39,104 nt of DNA from Synergistaceae bacterium (lineage in GTDB: Bacteria; Synergistota; Synergistia; Synergistales; Aminobacteriaceae). The notes below the pieces were generated by a model that worked only from the letters and a program-made list of their open reading frames with translations, had not been told where the DNA came from and searched no databases. The DNA lies in the NCBI GenBank assembly GCA_031276855.1, contig JAISMH010000023.1, positions 1-39,104 on the forward strand, in the 5' to 3' direction. Position 1 is the first letter of the stretch; every line of letters starts with the position of its first letter. Shown here in pieces: positions 1 through 39,104 of this stretch. The translations under genes and the position numbers were made by a program.

Positions 1-191
1 AGACCTTCGACCCGCCCGTCACGTTCGAGTCGATCCCGGAAGAGAACCGCCGCATGTACAACGAACCGCCGGCCCCGGTGGTGGTGGAAAAAGGCGGCGG
101 CTGCGACGCGGGCTTCGGCACGGGAGCTGCGCTGGCGGTCTTGGCAGCGTGCCTGGCCGCGCGGAAAAGCGCGGCGAAAAAGGCGCGCTGA
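1..191 (+). CDS. 3' end of a Synerg-CTERM sorted surface protein (partial)
   Basis: Only the last 62 or so codons are present; the gene begins left of the window. The reading frame starting at base 3 ends with TGA at 189-191. The translated tail has an acidic/proline-rich stretch, then GGGCDAGFG, a hydrophobic run of about 16 residues rich in Ala and Leu, and a basic end (RKSAAKKAR). That three-part layout is what is known for the Synerg-CTERM sorting domain of Synergistota envelope proteins, where the Cys is probably the processing or lipid-attachment site. The body and function of the protein cannot be told. An almost identical tail lies at the other end of the window on the minus strand. 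Confidence 0.8.
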   Translation, partial: TFDPPVTFESIPEENRRMYNEPPAPVVVEKGGGCDAGFGTGAALAVLAACLAARKSAAKKAR

Positions 192-293
192 AACAGAGGG
201 AAAATAAGAAAAACCGCATCGAAGACGCGGAAAAACAGCGGAACATAGAGGACGTTTTGGAGCAGGTCGACAAATGGACTCGCGAATACAAAT

Positions 294-325
294 GACCAGG
301 GCCATAGGCCCTGGTCGCTTTATAT
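294..325 (+). terminator. Intrinsic terminator, probably bidirectional
   Basis: A perfect 10-bp stem (GACCAGGGCC at 294-303 and GGCCCTGGTC at 307-316) with a 3-base loop is followed by a T/A-rich tail. It lies between the end of the partial Synerg-CTERM gene (plus) and the end of the diguanylate cyclase gene (minus), so it can serve both. The tail CTTTATATCGAA (317-328) reappears inverted beside the hairpin element at 25119-25130, suggesting a dispersed intergenic repeat. Confidence 0.8.
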
Positions 326-358
326 CGAATCTTTGTTGATTCTCGCCTGTATACCCTT

Positions 359-2431
359 TCACGGCCTCTCTTTCAGCGCCGCTTCGAGTTCGGGGTCGGC
401 CCTTTCCAGAAGTTCCTTTTTCAGGCGTTCCTTCCTCGCGGACTTGTTGGCGTACATGGCCTCGTCCGCCAGGGCGATGGTGTCCATCAGGGATAAAGCG
501 CCGTTCGGGAAGAAGGCCATGCCGAAATCTATCGTGACCGAGATCGCCGGGCTGTTCGGGTCGTCGTCGTCGGCCGCGATTTTCATTTGGGACAGCTCGC
601 GCTGAATCCGGGCAAGTACGGTCTCGGCGTCCTCTTTTGTGATGTTCGTCAGCAGCAGCAGAAACTCGTCCCCGCCGTAGCGTCCCACGTTGTCGCTGAT
701 GCGCAGGTGGTCCCGGATGGCCGAAGCCGTTCTGATCAGGGCCTCGTCCCCTTTGATGTGCCCGTACGTGTCGTTGATGCGCTTGAAGTTTCCCATGTCG
801 CCGAGCACCAGGCAGGCGTTGCCGCCGTAGCGGGCGATACGGTCGCTTTCCTCCTGCAAGCGGCGGATCATATAGCGGCGGTTCCATATGCCGGTCAGCG
901 GATCGATGGAGGCCTCTTCCTCGCGCTGGGCAAGGAGGTCGTAAAGCGTCCAAAAACCCGAGACGTAGTCGATCAGCAACCGGTAAATCTCCAGTTCGGA
1001 GGGCGACATCCCGGCGGACTTGCGGATCTCCACCGCCCCTACGCTGCGGGTCTGGAAAAAGATCGGCGATATGTAACGTGTTTCCGCCCCTTTCTCGTCG
1101 TGTTCCACGAAGGGGGAATTTGCGAGAATCGACTTCATCACCTGGGCGTCGGGATCGAGAACGCCTTCTTCGGGGCTTTCTTCCCCGTACCCGGCCAGAC
1201 GCTCCAGCTTCGGGGAACCGGGCTTCGCCTTGTTCGCGACGAAGACATAGACGCTGCACGCGGAGCCGGAGATCGTGGCCTTGAGATAGGCCAGAGTCTC
1301 CCTCAGCAGATGGTCGCGGTTCTGGGCGTGCAGAAGGGAGTGTACCAGGTCGTGGAGCTTCTGAAGGCGCTGCGCGTGCTTCCTTTCGCGCTCCGCCAGA
1401 AGGTCGAGTTCTGCGGAGTGCTTTTTCTGAAGGGTGATGTCGGTGCCCGAAAAAATATAGTTCATGACGTTGCCGTCGTAGTCGAGAATGGACGACAGGC
1501 CGTAGCTCACGGCGACGCGCGCTCCGTTGCGGCGGAGAAATTCCTCTTCCGTGCGGAAATGGCGATCTTCGCAGCTCTCCAGCTTCAAACGGAGATTTTC
1601 CATGAGGGCGCATCCCTCCTCCTCGTAGGAGACCGCCGAGAGGGACATGATGGGAGTTCCCCGAAGCTCGTCCGCGCCGTAGCCCAGGATGTCGCAGAAA
1701 GCCTGGTTCGCCTCCACGATTTTTCCGCTGTTGTCCGTGACGGCCATGGCGCCGGGCGCGTTCTGGAAGATGACGGACAGGCGCTGCTCTGATTCGCGGA
1801 TGGCCTCCTTCGCGCGGTAATACTCGTCGATATCCAGAAGCCCGCCCGTCGCCCGAACCAGCCTGCTGCCGGAAAACTCCTCGAACCCGCTCCGGACGGC
1901 AAACCAGCGCCACTGACCGTGAACGCTTTGGATACGAAACTCCGCGGAAAGCGATTTTCCGCGGAAAGCACCGCCGTCCGCGGCGTAAAAACCTTCCACG
2001 TTCCTTTTGAACGCGGAGACGTCGTCGGGATGAATCAGCGCGAGGAGATCGCCGAACGCCGAAACGCTTTTTCCGAAAAGAAACCTTCCGTCGGGGATGA
2101 GGGAAAAACGCTTGTCCGCGTCCGCGAAGTTCCATTCCCAGCAACAACCCCCCATCGTCTCCGTTATGACGGCGACGATGGCGTTCGACACCGAAAGACG
2201 CCTTCGCGCGTTCAGCCATAAGAGGAATGCCGCGGAGAAGGCGGCGTAAAGAAAAAATACGGCCCAAAAGTCCGCCCTCGAAAGCCGGTGAAACGCGCCG
2301 TAAAGCAGACAGGCCGATAAAACCACGTACAGCAGGACACCTCCGCAGACGACGCGCGAATCGCTCTTCAGCGCTCTCGAGGCATTCCGTTGTTTGCTGC
2401 CGTTTTTGCCATGCTCAATCGATGGAGCCAT
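359..2431 (-). CDS. Membrane-anchored PAS/PAS/GAF diguanylate cyclase
   Basis: This protein makes the second messenger cyclic di-GMP from two GTP. Two hydrophobic segments near residues 30-80 should anchor it in the inner membrane. Two PAS domains follow (about 90-205 and 215-335), the second ending in the PAC-type IFSGTDITLQKK. Next come a coiled linker, a GAF-like region (about 370-505) and a GGDEF domain with SIDPLTGIWNRRYM. The active site RYGGDEF is intact (GGDEF at 586-590). RISD lies at 577-580, five residues ahead of GGDEF, which is the position of the inhibitory I-site, so product feedback is likely. I chose ATG at 2431 because GAGG lies 8 bases upstream; the GTG at 2437 is too close to it. 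There is no EAL domain. The sensed signal is unknown. Confidence 0.93.
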   Translation of the reverse strand: MAPSIEHGKNGSKQRNASRALKSDSRVVCGGVLLYVVLSACLLYGAFHRLSRADFWAVFFLYAAFSAAFLLWLNARRRLSVSNAIVAVITETMGGCCWEWNFADADKRFSLIPDGRFLFGKSVSAFGDLLALIHPDDVSAFKRNVEGFYAADGGAFRGKSLSAEFRIQSVHGQWRWFAVRSGFEEFSGSRLVRATGGLLDIDEYYRAKEAIRESEQRLSVIFQNAPGAMAVTDNSGKIVEANQAFCDILGYGADELRGTPIMSLSAVSYEEEGCALMENLRLKLESCEDRHFRTEEEFLRRNGARVAVSYGLSSILDYDGNVMNYIFSGTDITLQKKHSAELDLLAERERKHAQRLQKLHDLVHSLLHAQNRDHLLRETLAYLKATISGSACSVYVFVANKAKPGSPKLERLAGYGEESPEEGVLDPDAQVMKSILANSPFVEHDEKGAETRYISPIFFQTRSVGAVEIRKSAGMSPSELEIYRLLIDYVSGFWTLYDLLAQREEEASIDPLTGIWNRRYMIRRLQEESDRIARYGGNACLVLGDMGNFKRINDTYGHIKGDEALIRTASAIRDHLRISDNVGRYGGDEFLLLLTNITKEDAETVLARIQRELSQMKIAADDDDPNSPAISVTIDFGMAFFPNGALSLMDTIALADEAMYANKSARKERLKKELLERADPELEAALKERP

Positions 2432-2558
2432 AGACACAACCTCGAAAATATTTTTACGGAGAAAGCGGATTCGGAAAATGAACCTCAGTAAAGAAATTCA
2501 GCAAATAAATTCTCGAATTCTCCGCGCCGATTTTTCCTGATTTTGAACAATTTCTCGT

Positions 2559-2587
2559 ATTATAGCAGTTCCGAAATTCGCTGAGAA
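2559..2587 (-). promoter_or_regulatory. Predicted sigma-70 promoter for the diguanylate cyclase gene
   Basis: Reading on the minus strand, TTCTCA (2587-2582) is followed after 17 bases by TATAAT (2564-2559), with a TG extended -10 (TGCTATAAT). It lies about 130 bases ahead of the chosen start, leaving a long AT-rich leader with no obvious structure. The same TGCTATAAT or TGCTACAAT motif occurs ahead of other genes in this window. Confidence 0.6.
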
Positions 2588-2648
2588 TGGCAAACTACAT
2601 ATATCGTCCGGCCGGTCCGCGGTTTTTCTGCCGTGCGATGCGGGAACC

Positions 2649-3485
2649 CTATATGAAGTCCGCAAAAAAGCGCTCGGTGCGCCGGAAGAACTTTATGCCG
2701 CTCCAGAAAAGAAGCACGGACACCGCGGCGGAAACGGCGAAGCCCGGAAGGTAGACGGAGCCCGTTCCCTGCACGCACCAGCGGAAACCGTCGATCACCC
2801 CGACCATGGGGTTCAGGCTGTAAAGCGCGCGCCACCGCTCCGGCACGACGGAGCTGGAGAACCCCACGGGCGAGACGTAAAGCCCGAACTGCACCAAAAA
2901 GGGCACGATGTAGCGGAAGTCCCGGTACTTCACGTTGAGGGCGGACAGCCAGAACCCCATGCCCAAAGCCGCCAGAGTCGCCAGAAGGAAAAAGAACGGC
3001 ATGAAGACGATGCTGCCCGACGGAACGAACCCGTACCACAGCATCAGGATTCCCAGCAGGACAAGCGATATCAGAAAATCCACGGCGCTCACGATCACGG
3101 AACTCGTGGGCACGATCAGCCGGGGGAAGTAGACCTTGCTGATCAAACGCGACTCCGCGATCAGGGAGTTCGAGCTTTCCTGCATCGCGTTCGCGAAATA
3201 CTGCCAGGGCAGCAGTGCGGAGAAAACCAGAATGGGGTAAGGGACGCCCTCGTTCGGCAGCTTCGCCAGGCGTCCGAAAACGACGCTGAACACGAGCATG
3301 GTCAAAAAAGGCCGGACGACGCTCCAGGCGATGCCGATCACCGTCTGCTTGTAACGCACCAGAATATCGCGCCACGCCAGAAAATAAAACAACTCTCGGT
3401 AGCGAATCAGCTCTTTCACGAAGGCCGACGCCGTCCGGTTCGGCTCAATGATCAGGTCGAAGTGTTCGACCTCGTTATCCCGCAT
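2649..3485 (-). CDS. ABC-2 type polysaccharide/polyol export permease (Wzm/TagG type)
   Basis: A 278-residue inner-membrane protein with six or so hydrophobic segments and the typical ABC-2 export permease start: a soluble N-terminus, then LIRYRELFYFLAWRDILVRY and KQTVIGIAWSVVRPFLTMLVF. The end, LYSLNPMVGVIDGFRW, is also characteristic of permeases that export O-antigen, capsule or teichoic acid chains. Length is normal for the family. The partner ATPase (Wzt/TagH type) is usually adjacent, but none is present: the diguanylate cyclase promoter lies downstream and a DUF4153 gene upstream. Start ATG at 3485 has GGAG about 10 bases upstream. The exported glycan is unknown. Confidence 0.9.
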   Translation of the reverse strand: MRDNEVEHFDLIIEPNRTASAFVKELIRYRELFYFLAWRDILVRYKQTVIGIAWSVVRPFLTMLVFSVVFGRLAKLPNEGVPYPILVFSALLPWQYFANAMQESSNSLIAESRLISKVYFPRLIVPTSSVIVSAVDFLISLVLLGILMLWYGFVPSGSIVFMPFFFLLATLAALGMGFWLSALNVKYRDFRYIVPFLVQFGLYVSPVGFSSSVVPERWRALYSLNPMVGVIDGFRWCVQGTGSVYLPGFAVSAAVSVLLFWSGIKFFRRTERFFADFI

Positions 3486-3570
3486 CGCTCACACGCTCCA
3501 GTAGGGTGACTTTAAGCCAATCCGTTTCATCATATCATATGCCTTGCTCATAAGCCTTGCGCCGCAAGCC

Positions 3571-5304
3571 CTACGGCATCGCGAATCGGGGCGCCAGAAT
3601 CTGGTAACGCTGGCCGTTTATTTCGACGTCCCGGAAATGCGGGGCGACGGTTTTGATGTCCAGCGAGGCCGCCGGAAGCGTCACGCCGAAAATTTCGCCG
3701 ACGACGCGGATGTCTTCGGAGGAAACGTCGAGTATCAGGCCCACGCCCTGCCGGATCGCCAAAAGCTCCCTGTCTTTTTCATCCCTCTCTTCTTTATCCA
3801 TCCTGAAGTTCTGGAGGGAAAAGGCCAGCTCCGAGCTGTCGCGGATGTCGTGGAAGAGGAGGTCCCACCGGGACGCCAGAATGTCCACGAGAAAGGGAGG
3901 CAGCGAGGTTTCCGCGTCTTTGCCGGGCGCCGGGGAAACTCTGGCGTTCGCGAGGATTTCTCTGCGCTTTTTCCCCGACGGAACGCCCTTTTCGCCGGCC
4001 CAGTATTCTTTTGCGTCCGCGGCCAGAGCGGCGCTGGCGTACTCTCGGATAGCGTCCGCGTGGGGCGCGTTTTTCGCCTCCGTCAGGCGGGACATCGCGC
4101 GGCTGCCGTAGCGCCCGAGCCTGAAGCGCAGGTAGAGGAAGTCGAAGCTCTCGGGGTTGATCCGCCCTTCGAGCAGGCGATCCGCCTGGCTGTCGGCGGC
4201 CAGACGGCAGGGGTCGAGAAGCGGGGAGTTCATGGCGGCGGCGAGAACGGCGAGGATCAGGGCGGCCGCGACGTTGACCCGCCCGATCGCGTAGGGCCAC
4301 TGGCGCAGGAGGACGCTCCCGGCGTACCCCAGCCCCCATATGCCGGCGACCGCGACGAAGAAAACCGCGTGAATGCGGTCGACGCTCCAGCCGTACTGCT
4401 GAACGCGAAGCCCGAGGGAGTAGAGGCAGAGCGCCGTGTAGATGGGCAGACAAAGCAGCGAGAGCTTCGCGGCGGCGTCCACGATTTTGTTGGAGAAGGG
4501 GGTTCGGGTCCCGTCCAGCCAGGCCGCGTTGGCCAGAAGAATGGCGGCGAACTGCAGAAGCAGCATGAGAGAACTGGCCTGTCCCGTGCTCCAGAGCGTT
4601 TTCAGACCGGAGAAGGGGAGGACGACGACGAATACGGTCGAGAGAATCGAAAACGGCGGCAGGAGCCACGCCAGAATGGCGAGTATCCAGCGTCCCAGAG
4701 AATCGACGCCGGGGTGCTTCAGGGCCAGGGTGATGGACAGGGCGACGGTCAGGCTCGTCAGGGGGAAGGCCACGACGGGGCTGAAAACGATCTGCGGCAC
4801 GAAATCGAGGCCGATGATGTCGAAAAGCAGCGACGCGGTGAGCAGCAACCCCCAGAAGGTGACCGTGACGATGGTCGCCTGAAAAAGCAGGAAGACGTTG
4901 CGGCAGAGCTGAAAAAAAACGTCCGAGTAGGGGACGCGCCACCTCCACGTCGCGATACGGCACTGGAAAAAGGGCAGGAAGAGGAAGACGGCGACGCAGA
5001 TCCGCGCCAGGTTCATGTTCTGCGCGGGAAGGCGGTAGACGCCCGAGTCGGCCGGAAACGCGGCCCACAGCCAGTAAGCGTGAAAAACGAGGAGCAGCGC
5101 GGCGAGGGAGGCCAGGAAGAGCCACAGGCGGCGGCCCCAGGGCTCCTGTCCCAGCCAGAGGGCGAAGGGGACGAGCACCACGGGGGCGAGCGGCAGGGTC
5201 AGGAAAGGCCCGGACGCCGTGTAGACGTAGCCGCTCAGGAGAAGTCCCTGGAGAAGCGCCGAGACGATGACCCAGAGGTAACGCTTGCGGTCGAGCCCGT
5301 GCAT
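3571..5304 (-). CDS. DUF4153 family polytopic membrane protein
   Basis: About 577 residues. The first 370 or so hold many hydrophobic segments (roughly ten or eleven); the last 200 residues are soluble. The segment QQYGWSVDRIHAVFFVAVAG followed by GIWGLGYA is the recognisable core of DUF4153 proteins, whose function is not established. I chose ATG at 5304, five bases after the stop of the upstream LmeA-like gene, because the open frame further upstream overlaps that gene and reads as Arg/Pro-rich non-coding sequence. The ribosome site is weak, so translational coupling is likely. The soluble C-terminal part (ending QRYQILAPRFAMP) has no motif I recognise. A short imperfect hairpin (CTTGC/GCAAG at 3556-3568) follows the stop. 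Confidence 0.8.
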   Translation of the reverse strand: MHGLDRKRYLWVIVSALLQGLLLSGYVYTASGPFLTLPLAPVVLVPFALWLGQEPWGRRLWLFLASLAALLLVFHAYWLWAAFPADSGVYRLPAQNMNLARICVAVFLFLPFFQCRIATWRWRVPYSDVFFQLCRNVFLLFQATIVTVTFWGLLLTASLLFDIIGLDFVPQIVFSPVVAFPLTSLTVALSITLALKHPGVDSLGRWILAILAWLLPPFSILSTVFVVVLPFSGLKTLWSTGQASSLMLLLQFAAILLANAAWLDGTRTPFSNKIVDAAAKLSLLCLPIYTALCLYSLGLRVQQYGWSVDRIHAVFFVAVAGIWGLGYAGSVLLRQWPYAIGRVNVAAALILAVLAAAMNSPLLDPCRLAADSQADRLLEGRINPESFDFLYLRFRLGRYGSRAMSRLTEAKNAPHADAIREYASAALAADAKEYWAGEKGVPSGKKRREILANARVSPAPGKDAETSLPPFLVDILASRWDLLFHDIRDSSELAFSLQNFRMDKEERDEKDRELLAIRQGVGLILDVSSEDIRVVGEIFGVTLPAASLDIKTVAPHFRDVEINGQRYQILAPRFAMP

Positions 5305-5309
5305 TCCGC

Positions 5310-6212
5310 TCACTGTTCCCGGCGATAGCGGTAGACGATCCCTTCCTGCAGCGGGTCGGGGAGGCGGCGGGTGGAGAGGATGGCCTCGCCTTCCCCGAAT
5401 TCGACTCTGTGCAGCCTGAGCGGCAGGGGGAAGCGCCCGAGGTCCAGCAGGGGCTGTATCTGAGAGACCGCCTTTCTCGTCACGTAGTCGGGAACGCCCA
5501 GGGTGTTGACGTGTACCTTGTAGTCGTCCAGCCAGAGTTCTTTGTTGTTGACGATCCGAAGGCCGCTTTCGACCTCGATCAGGATGTTGAGGGAGAAGAA
5601 CAGGAGGTCGGCGGAGTAGACCCCGCGCGCGTAGAGCCCAAGGGGAGAGATTTTCATGGAGATGTTCTTCCAGTGCCCGTCCTTGCCGAAGGTCGCCGCG
5701 CTCAGGCGGCGGTTGATGTCCTCCTCTCTGAGGCGGCAGTAAGCGTAAATCTGGAGGGCGCTCAGGCATTCGACGTTTTCCGGCCATCCGGCGGGGTCGC
5801 TGAACTGGACGTCGGCCATGCGGAAGGTCAGCCGATCCAGGCGGACTCCGTCGATAAGAACCCCTGTCAGATCCATGTAGAGGTTACGGAAACGCCCGTC
5901 GTTCGGCTGTTCGTCGATTTCCAGAAGCAGTTCCTCCGGAGAGAACTCCTTGACGTATTTCTTCAGGAGCCGCGACACGGAGTCCTGAGCATCTATCGTT
6001 CCGCGGAACTCGAAATCCGCCTTTCGGCTGAAATTCGCTTCCGCGGACGCCGGCGCCGGGGCGGGAAACGGGAACGCCAGCAAAATCCCCGCCGAAAGAA
6101 CCGAGAGTATCCGCGCGAATGAAAGCAGCGGAAAAAAAGAAGGCAACGAAAAGAAAGAAGGCAGCGGAAAACGGAAGAGCGGCATACGCGAAATGTTCAG
6201 CAGCGTTTTCAT
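5310..6212 (-). CDS. Exported LmeA/DUF2993-like protein
   Basis: About 300 residues. The start is ATG at 6212, set by a strong AGGAGG ten bases upstream. The N-terminus is basic and then strongly hydrophobic, rich in Phe, Pro and Leu, ending in PAPASAEA, a good signal peptidase I site. The mature part shows the pattern of DUF2993/LmeA proteins: VLIDGVRLDRLTFRMADVQF, the EEDINRRL segment, NKELWLDDYKVHV and a final DLGRFPLPLRLHRVEF. Known relatives bind or act at membrane phospholipids in the envelope; that role here is inference. The gene forms a tight pair with the downstream DUF4153 gene. Its signal region contains near-duplicate short blocks (FFSLPSFFPLLSF), one of many small repeats in this window. 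Confidence 0.7.
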   Translation of the reverse strand: MKTLLNISRMPLFRFPLPSFFSLPSFFPLLSFARILSVLSAGILLAFPFPAPAPASAEANFSRKADFEFRGTIDAQDSVSRLLKKYVKEFSPEELLLEIDEQPNDGRFRNLYMDLTGVLIDGVRLDRLTFRMADVQFSDPAGWPENVECLSALQIYAYCRLREEDINRRLSAATFGKDGHWKNISMKISPLGLYARGVYSADLLFFSLNILIEVESGLRIVNNKELWLDDYKVHVNTLGVPDYVTRKAVSQIQPLLDLGRFPLPLRLHRVEFGEGEAILSTRRLPDPLQEGIVYRYRREQ

Positions 6213-6322
6213 AATAAAGAGACCTCCTAAAAACGATTGACAGCGTTTGACGGCGTCCTTGCTTGCCGGCATCCTGCATGAAGCGGCGGAAGCGACGGTG
6301 AGGAAGCGATGCCCGGCAACTT

Positions 6323-6351
6323 ATTTTAGCGCATGACAGAAAAATTTTAAG
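6323..6351 (-). promoter_or_regulatory. Possible promoter for the LmeA-like/DUF4153 pair
   Basis: On the minus strand CTTAAA (6351-6346), a 17-base spacer and TAAAAT (6328-6323) lie about 110 bases ahead of the ATG at 6212. The -10 is good and the -35 weak. This is the only plausible pair I saw in the 315-base divergent gap 6213-6527. Confidence 0.35.
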
Positions 6352-6420
6352 ACGTATTGATGATGATTGAAACCTGAAGCCTGATGCTTGACGCTCAGCG
6401 CTCATGCGGAGAGAGCGATC

Positions 6421-6438
6421 GGCCCGCATCCGCGGGCC
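6421..6438. promoter_or_regulatory. GC-rich inverted repeat upstream of the DUF3084 promoter
   Basis: GGCCCGC (6421-6427) and GCGGGCC (6432-6438) form a 7-bp perfect stem with a 4-base loop. It sits 25 bases upstream of the extended -10 at 6460-6468 in the divergent gap. It could be an operator or simply a hairpin; no T-run follows, so it is not a convincing terminator. Confidence 0.35.
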
Positions 6439-6459
6439 CAATCTGCAGGTTTGAACAGT

Positions 6460-6468
6460 TGCTATAAT
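6460..6468 (+). promoter_or_regulatory. Extended -10 promoter for the DUF3084 operon
   Basis: TGCTATAAT at 6460-6468 is a consensus extended -10 element. No good -35 lies 16-18 bases upstream, which is acceptable for extended -10 promoters. Transcription would start near 6475, about 50 bases before the TTG start of the DUF3084 gene. Confidence 0.55.
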
Positions 6469-6527
6469 ATAGCCTGCGGCGGCATCATTACGGAGCGGCA
6501 TCATTCGAAGCGGAAGGAGATCGGCCT

Positions 6528-7703
6528 TTGCAGCTGCAGTTATGGACGGACACGAATTGGACGCTTATCGTTTCGATACTCGCAGGCAGCGCGGTTCTGG
6601 CCTACCTGGGGGATGTTCTCGGCCTCAAATACGGGAAGCAGAGAATATCCCTCTTCGGACTCCGCCCCAAGTACACCAGCCGGCTGATCACGGCTCTGAC
6701 CGGAATTTTCATCTCGGTCGCCGTCTTGACGGTTCTGTCGTTTTTCTCTCAGAACGTGCGCACCGCCCTTTTCACCATGAAGGCCCTTCGGACGGAGCTG
6801 AACAGCCTTTACGTTCAGCTCCAGAACAGCCGCGCCGAGTCGGAGGAGACGCAAAACAAGCTGATGCAAAGCCGCCTGGCTCTGGCGGGAAGCCGCAGGC
6901 TTCTGGAAGAACAGCAGATTTTGCTTCAGACGACGGCTCTGAGCCTCGACATGGCGCGTTTCGATCTGGAAACGCTGCGTAACGACCGAGACCTGCTGTT
7001 CAGCGAGAAAAGCGACCTCGAAGCGGCCGTGGGGGCCCTCCGTGAGGAATCCGAGGAGCTGAGAAGAGAGCTGGATATGATGCGGCTCGAAGCGATCGCG
7101 GTGCAGGCCAACGCCCTTCTGGCTCAGAGGGCCGTTCCTCCCGGCAGTTCCCGGGAGAGGGTTTCGGAGATCCTGAACGCCCTCGGCGAAGACGCCCGCG
7201 CCGCGGCCGCCGAGAGGCGCGCCGAGAAAAACGCGCCCCCGGGCGCGGGCCTGAGCGGGATAAAGCTCTCCTTCGACCCGGCGGAGGAGTCCGCGGTCGC
7301 GTCCCGCGTCACGGACGCGCCCGAACGCCGCTACATACGGGCGCTGGCGGCCGAGAACATCGCCACGGGGGAGGAGGTCCGCGTCCGCCTCGAAAGCGGC
7401 GCGAGCTACCTTCTGTACGACAAGGGGGAGACGATTCACCGCAGGCTCGCCGACCCGAGGGAGGCGGGTTTCAACGCGGAGGAGACGCTGCACGTTTTCC
7501 TGCGCGAGCTGAAGAACGTGGCGATCAAGAACGGCGTGAAACCCGACCCCGCGACGAACAGCGTCGGCTCTCTGGAGGGCGAGGACTTCTTCGAGACGGT
7601 CGAAACGCTGAAGTCCCTCGAAGAGCCCGTCATCGTCAGCGCCGTCGCTTTGGAGGATATCTATACGGAAGGCCCCGTAAGGATTAAAATCATGCTGGAG
7701 TGA
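6528..7703 (+). CDS. DUF3084 family membrane-anchored coiled-coil protein
   Basis: 391 residues. Two hydrophobic segments flank the segment YGKQRISLFGLRPKYTSR near the N-terminus (about residues 12-32 and 57-75), a layout typical of DUF3084. A long coiled coil follows (about 85-190: LRTELNSLYVQLQNSR and onward), then an Ala/Glu-rich linker and a globular C-terminal domain ending EDIYTEGPVRIKIMLE. The family is known from cyanobacteria and Synergistota among others and has no settled function; an envelope-spanning scaffold role is only inference. The start is TTG at 6528, supported by AAGGAG eight bases upstream; no ATG fits the frame there. It is the first gene of a plus-strand run with the zinc-ribbon, GNAT and RNase H genes. 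Confidence 0.85.
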   Translation: MQLQLWTDTNWTLIVSILAGSAVLAYLGDVLGLKYGKQRISLFGLRPKYTSRLITALTGIFISVAVLTVLSFFSQNVRTALFTMKALRTELNSLYVQLQNSRAESEETQNKLMQSRLALAGSRRLLEEQQILLQTTALSLDMARFDLETLRNDRDLLFSEKSDLEAAVGALREESEELRRELDMMRLEAIAVQANALLAQRAVPPGSSRERVSEILNALGEDARAAAAERRAEKNAPPGAGLSGIKLSFDPAEESAVASRVTDAPERRYIRALAAENIATGEEVRVRLESGASYLLYDKGETIHRRLADPREAGFNAEETLHVFLRELKNVAIKNGVKPDPATNSVGSLEGEDFFETVETLKSLEEPVIVSAVALEDIYTEGPVRIKIMLE

Positions 7704-7763
7704 TACCGGGCCGCGTTCGGAGCAGAGTTCGGATTCAGAATGCGAATCGGTTTGGAATCGCGG

Positions 7764-7780
7764 GCGGCGGAGCGCCGCCG
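7764..7780 (+). other. Short GC hairpin just upstream of the zinc-ribbon gene
   Basis: GGCGGCG (7764-7770), a GAG loop and CGCCGCC (7774-7780) form a 7-bp stem ending exactly where the GGAGG ribosome site begins. It may occlude that site or separate the two transcripts; no T-run follows. Confidence 0.4.
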
Positions 7781-7793
7781 GAGGTGCTGTGTG

Positions 7794-8015
7794 ATGCTGA
7801 TTGTGACGTGTCAGGTCTGCGGGGAATGCAAGGTTTTGGCCGGGGCTCCCGACGGAGACGGGCTGGCGAGGGCGTACTGGATTTGCCCCTGCTGCGGCTC
7901 GGGCCAGGTCGTTCAGCTGGAGGTTTCCGCGGACGGCCGCGGCGACCTGGAGAGTATCGTTCTGGGCATGACGATGGAGGTCCGCGCGGAGCGCGCGCTT
8001 GTCGAATGGGACTGA
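7794..8015 (+). CDS. Small zinc-ribbon-like protein
   Basis: A 73-residue protein with a four-cysteine-type arrangement: CQVCGEC near the start and CPCCGS about 25 residues later, which would form a small treble-cleft or ribbon zinc site. Beyond the cysteines no family is recognised, so the role (nucleic-acid or protein contact) is unknown. GGAGG at 7780-7784 fits either ATG 7794 or the GTG three bases before it. The gene overlaps the following acetyltransferase start by 10 bases, indicating coupled translation. The open frame extends upstream, but those residues are Arg-rich and look non-coding. Confidence 0.65.
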   Translation: MLIVTCQVCGECKVLAGAPDGDGLARAYWICPCCGSGQVVQLEVSADGRGDLESIVLGMTMEVRAERALVEWD

Positions 8016-8428
8016 GCGATTACCTTTTCTACGACAGCAAACTGGCCGTAACGGCCGTGGAGCTGCAGAACCTGTGCCGTTACACCGAATGGGGGCGCAG
8101 CCGTTCCGTCGAGGGAATCGAAGAGATGATCGAAAAGACCGGGATGTGCTTTTCGGCGCGTCACGACGCGCGGCTTGTGGGCTTCTGCCGTATCCTGACG
8201 GACTTCGTCTACCGGGCGATGCTCTGTGATGTCGTCGTCCATCCCGACCATCAGGGCAAGGGTCTGGGGAGCGCCCTGGTCGATTACGCCCTGACGCATC
8301 CCGCGACGGCGAAAATTCCGCTGGTGATGACCTACACGGAGGAGTGGGTTTCCTTCATGGCCTCCCGGGGCTTCGAGAGCCGCGGCGGGGCAATGGTCAT
8401 GCTGCGCCGCCCGATAGAGTATTCCTGA
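8006..8428 (+). CDS. GNAT family N-acetyltransferase
   Basis: 140 residues, the normal size for a single GNAT domain. The acetyl-CoA pyrophosphate-binding loop is clear (VVHPDHQGKGLGSALVDYAL, with the Q-G-K-G-L-G core), preceded by the beta strands LVGFCRILTDF and AMLCDVVV. It should transfer acetyl from acetyl-CoA to an amine; the substrate is not evident. The start ATG 8006 overlaps the zinc-ribbon gene by 10 bases. The long open frame upstream of this ATG is a shadow of the zinc-ribbon gene. Confidence 0.88.
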   Translation: MGLSDYLFYDSKLAVTAVELQNLCRYTEWGRSRSVEGIEEMIEKTGMCFSARHDARLVGFCRILTDFVYRAMLCDVVVHPDHQGKGLGSALVDYALTHPATAKIPLVMTYTEEWVSFMASRGFESRGGAMVMLRRPIEYS

Positions 8429-8441
8429 TGGGCTTATAATA

Positions 8442-8927
8442 ATGAGGAATTCAGAGCAGAAGACCGCGCCCGGCGGGCGGGATTTCGTTGTGATCTACAC
8501 GGACGGGGGGGCGACGCCCAATCCGGGGCTCGGCGGATGGGCCGCCCTTTTGATTTCCCCGGAGCACGGCGGCCGCGAAAAGGAGATTTATGGTTCCGAG
8601 GCCGGCACGACCAACAACCGCATGGAACTGACCGCGGCGATCATGGCTCTGCGGGCTCTGAAGCGCTCCTGCCGCGTCGAGATCCACACCGATTCCACGT
8701 ACCTGAAAAACGCCTTCGTCAAGGGCTGGCTGGAGAAATGGCAGAAGAACGGCTGGAAGACCTCCGCCAAAGAACCCGTGCTGAACCAGGATTTGTGGAG
8801 GGAGCTTCTGTCCCTTTCCGAAACCCACGCGATCGAGTGGGTATGGACGAAAGGGCACGCTTCGGACGCCCTGAACAACCGCTGCGACGCCCTGGTGCAG
8901 AAGGCGAAGGACGAGCACAGAAAATGA
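8442..8927 (+). CDS. rnhA: Ribonuclease HI
   Basis: Degrades the RNA strand of RNA/DNA hybrids, removing primers and R-loops. All four metal-binding residues are present: D21 in YTDGG, E62 in NNRMELTAA, D84 in HTDSTY and D149 in NNRCDAL, along with the catalytic-loop His in TKGHASD (H139). At 161 residues it is close to the E. coli enzyme. The N-terminus is about 14 residues longer than usual and ATG 8442 lacks a clear ribosome site, so the true start is somewhat uncertain; it follows the acetyltransferase by 13 bases. Confidence 0.95.
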   Translation: MRNSEQKTAPGGRDFVVIYTDGGATPNPGLGGWAALLISPEHGGREKEIYGSEAGTTNNRMELTAAIMALRALKRSCRVEIHTDSTYLKNAFVKGWLEKWQKNGWKTSAKEPVLNQDLWRELLSLSETHAIEWVWTKGHASDALNNRCDALVQKAKDEHRK

Positions 8928-8979
8928 ACGCGAAATGAACGTGATGATGAACATAATGATGAACGCGATTTTAATGAAC
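8924..8979 (+). repeat. Five-copy ATGAAC repeat between rnhA and the GGT gene
   Basis: ATGAAC occurs at 8924, 8935, 8947, 8959 and 8974, spaced 11, 12, 12 and 15 bases, starting across the rnhA stop codon and ending just before the AAGGAG (8982-8987) of the next gene. The units look like a decayed tandem array of about 12 bp. Several in-register ATGs precede the real start at 9000. Confidence 0.7.
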
Positions 8980-8999
8980 GCAAGGAGAACGTCTACGGC

Positions 9000-10610
9000 A
9001 TGAAATTCAACGCGCTGCGTTATATGTACCCTTCCAGGCGCGCCGTCGTCTTCGGAAGCCGCGGAATGACGGCCACGGGGCAGCCTCTGGCGGCTCAGGC
9101 CGGCCTCGACATCCTCAAAAAGGGCGGCAACGCCGTCGACGCGGCTGTCGCCGCGGCCGCCTGCCTGACCGTCGTCGAGCCGACCGGCAACGGAATCGGC
9201 GGGGACAATTTCGCACTGGTCTGGATGAAGGGCAAACTTTACGGGCTCAACTCCAGCGGGCACTCGCCCCGGGCGGCGGACGCCGCGGGCCTGCTGGCGG
9301 CCGGACACAGGGAGATGCCCGGACTGGGCTGGTACACGGTGACGGTTCCCGGAGCTCCCGCGGGGTGGGCCGCTCTGTCCGAACGGTTCGGGAAGCTGTC
9401 TCTCGCCGAGGTTCTGGCGCCCGCCGTCTCCTACGCGGAAAACGGCTGTCCCGTATCGCCGACAGTGGCCGCGCTCTGGGCCAAAGCCTTCGGCAGGTTC
9501 TCGGAGGAGTGCGGGGGCGAAGAATTCGCGCCCTGGTTCGAGACCTTCGCGCCGGAGGGGCGCGCGCCCCTGCCGGGCGAGACGTGGAGGTCCGCGGGGC
9601 ACGCCGCGACGCTTTCCCTGATCGCCGAAAGCGGCGCCGAATCCTTCTACCGCGGCGCTCTGGCGGAAAAGATCGACGCGTACTCCCGGAGGTACGGGGC
9701 GTGGCTTCGGGCCTCCGACCTCGCGGAGTTTCGGCCGGAGTGGGTGGAGCCGATCGGGACGAACTACCGCGGGTACGACGTGTGGGAGATTCCGCCCAAC
9801 GGACACGGCATCACGGCCCTGATGGCGCTGAACATCGCCGAGGCCTTCGACTTCGGGGGTTCGCGCGAGTACGAAGAGTATTATCATCTGCAGATCGAGT
9901 CCATGAAGCTGGCCTTCGCCGACGCGGCGCGCTACGTGGCCGACCCCCGCCATATGACGGTCGCGCCCTCCGACCTCCTCTCCCGCGCCTACGCGGCGGA
10001 ACGGCGCGGGCTCATCGGGGAAACGGCCCTGACCCCCGTCCACGGCGCGCCCTCAGGCGGTGGAACCGTCTACCTCGCGGCGGCCGACGGAGAGGGCGGC
10101 ATGGTCTCCATGATTCAAAGCAACTACCAGGGTTTCGGCTCCGGCCTGGTCGTGCCCGGAACGGGCATCGCCCTCCACAACCGCGGCAGGAACTTCAGCC
10201 TGGACCCGGAGTCGCCCAATTTTCTGGGCCCCTTCAAGAAGCCCTATCACACGATCATTCCGGGGTTCCTGAGCAAGGACGGCCGGGCCGTCGGGCCTTT
10301 CGGCGTCATGGGAGGCTTTATGCAGCCTCAGGGGCACATGCAGGTGGTCTCGAACATGATCGATTTTCACATGAACCCGCAGGAGGCCCTCGACGCGCCG
10401 CGCTGGCAGTGGATCGGGGGGCGGACCGTCGAGGTGGAGCGGGGGACGCCGGGGCATATCGCCGCCGGGCTCGCCGCGCGCGGCCACGACGTCAGAATAC
10501 CGGTGGGTTCGGAGGGATTCGGGCGCGGCGAGATCATCGTCCGCACGGAATACGGCTCTCTGGCGGGCGCTTCGGAGCCCCGCACCGACGGGGCGGTCGC
10601 CGCCTGGTGA
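9000..10610 (+). CDS. Gamma-glutamyltranspeptidase family hydrolase (YwrD-like)
   Basis: A 536-residue Ntn-hydrolase of the GGT family, which self-cleaves before a Thr or Ser to free the nucleophile. The N-terminal signature GNAVDAAVAAAACLTVVEP and GIGGDNFALVW is clear. The likely cleavage site is GGGTVYLAAAD with T356 as nucleophile, followed by SMIQSNYQGFGSGLVVPGTG and NRG. There is no signal peptide, so unlike periplasmic GGT it should act in the cytoplasm, as for YwrD-type or acylase-type members; the substrate could be glutathione-like gamma-glutamyl compounds or another amide. Start ATG 9000 has AAGGAG twelve bases upstream, a slightly long spacing. Length is normal. Confidence 0.88.
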   Translation: MKFNALRYMYPSRRAVVFGSRGMTATGQPLAAQAGLDILKKGGNAVDAAVAAAACLTVVEPTGNGIGGDNFALVWMKGKLYGLNSSGHSPRAADAAGLLAAGHREMPGLGWYTVTVPGAPAGWAALSERFGKLSLAEVLAPAVSYAENGCPVSPTVAALWAKAFGRFSEECGGEEFAPWFETFAPEGRAPLPGETWRSAGHAATLSLIAESGAESFYRGALAEKIDAYSRRYGAWLRASDLAEFRPEWVEPIGTNYRGYDVWEIPPNGHGITALMALNIAEAFDFGGSREYEEYYHLQIESMKLAFADAARYVADPRHMTVAPSDLLSRAYAAERRGLIGETALTPVHGAPSGGGTVYLAAADGEGGMVSMIQSNYQGFGSGLVVPGTGIALHNRGRNFSLDPESPNFLGPFKKPYHTIIPGFLSKDGRAVGPFGVMGGFMQPQGHMQVVSNMIDFHMNPQEALDAPRWQWIGGRTVEVERGTPGHIAAGLAARGHDVRIPVGSEGFGRGEIIVRTEYGSLAGASEPRTDGAVAAW

Positions 10611-10657
10611 AGCCGGGCATTGTTAGCCGGACATTATTGGTTTCAGCCATTTTCAGC

Positions 10658-10693
10658 CCGGCGGCGGGAGCGTTTTCGCGTCTTTGCCGCCGG
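10658..10693 (+). promoter_or_regulatory. Hairpin in the leader of dnaJ
   Basis: CCGGCGGC (10658-10665) pairs with GCCGCCGG (10686-10693) around a 20-base loop that itself contains GCG-TTTT-CGC. It ends about 8 bases before the dnaJ ribosome site (GAGGTG, 10701). No CIRCE element (TTAGCACTC-type inverted repeat) is present. A thermosensor or attenuator role is speculative. Confidence 0.3.
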
Positions 10694-10713
10694 CAGTCTT
10701 GAGGTGTTTTCTT

Positions 10714-11844
10714 TTGGAAGATCTGTATCAGATACTGGGCGTCCCGCGCGACGCCTCTCAGGCGGACATCAAGAAAGAATACCGCCGTCTTGTCCGTCAG
10801 TACCACCCGGACACGAACCGGAGCGATTCGGAGGCCGAGGAGAAGTTCAAAAAAATCAACGCGGCTTACTCCGTTCTGGGCGATCCCGAAAAACGCGCCC
10901 GATACGACCAGTTCGGGACGGCCGACGGCAGTCCCTTCGAGGGCGGGTTCGGGGCCGGGGGCTTCGACATCGGAGACGTGTTCGGGGACCTGTTCGAGCA
11001 GGTCTTCGGGGGCGGCATGGGCGGGCGCCGGGCCCAGGCAAACCCCAACGCGCCACGGCAGGGGACGAACCTCGAAATGAGCGTCCGGGTCACGCTCCTG
11101 GAGGCGGCCAACGGAACGACGCGCAATCTGGAGATTCCGCGCTGGGACCGCTGCGAGGTCTGCGGCGGGACGGGGGCCAGGCCGGGCACCTCGCCCAAGA
11201 CCTGCGAAACCTGCGGCGGGCGGGGCCAGGTGGAAAGCGTCCAGCGCACGCCCTTCGGGCAGTTCGTTTCCGTCAGCCCCTGCCCTCGCTGTCAGGGAAA
11301 GGGAAAAATCATTCAGGACCCGTGCGGGAAGTGCGGCGGGCGCGGTCAGGTTCGTCAGAACCATAAAATCGAGGTCAAAATTCCCGCGGGAATCGAGACC
11401 GGGACGCGCCTGCGCATCACCGGCGAGGGCGAGAGCGGCACAAACGGCGGCCCGCAGGGGGATCTGTTTCTGGTGCTGGATGTCGAGCCGGACAAGAACT
11501 TCGAGCGTGACGGAAGCAACCTCCACACACGCCTTGTCCTGAACTACCCTCAGGCGGTGCTGGGCGCGAAAGTGGAGATTCCGACGCTCATCGACGGGAA
11601 GGAGAAGATCGACGTTCCGGCGGGCACGGCGCAGGGGCGGATACTCAAGGTCAGGGGGAAAGGAATGCCGCGCCTGCGGGGTCCGAGGGGGAGGGGAGAC
11701 CTCTTCGTCCATGTCTTCATCGACGTTCCGACGAAACTGACGGACAGGCAGAAGTCGCTGATCACCGAGCTGGCCTCCGAGATGCAGGTTCCCGTCAACA
11801 CCGGGGAGGAAGGGTTTTTCGACAAGTTCAAAAAGCTGTTCTGA
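10714..11844 (+). CDS. dnaJ: Chaperone protein DnaJ (Hsp40)
   Basis: Co-chaperone that stimulates DnaK ATPase and delivers unfolded clients. About 376 residues, type I. The J-domain has HPD at 31-33 (YHPDTN), followed by a Gly/Phe-rich stretch (FEGGFGAGGFDIGDVFGDLF). The zinc domain has all four CxxCxGxG repeats (CEVCGGTG from C147, CETCGGRG, CPRCQGKG, CGKCGGRG), and the C-terminal substrate-binding domains follow. The start is TTG 10714, with GAGGTG seven bases upstream; the frame opens 10 codons earlier, but that part has no J-domain homology. dnaK and grpE are not in the window, so it is a separated dnaJ. Confidence 0.95.
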   Translation: MEDLYQILGVPRDASQADIKKEYRRLVRQYHPDTNRSDSEAEEKFKKINAAYSVLGDPEKRARYDQFGTADGSPFEGGFGAGGFDIGDVFGDLFEQVFGGGMGGRRAQANPNAPRQGTNLEMSVRVTLLEAANGTTRNLEIPRWDRCEVCGGTGARPGTSPKTCETCGGRGQVESVQRTPFGQFVSVSPCPRCQGKGKIIQDPCGKCGGRGQVRQNHKIEVKIPAGIETGTRLRITGEGESGTNGGPQGDLFLVLDVEPDKNFERDGSNLHTRLVLNYPQAVLGAKVEIPTLIDGKEKIDVPAGTAQGRILKVRGKGMPRLRGPRGRGDLFVHVFIDVPTKLTDRQKSLITELASEMQVPVNTGEEGFFDKFKKLF

Positions 11845-11945
11845 CGCTTCGGCCGCGCCGGGGCATTTGCGACGGGGGTGCCATCCCGTGGATTTTCCGG
11901 TTCAGATGACGTAGAATCAAGATTAAAGTACAGGGGGAATGATTT

Positions 11946-13910
11946 TTGCATAATTTATTTTTGCAGGGTTTGTGTTTGCGTGAGCCGTCGGGGAAATTCC
12001 GCGGCGGCGCGGACAAAAGAGGTGCGAGACACGGGGGGGTAAAGGCGGCGCTTTTGGCCGCGGCGCTTCTTGTTCTGTGCGGCGCCGCGGAAGGGGCCGG
12101 CCTTTTCCGCGTGGAGCAGCAGGGAGACGCGTATATCGGCTGCGAGGTGGTTCTCACCCTTGCCGGAGAAGAGGCGGAGAGACCGGGTATCGCGTACGAG
12201 TGGTCGTTCAGGGGAAACGCTCAGGCCATTCTTCTCAGGAGGAGCGGCTTGGAGTGCCGCTTCATACCTTACGACACGAAACCGATAGCGGCGTTGGCCT
12301 CGGCGGTCGGCGCCGACGGGAAGATTTTGGCCTCCGCCGAGATCTCGCTGACGGCGAGGGAGTTCTCCGTCGGCATCGTCCGCGTGGATGAAAAGCCCTT
12401 CATGCTGTGGGATCCCGCCGTAAAAAAGGACGTTCCGATCTCCGAGGCGGTCGTGGGGGAACCGGCCCATTTCAGGCTGCAACTCACGCCCGCGTACACG
12501 GATGAAAAACGGCTTCGGATCCGTTGGGACACCGACGCGGCGACGGGCATAGTCAAGGGCGGAAACGAGCCGCAGGTCACTATCGTCCGCAGCGAGGTCG
12601 GAGAGTCGGAGATTTCCGTCGTCGTCACCGACGACAAGGGCCTCGTTCTGGGAAGAGGAAGCGAGACCGTCCGGGTGCCTGTCTCCCGGTCGAAGGTCGA
12701 CGAGTCGAACCGCCGCAAAAGGGCTTGGAAGCAGTGGCTGGAGGCGCAGAGCCAATGGGGGGAGAAGGATTACGACAAGGCCGCGGAGAGCGCGAGGACG
12801 GCGGCGAAAATCGACCCTGAAAGTCCCGATCTGGCGGAGGGGGTCCGAGCGATGCTCGCCAGCCACCTGCGCACGGAGAGAGCCCGCAGGTTCGCCGCGG
12901 AGGCGGAGAGCCTGCGAAACGCGAAAAAATTTGTCGAAGCCCTGAGGCTTTACCGCCGTTCTCACGCCGCGTGGCCGGCGGAGGAAACGCAAAAGGCCAT
13001 CGGCGTCCTGGAAAAAGAGGTCGACGCGATGCGGCTCAAGGCGCAGGAAATAGAGTGGCTGAGGGATACCGCCACGGGTTACGATCAGGAGGGCCTTTTC
13101 ACCGACGCCCTCGGTTTTTACAGGAAAATCCTGACGATCGCTTCGGATGATTCCGTTGTGCAGCGCATCGACCGCATCGAAAAACGTCTTCTGTCCATGG
13201 AGCGCGCCAAAGTCCTCATCGGGGAGGGACGCGAGCTGGAGGCCCGTGAGCGCCTGCAGGACGCTCTGGACAAATACAAGGAAAGCCTGAAACTCGAGGC
13301 CGACTCGGATATAGCGGGGCACGCCCGGGAACTCGAAGGGGTGATCCGGGAGCGCAAGGCGCGGGCCGCGTCTCTGCGCAGAGAGGGCGCCGATTTGCAG
13401 AAGAGGAAAGACAACGCTCGGGCCCTGCTCCGCTACATGGAGAGCCAGGCGCTGTGGCCGGACGCGGAGGCGAACAGACAGATTTCCGCGCTGAGAAGAA
13501 TTGTGGGAAAGCCGTCGTCGCAGGACATCCGTTCTTCCGAGGACTTCGGGATCGGGACCCGCGCCGACGCGCTGCGCTTTCAGCGCATGGGCCACAGCCT
13601 CTACACCGAGGGCCTGTACCGTGAGGCGCTGATCGCCTATCGTAAAAGTTACGCCATTTCCGAAGACAAGCGGCTGAAAGACTGGATCGAGAGGGTCGAG
13701 ATTCCGCTCAGGGAATACGAGGCCGTGCAAAAGGCCAACGCCCTGATCAAGGAAGGCAATTCTCTCTACAACAGCGGACTTTTCTCCGAGGCCCTCGAGA
13801 AATATAAGGCGAGTCTGCTCGTGCATCCCAACGCCGAGGTGGAAAATTTCGTGAAGAAGCTCGAAATCACGATGAAACAGGCCGCGGAGTCCTCTCCTGC
13901 CGTCAGGTAG
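11946..13910 (+). CDS. Exported TPR-like repeat protein, function unknown
   Basis: 654 residues. A basic N-terminus is followed by KAALLAAALLVLCGAAEGAG near residues 33-52, a signal peptide or lipoprotein-like leader with an unusually long n-region. Residues about 55-260 are beta-rich and could be Ig-like domains (YEWSFRGNAQAILLRR; VRVPVSRSK). The rest is helical with several degenerate tetratricopeptide motifs, such as KFVEALRLYRRSHAAWP, GLFTDALGFYRKILT, GLYREALIAYRKSYAI and GLFSEALEKYKASLLVHP. The start is TTG 11946 with AGGGGG eight bases upstream; no ATG or GTG fits. It precedes the parA gene by 41 bases. It may be a periplasmic scaffold, but no specific partner can be named. Confidence 0.75.
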   Translation: MHNLFLQGLCLREPSGKFRGGADKRGARHGGVKAALLAAALLVLCGAAEGAGLFRVEQQGDAYIGCEVVLTLAGEEAERPGIAYEWSFRGNAQAILLRRSGLECRFIPYDTKPIAALASAVGADGKILASAEISLTAREFSVGIVRVDEKPFMLWDPAVKKDVPISEAVVGEPAHFRLQLTPAYTDEKRLRIRWDTDAATGIVKGGNEPQVTIVRSEVGESEISVVVTDDKGLVLGRGSETVRVPVSRSKVDESNRRKRAWKQWLEAQSQWGEKDYDKAAESARTAAKIDPESPDLAEGVRAMLASHLRTERARRFAAEAESLRNAKKFVEALRLYRRSHAAWPAEETQKAIGVLEKEVDAMRLKAQEIEWLRDTATGYDQEGLFTDALGFYRKILTIASDDSVVQRIDRIEKRLLSMERAKVLIGEGRELEARERLQDALDKYKESLKLEADSDIAGHARELEGVIRERKARAASLRREGADLQKRKDNARALLRYMESQALWPDAEANRQISALRRIVGKPSSQDIRSSEDFGIGTRADALRFQRMGHSLYTEGLYREALIAYRKSYAISEDKRLKDWIERVEIPLREYEAVQKANALIKEGNSLYNSGLFSEALEKYKASLLVHPNAEVENFVKKLEITMKQAAESSPAVR

Positions 13911-13951
13911 CGGACGCTGCGGAGAATTCGAGCCCGAGGGGGAGTGGGACC

Positions 13952-14716
13952 TTGCTCACGGTCGGTTTTTGCAATCTTAAAGGCGGAGTCGGAAAAACTA
14001 CGGCGTGCCAGAATCTGGCCGTGTCCGTTGCGCGCGCGGGACGGCGCGTGGCGGTCGTCGACATGGACCCCCAGAGCAATCTGAGCTCGAGTTTCGGCAT
14101 AGAGGTCGCGGAAAACCAGCCGTATGTCTTCGATTTCCTGACCGGAGCCGCGCAGTGGGACGACGCCGTGGTCCGAAAGGAGGGCGTGGACATCGTCCCC
14201 AGCGCGCTCGATTTGGTCATGGTCGAGCTGCACCCCGAAGGGCAGATCGGGAAAGACACCCTGCTGAAAGAAGCGCTCGCGAATGTCGATCCCGGCCGCT
14301 ACGAGTTCGTCTTTTTCGACAGCCCTCCCCAGCTGGGGGTCTTCACGCGGAACGTCATCGTCGCCTCCGACCGTCTTCTCGTTCCCATCGACGGAGGATT
14401 TTACAGCCTGTCGGGCCTGAGGCTTCTGAACAACGCCATCCCTCTCTTCAGAGAGCGGCTGAACCCCAACCTCGCGCTTCTCGGGATTCTTCTCTCCCGC
14501 CACAGCCCCAACGTCTTTATCCACCGGGAGGTCGCGGCCGAGATCTCCAACTTCTTCGGTCCTCTTCTTTTCGAAACGTACGTGAGGCAGAACGTCAGCC
14601 TGGTCGAGGCGGGCAGCGTCGGGGCTTCCGTGTTCGCCTACGCCCCGTCGAGCAACGGCGCGCGCGATTACGAGAAGATTGCGCTTGAATTTCTCAAGAG
14701 GTGTGATCATGAGTAA
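13952..14716 (+). CDS. ParA/Soj-family ATPase, orphan
   Basis: 254 residues with the deviant Walker A motif KGGVGKTT (10-17), the Walker A' segment VAVVDMDPQSNLSSSFG and the switch II/Walker B stretch FVFFDSPPQLG. These features mark ParA-type ATPases that dimerise on ATP and position DNA or protein cargo. No HTH domain is present at the N-terminus, as in chromosomal Soj or cargo-positioning ParA proteins. No parB and no parS-like inverted repeat were seen; instead the gene overlaps by 8 bases a small unknown protein that may be its partner. Start TTG 13952 has GGGGAG upstream. Chromosome segregation or polar positioning are both possible. Confidence 0.88.
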   Translation: MLTVGFCNLKGGVGKTTACQNLAVSVARAGRRVAVVDMDPQSNLSSSFGIEVAENQPYVFDFLTGAAQWDDAVVRKEGVDIVPSALDLVMVELHPEGQIGKDTLLKEALANVDPGRYEFVFFDSPPQLGVFTRNVIVASDRLLVPIDGGFYSLSGLRLLNNAIPLFRERLNPNLALLGILLSRHSPNVFIHREVAAEISNFFGPLLFETYVRQNVSLVEAGSVGASVFAYAPSSNGARDYEKIALEFLKRCDHE

Positions 14717-15128
14717 AAGAGTGAGGCTCACCCTGAAAGACTACCTGAAGACGGGAGAGGTTCGTCTGGAAGCGCTGCCGGGCTTCCGCTCGCCGCCTTC
14801 CCCTCCGAAGTCCGGCGGCGCCGAAGGGAAAGACGCCGCGCCGGGCGACGAGAGCGGCGTTTTTTTGGGGCTGCTCTCCGAATCCGACCGCCGGATGTGG
14901 GAGGCCGCTCTACATTCGGGGACGAAAATCCGCAGACTTCCCTTCGACGCCGCGGCTCTGAGGGAAGACTTCCGCCTCATGGACCGGACGCGTTTCACCT
15001 ATTATATTTTGGACGAACGGAACGCCCCGCTTCGGCCGGTCCGCACGAGCGTCCAGATCCGGGAGCCCTTCGTGCTGCTGCTCAAGTGGGACGAAACGGG
15101 AGCGCTCGACATTTACGGCCTCTCCTGA
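14709..15128 (+). CDS. Hypothetical protein coupled to the ParA gene
   Basis: 139 residues, not recognised. The start ATG 14709 lies inside the last codons of parA (ATGAGTAA overlap), with AGAGGTG just upstream, so translation is coupled. The N-terminus is basic (MSKRVRLTLKDYLKTGEVRL), the kind of short basic segment that often stimulates ParA ATPases. It is followed by a disordered Pro/Gly/Ser stretch (about 28-55) and a compact alpha/beta C-terminal region (VFLGLLSESDRRMWEAAL onward). By position and shape it could be a ParB-like or adaptor partner, but this is inference only. Confidence 0.6.
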   Translation: MSKRVRLTLKDYLKTGEVRLEALPGFRSPPSPPKSGGAEGKDAAPGDESGVFLGLLSESDRRMWEAALHSGTKIRRLPFDAAALREDFRLMDRTRFTYYILDERNAPLRPVRTSVQIREPFVLLLKWDETGALDIYGLS

Positions 15129-15181
15129 ACAGGGCCTTCAGCGCAATTGTATCTTTGACATTATAAAAAGGAGGTTCGAAC

Positions 15182-15835
15182 ATGAAAGCCGGAATAGAAC
15201 TTGTCCGCAGGGATGAACAGCCCGTCGGGACCTGGGCCGGGGGGACGACGACTCAGCTGGCCCTCTGGCCGCCGGGTTCGGACTACGGGCGCCGGGATTT
15301 TTTGTGGCGCGTCAGCACGGCCCGCGTCGATTTGGAGGAGTCCCCCTTCACGCCTCTGCCCGGCTTTCACCGGCTCCTGATGATCCTGGAGGGCGGGGTG
15401 AGTCTGGTTCACGAGACGGAGGGATTTCGCAGGGAACGGACGTTGCGTCCCTTCGAGCAGGACGCGTTCGAGGGAGAGTGGAGCACGGTGTCGCGCGGGC
15501 GCTGCGTCGACTTCAACCTGATGACGGCGCCGGGCTGCGCCGGCAGAATCGAGGCCCTTCGGAGCGCACGAAAGGCCGCCGCGTTCGTGCTGTTTGCCGA
15601 ACTCCCGGATATCCGGGGAAAACAGCCCTCCTTCGCCGCGGAGGCCTTTTACTGTCTCGAACCTCTCCGCGTCAGAGGAGGGGAAAAACACAAATTTGAA
15701 ATTGAACTCGAGCAAGGGGATTTTTTGGCTTTCCGCGAAGAATTTCCGTGGGAGCCCGCCGAGGCCTTTTTCGAGCGTTTGGGAGCGGGCGGCGAAAGCG
15801 GCGTCTGGGGAATCCGGACGACCGTGGTCTGCTGA
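15182..15835 (+). CDS. HutD/Ves family protein
   Basis: 217 residues with the HutD/Ves pattern: WAGGTTTQLALWPPGSD, the strand DFLWRVSTARVDLEESPF, and FTPLPGFHRLLMILEGGVSL, which together form a bicupin-like fold. HutD proteins are usually found with histidine-utilisation genes and are thought to regulate or detoxify during that pathway; no other hut genes are present here, so the role is open. The start ATG 15182 has a strong AAGGAGG. The gene stands alone between the ParA pair and prfB. Confidence 0.75.
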   Translation: MKAGIELVRRDEQPVGTWAGGTTTQLALWPPGSDYGRRDFLWRVSTARVDLEESPFTPLPGFHRLLMILEGGVSLVHETEGFRRERTLRPFEQDAFEGEWSTVSRGRCVDFNLMTAPGCAGRIEALRSARKAAAFVLFAELPDIRGKQPSFAAEAFYCLEPLRVRGGEKHKFEIELEQGDFLAFREEFPWEPAEAFFERLGAGGESGVWGIRTTVVC

Positions 15836-15904
15836 CCTCGAATCCGCCGAACGACAGAGCAGAGCAGAGTGAACTGCAGAGAATGACGGAGGGAAATATC
15901 GGCA

Positions 15905-17066
15905 ATGACGCAAGTCAACGAAGAATTCAAACGAGAAGAATCCAAACGGCCGCAGCGGCGTTCCGCCGGCCGAGTACTCAACGTTTCCGTACTGGAAGAA
16001 CTGCGGTCCCTGAAACAGGAACTGCAGGACAGTCTTTGACCTGCCCGCCTCGAGGGCACGCGCGGCCGAGCTGGAATCGGTCACGGCGGCGCCCGATTTC
16101 TGGTCGCGGGAGGAAAGCCAGGAGATCCTGAGGGAACTGTCCGGCATCACGGGGCGCGCGGAGGAGTGGGAGAGGGTTTGCCGCGAGCTCGGCGACCTGA
16201 CCGTCCTCGACGAAATGCTGCGCGAGGAGGAAGACGAGGAGCTTCAGGAGGAATTTGCAACGCGCTCGCGGGAGCTTCGCCGCGCGCTCTCGCGCCGGCA
16301 GCTTCTGCTTCTTCTGGACGAGGACTACGACCGCTCGAACGCCATCCTGACGGTTCACGCCGGATCGGGGGGGCTGGACTCCCAGGACTGGGCCGAGATG
16401 TTGCTGCGCATGTACCTCCGCTGGGCCGAGCGGGACGGGTACAAAACGACGGTGCTGGAGGCCTCCTCCGACGACGAGGCGGGTCTCAAGAGCGCCACGG
16501 TGCTCGTCGAGGGGGAATACTCCTACGGATACCTGAAATCCGAGAAGGGGGTGCACCGTCTGGTGCGCATCTCGCCCTTCGACGCCGCGCACCGGCGCCA
16601 CACGAGTTTCGCCTCGGTGGGGGTCTCGCCGGAGCTGCCCGACGATGTGGAGGTGGACATACGCGCCGAAGATCTGCGCGTGGACACGTTCCGCGCGAGC
16701 GGAGCGGGAGGGCAGTACGTCAACCGCACGGACTCCGCGGTGCGTATCACCCATATTCCCACGGGAATTGTGGTAAGCTGTCAAAATGAACGGTCGCAGC
16801 ACATGAACCGTCAGGTCGCGATGAACGTCCTGAAAAGCAGGCTGTACGAGCGGGCGATGCAGGAGCGCAGCGACGAGCTGGCGGCCGTCGTCGGCGACAA
16901 AAAAGAAAGCACCTGGGGCAGCCAGATCCGGTCCTACGTCCTTCACCCCTACACGCTCGTCAAGGACCACCGCACGGGAGCGGAGAAGGGCAATGTCCAG
17001 AGCGTACTGGACGGCGATATCGACGAGTTTATCATGGGATATCTGCGCCGGCGCAAAAATGGATAG
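15905..17066 (+). CDS. prfB: Peptide chain release factor 2, programmed +1 frameshift
   Basis: RF2 recognises UGA and UAA stops and triggers peptide release. The zero frame starts at ATG 15905 (GGAGGG upstream) and reads 44 codons to CTT-TGA at 16034-16039. Skipping one base gives CTT GAC and continues LDLPASRARAAELESVTAAP to TAG 17066, about 386 residues. The shift site CTTTGAC with AGGA four bases upstream matches the known RF2 autoregulatory site. The SPF anticodon tripeptide is at 223-225 (RISPFDAAHRRHTSF) and GGQ at 268-270 (GAGGQYVNRTDSAVRITHIP). The pre-shift part is longer than in E. coli (25 codons). The stop overlaps the next gene's ATG. A simple gene call would report only the downstream frame. 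Confidence 0.96.
16026..16040 (+). promoter_or_regulatory. RF2 programmed frameshift site
   Basis: AGGA (16026-16029) acts as the internal Shine-Dalgarno-like element four bases upstream of the slippery CTT (16034-16036), followed by the in-frame TGA (16037-16039) and C. When RF2 is scarce the ribosome pauses at TGA and slips by +1 to CTT-GAC. The coding potential before and after the TGA is in different frames, which confirms its use. Confidence 0.92.
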
Positions 17067-18948
17067 GCGAATGGACAGACGGGGCAGAAACAGGCTGCGC
17101 CGTTTTGCGGAACGGCCGCGTTTTTGGGTTTTGCTTTTGCTGGCGCTGGGCCTGTGGAGCGTTTCCGCGCCGGCGGGGGCGGGGGCGGGGGCGGGCGTGT
17201 TCACACCGGAACAGCCCGTTCTTCCGCCGGCCGGTCTGCGCCCCGGAGCGAAAGGCCACCTGCTCACGGTTCTGAAGGGAACGAAACCCGTCAAACTGCC
17301 CCTTGAAATCGTCAGCGTGGTTCCGGGGAAGGAGCAGCCGAAGAACTCGATTTTGATCCGTATGCTGCCCTCCCCGGAGAACAGGACTGGAGGATTGGCT
17401 CAGGGAATGAGCGGCTCGCCCGTTTTCGTCGGGGGAAAGCTGGTGGGCGCCGTGGGCGTGGGGTGGAACTTCAGCGACCACACGATGGCTTTGGTGACTC
17501 CCATCGGGGAGATGTGCGCCGTTTTCTCCCGCCCCGACCGGCAGATCGGCCTGAAGGGCCTGCCGGACACGGGGGGCGCGCAGGAAAAAAATACGAAAGA
17601 AAAAGATGCACAAGAGAGAAATGCAAAAGAGAAAAACGCAAAAGAAAAAAGCACCGCGCTTTTCCGCTCCTCACCGCTTATGGTCGGGGGATTGAGCGGC
17701 GGCGCCGTTTCCAGGCTCGCGGAGGTTCTGGACGTTCCTTTGGAGGCGGTTCCCTACGGAGCCGGAGGGGATCTGCTCGTGGAGGACGTTCCCTTCGCCC
17801 CCGGGGAGGCCGTCTCCGTTCTTTTGGCGTGGGGCGATGTCGAAATGGCCGCGACCGGCACGGTGACGGCGACCTCGCGGGACGGGCGCTTTCTGGCTTT
17901 CGGGCATTCCTTTCTGGAGCGGGGGGCCGTCAACTTCCCGGCGGCGCGCGCTTACGTCCACGATGTCGTCGGCAGCAGGCTTTTCCCGTTCAAGGTGGCC
18001 TCGCCGGTCGCCCTCACGGGGACGGTGACGCAGGACAGAGCGGCCGGAATCGGAGGGCGCGGGGGATATTTCACGCCCTCCATCGCGGCGACTCTGGTGT
18101 TCAGGGACGCCGACGCCGGCCGGGACGCGCGCGCCGTGAAGAACTTCCGCGTCGTTCCGGACGCCTTTTTGGGGGCGAAGCTGCTGGAGGGGGTCTACGG
18201 CGGACTGCTGGACGACCAATGGGGCCGGAAGGGGCAGGGCACGGCGACGGTGACCCTGCGCGTGGAAGGGCGCGGCCTCCTGCCGGGATGGACGCGGACG
18301 AACGTTTTTTTTTCGGACTCCGAGATCGGCGGAGAGGCTCTCAGAGAATCCTCCTCGATTATGGAGATGTTTCTGCTCCAGCCCTTCAGGGAGGTCTTTC
18401 CCATCGGCTTCCGGCTTGACGTCTCCATGACGCAGGAACCGCGGGTGCTGGCGATCGAGGACGTGGTCGTGTCTTCGGACGCGCGGCCCGGCGGTACTCT
18501 GGACGTCGAGGTCACCCTGCGCCCCTGGCGGCGCGGTCCCGTGAAAAAACACTTCGAGGTCGTCGTGCCGAAGGAAGCGGAGGGGACCTGCGAGCTGGTC
18601 GTGCGGGGCGGGGGGACGAACTCCCTCTCCCAGCTTGCCGTGGACGGGGGCTGGAAGTCCATCGACAGCTTCGAGCGCCTGCTGACGGAAATGGACGCGG
18701 CGGACGCCAACAACGAGCTGATCGTCGAGCTGCTCTGGCAGGCGGGCGACAGGACGCCCCAGAGCGGAAAGAAGGGCAAGGACGGCAAAACCCGGCCGAC
18801 CCCCACCCTCCTGCCCGAGGAAAAGGAGTTTCTGAGCGAGACCAAGACCCGGCGCATTAAAGAAGGAACGCTGCGGATTTCCCGGTCCGATCACGTGGTC
18901 GAGGGGCTGATGCGGCGCCTGATCGACGTGGACGGGACCGAACAATGA
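17059..18948 (+). CDS. Exported S55-type (SpoIVB-like) serine peptidase
   Basis: About 629 residues. The ATG 17059 overlaps the prfB stop (ATGGATAG). A basic N-terminus and hydrophobic segment (FWVLLLLALGLWSVSAPAGA) form a signal peptide. GMSGSP at 116-121, with the flanking GKLVGAVGVGW and HTMALVTPIGEM, is the catalytic-serine region of peptidase family S55. A second conserved block, RFLAFGHSFLERGAVNFP (H283), holds the GHS motif. In B. subtilis SpoIVB the GHS block precedes GMSGSP; here the order is reversed. A linker has four 5-residue repeats of the (N/D)(T/A)(K/Q)E(K/R) type. The C-terminal half is beta-rich. No sporulation genes are near, so the substrate is probably an envelope protein. 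The downstream tmk follows closely. Confidence 0.8.
   Translation: MDRRMDRRGRNRLRRFAERPRFWVLLLLALGLWSVSAPAGAGAGAGVFTPEQPVLPPAGLRPGAKGHLLTVLKGTKPVKLPLEIVSVVPGKEQPKNSILIRMLPSPENRTGGLAQGMSGSPVFVGGKLVGAVGVGWNFSDHTMALVTPIGEMCAVFSRPDRQIGLKGLPDTGGAQEKNTKEKDAQERNAKEKNAKEKSTALFRSSPLMVGGLSGGAVSRLAEVLDVPLEAVPYGAGGDLLVEDVPFAPGEAVSVLLAWGDVEMAATGTVTATSRDGRFLAFGHSFLERGAVNFPAARAYVHDVVGSRLFPFKVASPVALTGTVTQDRAAGIGGRGGYFTPSIAATLVFRDADAGRDARAVKNFRVVPDAFLGAKLLEGVYGGLLDDQWGRKGQGTATVTLRVEGRGLLPGWTRTNVFFSDSEIGGEALRESSSIMEMFLLQPFREVFPIGFRLDVSMTQEPRVLAIEDVVVSSDARPGGTLDVEVTLRPWRRGPVKKHFEVVVPKEAEGTCELVVRGGGTNSLSQLAVDGGWKSIDSFERLLTEMDAADANNELIVELLWQAGDRTPQSGKKGKDGKTRPTPTLLPEEKEFLSETKTRRIKEGTLRISRSDHVVEGLMRRLIDVDGTEQ
17590..17649 (+). 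repeat. Four 15-bp in-frame repeats in the S55 peptidase linker
   Basis: Four contiguous 15-bp units encode NTKEK, DAQER, NAKEK and NAKEK, making a highly charged lysine/glutamate spacer between the GMSGSP block and the next domain. The units are A-rich and differ from the surrounding GC-rich sequence. Confidence 0.85.
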
Positions 18949-18992
18949 GTCTGCTCCAGGCCGAAGAGCCGGACGCCCGCGGGGAGAGCCGA

Positions 18993-19733
18993 ATGACGAA
19001 GGAAACCGGTGCGGCGGAAACCGCGGAGGGACGGTTCATCACGATAGAAGGCATCGACGGCTGCGGCAAGAGCACCCAGGCGAAGCGCCTGTGCGAGTGG
19101 CTGGACGGGACGGAGAAAGAGCCGGAAAAAGAGCCGGAGCGGCGGCAAAATCAGCGGCAAAATCAGAAAAAAGTCCTTCGCACGTTCGAGCCGGGCGGGT
19201 GGAGCGGCGGGGAATTTCTGCGCCGTCTTCTGCTGGAGGGATCTCCCGTGACGTCCCGGACGGAATTGCTTCTTTTTCTGGCGGACCGCAGCGGGCACCT
19301 GGACGCGGAGATTGAGCCGGCGCTTCTCTCGGGAAGGTGGGTCGTCTGCGAGCGCTACACGGATTCGACGCTGGCCTACCAGTCCTGGGGGCGCGGGATC
19401 GCCCTCCGCGAGGTGGAGGGCTTCTTGGATCTGTGCCGTTTCCGGACTCCCGACCTGACGATTCTTCTGGACATCGGCGCGCCGGCGGCCCGCGCGCGTC
19501 TGGAGCGGCGAGGCCGTCTGGATCGCATCGAGTCGGAGCTCGATTCGGAGCTCGATAAGGAAGGTTTCATGGCGCGCGTGGCACAGGGGTACAGGGAGCT
19601 GGCAAAGCGCCGCCCCGAGAGGATTGCCGTTCTCGACGCGGCCTCGGACGCCGATCGGGTGTTCGAGGCCGTTCAGGAGTGCGTCCTGCGGCGTCTGCGG
19701 CCCGGCGTCGGGCCCGGAAGAAATTCGGCGTGA
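18993..19733 (+). CDS. tmk: Thymidylate kinase
   Basis: Phosphorylates dTMP to dTDP. The P-loop is GIDGCGKST; RTFEPGG corresponds to the usual TREPGG with Phe in place of Arg; ERYTDSTLAYQ corresponds to the DRY motif with Glu for Asp. LDIGAPAARARLERRGRLDR is the lid region. I prefer ATG 18993, because GGGGAG lies six bases upstream and the P-loop then begins at the usual place. ATG 18945, which overlaps the previous stop as ATGA, is an alternative adding 16 residues. A charged insert of short repeats (EKEP twice, RQNQ twice) precedes the substrate loop. Conserved order tmk-yaaR-holB-ricT supports the call. Confidence 0.93.
   Translation: MTKETGAAETAEGRFITIEGIDGCGKSTQAKRLCEWLDGTEKEPEKEPERRQNQRQNQKKVLRTFEPGGWSGGEFLRRLLLEGSPVTSRTELLLFLADRSGHLDAEIEPALLSGRWVVCERYTDSTLAYQSWGRGIALREVEGFLDLCRFRTPDLTILLDIGAPAARARLERRGRLDRIESELDSELDKEGFMARVAQGYRELAKRRPERIAVLDAASDADRVFEAVQECVLRRLRPGVGPGRNSA
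19113..19166 (+). repeat. Two pairs of 12-bp in-frame repeats in tmk
   Basis: Two 12-bp units encoding EKEP (19113-19136) and two identical 12-bp units encoding RQNQ (19143-19166) sit in a surface loop just before the FEPGG motif, where most thymidylate kinases have only a short loop. Confidence 0.85.
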
Positions 19734-20173
19734 AAGTCAAGCGGAGTACCGAGGGCAAGGTCGAAAGCAGCGGCAGCGGCGGCTCGCGGCGTCATTCCCC
19801 GGCGTATGCCGTCTCGCCGGCGCGTCCGTCCTTCGGTGCCTCGATGGAGGAGATGACCGAAGAATTCGAGGTTCGGGAGCTTCTGGCGCGCCTCGACGCC
19901 GTCGCGGGCAAGCTGTCTGTTTTTCCGGCGGAGCGGCTGCTCGTCGAGTACAAGGCCATTATCGGGGAGCTTCTGGCGCGCGCCATGAAGGATTTCAGTT
20001 TGCAGAGGGACTTGAAGTGGCGGCGCACCGACCGCAGCACGTACGTCACCGTCGAGAAGGCCGAGACCGCTCTGGCCGAGCTGGAGGGCGTCTTTCGGCA
20101 GGAAGGCGGCCGAACGCGGGCGCTGCAGCTGATGGAGGAGATCAAAGGGTGTCTGATATCGCTCCTGTTATGA
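19730..20173 (+). CDS. YaaR/DUF327 family protein
   Basis: 147 residues, helical and soluble. The region EEFEVRELLARLDAVAGKL, LLVEYKAIIGELLARAM and KWRRTDRSTYVTVEKAETAL matches YaaR (DUF327), found between tmk and holB in Bacillus and Clostridia; its function is not known. GTG 19730 overlaps the tmk stop (GTGA) with GGAAG upstream. The first 40 residues are Ser/Gly/Arg-rich and probably disordered. Confidence 0.82.
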   Translation: MKVKRSTEGKVESSGSGGSRRHSPAYAVSPARPSFGASMEEMTEEFEVRELLARLDAVAGKLSVFPAERLLVEYKAIIGELLARAMKDFSLQRDLKWRRTDRSTYVTVEKAETALAELEGVFRQEGGRTRALQLMEEIKGCLISLLL

Positions 20174-20976
20174 ACCAGGCCCCCGCTTTTCTCGCGGAGA
20201 TCCCCGCCTGGCGGGAAGTCGAGGAGACCTTCACGTCGGGGTCCGTTCCCCACTGCTGGGCCGTCTCCGCGCCGCTTGCGTGGCAGGAGGCCGTTTTGAG
20301 CGCGATGTCCCGCATGGCCCTCTGCGACTCGGGCAGGGGCTGCGGCAGTTGTGAAGGCTGCCGGGGCTGGATACGGCCGGACCCGGAGGGCGGGAGCGGT
20401 CTTCGGCATCTCGGCCGCCATCCCGACCTGGCGGCGGCGGGGGAGTTCGACAAAGCGGCCAATATCGAGGATTGCCGCGCGCTGATCAGGGAATTGGCGC
20501 TGAAACCCGTGGCCGCGAAGCGCCGGCTGGGCGTCGTGCCGGCGGCGGACAAACTGCTGATTCACGCGGCGAACAGCCTTCTGAAAACGGCGGAGGAGCC
20601 TCCCTCCCACGCCTGCCTCCTCTTTCTGCTGGAGGGAAGCGATTTTCTGCCCACCCTCCGAAGCCGTTCGCGCTTCACGACCCTCGCGGCGCCTTTGTCC
20701 TTCAGCGCCGCGCCCGTGCCGGAGACGGAGGCGGAATGGCTGGAGTGGCTGGAAGGCATGGGAAAAGCGAAAGAGGAGGCCGACATCGCGGGGCTTTTGT
20801 CCTCATGGACCTCTTTTCTTCTGGAAAAGGGGGAGCTGGAGCCGGCCGCCAGGGCGGAAAGGCTCCGTCTGCTCGTCCTGCAGAAAAAACTTTCTCAGAC
20901 GATGGCGTGCGACCTTTTGATTCTTACACTCAAGGAGGAACTTCCTTTTGAGCCTATATTTGGCGGTGTTCGGTAA
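20149..20976 (+). CDS. holB: DNA polymerase III delta-prime-like subunit
   Basis: Clamp-loader subunit that with tau/gamma and delta loads the beta clamp. About 275 residues. The middle part IEDCRALIRELALKPVAAKR, RLGVVPAADKLLIHAANSLL, KTAEEPPSHACLLFLLEGS and LPTLRSRSRF is typical of HolB (the family's LKTLEEPP and T(I/L)xSRC segments). A zinc-module-like cysteine group (CDSGRGCGSCEGC) is present near residues 58-70. GTG 20149 is preferred because GGAGGAG lies eight bases upstream; ATG 20170, overlapping the yaaR stop, has no ribosome site. The 3' end overlaps ricT by 29 bases. Confidence 0.85.
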   Translation: MSDIAPVMNQAPAFLAEIPAWREVEETFTSGSVPHCWAVSAPLAWQEAVLSAMSRMALCDSGRGCGSCEGCRGWIRPDPEGGSGLRHLGRHPDLAAAGEFDKAANIEDCRALIRELALKPVAAKRRLGVVPAADKLLIHAANSLLKTAEEPPSHACLLFLLEGSDFLPTLRSRSRFTTLAAPLSFSAAPVPETEAEWLEWLEGMGKAKEEADIAGLLSSWTSFLLEKGELEPAARAERLRLLVLQKKLSQTMACDLLILTLKEELPFEPIFGGVR

Positions 20977-22402
20977 GCCGCGCTACCTTGGTTTGGTGAA
21001 TATCGGCGAGCCCCTTCCCGAAACGGAGCGCTGGGTCGTCATTAAAACGCTTCGGGGGCTGGAGCTGGGCGTTCTCGGAGGAACGCTTTCGCAGGAGCAG
21101 GAGGCGAAATACCGGACCGCCTGCCTCGACGAGGCGGGCGACGAACACACCCGAGGGCCGGAACCCCTGCTGCAGGAGGTGGAGTTCGTCGAGGCGGCCG
21201 GCGGCGCCCGGATGGAGGAGTATTGCAGACACCGCTCCGAAGAGGAGAACGTGCTGATCCGGTCGAGGCAGATTCTGACCAACCACCGGCTTCCGATGAA
21301 ACTGGTGGACGTGGAGTACACGCTGGACCGAAAAAAGCTGTTTTTTTACTTCACCTCCGAGCAGCGCGTCGATTTTCGCGCCTATGTGCGCGACCTGGCC
21401 AAAGAATTTCACATTCGCATCGAGATGCGCCAGATAGGCGTGCGCGACGAGGCCAGGACCGTCCGGGGGATAGCGCCCTGCGGGCGGCCCTGTTGCTGCA
21501 GTCATTGGCTGCACCGCTTTACCCCGATCAACATTCGCATGGTGAAGGAGCAGAACCTGGTCCTGAACCCCACCAAGATATCGGGGATCTGCGGCAGGCT
21601 GATGTGCTGCATGGCCTACGAGCATTCCACCTACAGCAGGCTGTGGCGCTCCCTTCCCTCGCCGGGATCCAAGATCAGGACGCCCCAGGGGAACTACGTT
21701 CTCGAAGGGGTCGACCTGCGGACGGAAATGGTGAGGGTTCGCTTCCCGGAGGGGCGGGAGGTCGGAGTGCCCGTCGCCGAGTTCCCGGACTTCAAAGAGG
21801 CGGTCCTGGCTGGGAAGCCCTGGAAAGAAGAGGCTCCGGCGGAACTGGCGCACAGCGGTTCGATTTTGCCGGCGGTCAGCCACGGCAGGCCGCCTGTTTC
21901 CAGATCGCCTGTTTCCAAATTACCTGTTGCCAGATTGCCTGTCCCCAAAGCAGAGCCGCCGAGGGCCGCCAGGAGCCCCAAGCCCGAAAAAATATCGATA
22001 GAGGAACATCTTGCGGAAAGAGAACTGAGCAGGCGGCCGGGTCTTGAAAAAGCGGACGGCGAAGAGGCCGTCTTTCTGAAAAAGCGCGGGAAGAAGCGCA
22101 GGGCCTGGAGCGATGGGAAACCTTCGGCCGTGCCCGGGCCGGCGCGCCGTACCGAGCGCGAAAGGGAGAATCCGAGGGAGTATCCGAAAAGCGCGAAGCC
22201 GCGGGAGTCCGCGCGTTTCGGCGATCCCCGCGTCCGGCTCGACGGCCCGGCGCGTCAGGAGGCCCCGCGGAGCCCGAACGAAGTCCCGCGGGATCTGAAT
22301 GGAGCCCCGCCTCGGGCTTTGCGCGAGCCCCGCGCGCGGCAGCGCGGGCGGCGGCCGCGTCCGGGCGGAAGCGAGCCGCAGACGGGTAAGGAGGGTTCGT
22401 AG
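20948..22402 (+). CDS. ricT: RicT/YaaT (PSP1 domain) iron-sulfur protein
   Basis: The PSP1 C-terminal domain spans about residues 85-280. Seven cysteines in two clusters, CGRPCCCSHW (C178-C184) and CGRLMCC (C215-C221), match the Fe-S ligands of the RicA-RicF-RicT complex, which in B. subtilis acts with RNase Y in mRNA processing. Whether RicA and RicF exist here cannot be seen. The TTG start at 20948 has a strong AAGGAGG and lies inside the end of holB. After about residue 300 comes a long Pro/Arg/Lys-rich disordered tail, absent from the Bacillus protein, containing four 5-residue repeats of the PVSxx type. Confidence 0.87.
   Translation: MSLYLAVFGKPRYLGLVNIGEPLPETERWVVIKTLRGLELGVLGGTLSQEQEAKYRTACLDEAGDEHTRGPEPLLQEVEFVEAAGGARMEEYCRHRSEEENVLIRSRQILTNHRLPMKLVDVEYTLDRKKLFFYFTSEQRVDFRAYVRDLAKEFHIRIEMRQIGVRDEARTVRGIAPCGRPCCCSHWLHRFTPINIRMVKEQNLVLNPTKISGICGRLMCCMAYEHSTYSRLWRSLPSPGSKIRTPQGNYVLEGVDLRTEMVRVRFPEGREVGVPVAEFPDFKEAVLAGKPWKEEAPAELAHSGSILPAVSHGRPPVSRSPVSKLPVARLPVPKAEPPRAARSPKPEKISIEEHLAERELSRRPGLEKADGEEAVFLKKRGKKRRAWSDGKPSAVPGPARRTERERENPREYPKSAKPRESARFGDPRVRLDGPARQEAPRSPNEVPRDLNGAPPRALREPRARQRGRRPRPGGSEPQTGKEGS
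21891..21950 (+). repeat. Four 15-bp in-frame repeats in the ricT tail
   Basis: Four contiguous 15-bp units (first CGCCTGTTTCCAGAT) encode PVSRS, PVSKL, PVARL and PVPKA. They are less GC-rich than the gene around them and lie in the disordered C-terminal extension. Confidence 0.85.
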
Positions 22403-22404
22403 AG

Positions 22405-23355
22405 GTGGCTTTTTTCGCGAAGCTGAAAGAAAGTCTGAAAGGCGTAAAAGAACGCTGGAGCGGGGGTATCGCGTCGCTCTTTACGGGCGGTTCTTTCGAC
22501 CCGGCCTTCTGGGAGGAGCTCGAAGAGCGGCTGATCGCGGGAGACGTCGGGGCCGAGCTTTCCGAGAGCATCGTCGGGGAAATGAAGAGCGAGGCGAGGA
22601 AGCGCGGCATTTCGACGAAGGCCGGACTGAGGGAGGTCTTCGTGTCGATGATCTCCGACCGGCTCTCGGCCGTCGAGGGCATGGGGCAACCCTTCACGGC
22701 CGCCGATCCGCCGCTCGTCCTGCTGCTGGTCGGCGTCAACGGCAGCGGAAAGACGACGTCCGCGGGGAAGCTGGCCACGCAGTTTCTGCGTCAGGGGAAG
22801 AAGGTCGTTCTGGCCGCCGCGGACACGTTCCGCGCGGCGGCGGCGGAACAGCTGCAGGTGTGGGGAGAGCGCGCCGGTGTGAGGGTCGTCGCCCAAAAGC
22901 AGGGAAGCGACTCGGCGGCCGTCGCCTTCGACGCGTGGCAAGCGGCCCGGGCCTCGTCCGCGGACCTCCTGATCGTCGATACGGCGGGGAGGCTGCACGC
23001 CAAGCACAACCTGATGGAAGAACTTCAGAAAATTCACCGCGTTCTGGAGCGGGAGGCCGGAGCGGATCGCGTGAAGGTCGTCCTGGTGCTGGACGCGGTT
23101 ACGGGGCAGAACGGCATCGCGCAGGCGGTGACCTTCAACAAAATTCTGCCCCTGTCCGCGGTGATCCTCGCGAAGTACGACAGTACCGCGAAAGGGGGTA
23201 TCGTGCTTTCCGTCGCCGGCAGCCTGAAGATACCCATACGCTATATCGGTCTGGGGGAGGGAATAGAGGACCTGAGTCCTTTCGACCCCCGCGAGTTCGC
23301 GCTGGCGCTGATGGAGGATGTTGCGGAAGACTCGGCGGGAGGTGACGCGAGGTGA
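22405..23355 (+). CDS. ftsY: Signal recognition particle receptor FtsY
   Basis: GTPase that docks SRP-bound ribosomes at the membrane. 316 residues with N and G domains: P-loop GVNGSGKTT (110-118), [11 protein letters not shown] (from 140), DTAGR (192-196), then DAVTGQNG. The guanine-specificity loop reads [10 protein letters not shown] instead of the usual TKLDGTAKGG; Lys and Asp are kept. The acidic A domain of E. coli FtsY is lacking; the N-terminus is a short amphipathic, basic helix ([18 protein letters not shown]) that should bind membrane. The GTG start follows ricT by 2 bases and uses the upstream AGG-rich sequence. The last codons overlap the next start. Confidence 0.94.
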
Positions 23356-24584
23356 ACGCTTTTCACGAACAGGCGCTCAAAATTCTGACCCCGGACTCGA
23401 ACCTGACCGAGATGCTCCGCACGATGTACCGCACGGGGGTGGATCACTGCGTCATGCTCCCGTCCTGGGATTTCAGGGACTACGTCGTCTTCACCAAAGA
23501 TCAGCTGGTGCTTTTGATCGAGCGCGACAGCCCGGATGTTCGGATCTCCGACATCCCGAGGCTGGCGGCGGAGGGGGCCTTCAAGCCTCTGCTTTTTTCG
23601 GACAGGCCTACCCTGCCGGACGACGCCGATGTGGACCCCGACGAACTGCCGGTGCTGGTCGTCGAGGACGATCAGGTCGGCCTGTCCTCGCTGAGGGAGG
23701 CGATCGCGTCCCAGGCCCCGGATCTCCCCGCCTGGTGGGAGGCGCCCGTGCCTCTCGTGATGCACAGGCGAAGGAGGATCTATCCCAACCCCACCGCGGA
23801 GCGGATGTTCGGGGAGGAACTGAGAGAACTCCCCCGCGACCTTCCCGAAAAAGACGAGTTTCTCGTGAGTCTGCGGAGCGGGGATTCGCCGCGCTCCCTG
23901 ATGTTCCGCCGTCTGGAGGACGACATTTTCACGCTGGAGGACTGCACCGGCGACGTTCTGGCGGCCGCCGACATCGCGTGGTGGGCGGCCCTCGGCAAGG
24001 CGTGGATGACCATACTCGACAAGGGGAAACGTGTGTACCGCCGCTATGAAAAGGCGGAGATCGAGGAAATGGGAGAGGAAGAGCGGGCGGCTCTGTCCGC
24101 CGAGAACACGCTGATTTCCTGCGAGTGGGAGGACGGCATTGTAGGGTACCTCTGCGTCAGAAAAAAATTGCTCAAGAAGAGCCCCGTGAAGACGAAGACG
24201 GAGAAAGCGGAGAAGACCGGGACTGCGGCGCGAAAATCCCTTCGAACCGGAAAGCAGACGAAAACGAAAGACCTTCCGGCGGAAGAGGAAGCGCGTGAAG
24301 GAGTGCCCGAAGAGGCGTCTGTGGAAGTTCCTAAGGAAGAACACGAAATATTGAAGGCCCTGGGGCCTCAGGCAATGGGGCTTTTGGCACCGGGCGCCGG
24401 TTTTTCCGCGGCCGGGGAACTGTCCTCCGCGGAGGGGCGCGCGCCTTGGGACGGCCAGGTTCAAGCCTCCCCTCCAGCCTACTCTCAAGCCTCACCTCAA
24501 GCCTCATCGCGCGGGCAGAAAGCGCGGAAAGCCCCGCGGTCCGGAGCGAGAGGGGAAAAGAATACAGGAGAAGAAAATGCCTGA
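23352..24584 (+). CDS. Unrecognised protein with PAS-like region and disordered tail
   Basis: 410 residues, start GTG 23352 overlapping the ftsY stop (GTGA). Residues 1-85 (GVDHCVMLPSWDFRDYVVF) and about 135-230 (PLVMHRRRRIYPNPTAERMF) look like alpha/beta ligand-binding folds; the second resembles a PAS core. After about residue 275 the sequence becomes Lys/Glu-rich and then Ala/Pro/Ser-rich, with small repeats (QASPP, SQASPQASS), clearly disordered. No catalytic motif is seen. Its fixed place behind ftsY and overlap with the DUF4416 gene suggest a housekeeping or signalling adaptor, but no function is assigned. Confidence 0.6.
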   Translation: MNAFHEQALKILTPDSNLTEMLRTMYRTGVDHCVMLPSWDFRDYVVFTKDQLVLLIERDSPDVRISDIPRLAAEGAFKPLLFSDRPTLPDDADVDPDELPVLVVEDDQVGLSSLREAIASQAPDLPAWWEAPVPLVMHRRRRIYPNPTAERMFGEELRELPRDLPEKDEFLVSLRSGDSPRSLMFRRLEDDIFTLEDCTGDVLAAADIAWWAALGKAWMTILDKGKRVYRRYEKAEIEEMGEEERAALSAENTLISCEWEDGIVGYLCVRKKLLKKSPVKTKTEKAEKTGTAARKSLRTGKQTKTKDLPAEEEAREGVPEEASVEVPKEEHEILKALGPQAMGLLAPGAGFSAAGELSSAEGRAPWDGQVQASPPAYSQASPQASSRGQKARKAPRSGARGEKNTGEENA

Positions 24585-25101
24585 GCCCCGTGTGAAGCTG
24601 GTCGCGGGTGTGCTGTATCCGTCCGGGGAGAGTTTCGACGGCTTCGACTGGTTCAGCTGGGCGGTCGAGGAATTGAGGGCTCTTTGGGGCGAGCCGGAGT
24701 TCAAGGGCGCGTCCGTGCCGTTCACGAGAACGGACTATTACCGCGGCATAGCCCCGAATCTTTCCCGGCGCTTCGTTTGTTTCGAGGGGCTTTTCGACGC
24801 CGGGGGCCTGCCGGACTGGAAAAAATCCGCCGTCGCCGTCGAGGCGAAAAGCCGGACGCCCCGTATCGTCAACATCGATCCGGGGTACATCGACGGGGCG
24901 CGTTTGGTTCTGGCCTCGACCAAGGATCACGCGCACCGCGTCTATCTGCGCGGCGGCATTTTTGCCGAGGTGACGATGCGCTTTCGGTTCGGGAAATGGG
25001 TGCCGTTCGACTATACCTTTCCCGACTTCGCGAGCGGTGTCTATGACGAGTTTTTGTCGGGCGCGCGAACGTCCTGGCTCAAGGCCCCCTCTCGTTTTTA
25101 A
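24577..25101 (+). CDS. DUF4416 family protein
   Basis: 174 residues, soluble. The features PRVKLVAGVLYPSGESF, PFTRTDYYRGIAPNLSRRF, RIVNIDPGYIDGARLVLAST, KDHAHRVYLRGGIFAEVTM and FDYTFPDFAS match DUF4416, widespread in Synergistota, Deltaproteobacteria and Thermotogae; the function is unknown. ATG 24577 overlaps the preceding gene by 8 bases and has AGGAG upstream. It is the last gene of the prfB-to-DUF4416 cluster and is followed by a strong hairpin. Confidence 0.85.
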   Translation: MPEPRVKLVAGVLYPSGESFDGFDWFSWAVEELRALWGEPEFKGASVPFTRTDYYRGIAPNLSRRFVCFEGLFDAGGLPDWKKSAVAVEAKSRTPRIVNIDPGYIDGARLVLASTKDHAHRVYLRGGIFAEVTMRFRFGKWVPFDYTFPDFASGVYDEFLSGARTSWLKAPSRF

Positions 25102-25105
25102 TAAT

Positions 25106-25187
25106 GGGGTCCAGGGGCCTTCGATATAAAGGGGTCCAGGGGCCTCCGGCCCCTGGCGGGTTCGGGCGGAGCCCGGGTTTTTGTTTT
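25106..25187 (+). terminator. Terminator within a duplicated REP-like hairpin element
   Basis: GGGGTCCAGGGGCCT occurs twice (25106 and 25131). The second copy forms a perfect 9-bp stem, CCAGGGGCC (25136-25144) with GGCCCCTGG (25148-25156), followed by a second stem (GGGTTC at 25158-25163 pairing with GAGCCC at 25169-25174, one G-T pair) and a run of T. This ends the long plus-strand operon. Elements of the GGGTCCAGGGG type recur in intergenic regions of many gut bacteria. The first copy is followed by TTCGATATAAAG, inverted relative to the sequence after the terminator at 294. Confidence 0.75.
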
Positions 25188-25300
25188 ATTATTACTCCAG
25201 CATGAATTTAGAGCAGTTTAACTAATGTACGCAGCATTGATTGTGCTTGAACTGTTCAATTTATACTTAATTGTTACACACTGCTTATGTTAAATGAAAC

Positions 25301-25309
25301 TGCTATAAT
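25301..25309 (+). promoter_or_regulatory. Extended -10 promoter facing the helicase gene
   Basis: TGCTATAAT at 25301-25309 is an extended -10 made by the right end of the nested inverted repeat. Transcription would begin near 25316 and run into the helicase gene, leaving a leader of about 100 bases. No -35 of quality is seen. Confidence 0.45.
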
Positions 25310-25325
25310 TCAAACACTTTACGTA

Positions 25326-25385
25326 TGAACTTAGTGGTTAGTGCAAAGATAGAGACGCATTTTGATATTTCTATGCCGGAGTAAT
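25326..25385 (+). CDS. Possible 19-residue leader peptide inside the left repeat
   Basis: ATG 25326 to TAA 25385 encodes MNLVVSAKIETHFDISMPE. The right element, read on the minus strand, keeps the same reading frame over the first 15 codons (MNLVIDAKIETHFDI), with silent third-base changes among the differences, then diverges. No ribosome site precedes it. It could be a leader peptide, a remnant of a duplicated gene start, or chance. Confidence 0.25.
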
Positions 25386-25418
25386 TAACTTAATTATTTG
25401 TCCTGGGAGGATGATGTT

Positions 25419-27374
25419 TTGCATAGAGCTTTCTACTCAGAGAGTGTAGAATCGTTTTTACGTCATCATAGAGACACAATTCTTGGAGAATTGACGCGAA
25501 ATAATCCATTTTCTCTCGAGGATTTACAGCGTAACGCATGGATTGATGAAATTGATATACTCAAAGGAGCCTTATCCAAAATAGGGAAAGGGCATATTAT
25601 ATTCGAATATACAATTCCACGTATCGGGAAGCGTATTGATGCTGTTTACATAGCTGACGGTTTGATTTTCTTGTTTGAGTTTAAGACTGGAGCCGATCAA
25701 TATGCAAGACATGCTATTGAGCAAGTGATTGATTATGCGCTTGACTTACAAAACTTCCACAAGGCAAGCCATGATCGTTTGTTAGTTCCAGTCCTCATTG
25801 CTACAAGAGCTCCAGATAACGATATTAATTGTTATGAAATGAAACCCGGTATACTTGAAGTCATCAAGTGTAACCCAAATAATCTCATAAATGCAATTAA
25901 CCTTGTGTTATCAAAGTACAAAGCAGCATCGTTTGATGCCGTATGCTGGATAAACTCGCAATATGCTCCCACCCCAACGATCATTGAAGCAGCACAGGCA
26001 CTTTATCGTGGACATAGTGTTGCTGATATTTCCAAAAATGATGCGCATGCTATTAACTTAAAACAAACCACGGAAGCTATTAACACGATCATTGAAAAAA
26101 GCAAATGCGAGAAAAGAAAGTCTATTTGCTTTATCACTGGAGTACCTGGCGCAGGCAAAACATTAGCTGGCCTAAACATAGCGAACGAACGTCATAAGTT
26201 TAACGAAAGCGAACATGCCGTATTTTTGTCTGGCAATCAGCCTTTAGTTAATGTTTTGCAGGAAGCCCTTGCACGTGACGAACACAAACGCCTTGGTACA
26301 AAAAAGTCGGAGGCAATAACCAAGGCAAAGGCTTTTATTCAGATAATCCACCATTTCCGTGATGATGCCATATCTACAAGTAAGCCCCCAAATGAGAGAG
26401 TTGCTATTTTTGATGAAGCACAACGAGCATGGACTAAGAAAATGCTCTGTGATTTTATGGCGCGTAAAAAAGGTAAGCCAAACTTTAATATGTCTGAACC
26501 AGAGTTTTTGATCAGCATAATGGATCGACATACAGATTGGGCTGTTATTATTTGCTTAATTGGTGGTGGGCAAGAAATAAATACAGGTGAAGCCGGCCTC
26601 TTGGAGTGGTTTAATTCTTTAAAAAAAGATTTTTCTATCTGGGACATATATATATCAGAAAAAATAACGGATAGTGAATATACACGCGGATCATCTATGA
26701 AACAGTTTTTCGGCGGATTAAGATATACTGCTGTTGAATCTCTGCATCTAGCAGTGTCCCTACGTTCTTTTAGAAGCGAAAATGTAGCTGGCTTTGTAAA
26801 ATCATTGCTTGATGTTGATAAAGAGAGCGCTACTTTTCTATATACTAATTTATACAAAGACTACTCAATCTTGTTAACAAGGGACATTGACAAAGCTAAA
26901 GCATGGATTAAATCTCAAGCAAAGGGTACAGAACGTTACGGTCTCATTGCCAGTTCTGGAGCAAGGCGCTTACGCCCTTTTGGTATATGGGTGCAAAGCA
27001 AAGTGGACGCAAAAATCTGGTTTTTGGATAATGCTGAAGATGTTCGGTCATCTTACTTTCTGGAGGATACGGCGACAGAGTTTGACGTCCAAGGATTAGA
27101 GCTCGATTGGACAATAGTTTGTTGGGATGCTAATTTACGTTTTGTCAAAGACCACTTTGAGCATTACAGCTTTAAGGGTTCAACATGGAAGAACATAAAT
27201 AAGCAAGAAGATGTTCTATATCTTAAAAACGCTTATCGTGTATTGCTTACACGTGCGAGGCAAGGAATGATCATCTTTATTCCTAGAGGAAGCGACACAG
27301 ACGCAACGAGGCCTCATTCATATTACGATGAGACATATCACTACCTAAAGGAGATTGGCATCATGGAAATATAG
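25419..27374 (+). CDS. PD-(D/E)xK-like nuclease fused to DUF2075 (Schlafen-type) helicase, putative defence gene
   Basis: About 651 residues. The N-terminal part has a nuclease-like core: GKRIDAV (D74) then LFEFKTG (E87-x-K89), the D...ExK pattern. The DUF2075 ATPase/helicase follows: Walker A GVPGAGKT (about 241-248), Walker B FDEAQ (D332-E333), GGGQEINTGEAG as a further helicase motif, and a late LTRARQGMIIFIPRG with the arginines of motif VI. Stand-alone genes of this kind occur sporadically in bacteria, often in variable loci, and are suspected of antiphage function; this is inference. I chose TTG 25419 because GGGAGG lies 8 bases upstream; an earlier TTG (25398) has none. Codons are AT-rich (ATA, TTA, AGA), unlike all neighbours, indicating transfer. 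Confidence 0.85.
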   Translation: MHRAFYSESVESFLRHHRDTILGELTRNNPFSLEDLQRNAWIDEIDILKGALSKIGKGHIIFEYTIPRIGKRIDAVYIADGLIFLFEFKTGADQYARHAIEQVIDYALDLQNFHKASHDRLLVPVLIATRAPDNDINCYEMKPGILEVIKCNPNNLINAINLVLSKYKAASFDAVCWINSQYAPTPTIIEAAQALYRGHSVADISKNDAHAINLKQTTEAINTIIEKSKCEKRKSICFITGVPGAGKTLAGLNIANERHKFNESEHAVFLSGNQPLVNVLQEALARDEHKRLGTKKSEAITKAKAFIQIIHHFRDDAISTSKPPNERVAIFDEAQRAWTKKMLCDFMARKKGKPNFNMSEPEFLISIMDRHTDWAVIICLIGGGQEINTGEAGLLEWFNSLKKDFSIWDIYISEKITDSEYTRGSSMKQFFGGLRYTAVESLHLAVSLRSFRSENVAGFVKSLLDVDKESATFLYTNLYKDYSILLTRDIDKAKAWIKSQAKGTERYGLIASSGARRLRPFGIWVQSKVDAKIWFLDNAEDVRSSYFLEDTATEFDVQGLELDWTIVCWDANLRFVKDHFEHYSFKGSTWKNINKQEDVLYLKNAYRVLLTRARQGMIIFIPRGSDTDATRPHSYYDETYHYLKEIGIMEI

Positions 27375-27475
27375 ATATTGATCCGGCATGGAAATATATC
27401 AAAATGTGTCTCTATCTTTGCGTCAATTACTAAGTTCATACGTAAATTGTTTGCGTTGAATCCATGCCGGAGTAA
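27374..27475 (-). repeat. Right MITE-like element, inverted relative to the left
   Basis: About 100 bp. Its outer end CCATGCCGGAGTAATATT (27461-27478) and, inverted, its inner end GATATTGATCCGGCATGG (27374-27391) form imperfect terminal repeats. The segment 27382-27453 pairs with 25311-25380 as a 70-bp inverted repeat. It lacks the nested unit present in the left copy. Its inner end touches the helicase stop codon, and CATGGAAATATA occurs both at the gene end (27362-27373) and in the element (27387-27398). Confidence 0.7.
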
Positions 27476-27534
27476 TATTAGAATCCATTTACTTTAACTA
27501 CGGTATCAATAAAGTCTCGCAAAATATTGCATGA

Positions 27535-27666
27535 CTATGCGCTTTACCCACTAAAGAGACGAAGACGAGCGTCTTTCTGAGAGAAGTTATAGCTTCTTTT
27601 CAGCGACGATCGGATTTAGGCTGCAGTGAAGAGAAGTTTATGTCTATGCTTGCTGAGATAATCTAA
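27535..27666 (+). pseudogene. Possible 3' remnant of a truncated gene
   Basis: An open frame without a start begins after a stop near 27532 and ends at TAA 27664-27666. Its product, including TSVFLREVIASFQRRSDLG and SEEKFMSMLAEII, has the amino-acid balance of a real helical protein end and a base composition between that of the island and the host. No family is recognised. It lies in the 324-base gap before purB and could be the tail of a gene cut off by the island or by an older insertion. Confidence 0.3.
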
Positions 27667-27698
27667 CAATCATTTTTGTTTTGCAAGGAGGAATCTCT

Positions 27699-28994
27699 GT
27701 GATCGACCGTTACACGACCCCCGAAATATCCCGTATATGGAGCGACGAGAATCGGTTTGCCGTGATGCTGCAGGTGGAGCTCGCGGTGTGCAGGGCCTGG
27801 AAGGAAGAGGGGCGGATTCCGGCCGACGCGCTCGAGGATATTTTGAGCAGGGCGTCGTTCTCCGTCGCCCGTATCGCGGAGATCGAAAAGAGCGTGCATC
27901 ACGACGTCATCGCCTTCATCTCCTCCGTCGCCGAAAATATCGGAGAAAACGAGCGTTATTTCCACTTGGGCCTGACCAGCAGCGACGTGCTGGACACGGC
28001 GTCCTCCCTCATGCTGCGCGATTCCCTCCGGGTCGTGCGGGAGGCGGCGGTTGCGCTCGACAAGGCTGTTTTCGAGAAGGCCCTGCGGTACAAACACCTG
28101 CCCTGTATCGGCCGGACGCACGGCATTCACGCGGAGCCGATGACGTTGGGGCTCAAGTTCCTGAACTGGCACGCCGAGCTGGAGCGCGACATCGAGCGTC
28201 TCGGCGGCGCGCTTTCGGAGATCGCGCGGGGAAAGATCTCCGGCGCGGTGGGGACCTACGCCCTGTGTCCTCCCGAGATCGAGGCGAGGGTGTGCGAGCT
28301 TTTGGATTTGAAGCCGGCTCCGGTGTCCAATCAGATTTTGCAGCGCGACCGTCACGCCGCCGTGATGAACGCGTTGGCCCTTCTGGGCTGCGGGCTCGAG
28401 CGCATGGCCACGGAGATCCGCCACCTCCAGCGCACCGAGGTGGGGGAGCTTTACGAGCCCTTCGGCAAGGCCCAGAAAGGTTCGAGCGCCATGCCCCACA
28501 AGCGCAACCCGATCAAGTGCGAACGGGTCTGCGGGATGGCGCGCCTTCTGCGCGGCTATGCCCTGACGGCGATGGAGAACGTCGCCCTGTGGCACGAGCG
28601 GGACATCAGCCACTCCTCGACGGAGCGGGTGATCTGGCCGGACGCCTTTCACGCGGCGCATTTCATGCTCTCGGACATGGCCTCTATCGTGGAAAACCTC
28701 GTCGTCGATGAGGAGAGAATTCGGAAGAACATCGATTTGACCGGAGGGCTGATTTTCAGCCAGCGCGTGATGACCGCCCTGCTCGGCGAATCGAAGCTCT
28801 CCCGCGAGACGGCCTACGCGATCGTGCAGGACAACGCGATGCGCACGGCCCGCGGAGAGGGGAAATTTCTGGACCTGCTGAAGAAAGACGCGCGCCTCGA
28901 GGGCGCCGCCGACGGAGAAAAGCTGTCTTCTCTGTTCGACGTCGATTTTTACCTGAGGCACGTGGATCGCATTTTCGGCCGCTTCGGAGCCTGA
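27699..28994 (+). CDS. purB: Adenylosuccinate lyase
   Basis: Fumarase/aspartase superfamily enzyme that removes fumarate from SAICAR and from adenylosuccinate in purine synthesis. About 431 residues, normal length. The signature GSSAMPHKRNP lies near residue 263, the catalytic His regions are present (VHHDVIAF; GRTHGIHAEPMTLG), and DISHSSTERVIWPDA is typical of the bacterial PurB type. GTG 27699 is chosen, with AAGGAGG seven bases upstream; a TTG six codons earlier overlaps the ribosome site. It starts a four-gene plus-strand run with xer, the nucleoside phosphorylase and the M23 peptidase, directly downstream of the AT-rich island. Confidence 0.96.
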   Translation: MIDRYTTPEISRIWSDENRFAVMLQVELAVCRAWKEEGRIPADALEDILSRASFSVARIAEIEKSVHHDVIAFISSVAENIGENERYFHLGLTSSDVLDTASSLMLRDSLRVVREAAVALDKAVFEKALRYKHLPCIGRTHGIHAEPMTLGLKFLNWHAELERDIERLGGALSEIARGKISGAVGTYALCPPEIEARVCELLDLKPAPVSNQILQRDRHAAVMNALALLGCGLERMATEIRHLQRTEVGELYEPFGKAQKGSSAMPHKRNPIKCERVCGMARLLRGYALTAMENVALWHERDISHSSTERVIWPDAFHAAHFMLSDMASIVENLVVDEERIRKNIDLTGGLIFSQRVMTALLGESKLSRETAYAIVQDNAMRTARGEGKFLDLLKKDARLEGAADGEKLSSLFDVDFYLRHVDRIFGRFGA

Positions 28995-28995
28995 G

Positions 28996-29979
28996 ATGAA
29001 TGAGGAAGGATTGGAGCCCGGGGGGTTGGATCTCGGGGAATTGGAGCCCGGCGGCCGGGACCGGTGGAACGGGCTGAACCTTCGGGAAGCGGAGGAGTCC
29101 GTGGATCGCTTTTGCACTTTCCTCGTCGCCGAGCGGGGGAGGAGTCCTCTCACGGCCGAGGGTTACGCTTCCGATCTGAGGCATTGGCTGCGTTTCTGCG
29201 AGTCGAAGGGGGTGCTTCCCTTCCCGCCCGCTTTTTCCGCCGTCAGCGAGTTCCGCAGACAGATGGACGAGGAGGGCAAACAGCGTTCCACGCAGCAGCG
29301 CTGCATTGCCGCGATGCGCTCCTGGATCCATTTTGCGGAATTGGAGGAGTCCCGCGATCTGGACGTGCCTCTGCCCGATCTGCCCGACAGGAGGAAACTC
29401 GAGCCGCGCATCCTGAACGAGGCGGAGATCAACCGTCTGCTGGACGCCTGCGGAGGCGAGAAGCCGCTGTCCGTGCGGGACCGCGCCATTTTCGAGGTGG
29501 GCTACGGCTGCGGCCTCCGGGTCAGCGAAATCTGTTCTCTCAAGATGGCGGATCTCGATTTTTATGCTAAACTTCTGCGCGCAAAGGGCAAGGGGAGCAA
29601 GGAACGTATCGTCCCCTTCCTGGGGGCGGCGGCCGGAAGCGTGAAGAAGTACCTGGACTCCGTGCGTCCGCGCCTGCGCGAAAAAAGCCATCAGAAGGAC
29701 GAGAACCGTGTTTTTCTGTCTTTTTCGGGCCGTCCTCTGAATCGTCAGGACATATGGCGTATTTTGAGAAAGCGCGGGCGCGGGGCGGGAATCGCGCAGT
29801 CCCGCCTGCACCCGCACATTCTGCGGCACAGTTTCGCCACGCACCTTCTGGCGAGGGGCATGGACATGAGGACGCTTCAGGAAATGCTGGGGCATTCCTC
29901 GATCATCACCACACAGGTCTACGCCCATTTCGACCGGGAAATGCGGGACGTTTACGATCAATTTCACCCGCGGGCCTGA
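28996..29979 (+). CDS. XerC/XerD-type tyrosine recombinase
   Basis: 327 residues with an N-terminal SAM-like DNA-binding domain (about 32-120) and a catalytic domain. The catalytic set is complete: R175 (GCGLRVSEI), K197 or K199 (AKGKGSKER), H274 and R277 (HPHILRHSF), H300 (LGHSSI) and nucleophile Y309 (TTQVYAHF). The ending is the typical Xer C-terminus. It is most likely the chromosome-dimer resolving XerD or XerC rather than a phage integrase, given its operon place one base after purB and no attachment site. The first 22 residues are an unusual Gly/Leu/Glu/Pro repeat extension (GLEPGGLDLGELEPGG) that may not be translated; no ribosome site is obvious at ATG 28996. Confidence 0.9.
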   Translation: MNEEGLEPGGLDLGELEPGGRDRWNGLNLREAEESVDRFCTFLVAERGRSPLTAEGYASDLRHWLRFCESKGVLPFPPAFSAVSEFRRQMDEEGKQRSTQQRCIAAMRSWIHFAELEESRDLDVPLPDLPDRRKLEPRILNEAEINRLLDACGGEKPLSVRDRAIFEVGYGCGLRVSEICSLKMADLDFYAKLLRAKGKGSKERIVPFLGAAAGSVKKYLDSVRPRLREKSHQKDENRVFLSFSGRPLNRQDIWRILRKRGRGAGIAQSRLHPHILRHSFATHLLARGMDMRTLQEMLGHSSIITTQVYAHFDREMRDVYDQFHPRA

Positions 29980-30025
29980 AGCCGCGGAAAAAGAGCGAGA
30001 AGGTCATTGCGGAGGAGAATTTGTG

Positions 30026-30901
30026 ATGTCTGATGCAAACGGCGGTTCTGTTGAAAAAGCGAGCGGCTGCTTTGAGAAAGTAATGGAAGCTGTGCGGTAT
30101 CTCAAGGCCGAGGCGGGGTCGTTCAAGCCCAGGACGGCCGTCGTTCTGGGGTCGGGCCTGGGGAAAGCGGCCGGGGAGGTCGCCGGTCCGAAGGTTATCG
30201 AGGCGAAGAACATTCCTCACTGGCCGCATTCGACGGCGCCCGGCCACGCCGGTCAGGTCATTCTGGGCGAAATCGCGGGCCGTTCCGTGATCCTGCTCAA
30301 GGGGCGGGTGCATTACTACGAAGGGTACGATATGGAGGATGTCGTGTTCTCCACGCGGGTTCTGGGGATGCTGGGCGTCGAGCAGTACATCGCCACGAAC
30401 GCCTCGGGCGGAATCGGGGAATCGCTGGACGCGGGAGACATCGTGCTGGTGGAGGACCATATCAACCACATGGGGGCCAACCCTCTGAGGGGCCCGACCG
30501 AGCCGCGGTGGAACGAGCGGTTTCCGGACATGACCCGCGCCTACAGCCCGCGCCTGCTCGAATTCTGCGAGAGCGAGGCTTCGCGGCTGGGGATTTCGGC
30601 CTCGCGGGGCGTGTATATCGCCTTTTCCGGCCCGAGTTACGAGACGCCCGCGGAAATCCGCATGGCCCGGCTTATGGGGGCGTCGGTCGTCGGAATGTCC
30701 ACGGTCCCGGAGATCATCGCCGCGAACGCGATGGGCATGGAGAACGCGGTCATTTCCTGCGTGGCCAACAAGGCGGCCGGCACGGGGGCCTCGGGAAACG
30801 AGAAGCTCACGGAGGAAGGCGTGCTGGCGGCGATGGAGGCCGCCGCGGCCCGCGTGGGCGCTCTGGTCTGCGCTCTGATCCGGCGCATAGAAGAATCGTA
30901 A
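30026..30901 (+). CDS. Purine nucleoside phosphorylase (trimeric, PunA type)
   Basis: Cleaves inosine and guanosine with phosphate to base and ribose-1-phosphate for purine salvage. 291 residues. Motifs: TAVVLGSGLGKAAGEV (phosphate loop), GRVHYYEGYDMEDVVF, TNASGGIGESLDAGDIVLV, DHINHMGANPLRGP, GVYIAFSGPSYETPAEIRM, GMSTVPEIIAANAMGM, and VANKAAG at the purine site, where Asn is expected for the 6-oxopurine-specific class. ATG 30026 is chosen: GGAGGAG lies eight bases upstream, and the GTG one codon earlier is too close. It follows the Xer gene by 46 bases, and the pairing with purB fits purine metabolism. Confidence 0.93.
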   Translation: MSDANGGSVEKASGCFEKVMEAVRYLKAEAGSFKPRTAVVLGSGLGKAAGEVAGPKVIEAKNIPHWPHSTAPGHAGQVILGEIAGRSVILLKGRVHYYEGYDMEDVVFSTRVLGMLGVEQYIATNASGGIGESLDAGDIVLVEDHINHMGANPLRGPTEPRWNERFPDMTRAYSPRLLEFCESEASRLGISASRGVYIAFSGPSYETPAEIRMARLMGASVVGMSTVPEIIAANAMGMENAVISCVANKAAGTGASGNEKLTEEGVLAAMEAAAARVGALVCALIRRIEES

Positions 30902-30911
30902 GAAGAGACGA

Positions 30912-31907
30912 ATGAAAAAAATAATGAAGAAGAGAAACGTTTTACCTTGGGGCTTTTTGCTTCGGATCGGCATAGCGCTGTTTCTGACGGCGCCGTCTGT
31001 CGTCTTTGGGGCGTCGGCCGCGCGCGCGTCCGCTTTCGTGACGTACCCGGAGAGCTGGGACGTGGGGCAGGCCTTCGTCGTGGCGCTGTCGTCGAATACG
31101 TCCTTCGACAGTCCGGCTCTGACGTGGATGGGACGGACGATCTCTCTCGACGTGGAGTCCGGACGGGAGGGGGTCGTCTCCTACGGGCTTTTGGGCTCTT
31201 ACGTGCGCGACGTCAGGCCGGGCGACTACCCTCTGGAGTTCGCCTTCACCCAGGACGGGGAGCGGTTTGAGGTGAAGCGCACGGTGACGCTGAAGGAGAG
31301 GGCCTACCCCGAGGAAAAGCTGACGGTGGAGGGGCGCATGGTGACGCCGCCAAAGTCCGAAATAGCCCGCATTCGGAAGGAGGCCCGGCTGGCCGCCGCC
31401 GCGCGCGGGACGATGACGGCGGAGCGCCGGTGGACCACGCCGTTCGAGCGCCCCGTGCCGGGGGTGTTCACCAGCGGCTACGGACTTCGCCGCGTCTATA
31501 ACGATGTGCCGAAGGGCTGTCACGCCGGGACGGACTTTCGGGCCGCGGTGGGAACGCCCGTCAAGGCGCCCTTCGCGGGGACGGTCGTCCTCACCGGGCA
31601 CCACTACTACGCGGGCAGGAGCGTCTATCTCGACGCCGGAAACGGGGTCGTCGGCCTCTTTTTCCATATGGACAAGGTGAAAGTGAAGAAGGGAGACCGC
31701 GTGAAGAAGGGCCAGACGATCGGCGAGAGCGGCGTGACGGGGCGCGTCACAGGGCCTCATCTTCATTTCGGGCTCAGTCTGGCGGGCCAGTACGCCGACG
31801 CGGCGCCCCTCTTCGAGACCAGCGTCACGGCCCTCCTGAAATCCATGAAACGGGAGACCGTAAGAGGGGATGCGAGAGGGGATATATTGCCGCCGTCAGA
31901 CCCGTAA
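30912..31907 (+). CDS. Exported M23 family metallopeptidase (LytM type)
   Basis: 331 residues. A basic start and hydrophobic segment ending SVVFGASAARASAF form a signal peptide. The middle part is beta-rich, and the C-terminal M23 domain carries the zinc ligands H204 and D208 (GCHAGTDFR) and H285 of the HLHFG motif (H283-H285), with H252 in the active-site region. Such enzymes cut peptidoglycan cross-bridges or, when degenerate, activate amidases; all ligands are present, so an active endopeptidase is likely. The C-terminal tail (ETVRGDARGDILPPSDP) is disordered. It follows the phosphorylase by 10 bases. Confidence 0.9.
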   Translation: MKKIMKKRNVLPWGFLLRIGIALFLTAPSVVFGASAARASAFVTYPESWDVGQAFVVALSSNTSFDSPALTWMGRTISLDVESGREGVVSYGLLGSYVRDVRPGDYPLEFAFTQDGERFEVKRTVTLKERAYPEEKLTVEGRMVTPPKSEIARIRKEARLAAAARGTMTAERRWTTPFERPVPGVFTSGYGLRRVYNDVPKGCHAGTDFRAAVGTPVKAPFAGTVVLTGHHYYAGRSVYLDAGNGVVGLFFHMDKVKVKKGDRVKKGQTIGESGVTGRVTGPHLHFGLSLAGQYADAAPLFETSVTALLKSMKRETVRGDARGDILPPSDP

Positions 31908-32009
31908 CGGGAGGCAGGGCGCAGGGGTCGTTGACTCAATGCCTGTCCGCGGCTCCTGCAAAATTTTGGCCGCTTCGCTAACGCGTTTCTTTCGGGATCT
32001 TCGCTTTTT

Positions 32010-32069
32010 GGATCTTCTCTTCCTGAATCTTCTCTTCCTGAATCTTCTCTTCGTGAATCTTCTCTTCCT
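32010..32069 (+). repeat. Four tandem 15-bp repeats in an intergenic region
   Basis: Four contiguous units of GAATCTTCTCTTCCT type (first with GGATC, third ending CGT) lie in the 311-base gap between the M23 peptidase and the next gene (31908-32218). The plus strand is pyrimidine-rich; the minus strand reads AGGAAGAGAAGATTC. Apart from the array and the promoter at 32129-32158 I see nothing else in this gap; no clear terminator. Confidence 0.85.
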
Positions 32070-32128
32070 GAACCGTTTCGTTTATTAATGTTGCCTGATT
32101 TTACCGCACGGCAATGATTTTGTTGCGC

Positions 32129-32158
32129 TTGTGTGTCCTGCCGCTTCCCTCTTATGCT
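32129..32158 (+). promoter_or_regulatory. Possible sigma-70 promoter for the gene at 32219
   Basis: TTGTGT (32129-32134), an 18-base spacer and TATGCT (32153-32158) lie about 60 bases ahead of ATG 32219. Both hexamers match the consensus partly. Confidence 0.45.
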
Positions 32159-32218
32159 AAACTTGTGCATACAAATCCGACGGTTTGGGTAGAAAAAGAG
32201 AATTCGGGAGGATCTGCC

Positions 32219-33352
32219 ATGGACGACAAAGGAGAAATCATCAGTTCCTATGATGTGGACGAGAACGCGGCGCTTCAGATATGGACCAAGGGGATGTCTC
32301 CGCGTATCGTGATTTTCAATAAAGGCCAGAACTCCAAAAAGATGATACGCCTGAACTGGCTGGAGAACATGGAGCGCAAGCTCTCCCTCAAGGGGAAAAA
32401 AAGAGGGGAAAGCACCGAGTACTGCCTCTCCGACCTGCTGCCTCACGTTCAGCGCATTCTGGCGGAATACGCCGTGTACGCGTCCTTCAAGCCCCGCCTG
32501 TGGAAGTTCGCGGCCGCGCTCGAAAAAGCGCTGCACACCCCCGCGCTCGTCTCCGACAAGGGGGAGCTGTCCCTTCTGGGCGAGGACAAGCGCTCCTGTC
32601 TGTGGATCGCGGACGTCACGGACGGCGTGAAGGGAGAGGGGGCTTTCCGCCCCTTCTTTCCCCTCGCGGAGAAAGAGGAGGGCGTTGTCACGAAAGAGGG
32701 CATTCCCTTCACCGAAAACCGCCGGAACGCGGAAGACCTGTTCAAGACGGGCGTGGTCCGCAAACTGACCAATGCGTTCCCCGCGCGGTGGCATCGGCCG
32801 CTCCAGGTCATGGCCGCGGGAATGTTGCTGGGCTTCTCTTTCTGCGAGGAGGACGGGTCGGATTTCATCGACGAGCTTTGGCGCGAGGACGCCGACAACC
32901 CCCTGAACCTCCGAAACGGAGATCCCCGCATGAAGGGGTTGGACCGCCGGTTCGTCGGTTACGTCCGTCACTTCGGCCTGCTGGGCGAGATAACGTGCCG
33001 CGTGTCCATGGACAGCGACAAGGAACTGCTGGGCAGCGAGTACGCGCGCAAGCGGCGCATTCAGTTTCCCGCCGGGCTTTTGGGCGATGTGGAATACGCC
33101 GTCACCTTCTTCGAGCACGCCGGCGGCACCACGGCCCTGGGGTGCAAGCCCCGAGGCGCGACCGCGCGCCACAAAGGGGAACTGATCTACGTCCTTCCGA
33201 CTCTTTCGTACGAAAAAGCGCTGGAAAGCGACTCTTTCGGGGGCACGGCGGACGATTATTTCACCATCGCGCAGCTGACCTCGGCGAAGAGGTTCGAGAC
33301 CTGGATGCAGCATGTCATTCCCTACATCGGTTCTTTTGTGGGACTCGTGTAG
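32219..33352 (+). CDS. Hypothetical protein, unrecognised
   Basis: 377 residues, soluble, no signal peptide or membrane segment. The start ATG 32219 is well supported by GGGAGG; the frame is open further upstream but crosses the promoter. It begins MDDKGEIISSYDVDENAALQ and has mixed alpha/beta composition with segments such as LWIADVTDGVKGEGAFRPFF and VEYAVTFFEHAGGTTALGC. No catalytic motif stands out. It appears to be a single-gene unit with its own promoter, preceded by the 15-bp repeat array and followed by a gap with another short repeat. Confidence 0.65.
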   Translation: MDDKGEIISSYDVDENAALQIWTKGMSPRIVIFNKGQNSKKMIRLNWLENMERKLSLKGKKRGESTEYCLSDLLPHVQRILAEYAVYASFKPRLWKFAAALEKALHTPALVSDKGELSLLGEDKRSCLWIADVTDGVKGEGAFRPFFPLAEKEEGVVTKEGIPFTENRRNAEDLFKTGVVRKLTNAFPARWHRPLQVMAAGMLLGFSFCEEDGSDFIDELWREDADNPLNLRNGDPRMKGLDRRFVGYVRHFGLLGEITCRVSMDSDKELLGSEYARKRRIQFPAGLLGDVEYAVTFFEHAGGTTALGCKPRGATARHKGELIYVLPTLSYEKALESDSFGGTADDYFTIAQLTSAKRFETWMQHVIPYIGSFVGLV

Positions 33353-33418
33353 TCCGATGGTATACGGGGTTTGAACGGTTACGGAAATTCATATCGCGCA
33401 GGGTACGCCGTTCTGGTG

Positions 33419-33459
33419 TTTTAATTTTGCAGCTTTTAATTTGCAGCTTTTAATTTTGC
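33419..33459 (+). repeat. Triple TTTTAATTTTGCAGC-type repeat before the GntR gene
   Basis: Three near-identical units of 12-15 bp (TTTTAATTTTGCAGC, TTTTAATTTGCAGC, TTTTAATTTTGC) end immediately before the TTG start at 33461. The segment is AT-rich in a GC-rich setting and lies where a promoter or operator would be expected. Confidence 0.75.
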
Positions 33460-33460
33460 T

Positions 33461-34201
33461 TTGAAAAGGCTGGCGTCGAAAGTGGAAAATATCGATCCGT
33501 GCAACTCGGAAGGCAGCTGTGAAGAGGATCCTCTGAGGCTTCTCATCCCCGTTCACATGAAGGAGAACGCCGCGCCGTACTACATCGCGAACATCCTGCG
33601 CGAGGCCATTTACCAGGGCGTTCTCGCGGAAGGCGAGGCGTTGTATCAAAGTCAGCTGGCGGAGCGTCTGTCCGTCAGCCCCATTCCCCTGCGGGAGGCT
33701 CTGCGCCTTCTGGAAATGGAGGGGCTCGTCGATTTTCGCGGGCGGCGGGGCGCGGTCGTGATGGGCCTCTGCGCGGAAGATGTCCGGGAGATCTACGAGA
33801 TGATGGTGTCTCTGGAGACCGGGGTTCTGCGCATCGCCTTTCCTTTCATCACTTCGGAGGCCGCCGAGGCGGCCGCCCGTCTGCTGGACGAAATGGACGC
33901 CCAGTCCGACGGCGTGAGCTGGCGGGCTCAGAACATCGCGTTTCATAATCTGCTCTGCGGGCCCGCGGGGCGGCCTCTGACGCTCGACGGGATCGCCAGG
34001 CTGCGCCGTCAGGTGGATCGTTATGTCCGCGTGTATCTGGAATCCATGCGGGGCCATGCCCAGAAGGAGCACCGCATCATCCTCGCCGCCGTCCGCGCGA
34101 AAGACCTGACGGCGGCGGTGGAGGCGCTGGCCTTCCATTTGGAGAACGTCTCCGAAGACCTGCAATTCCATATGAAAAAAAGGGGAAAAAAAGAACAATG
34201 A
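33461..34201 (+). CDS. GntR family (FadR/FCD) transcriptional regulator
   Basis: 246 residues. The winged helix is at about 40-100 (YYIANILREAIYQGVL; LAERLSVSPIPLREALRLLE; MEGLVDFRGRRGAVV). The all-helical FCD effector domain follows (VREIYEMMVSLETGVLRIAF), with His residues (FHNLL, EHRII, AFHLENV) at positions that bind metal or a small carboxylate in this family. Ile replaces the usual Arg of the SRTPVREAL-type motif. The start is uncertain: TTG 33461 has no ribosome site, GTG 33482 is a plausible alternative, and about 35 residues precede the HTH. It may control the nearby amidohydrolase/AbgT genes, but that is inference from position. Confidence 0.85.
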   Translation: MKRLASKVENIDPCNSEGSCEEDPLRLLIPVHMKENAAPYYIANILREAIYQGVLAEGEALYQSQLAERLSVSPIPLREALRLLEMEGLVDFRGRRGAVVMGLCAEDVREIYEMMVSLETGVLRIAFPFITSEAAEAAARLLDEMDAQSDGVSWRAQNIAFHNLLCGPAGRPLTLDGIARLRRQVDRYVRVYLESMRGHAQKEHRIILAAVRAKDLTAAVEALAFHLENVSEDLQFHMKKRGKKEQ

Positions 34202-34349
34202 GGCGTCACAAAAAATCCGCGTTCCATGGCGCGTTCCGCGGCAAGGTTTTTGCGGCGCCGATCCTGTTTCGGACGGCGGCAGAAAAACGCATGGAGTCGT
34301 AGACAGAGCGGAAAGAATGGCATAATATTCATGGCGGAGGTGATGGGTC

Positions 34350-35690
34350 TTGGAGAAGCTCTATGAGCAAATGAATTTTATCCTGTCCGGAGGGGCCTTG
34401 AAGCTGTTGATGGATTTTCTGACTCCGAGGGTCGGAACCGCGCTGGTCACGCATCCCGGCGACTCCGATTTGGAAATCATCGACGCGGTCGGGGTGCAGA
34501 CGACGGAATTGATTCTGTACGGCTGGGCCCCCAAAGCGGCCGCCGTGTTTCCTGTGCGGCCCATAGGCGAGAAATTCGAGGTGAGCCAGGCTCCGTTCGA
34601 GGGCGAATGGCCCTGGATCGTGCGTATCCGCGGCATTTCCTGGGCCTTCTACATTTTTCTTCGGGAAAAAGCCGACGACGACCTGCTCCGGGATCTGAAA
34701 CCCTACGCGGGATTCCTGTCCCTCTGGCAGGACCACCGGCAGATCGAGGACATGGACAAACGCCTGTCTCACCTGTCCTATACGATTCTGGCGACAAAAA
34801 ACACGCTGGCTTCCATTTTCGAGCCCATGCCCCTCGACTACTACGCGGCGTTCCTGACGGACGTCGTGCGCGAAAGTTTGTTTCCGCACTCGATTTCCAT
34901 CTTCCGCGACAACGGAAGGAGCCTCGCTTTTCTGGAGGGAGACGAACGCACTCCGCCCCCGAGAGAGGGGATCTACGCGCAGAATATCCTTTCGGCAGTC
35001 CCCGTTTTCACGCGGGAAGACTCCTCGCCTTACGAAATGGTGATGCCCATCGCCGACGAGTCCGAGAGGCTGTTCTGCGTTACCGAATGGGACAGAAAAC
35101 CGATGGGCGAAACGCTGAATTTTATGGAACTCATAGGGGAACTGGCGCGGTGCGCCCTGTCCATTTACCGTCTGCGCGCGGAGAGCGGGAAGAAGAAACT
35201 CCAGATCTCGTCCGAGTCCTTCACGATCTTTTCGCTTGCCGCGGGCATATCCGCCCTGAGCAAGCAAAAAAACCGAAAAGGCGTTTTCCTTCTGACCGCC
35301 GATATTTTCCGGGAAATCTCCGAGGCCGGCGAGTGCTTCCTGGTCATCTGGGACAAGGAAAAAGCCGGGTACATCCCCGCCGCCTGCCTCAGGCAGGATC
35401 TGCCGGTGTCCTTCGAGCCTCTTTTGCTGACGATCCCCCCGATTCGCAAGGCGCAGGAGGAGCGGAAATTTTTCTTCGACCTGAGCAAAACGGACATTTC
35501 CGAACTCATGGCGCCGCCGTGGCCGGAAATGTCCGCTATGCGTTATATTTTCCCCGTTTGGACCGACGACCTGCTCGCGGGGTTCATGGCTCTGTCCGCG
35601 GGCACCCCGCTCCCCGACGAGATCAAGTTGGCCGCCCTGCGGATCGCGGGTCAGTTCGCCGCGCTGACACTGAGCAAAGTTCCGGAGTGA
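34350..35690 (+). CDS. Unrecognised protein with GAF-like regions
   Basis: 446 residues, cytoplasmic by sequence. Three segments resemble GAF folds: about 35-130 (FAFY/FYIFLREKADDD-type strands), 165-285 (DYYAAFLTDVVRESLFPHSI through the SIYRLRAE helix) and 320-440 (VFLLTADIFREISEAGECFLVIW through LRIAGQFAALTLSK), linked by helices. There is no output domain, so it may be a sensory adaptor. The start is TTG 34350 with GGAGG ten bases upstream; an ATG at 34331 opens a different, very short frame. TGGCATAAT at 34318-34326 may be an extended -10. The gene converges on the AbgT gene. Confidence 0.6.
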   Translation: MEKLYEQMNFILSGGALKLLMDFLTPRVGTALVTHPGDSDLEIIDAVGVQTTELILYGWAPKAAAVFPVRPIGEKFEVSQAPFEGEWPWIVRIRGISWAFYIFLREKADDDLLRDLKPYAGFLSLWQDHRQIEDMDKRLSHLSYTILATKNTLASIFEPMPLDYYAAFLTDVVRESLFPHSISIFRDNGRSLAFLEGDERTPPPREGIYAQNILSAVPVFTREDSSPYEMVMPIADESERLFCVTEWDRKPMGETLNFMELIGELARCALSIYRLRAESGKKKLQISSESFTIFSLAAGISALSKQKNRKGVFLLTADIFREISEAGECFLVIWDKEKAGYIPAACLRQDLPVSFEPLLLTIPPIRKAQEERKFFFDLSKTDISELMAPPWPEMSAMRYIFPVWTDDLLAGFMALSAGTPLPDEIKLAALRIAGQFAALTLSKVPE

Positions 35691-35759
35691 CCGCGCGGGA
35701 AGCCGGAAGGGAACAAGGGGACGGGCGAATCTGCTCCGGCCCCCTGAGCCTGAAATGTT

Positions 35760-37352
35760 CTAGCCTGCCGGCGTGAGGAACGCGGAGACCCCCGGCCCCA
35801 GAGGCAGGTTCAACACGTACCACAGGATCAGAAGCAGCGTGAACCCGATGAAGTAGAAGATCGTGTAGGGTATCATCATGGAGATGACCGTGCCGATGCC
35901 CACCTCCGTGTCGGAGTCCTTCTTATACTGCTCCAAAAGCCCGATGATCACGGGCATGTAGTAGGACAGAGGCGTGATGATGTTGGTGGGCGAGTCTCCC
36001 ACGCGGTAGGCGACCTGGGTGAGCGCCGGGGAAAATCCGACCTGCGCGAACATCGGCACGAAGATCGGCGCCAGGATCAGCCACTTGGCCGAGCCGCTCA
36101 TCATGAAGAAGTTCAGGATCGTGACGAGTACGACGAACATCAAAAGCAGGGGAATGCCGCCCAGGTTCATAGTCTTGAGCCAGTCCGCGCCGTTGACCGA
36201 CAGAACGACGTCGAAGCGGCTCATGCGGAAAAGATCGACGAAAAGCGAGGCCGGCAGAACGACGACGATAAATCCGATGCTGCCCGCGATGCCTTTCGCC
36301 ATGAGCTTGGGGATGTCCTCGCCTTTTTTGATGGTTCCGGCGCCTATTCCGTAGGCGGATCCCACGAAGAAGAACAGGAAAAACAGAATAGGCATGACGC
36401 TGCTGAGCAGCGGGGACGAGGGGAGGAGAGAGCCGGTCTTCGGGTTGCGGAAGAGGGAGCCCTGGGGATAGGTCAGCCAGACGATCAGGGCGATGTAGAG
36501 GACGAGAGTCAGGAACGCGGCCGCGAGTCCGCGGTTCTCCGCCGGGGTGACGGCGTGCTTTTTGAGTTCCTCTTCGTCCAGGACTCCGTCGCTGTCGCCG
36601 AGAAATTTAATCGTGTATTTCTCGGTGACGTAGACCGTCAGAACGGTGAGTACGATCGTCGCCGTGGCCATGTAGTACCAGTTGATCAGGACGTGGGTGG
36701 GCGTTCCGGGCGGAATGGAGGGCACGCCCTCGACGACGGAGGTCGTGATGCCCGACAGAAGGGCCTCCGTCCCGGCGACGAAGAAGTTCGCCGTGAAGCC
36801 GCCGGTCGCCGCCGCGTAGCCCACGGCGATGCCCACCCAGGGGTTGCGCCCCAGCGCCTTGTAGATGGCCGCCGCGATGACGGGCGTGAAGATTATTCCC
36901 GCGTCCGACGCCAGGTTGGCGTTGATGCCCACGAACGCGATGACCGCCGTCACCAGAAAGTTCGGGGCTCCCAAAATGGTCTTGCGCATCAGGGCGGAGA
37001 TCATGCCCGTCTGCTCCACGATCCCGATGCCGAGCATCATGGTCAGAACCAATCCCAGGGGGGCGAAGTTGACGTAGGTCTTGACGAAACCGGCCAGGAA
37101 CGTGCGCATGGCGTCGTAATTCAGAAGATCGACGACCTTCACGGTCGTTTCTTTAGGGGCCTCCCCCGCCTTCGCCGCCAGATAGGTGACGGAGACTCCG
37201 TTTTGGGCCAGCCAGTGCGAAAGCCCGATGACGATCAGGGACAGCAGGACGAAAAGCCAGAAGGGGTGGGGAAACTTGTTTCCGATGATCTCGATTGCCC
37301 GGATAAATCGCTCGAAACCGCCTTTTTGCTTGACAGACGACGTTTCACTCAT
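35760..37352 (-). CDS. AbgT family transporter
   Basis: 530 residues, polytopic inner-membrane protein of the AbgT family (p-aminobenzoyl-glutamate uptake in E. coli; some homologues export sulfonamides or antimetabolites). Recognisable segments: NKFPHPFWLFVLLSLIVIGL, FVKTYVNFAPLGLVLTMMLG, VGINANLASDAGIIFTPVIA, GGFTANFFVAGTEALLSG, FFMMSGSAKWLILAPIFVPM and RVGDSPTNIITPLSYYMPV, the last two being the family's hairpin regions. Length is normal. ATG 37352 is preceded by GGAGGTCT. It lies 128 bases downstream of the M20 amidohydrolase on the same strand, the same pairing as abgT with abgAB, suggesting import followed by hydrolysis. Confidence 0.93.
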   Translation of the reverse strand: MSETSSVKQKGGFERFIRAIEIIGNKFPHPFWLFVLLSLIVIGLSHWLAQNGVSVTYLAAKAGEAPKETTVKVVDLLNYDAMRTFLAGFVKTYVNFAPLGLVLTMMLGIGIVEQTGMISALMRKTILGAPNFLVTAVIAFVGINANLASDAGIIFTPVIAAAIYKALGRNPWVGIAVGYAAATGGFTANFFVAGTEALLSGITTSVVEGVPSIPPGTPTHVLINWYYMATATIVLTVLTVYVTEKYTIKFLGDSDGVLDEEELKKHAVTPAENRGLAAAFLTLVLYIALIVWLTYPQGSLFRNPKTGSLLPSSPLLSSVMPILFFLFFFVGSAYGIGAGTIKKGEDIPKLMAKGIAGSIGFIVVVLPASLFVDLFRMSRFDVVLSVNGADWLKTMNLGGIPLLLMFVVLVTILNFFMMSGSAKWLILAPIFVPMFAQVGFSPALTQVAYRVGDSPTNIITPLSYYMPVIIGLLEQYKKDSDTEVGIGTVISMMIPYTIFYFIGFTLLLILWYVLNLPLGPGVSAFLTPAG

Positions 37353-37411
37353 AGTTTGGAGACCTCCATTTCAGCGTTGAAATCCCAACAGCAACGTCAA
37401 AGGCAACAGCA

Positions 37412-37442
37412 ATACCAATCACGATATCAATCACGATATCAA
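37412..37442 (-). repeat. 12-bp tandem duplication between the amidohydrolase and AbgT genes
   Basis: CAATCACGATAT is repeated in tandem near 37416-37440, next to CAACAGCAA/CAAGGCAAC-like short repeats (37387-37412). It lies in the 128-base gap of a two-gene unit. No promoter is clear in the gap, so the pair is probably co-transcribed. Confidence 0.6.
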
Positions 37443-37480
37443 CCTCCCTGCCAACCATCTCCTTTCCGCCGTTTTCCGCG

Positions 37481-38716
37481 TCATTGCCTCAGGAAATCCG
37501 CCGCGCAGGAGGCCAGGAAGCGGATACCCCAAGGGAAACAGGCCTCGTCGGGGTCGAAGCGGGTGTTGTGCAGCACGGCCGTCTCCGCGGCCGTCTTTCC
37601 GGCGGGGCGGCAGCCGAGCCACGCCATCAGGGACGGACGCTCCCGCGCGAAAAACGAAAAATCCTCTCCTCCGAGGTCGGGGTTCTCGATGTTCACGAGA
37701 TGCTCCGCGCCCATCGAGTCCGTCACCGCTGCCGAGGCAATCTGAAAGAGCTCCGGGGCGTTCAGCGTCGGCGGGTAGCCGCGCACGTAGCGGACGGCGG
37801 CGTCCCCGCCCAGCGCCCGCGCGTAGCCCTGGGCCGCGCGCTCGATCCGGCCGGGCATCTGTTCCTGCGTGCCGGGGGAAAGCGTGCGAACCGTGCCCTC
37901 CATCTCCACCGAGTCCGCGATGACGTTGTAGCGGTACCCACCCCGAATCGTCCCGATGCTGACGACGGCGGAATCGAGGGGAGCCACGGAGCGGGAGACG
38001 ATCGTCTGGAGCCCCCCCACGATCTGGGAGGCGATCACGATGGCGTCGACGCCCTGGTGCGGGGCGGAGCCGTGGGAGGTCCTGCCCGAAACCGTCACGA
38101 AAACGCGATCCGACGCGCCCATCAGGGCTCCCGCGCGCGAGGCGATCTTTCCCGTCTCGAACCCCGGCCAGACGTGCAGGGCGAAGAGGGCGTCCACACG
38201 CGGGTTCTCCAGCACGCCGTCCCGAATCATCCCCGGCGCTCCCCCCGTGGGGTTCAGCTCCTCCGCGGGCTGAAAAATGAACTTCACCGCTCCCGGCAGG
38301 TCCTTTTTCAGCTCCGTCAGGACGCAGGCCGCCCCCAGCAGCATGGCCGTGTGCGTGTCGTGCCCGCAGGCGTGCATGACGCCCGGCGTCTCGGAGGCAA
38401 AGGGAAGGCCCGTATCCTCCTGCATCGGCAGGGCGTCCATGTCGGCGCGGAGGCCCACGGTCTTCCCGGCCCCCTGCCCCGCGCCCCTCAGGAGGCCGAC
38501 GACCCCGTGACCTCCCACGTTCTTTCGAACCTCGACGCCGAGGCCCGTCAGAACCTCCGCGGCCAGGGCGGCGGTCTTCTCCTCCTGCGTGCTGAGTTCG
38601 GGGCACCGGTGTATGGCGCGCCGCCACTCCGTCACCGCGGGCGCGTACTTGCGGGCCAAATCTTCTATTTTCCGATACGCTTCTGCTTTTTGAGACGCTT
38701 CTGCTTTTTGATACAT
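37481..38716 (-). CDS. M20 family amidohydrolase (AbgB/hippurate hydrolase type)
   Basis: 411 residues, cytoplasmic dinuclear metallohydrolase that cuts acyl- or aroyl-amino-acid amides. Metal and catalytic residues: LRADMDALPMQEDTG (residues 89-103), MHACGHDTHTAMLLGA with C117, H119, D120 and H122, and FIFQPAEE (E152-E153), the general base. HGSAPHQGVDAIVIASQIV marks the dimerisation (lid) domain. Start ATG 38716 has AGGAGG upstream; the frame opens earlier but across the promoter. The N-terminus contains a small duplication (QKAEASQKAEA). With the AbgT gene behind it, a substrate such as p-aminobenzoyl-glutamate or another N-acyl amino acid is likely. Confidence 0.93.
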   Translation of the reverse strand: MYQKAEASQKAEAYRKIEDLARKYAPAVTEWRRAIHRCPELSTQEEKTAALAAEVLTGLGVEVRKNVGGHGVVGLLRGAGQGAGKTVGLRADMDALPMQEDTGLPFASETPGVMHACGHDTHTAMLLGAACVLTELKKDLPGAVKFIFQPAEELNPTGGAPGMIRDGVLENPRVDALFALHVWPGFETGKIASRAGALMGASDRVFVTVSGRTSHGSAPHQGVDAIVIASQIVGGLQTIVSRSVAPLDSAVVSIGTIRGGYRYNVIADSVEMEGTVRTLSPGTQEQMPGRIERAAQGYARALGGDAAVRYVRGYPPTLNAPELFQIASAAVTDSMGAEHLVNIENPDLGGEDFSFFARERPSLMAWLGCRPAGKTAAETAVLHNTRFDPDEACFPWGIRFLASCAADFLRQ

Positions 38717-38778
38717 GCGAGACCTCCTGTAAGAAATCGGAACGGCAAATATCCCAAACTCCGCTGACAATGCAAAAT

Positions 38779-38808
38779 ATTGTAGCAGAAAAAGGCGCGT
38801 TCTGCGAA
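38779..38808 (-). promoter_or_regulatory. Predicted promoter for the amidohydrolase/AbgT unit
   Basis: On the minus strand TTCGCA (38808-38803), an 18-base spacer and TACAAT (38784-38779) with an extended TG (TGCTACAAT) lie about 65 bases ahead of ATG 38716. Confidence 0.55.
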
Positions 38809-38860
38809 CAAGACGGACGCGGGCCGCCGCTCGTCTGCGATAATGCCCGGGCGAGACGAA

Positions 38861-38890
38861 AGCGCTGCCCGGCGTGTGCCGGGCAGCGCT
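38861..38890 (-). terminator. Terminator after the right Synerg-CTERM gene
   Basis: A perfect 13-bp stem, AGCGCTGCCCGGC (38861-38873) and GCCGGGCAGCGCT (38878-38890), with a 4-base loop. Read on the minus strand it follows the TAG of the gene ending at 38921 and is followed by TTTCGTCT, a modest T-rich tail. Confidence 0.75.
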
Positions 38891-38920
38891 CGAACCGACT
38901 CGAATTCGACACAGCTTGAA

Positions 38921-39104
38921 CTAAACAGTCCGCCTGCCGCTTTTCCGCGCGGCCAGGCACGCCGCCAGCAGCGCCAGCATCGCCGCTCCCGCGCCGAAGC
39001 CCGCGTCGCAGCCGCCGCCTTTTTCCACCACCACCGGGTCAGGCGGCTCGTTGTACATGCGGCGGTTCTCTTCCGGGATCGACTCGAACGTGACGGGCGG
39101 GTCG
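38921..39104 (-). CDS. 3' end of a second Synerg-CTERM sorted surface protein (partial)
   Basis: The last 60 codons of a gene that begins right of the window. It ends with TAG (38923-38921). The tail GGGCDAGFGAGAAMLALLAA and the basic end ARKSGRRTV give the same Cys-core, hydrophobic and basic arrangement as the gene at the left end. Upstream of the hydrophobic stretch the two proteins share PPVTFESIPEENRRMYNEPP almost base for base. They are paralogues or two copies of a repeated C-terminal module; the N-terminal parts are outside the window. Confidence 0.8.
   Translation of the reverse strand, partial: DPPVTFESIPEENRRMYNEPPDPVVVEKGGGCDAGFGAGAAMLALLAACLAARKSGRRTV

What the first reader, a model, noticed from the sequence alone, without database searches (positions are those of the whole stretch)
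25191..27475. Helicase-nuclease cargo gene enclosed by two inverted MITE-like elements
An AT-rich gene for a D...ExK nuclease plus DUF2075 helicase sits between two related short elements in opposite orientation. Each ends in ATGCCGGAGTAAT-type terminal repeats, and the outermost ends match as ATTACTCC(A/G)GCATG. No transposase is inside. This suggests a minimal cargo unit moved by a helper enzyme acting on MITE ends, carrying a suspected defence gene, a composite arrangement I do not recognise.
Basis: partly seen in the sequence, partly recalled or inferred. Interest (0 to 1): 0.82.

Follow-up and report, generated by a model that had tools for sequence, protein, structure and literature searches.

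The report
Defence gene between two IS630-type MITEs
A probable antiviral gene has been inserted between two housekeeping genes, bracketed by two short transposon remnants (MITEs) that an IS630-type transposase could move; this resembles known MITE-bounded mobile units, but movement of this unit is not shown.

Summary
At 25192-25384 (E1) and 27378-27475 (E2, inverted) lie two copies of one short element; between them is a single AT-rich gene (25419-27374). Homologous ~99-bp elements occur in five related genomes, ending TTACTCCGGCAT...ATGCCGGAGTAA and almost always flanked by TA. One interrupts a group II intron reverse transcriptase; removing 99 bp plus one TA restores its frame. The same ends bound a decayed IS630 transposase (DDE_3) in one relative, and near-identical ends an IS630 transposase in another. 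So these are IS630-type MITEs. The cargo is PADLOC's defence candidate PDC-S41 (PD-(D/E)xK nuclease plus Schlafen-group-3/DUF2075 helicase). In ten relatives DUF4416 and purB are adjacent, so the insert is derived. Not shown: that the bracketed unit moved as one. Every MITE insertion leaves TA, so the outer TAs do not separate composite transposition from two independent insertions. AT-rich DNA continues 200 bp past E2; four PDC-S41 homologues elsewhere lack the MITE; the host assembly has no DDE_3 transposase. MITE-bounded composites are already known (TIME-COMPs, MITE-flanked integrons). This is a new member of a known kind with an unusual cargo.

The parts
25192..25384 (+). E1: IS630-type MITE copy, enlarged to 193 bp by a nested element; TA on its left (25190-25191), TT on its right (25385-25386)
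   Evidence: ends TTACTCCAGCATG / rc TTACTCCGGCATA; right half 86% identical to E2; junctions read directly
25208..25308 (.). Nested second inverted-repeat element inside E1 (arms 25208-25219 and 25297-25308, TTAGAGCAGTTT...AAACTGCTATAA), itself MITE-like
   Evidence: inverted repeat, 12 nt at 92%; absent from the homologous E2 and E3
25419..27374 (+). Cargo gene, PDC-S41 family: N-terminal PD-(D/E)xK nuclease plus SF1 helicase (SLFN-g3 / DUF2075); alternative start at 25398
   Evidence: PADLOC PDC-S41 1.8e-286; Pfam PF09848 4.6e-82; invariant motifs; N-terminal fold matches PD-(D/E)xK nucleases
27378..27475 (-). E2: 98-bp IS630-type MITE, inverted relative to E1, TA on both sides (27376-27377, 27476-27477); outer end TTACTCCGGCATGG intact, inner end TTGATCCGGCATGG degenerate
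   Evidence: model R1 match 27376-27477, E 4e-21; 82% identical to E3 on another contig
25190..27477 (.). Putative MITE-bounded unit with TA at both outer borders
   Evidence: sequence read directly
25188..27682 (.). Whole AT-rich insert between the DUF4416 gene and purB; a 10-bp direct repeat TTTTTGTTTT lies at 25178-25187 and at 27673-27682
   Evidence: repeat found exactly twice in the window, 0.04 expected; composition; DUF4416-purB adjacent in relatives
27478..27672 (.). AT-rich (37% GC) non-coding stretch to the right of E2, outside the MITE-bounded unit, origin unknown
   Evidence: GC 0.373 for 27477-27680, no open frame of note; no match in plasmids or elsewhere in the genome beyond 18 nt

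Best explanation
A horizontally acquired single-gene antiviral candidate (PDC-S41: nuclease plus helicase) sits between two inverted copies of an IS630/Tc1-mariner-type MITE. The outermost ends of the two MITEs form an intact inverted pair with TA at both borders, so an IS630 transposase supplied in trans could excise and reinsert the 2.28-kb segment at a TA, as with MITE-bounded composite structures elsewhere. Shown: that the elements are TA-duplicating MITEs sharing ends with IS630 elements of the same bacterial family, that the cargo is PDC-S41 with intact motifs, and that the insertion between DUF4416 and purB is derived. Inferred: that the pair moved, or can move, the gene as a unit.
For: Paired-end pattern found in 3 of 188 genomes of the phylum with zero hits of the reversed control. 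Elements of 98-101 bp flanked by TA on both sides in G009, G022 (three copies), G001, E2 and E3. Frame of a group II intron RT restored on removal of one G022 copy plus one TA. The same left end leads into a DDE_3 transposase in G003:C6; IS630 transposase (HTH_33 + DDE_3) starting at TA|TTACTTCGGCAT in G009:C47. In G022, contigs break about 125 bp inside longer copies with the same ends; their outer parts encode MKINEINFTEIAASDSRALTPEAL... and ...RRFMQTQQRAPDRVKKLFEHKRVYYAA*. Cargo PDC-S41. Gene absent from 100 relatives, while DUF4416-purB are adjacent in ten relatives. Two of the three full copies in this 2.35-Mb assembly lie within 2.3 kb of each other and face opposite ways.
Against: The TA duplications are what any independent MITE insertion would leave, so they do not prove composite transposition. 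E1's inner border is TT. Foreign-looking DNA extends 200 bp beyond E2, and a 10-bp direct repeat brackets the larger insert rather than the MITE unit. PDC-S41 homologues in a gammaproteobacterial MAG, Prevotella, a Persicobacter plasmid and a phage-like contig have no such MITE at the gene. No second bracketed gene was found. No DDE_3 transposase in the host assembly. Copies differ by 12-19%, so any movement is old.
Confidence: 0.5

Rival explanations
1. Two independent insertions: the PDC-S41 gene arrived by another route (for instance recombination at terminator T-tracts), and IS630-type MITEs later landed on either side because acquired AT-rich DNA is rich in TA targets. The bracket is accidental.
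For: E2 has its own TA on both sides; E3 sits alone beside a restriction-modification-like gene; AT-rich DNA continues 200 bp past E2 and a 10-bp direct repeat brackets the larger insert; homologues lack the MITE.
Against: Two of three full copies within 2.3 kb in a 2.35-Mb genome is unlikely under uniform insertion (about 0.006 by a simple estimate: three pairs times 2 x 2.3 kb / 2.35 Mb), though not if targets are confined to a few percent of the genome (about 0.1). Orientation is inverted and both elements lie within about 35 bp of the gene.
Confidence: 0.4
2. One element with long ends: a derivative of an IS630 element in which PDC-S41 replaced the transposase (a mobile-insertion-cassette-like unit), rather than two separate MITEs.
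For: The outer ends are an intact inverted pair flanked by TA; 58 nt of inner sequence is also inverted-repeated.
Against: Each side carries both of its own ends, and full ~99-bp copies of the same element stand alone elsewhere.
Confidence: 0.05
3. The repeats are regulatory or RNA structures (terminators, processing sites) and not transposable elements.
For: They fold as hairpins (z about -2.4 to -6.6 as single-stranded DNA) and flank the gene tightly.
Against: TA duplications, insertion into a group II intron RT ORF with clean frame restoration, sharing of ends with IS630 transposase elements, no Rfam match near a family's gathering score.
Confidence: 0.03

Closest known systems
TIME-COMP (composite structures bounded by two Tn3-derived miniature elements; PMC13367494)
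   Same: A gene between two direct or inverted MITE copies, no internal transposase, mobilisation in trans, inference from duplications at the outermost ends.
   Different: Ends and duplication are IS630-type (TA, 2 bp) instead of Tn3-type (5 bp); cargo is an antiviral candidate instead of a resistance gene; chromosomal; movement in trans shown for TIME-COMPs, not here.
MITE-flanked class 1 integrons of Acinetobacter (439-bp MITE; PMC3934969)
   Same: Two copies of one MITE at both ends of acquired DNA, with target duplication at the outer ends.
   Different: Different MITE family (5-bp duplication), longer MITE, large integron cargo, recurrent at several sites; the present case is a single occurrence.
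Mobile insertion cassettes (e.g. the qnrS2 cassette on Aeromonas plasmid pAC3, PMC5444012, abstract only)
   Same: IS/MITE-type ends around a passenger gene without a transposase.
   Different: In the classical form (own knowledge) the cassette is one element with one pair of IS ends; here each side is a complete MITE.
IS630 / Tc1-mariner group insertion sequences
   Same: TA target and TA duplication; HTH_33 + DDE_3 transposase in elements with the same or one-mismatch ends in relatives.
   Different: The window elements carry no transposase.
PDC-S41 (PADLOC phage-defence candidate, single gene)
   Same: Full-length match, 9-657 of 658 residues to 2-652 of 657.
   Different: Nothing notable in the protein; only its MITE-bracketed setting differs from the homologues inspected.

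Membership tests
MITE (IS630/Tc1-mariner type) | Short (50-500 bp) with terminal inverted repeats and no transposase | tested here: met
   98-101 bp, 193 bp for E1 with its nested insert; ends TTACTCCGGCAT
MITE (IS630/Tc1-mariner type) | TA target-site duplication | tested here: met
   TA at both sides in E2, E3, G009, G001 and three G022 copies; E1 right side is TT; two further copies (G003:C4, G028) have TA at one side only
MITE (IS630/Tc1-mariner type) | Evidence of insertion: interrupted gene restored by removal | tested here: met
   G022:C138 copy in a group II intron RT; joined flanks read KTRILPFGRFKG
MITE (IS630/Tc1-mariner type) | Autonomous element with the same ends and a DDE transposase | tested here: met
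   G003:C6 decayed copy with identical left end and DDE_3; G009:C47 transposase with a one-mismatch left end, right end cut off by another IS. No intact two-ended copy was seen, and none in the host itself
MITE-bounded composite (TIME-COMP-like) | Two copies of one MITE bounding a passenger gene, outermost ends intact | tested here: met
MITE-bounded composite (TIME-COMP-like) | Duplication at the outermost ends that is informative of composite movement | tested here: inconclusive
   TA at both outer borders, but a 2-bp TA is also left by single insertions
MITE-bounded composite (TIME-COMP-like) | Same unit at another site, or empty site at base resolution | tested here: inconclusive
   Gene-order empty site in ten relatives; no genome of the same genus was in the set searched, so no base-level empty site; unit not found elsewhere
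MITE-bounded composite (TIME-COMP-like) | Mobilisation by a transposase in trans | not testable with these tools
   needs a bench transposition assay
PDC-S41 defence candidate | Full-length match to the PADLOC model | tested here: met
   E 1.8e-286; homologues match too
PDC-S41 defence candidate | Protects against phage | not testable with these tools
   no paper in the searched library names PDC-S41
PD-(D/E)xK nuclease plus SF1 helicase | D...ExK...Q motif and Walker A/B invariant in homologues; nuclease fold | tested here: met
   D74, E87-F-K89, Q102, Y106; GVPGAGKT 241-248; IFDEAQR 330-336; N-terminal model (pLDDT about 60-91) matches McrC and Can2/Card1 nucleases

The most novel reading that the evidence does not exclude
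IS630-type MITE pairs act as a transposase-free shuttle for single-gene antiviral systems: E1-PDC-S41-E2 is a minimal mobile defence cassette that jumps into TA sites between housekeeping genes whenever an IS630 transposase enters the cell.
Probability: 0.15. Interest if true: 0.6.

Novelty: new member of a known kind. Interest (0 to 1): 0.36.

Why it matters
MITE-bounded composites are documented mainly for antibiotic-resistance genes, and annotation pipelines overlook MITEs because they carry no gene (PMC13367494). If single-gene defence systems travel the same way, part of the unexplained scatter of such genes outside recognised islands would have a simple cause. The case also describes a previously unlisted (as far as searched) TA-duplicating MITE family and links it to its IS630 parents, giving a specific end sequence, TTACTYCGGCAT, to search with.

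Tried and rejected
Rfam search of the region: only two sub-threshold chance matches. MITE pattern in viral contigs: none, in two scans. PDC-S41 in viral contigs: none. A transposase in the host assembly: no DDE_3 match in G000. Motif next to PDC-S41 homologues: the best downstream match in the Persicobacter plasmid turned out to be next to what reads as an IS21-like element, not this MITE. Other copies in G000: loose matches at C71 and at 7691 in the window are not elements; one solo end remnant at C176. Literature for DUF2075 with defence and phage: no paper held; for PDC-S41: none. Solved structures by sequence: no meaningful hit; Schlafen 11 at E 0.17. Reading the two sides as one long-ended element was rejected because full ~99-bp copies stand alone elsewhere.

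Full report
What is there. The window is contig C116 of a 2.35-Mb assembly. Between the DUF4416 gene (24577-25101) and purB (start about 27700) lies an AT-rich stretch (37-39% GC against 62-63% in the two neighbouring genes). It holds, from left to right, element E1 (25192-25384), one gene (25419-27374), element E2 in the opposite orientation (27378-27475) and about 200 bp of non-coding AT-rich DNA. The outer ends are TTACTCCAGCATG and its near-exact inverse; four of the five motif matches in the window are the four ends of the two elements.

What the elements are. A third copy (E3) lies on another contig of the same assembly, 82% identical to E2. A pattern requiring both ends 60-90 bases apart found elements in three genomes out of 188 of the phylum, with no hit of the reversed control; single-end searches added G003 and G028. 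Reading the junctions gives a constant rule: the element runs from TTACTCC to GGAGTAA, 98-101 bp, with TA on either side in E2, E3, G009, G001 and three copies in G022. Exceptions are E1's inner side (TT) and two copies in G003 and G028 with TA on one side only. In G022:C138 the element interrupts a group II intron reverse transcriptase; removing 99 bp and one TA restores KTRILPFGRFKG in frame. That is an empty site reconstructed from the flanks of one insertion.

The helper. TA duplication is the signature of the IS630/Tc1-mariner group (established knowledge). The same left end, TA|TTACTCCGGCATTCAAAATAATCAAAATTATG, leads into a decayed DDE_3 transposase in G003:C6. In G009:C47 an HTH_33 + DDE_3 transposase begins just inside TA|TTACTTCGGCAT, one mismatch from the MITE end; its right end is cut off by another IS. 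In G022 several contigs break about 125 bp inside copies with these ends; the outer parts encode a likely transposase N-terminus and C-terminus, as expected if the body of a multi-copy IS was not assembled. No DDE_3 match exists in the host assembly, so the helper is at present absent there, or is missing from a 98%-complete draft.

E1 in detail. E1 is longer because a second inverted-repeat element (arms TTAGAGCAGTTT / AAACTGCTATAA, 25208-25308) is nested in its left part; E2 and E3 lack it. E2's inner end and E3's right end are degenerate. The copies differ from each other by 12-19%, so they are old.

The cargo. The gene matches PADLOC PDC-S41 over its full length (1.8e-286) and Pfam SLFN-g3_helicase, formerly DUF2075. 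Three homologues checked also match PDC-S41. Invariant residues between the window protein and two homologues include D74, E87, K89, Q102, Y106 and the helicase motifs GVPGAGKT and IFDEAQR. The AlphaFold2 model from a shallow alignment is poor overall (pLDDT 47.5) but fair to good for residues 1-180; its best solved matches are PD-(D/E)xK nucleases such as McrC and Can2/Card1. The helicase part of the model must not be interpreted. A working mechanism, inferred from these families only, is a nuclease coupled to a translocating helicase acting on foreign nucleic acid; no published test of PDC-S41 was found.

The insertion is derived. In ten relatives the DUF4416 gene is followed within about 0-190 bp by purB, in several of them then by the tyrosine recombinase gene, and the PDC-S41 gene is absent from all 100 relatives searched. 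The GC-rich terminator-like sequence left of E1 has counterparts in this intergenic space in relatives (L088, L091), so it belongs to the host.

Did the unit move as one? For: the outermost ends are intact and form an inverted pair with TA outside; two of the three full copies in the genome are within 2.3 kb of each other and face opposite ways; the elements touch the gene closely (E2's TA starts 2 bases after the stop codon). Against: single insertions leave the same TA, so the hallmark is not informative; 200 bp of AT-rich DNA lies beyond E2; the 10-bp repeat TTTTTGTTTT occurs only twice in the window, exactly at the borders of the larger insert (25178-25187, 27673-27682), although it also occurs elsewhere in the genome; homologues in other hosts lack the MITE; and the model search found no second bracketed gene. 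A simple uniform model gives about 0.006 for the proximity of two of three copies, but about 0.1 if insertion is confined to 5% of the genome; this is my estimate. I therefore hold the composite reading at about one half and two separate insertions at 0.4.

Comparison. MITE-bounded composites are a known kind: TIME-COMPs have been shown to move with a transposase in trans (PMC13367494), and 439-bp MITEs flank class 1 integrons in Acinetobacter (PMC3934969). The present case differs in the MITE family (IS630, TA) and in the cargo (an antiviral candidate). I found no report of a defence gene in such a setting, in an open-access library searched with a few terms only.

Verdict. Observation confirmed; interpretation partly supported; new member of a known kind.

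Noticed in passing
L015 (G000:C105) 949-2391: E3, the third MITE copy, sits beside an N6-methylase gene (type I MTase-like, frame broken after 365 aa) and a short excisionase-like stretch, next to a peptidase gene: a second MITE near a defence-type locus, but alone.
   Followed up: partly
window 25208-25308: A second, different MITE-like inverted repeat (TTAGAGCAGTTT...AAACTGCTATAA) nested inside E1; possibly also TA-flanked. No other copy was noticed in the genome.
   Followed up: partly
window 25178-25187 and 27673-27682: A 10-bp direct repeat TTTTTGTTTT brackets the entire AT-rich insert; on the left it is the T-tract of the terminator. Target duplication, microhomology or chance was not resolved.
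   Followed up: partly
L110 (Persicobacter plasmid CP012865) downstream of the PDC-S41 homologue: The PDC-S41 homologue is followed by what reads as an IS21-like end and an istA-like frame; the gene keeps company with different mobile elements in different hosts.
   Followed up: no
L079 (Prevotella RUG126) 6088-8892: A UvrD-like helicase gene of 934 aa directly follows the PDC-S41 homologue; a possible two-gene arrangement.
   Followed up: no
L067 (G009:C47) 753-1697: IS630 transposase truncated at its 3' end by another IS whose product resembles IS21 IstA.
   Followed up: no
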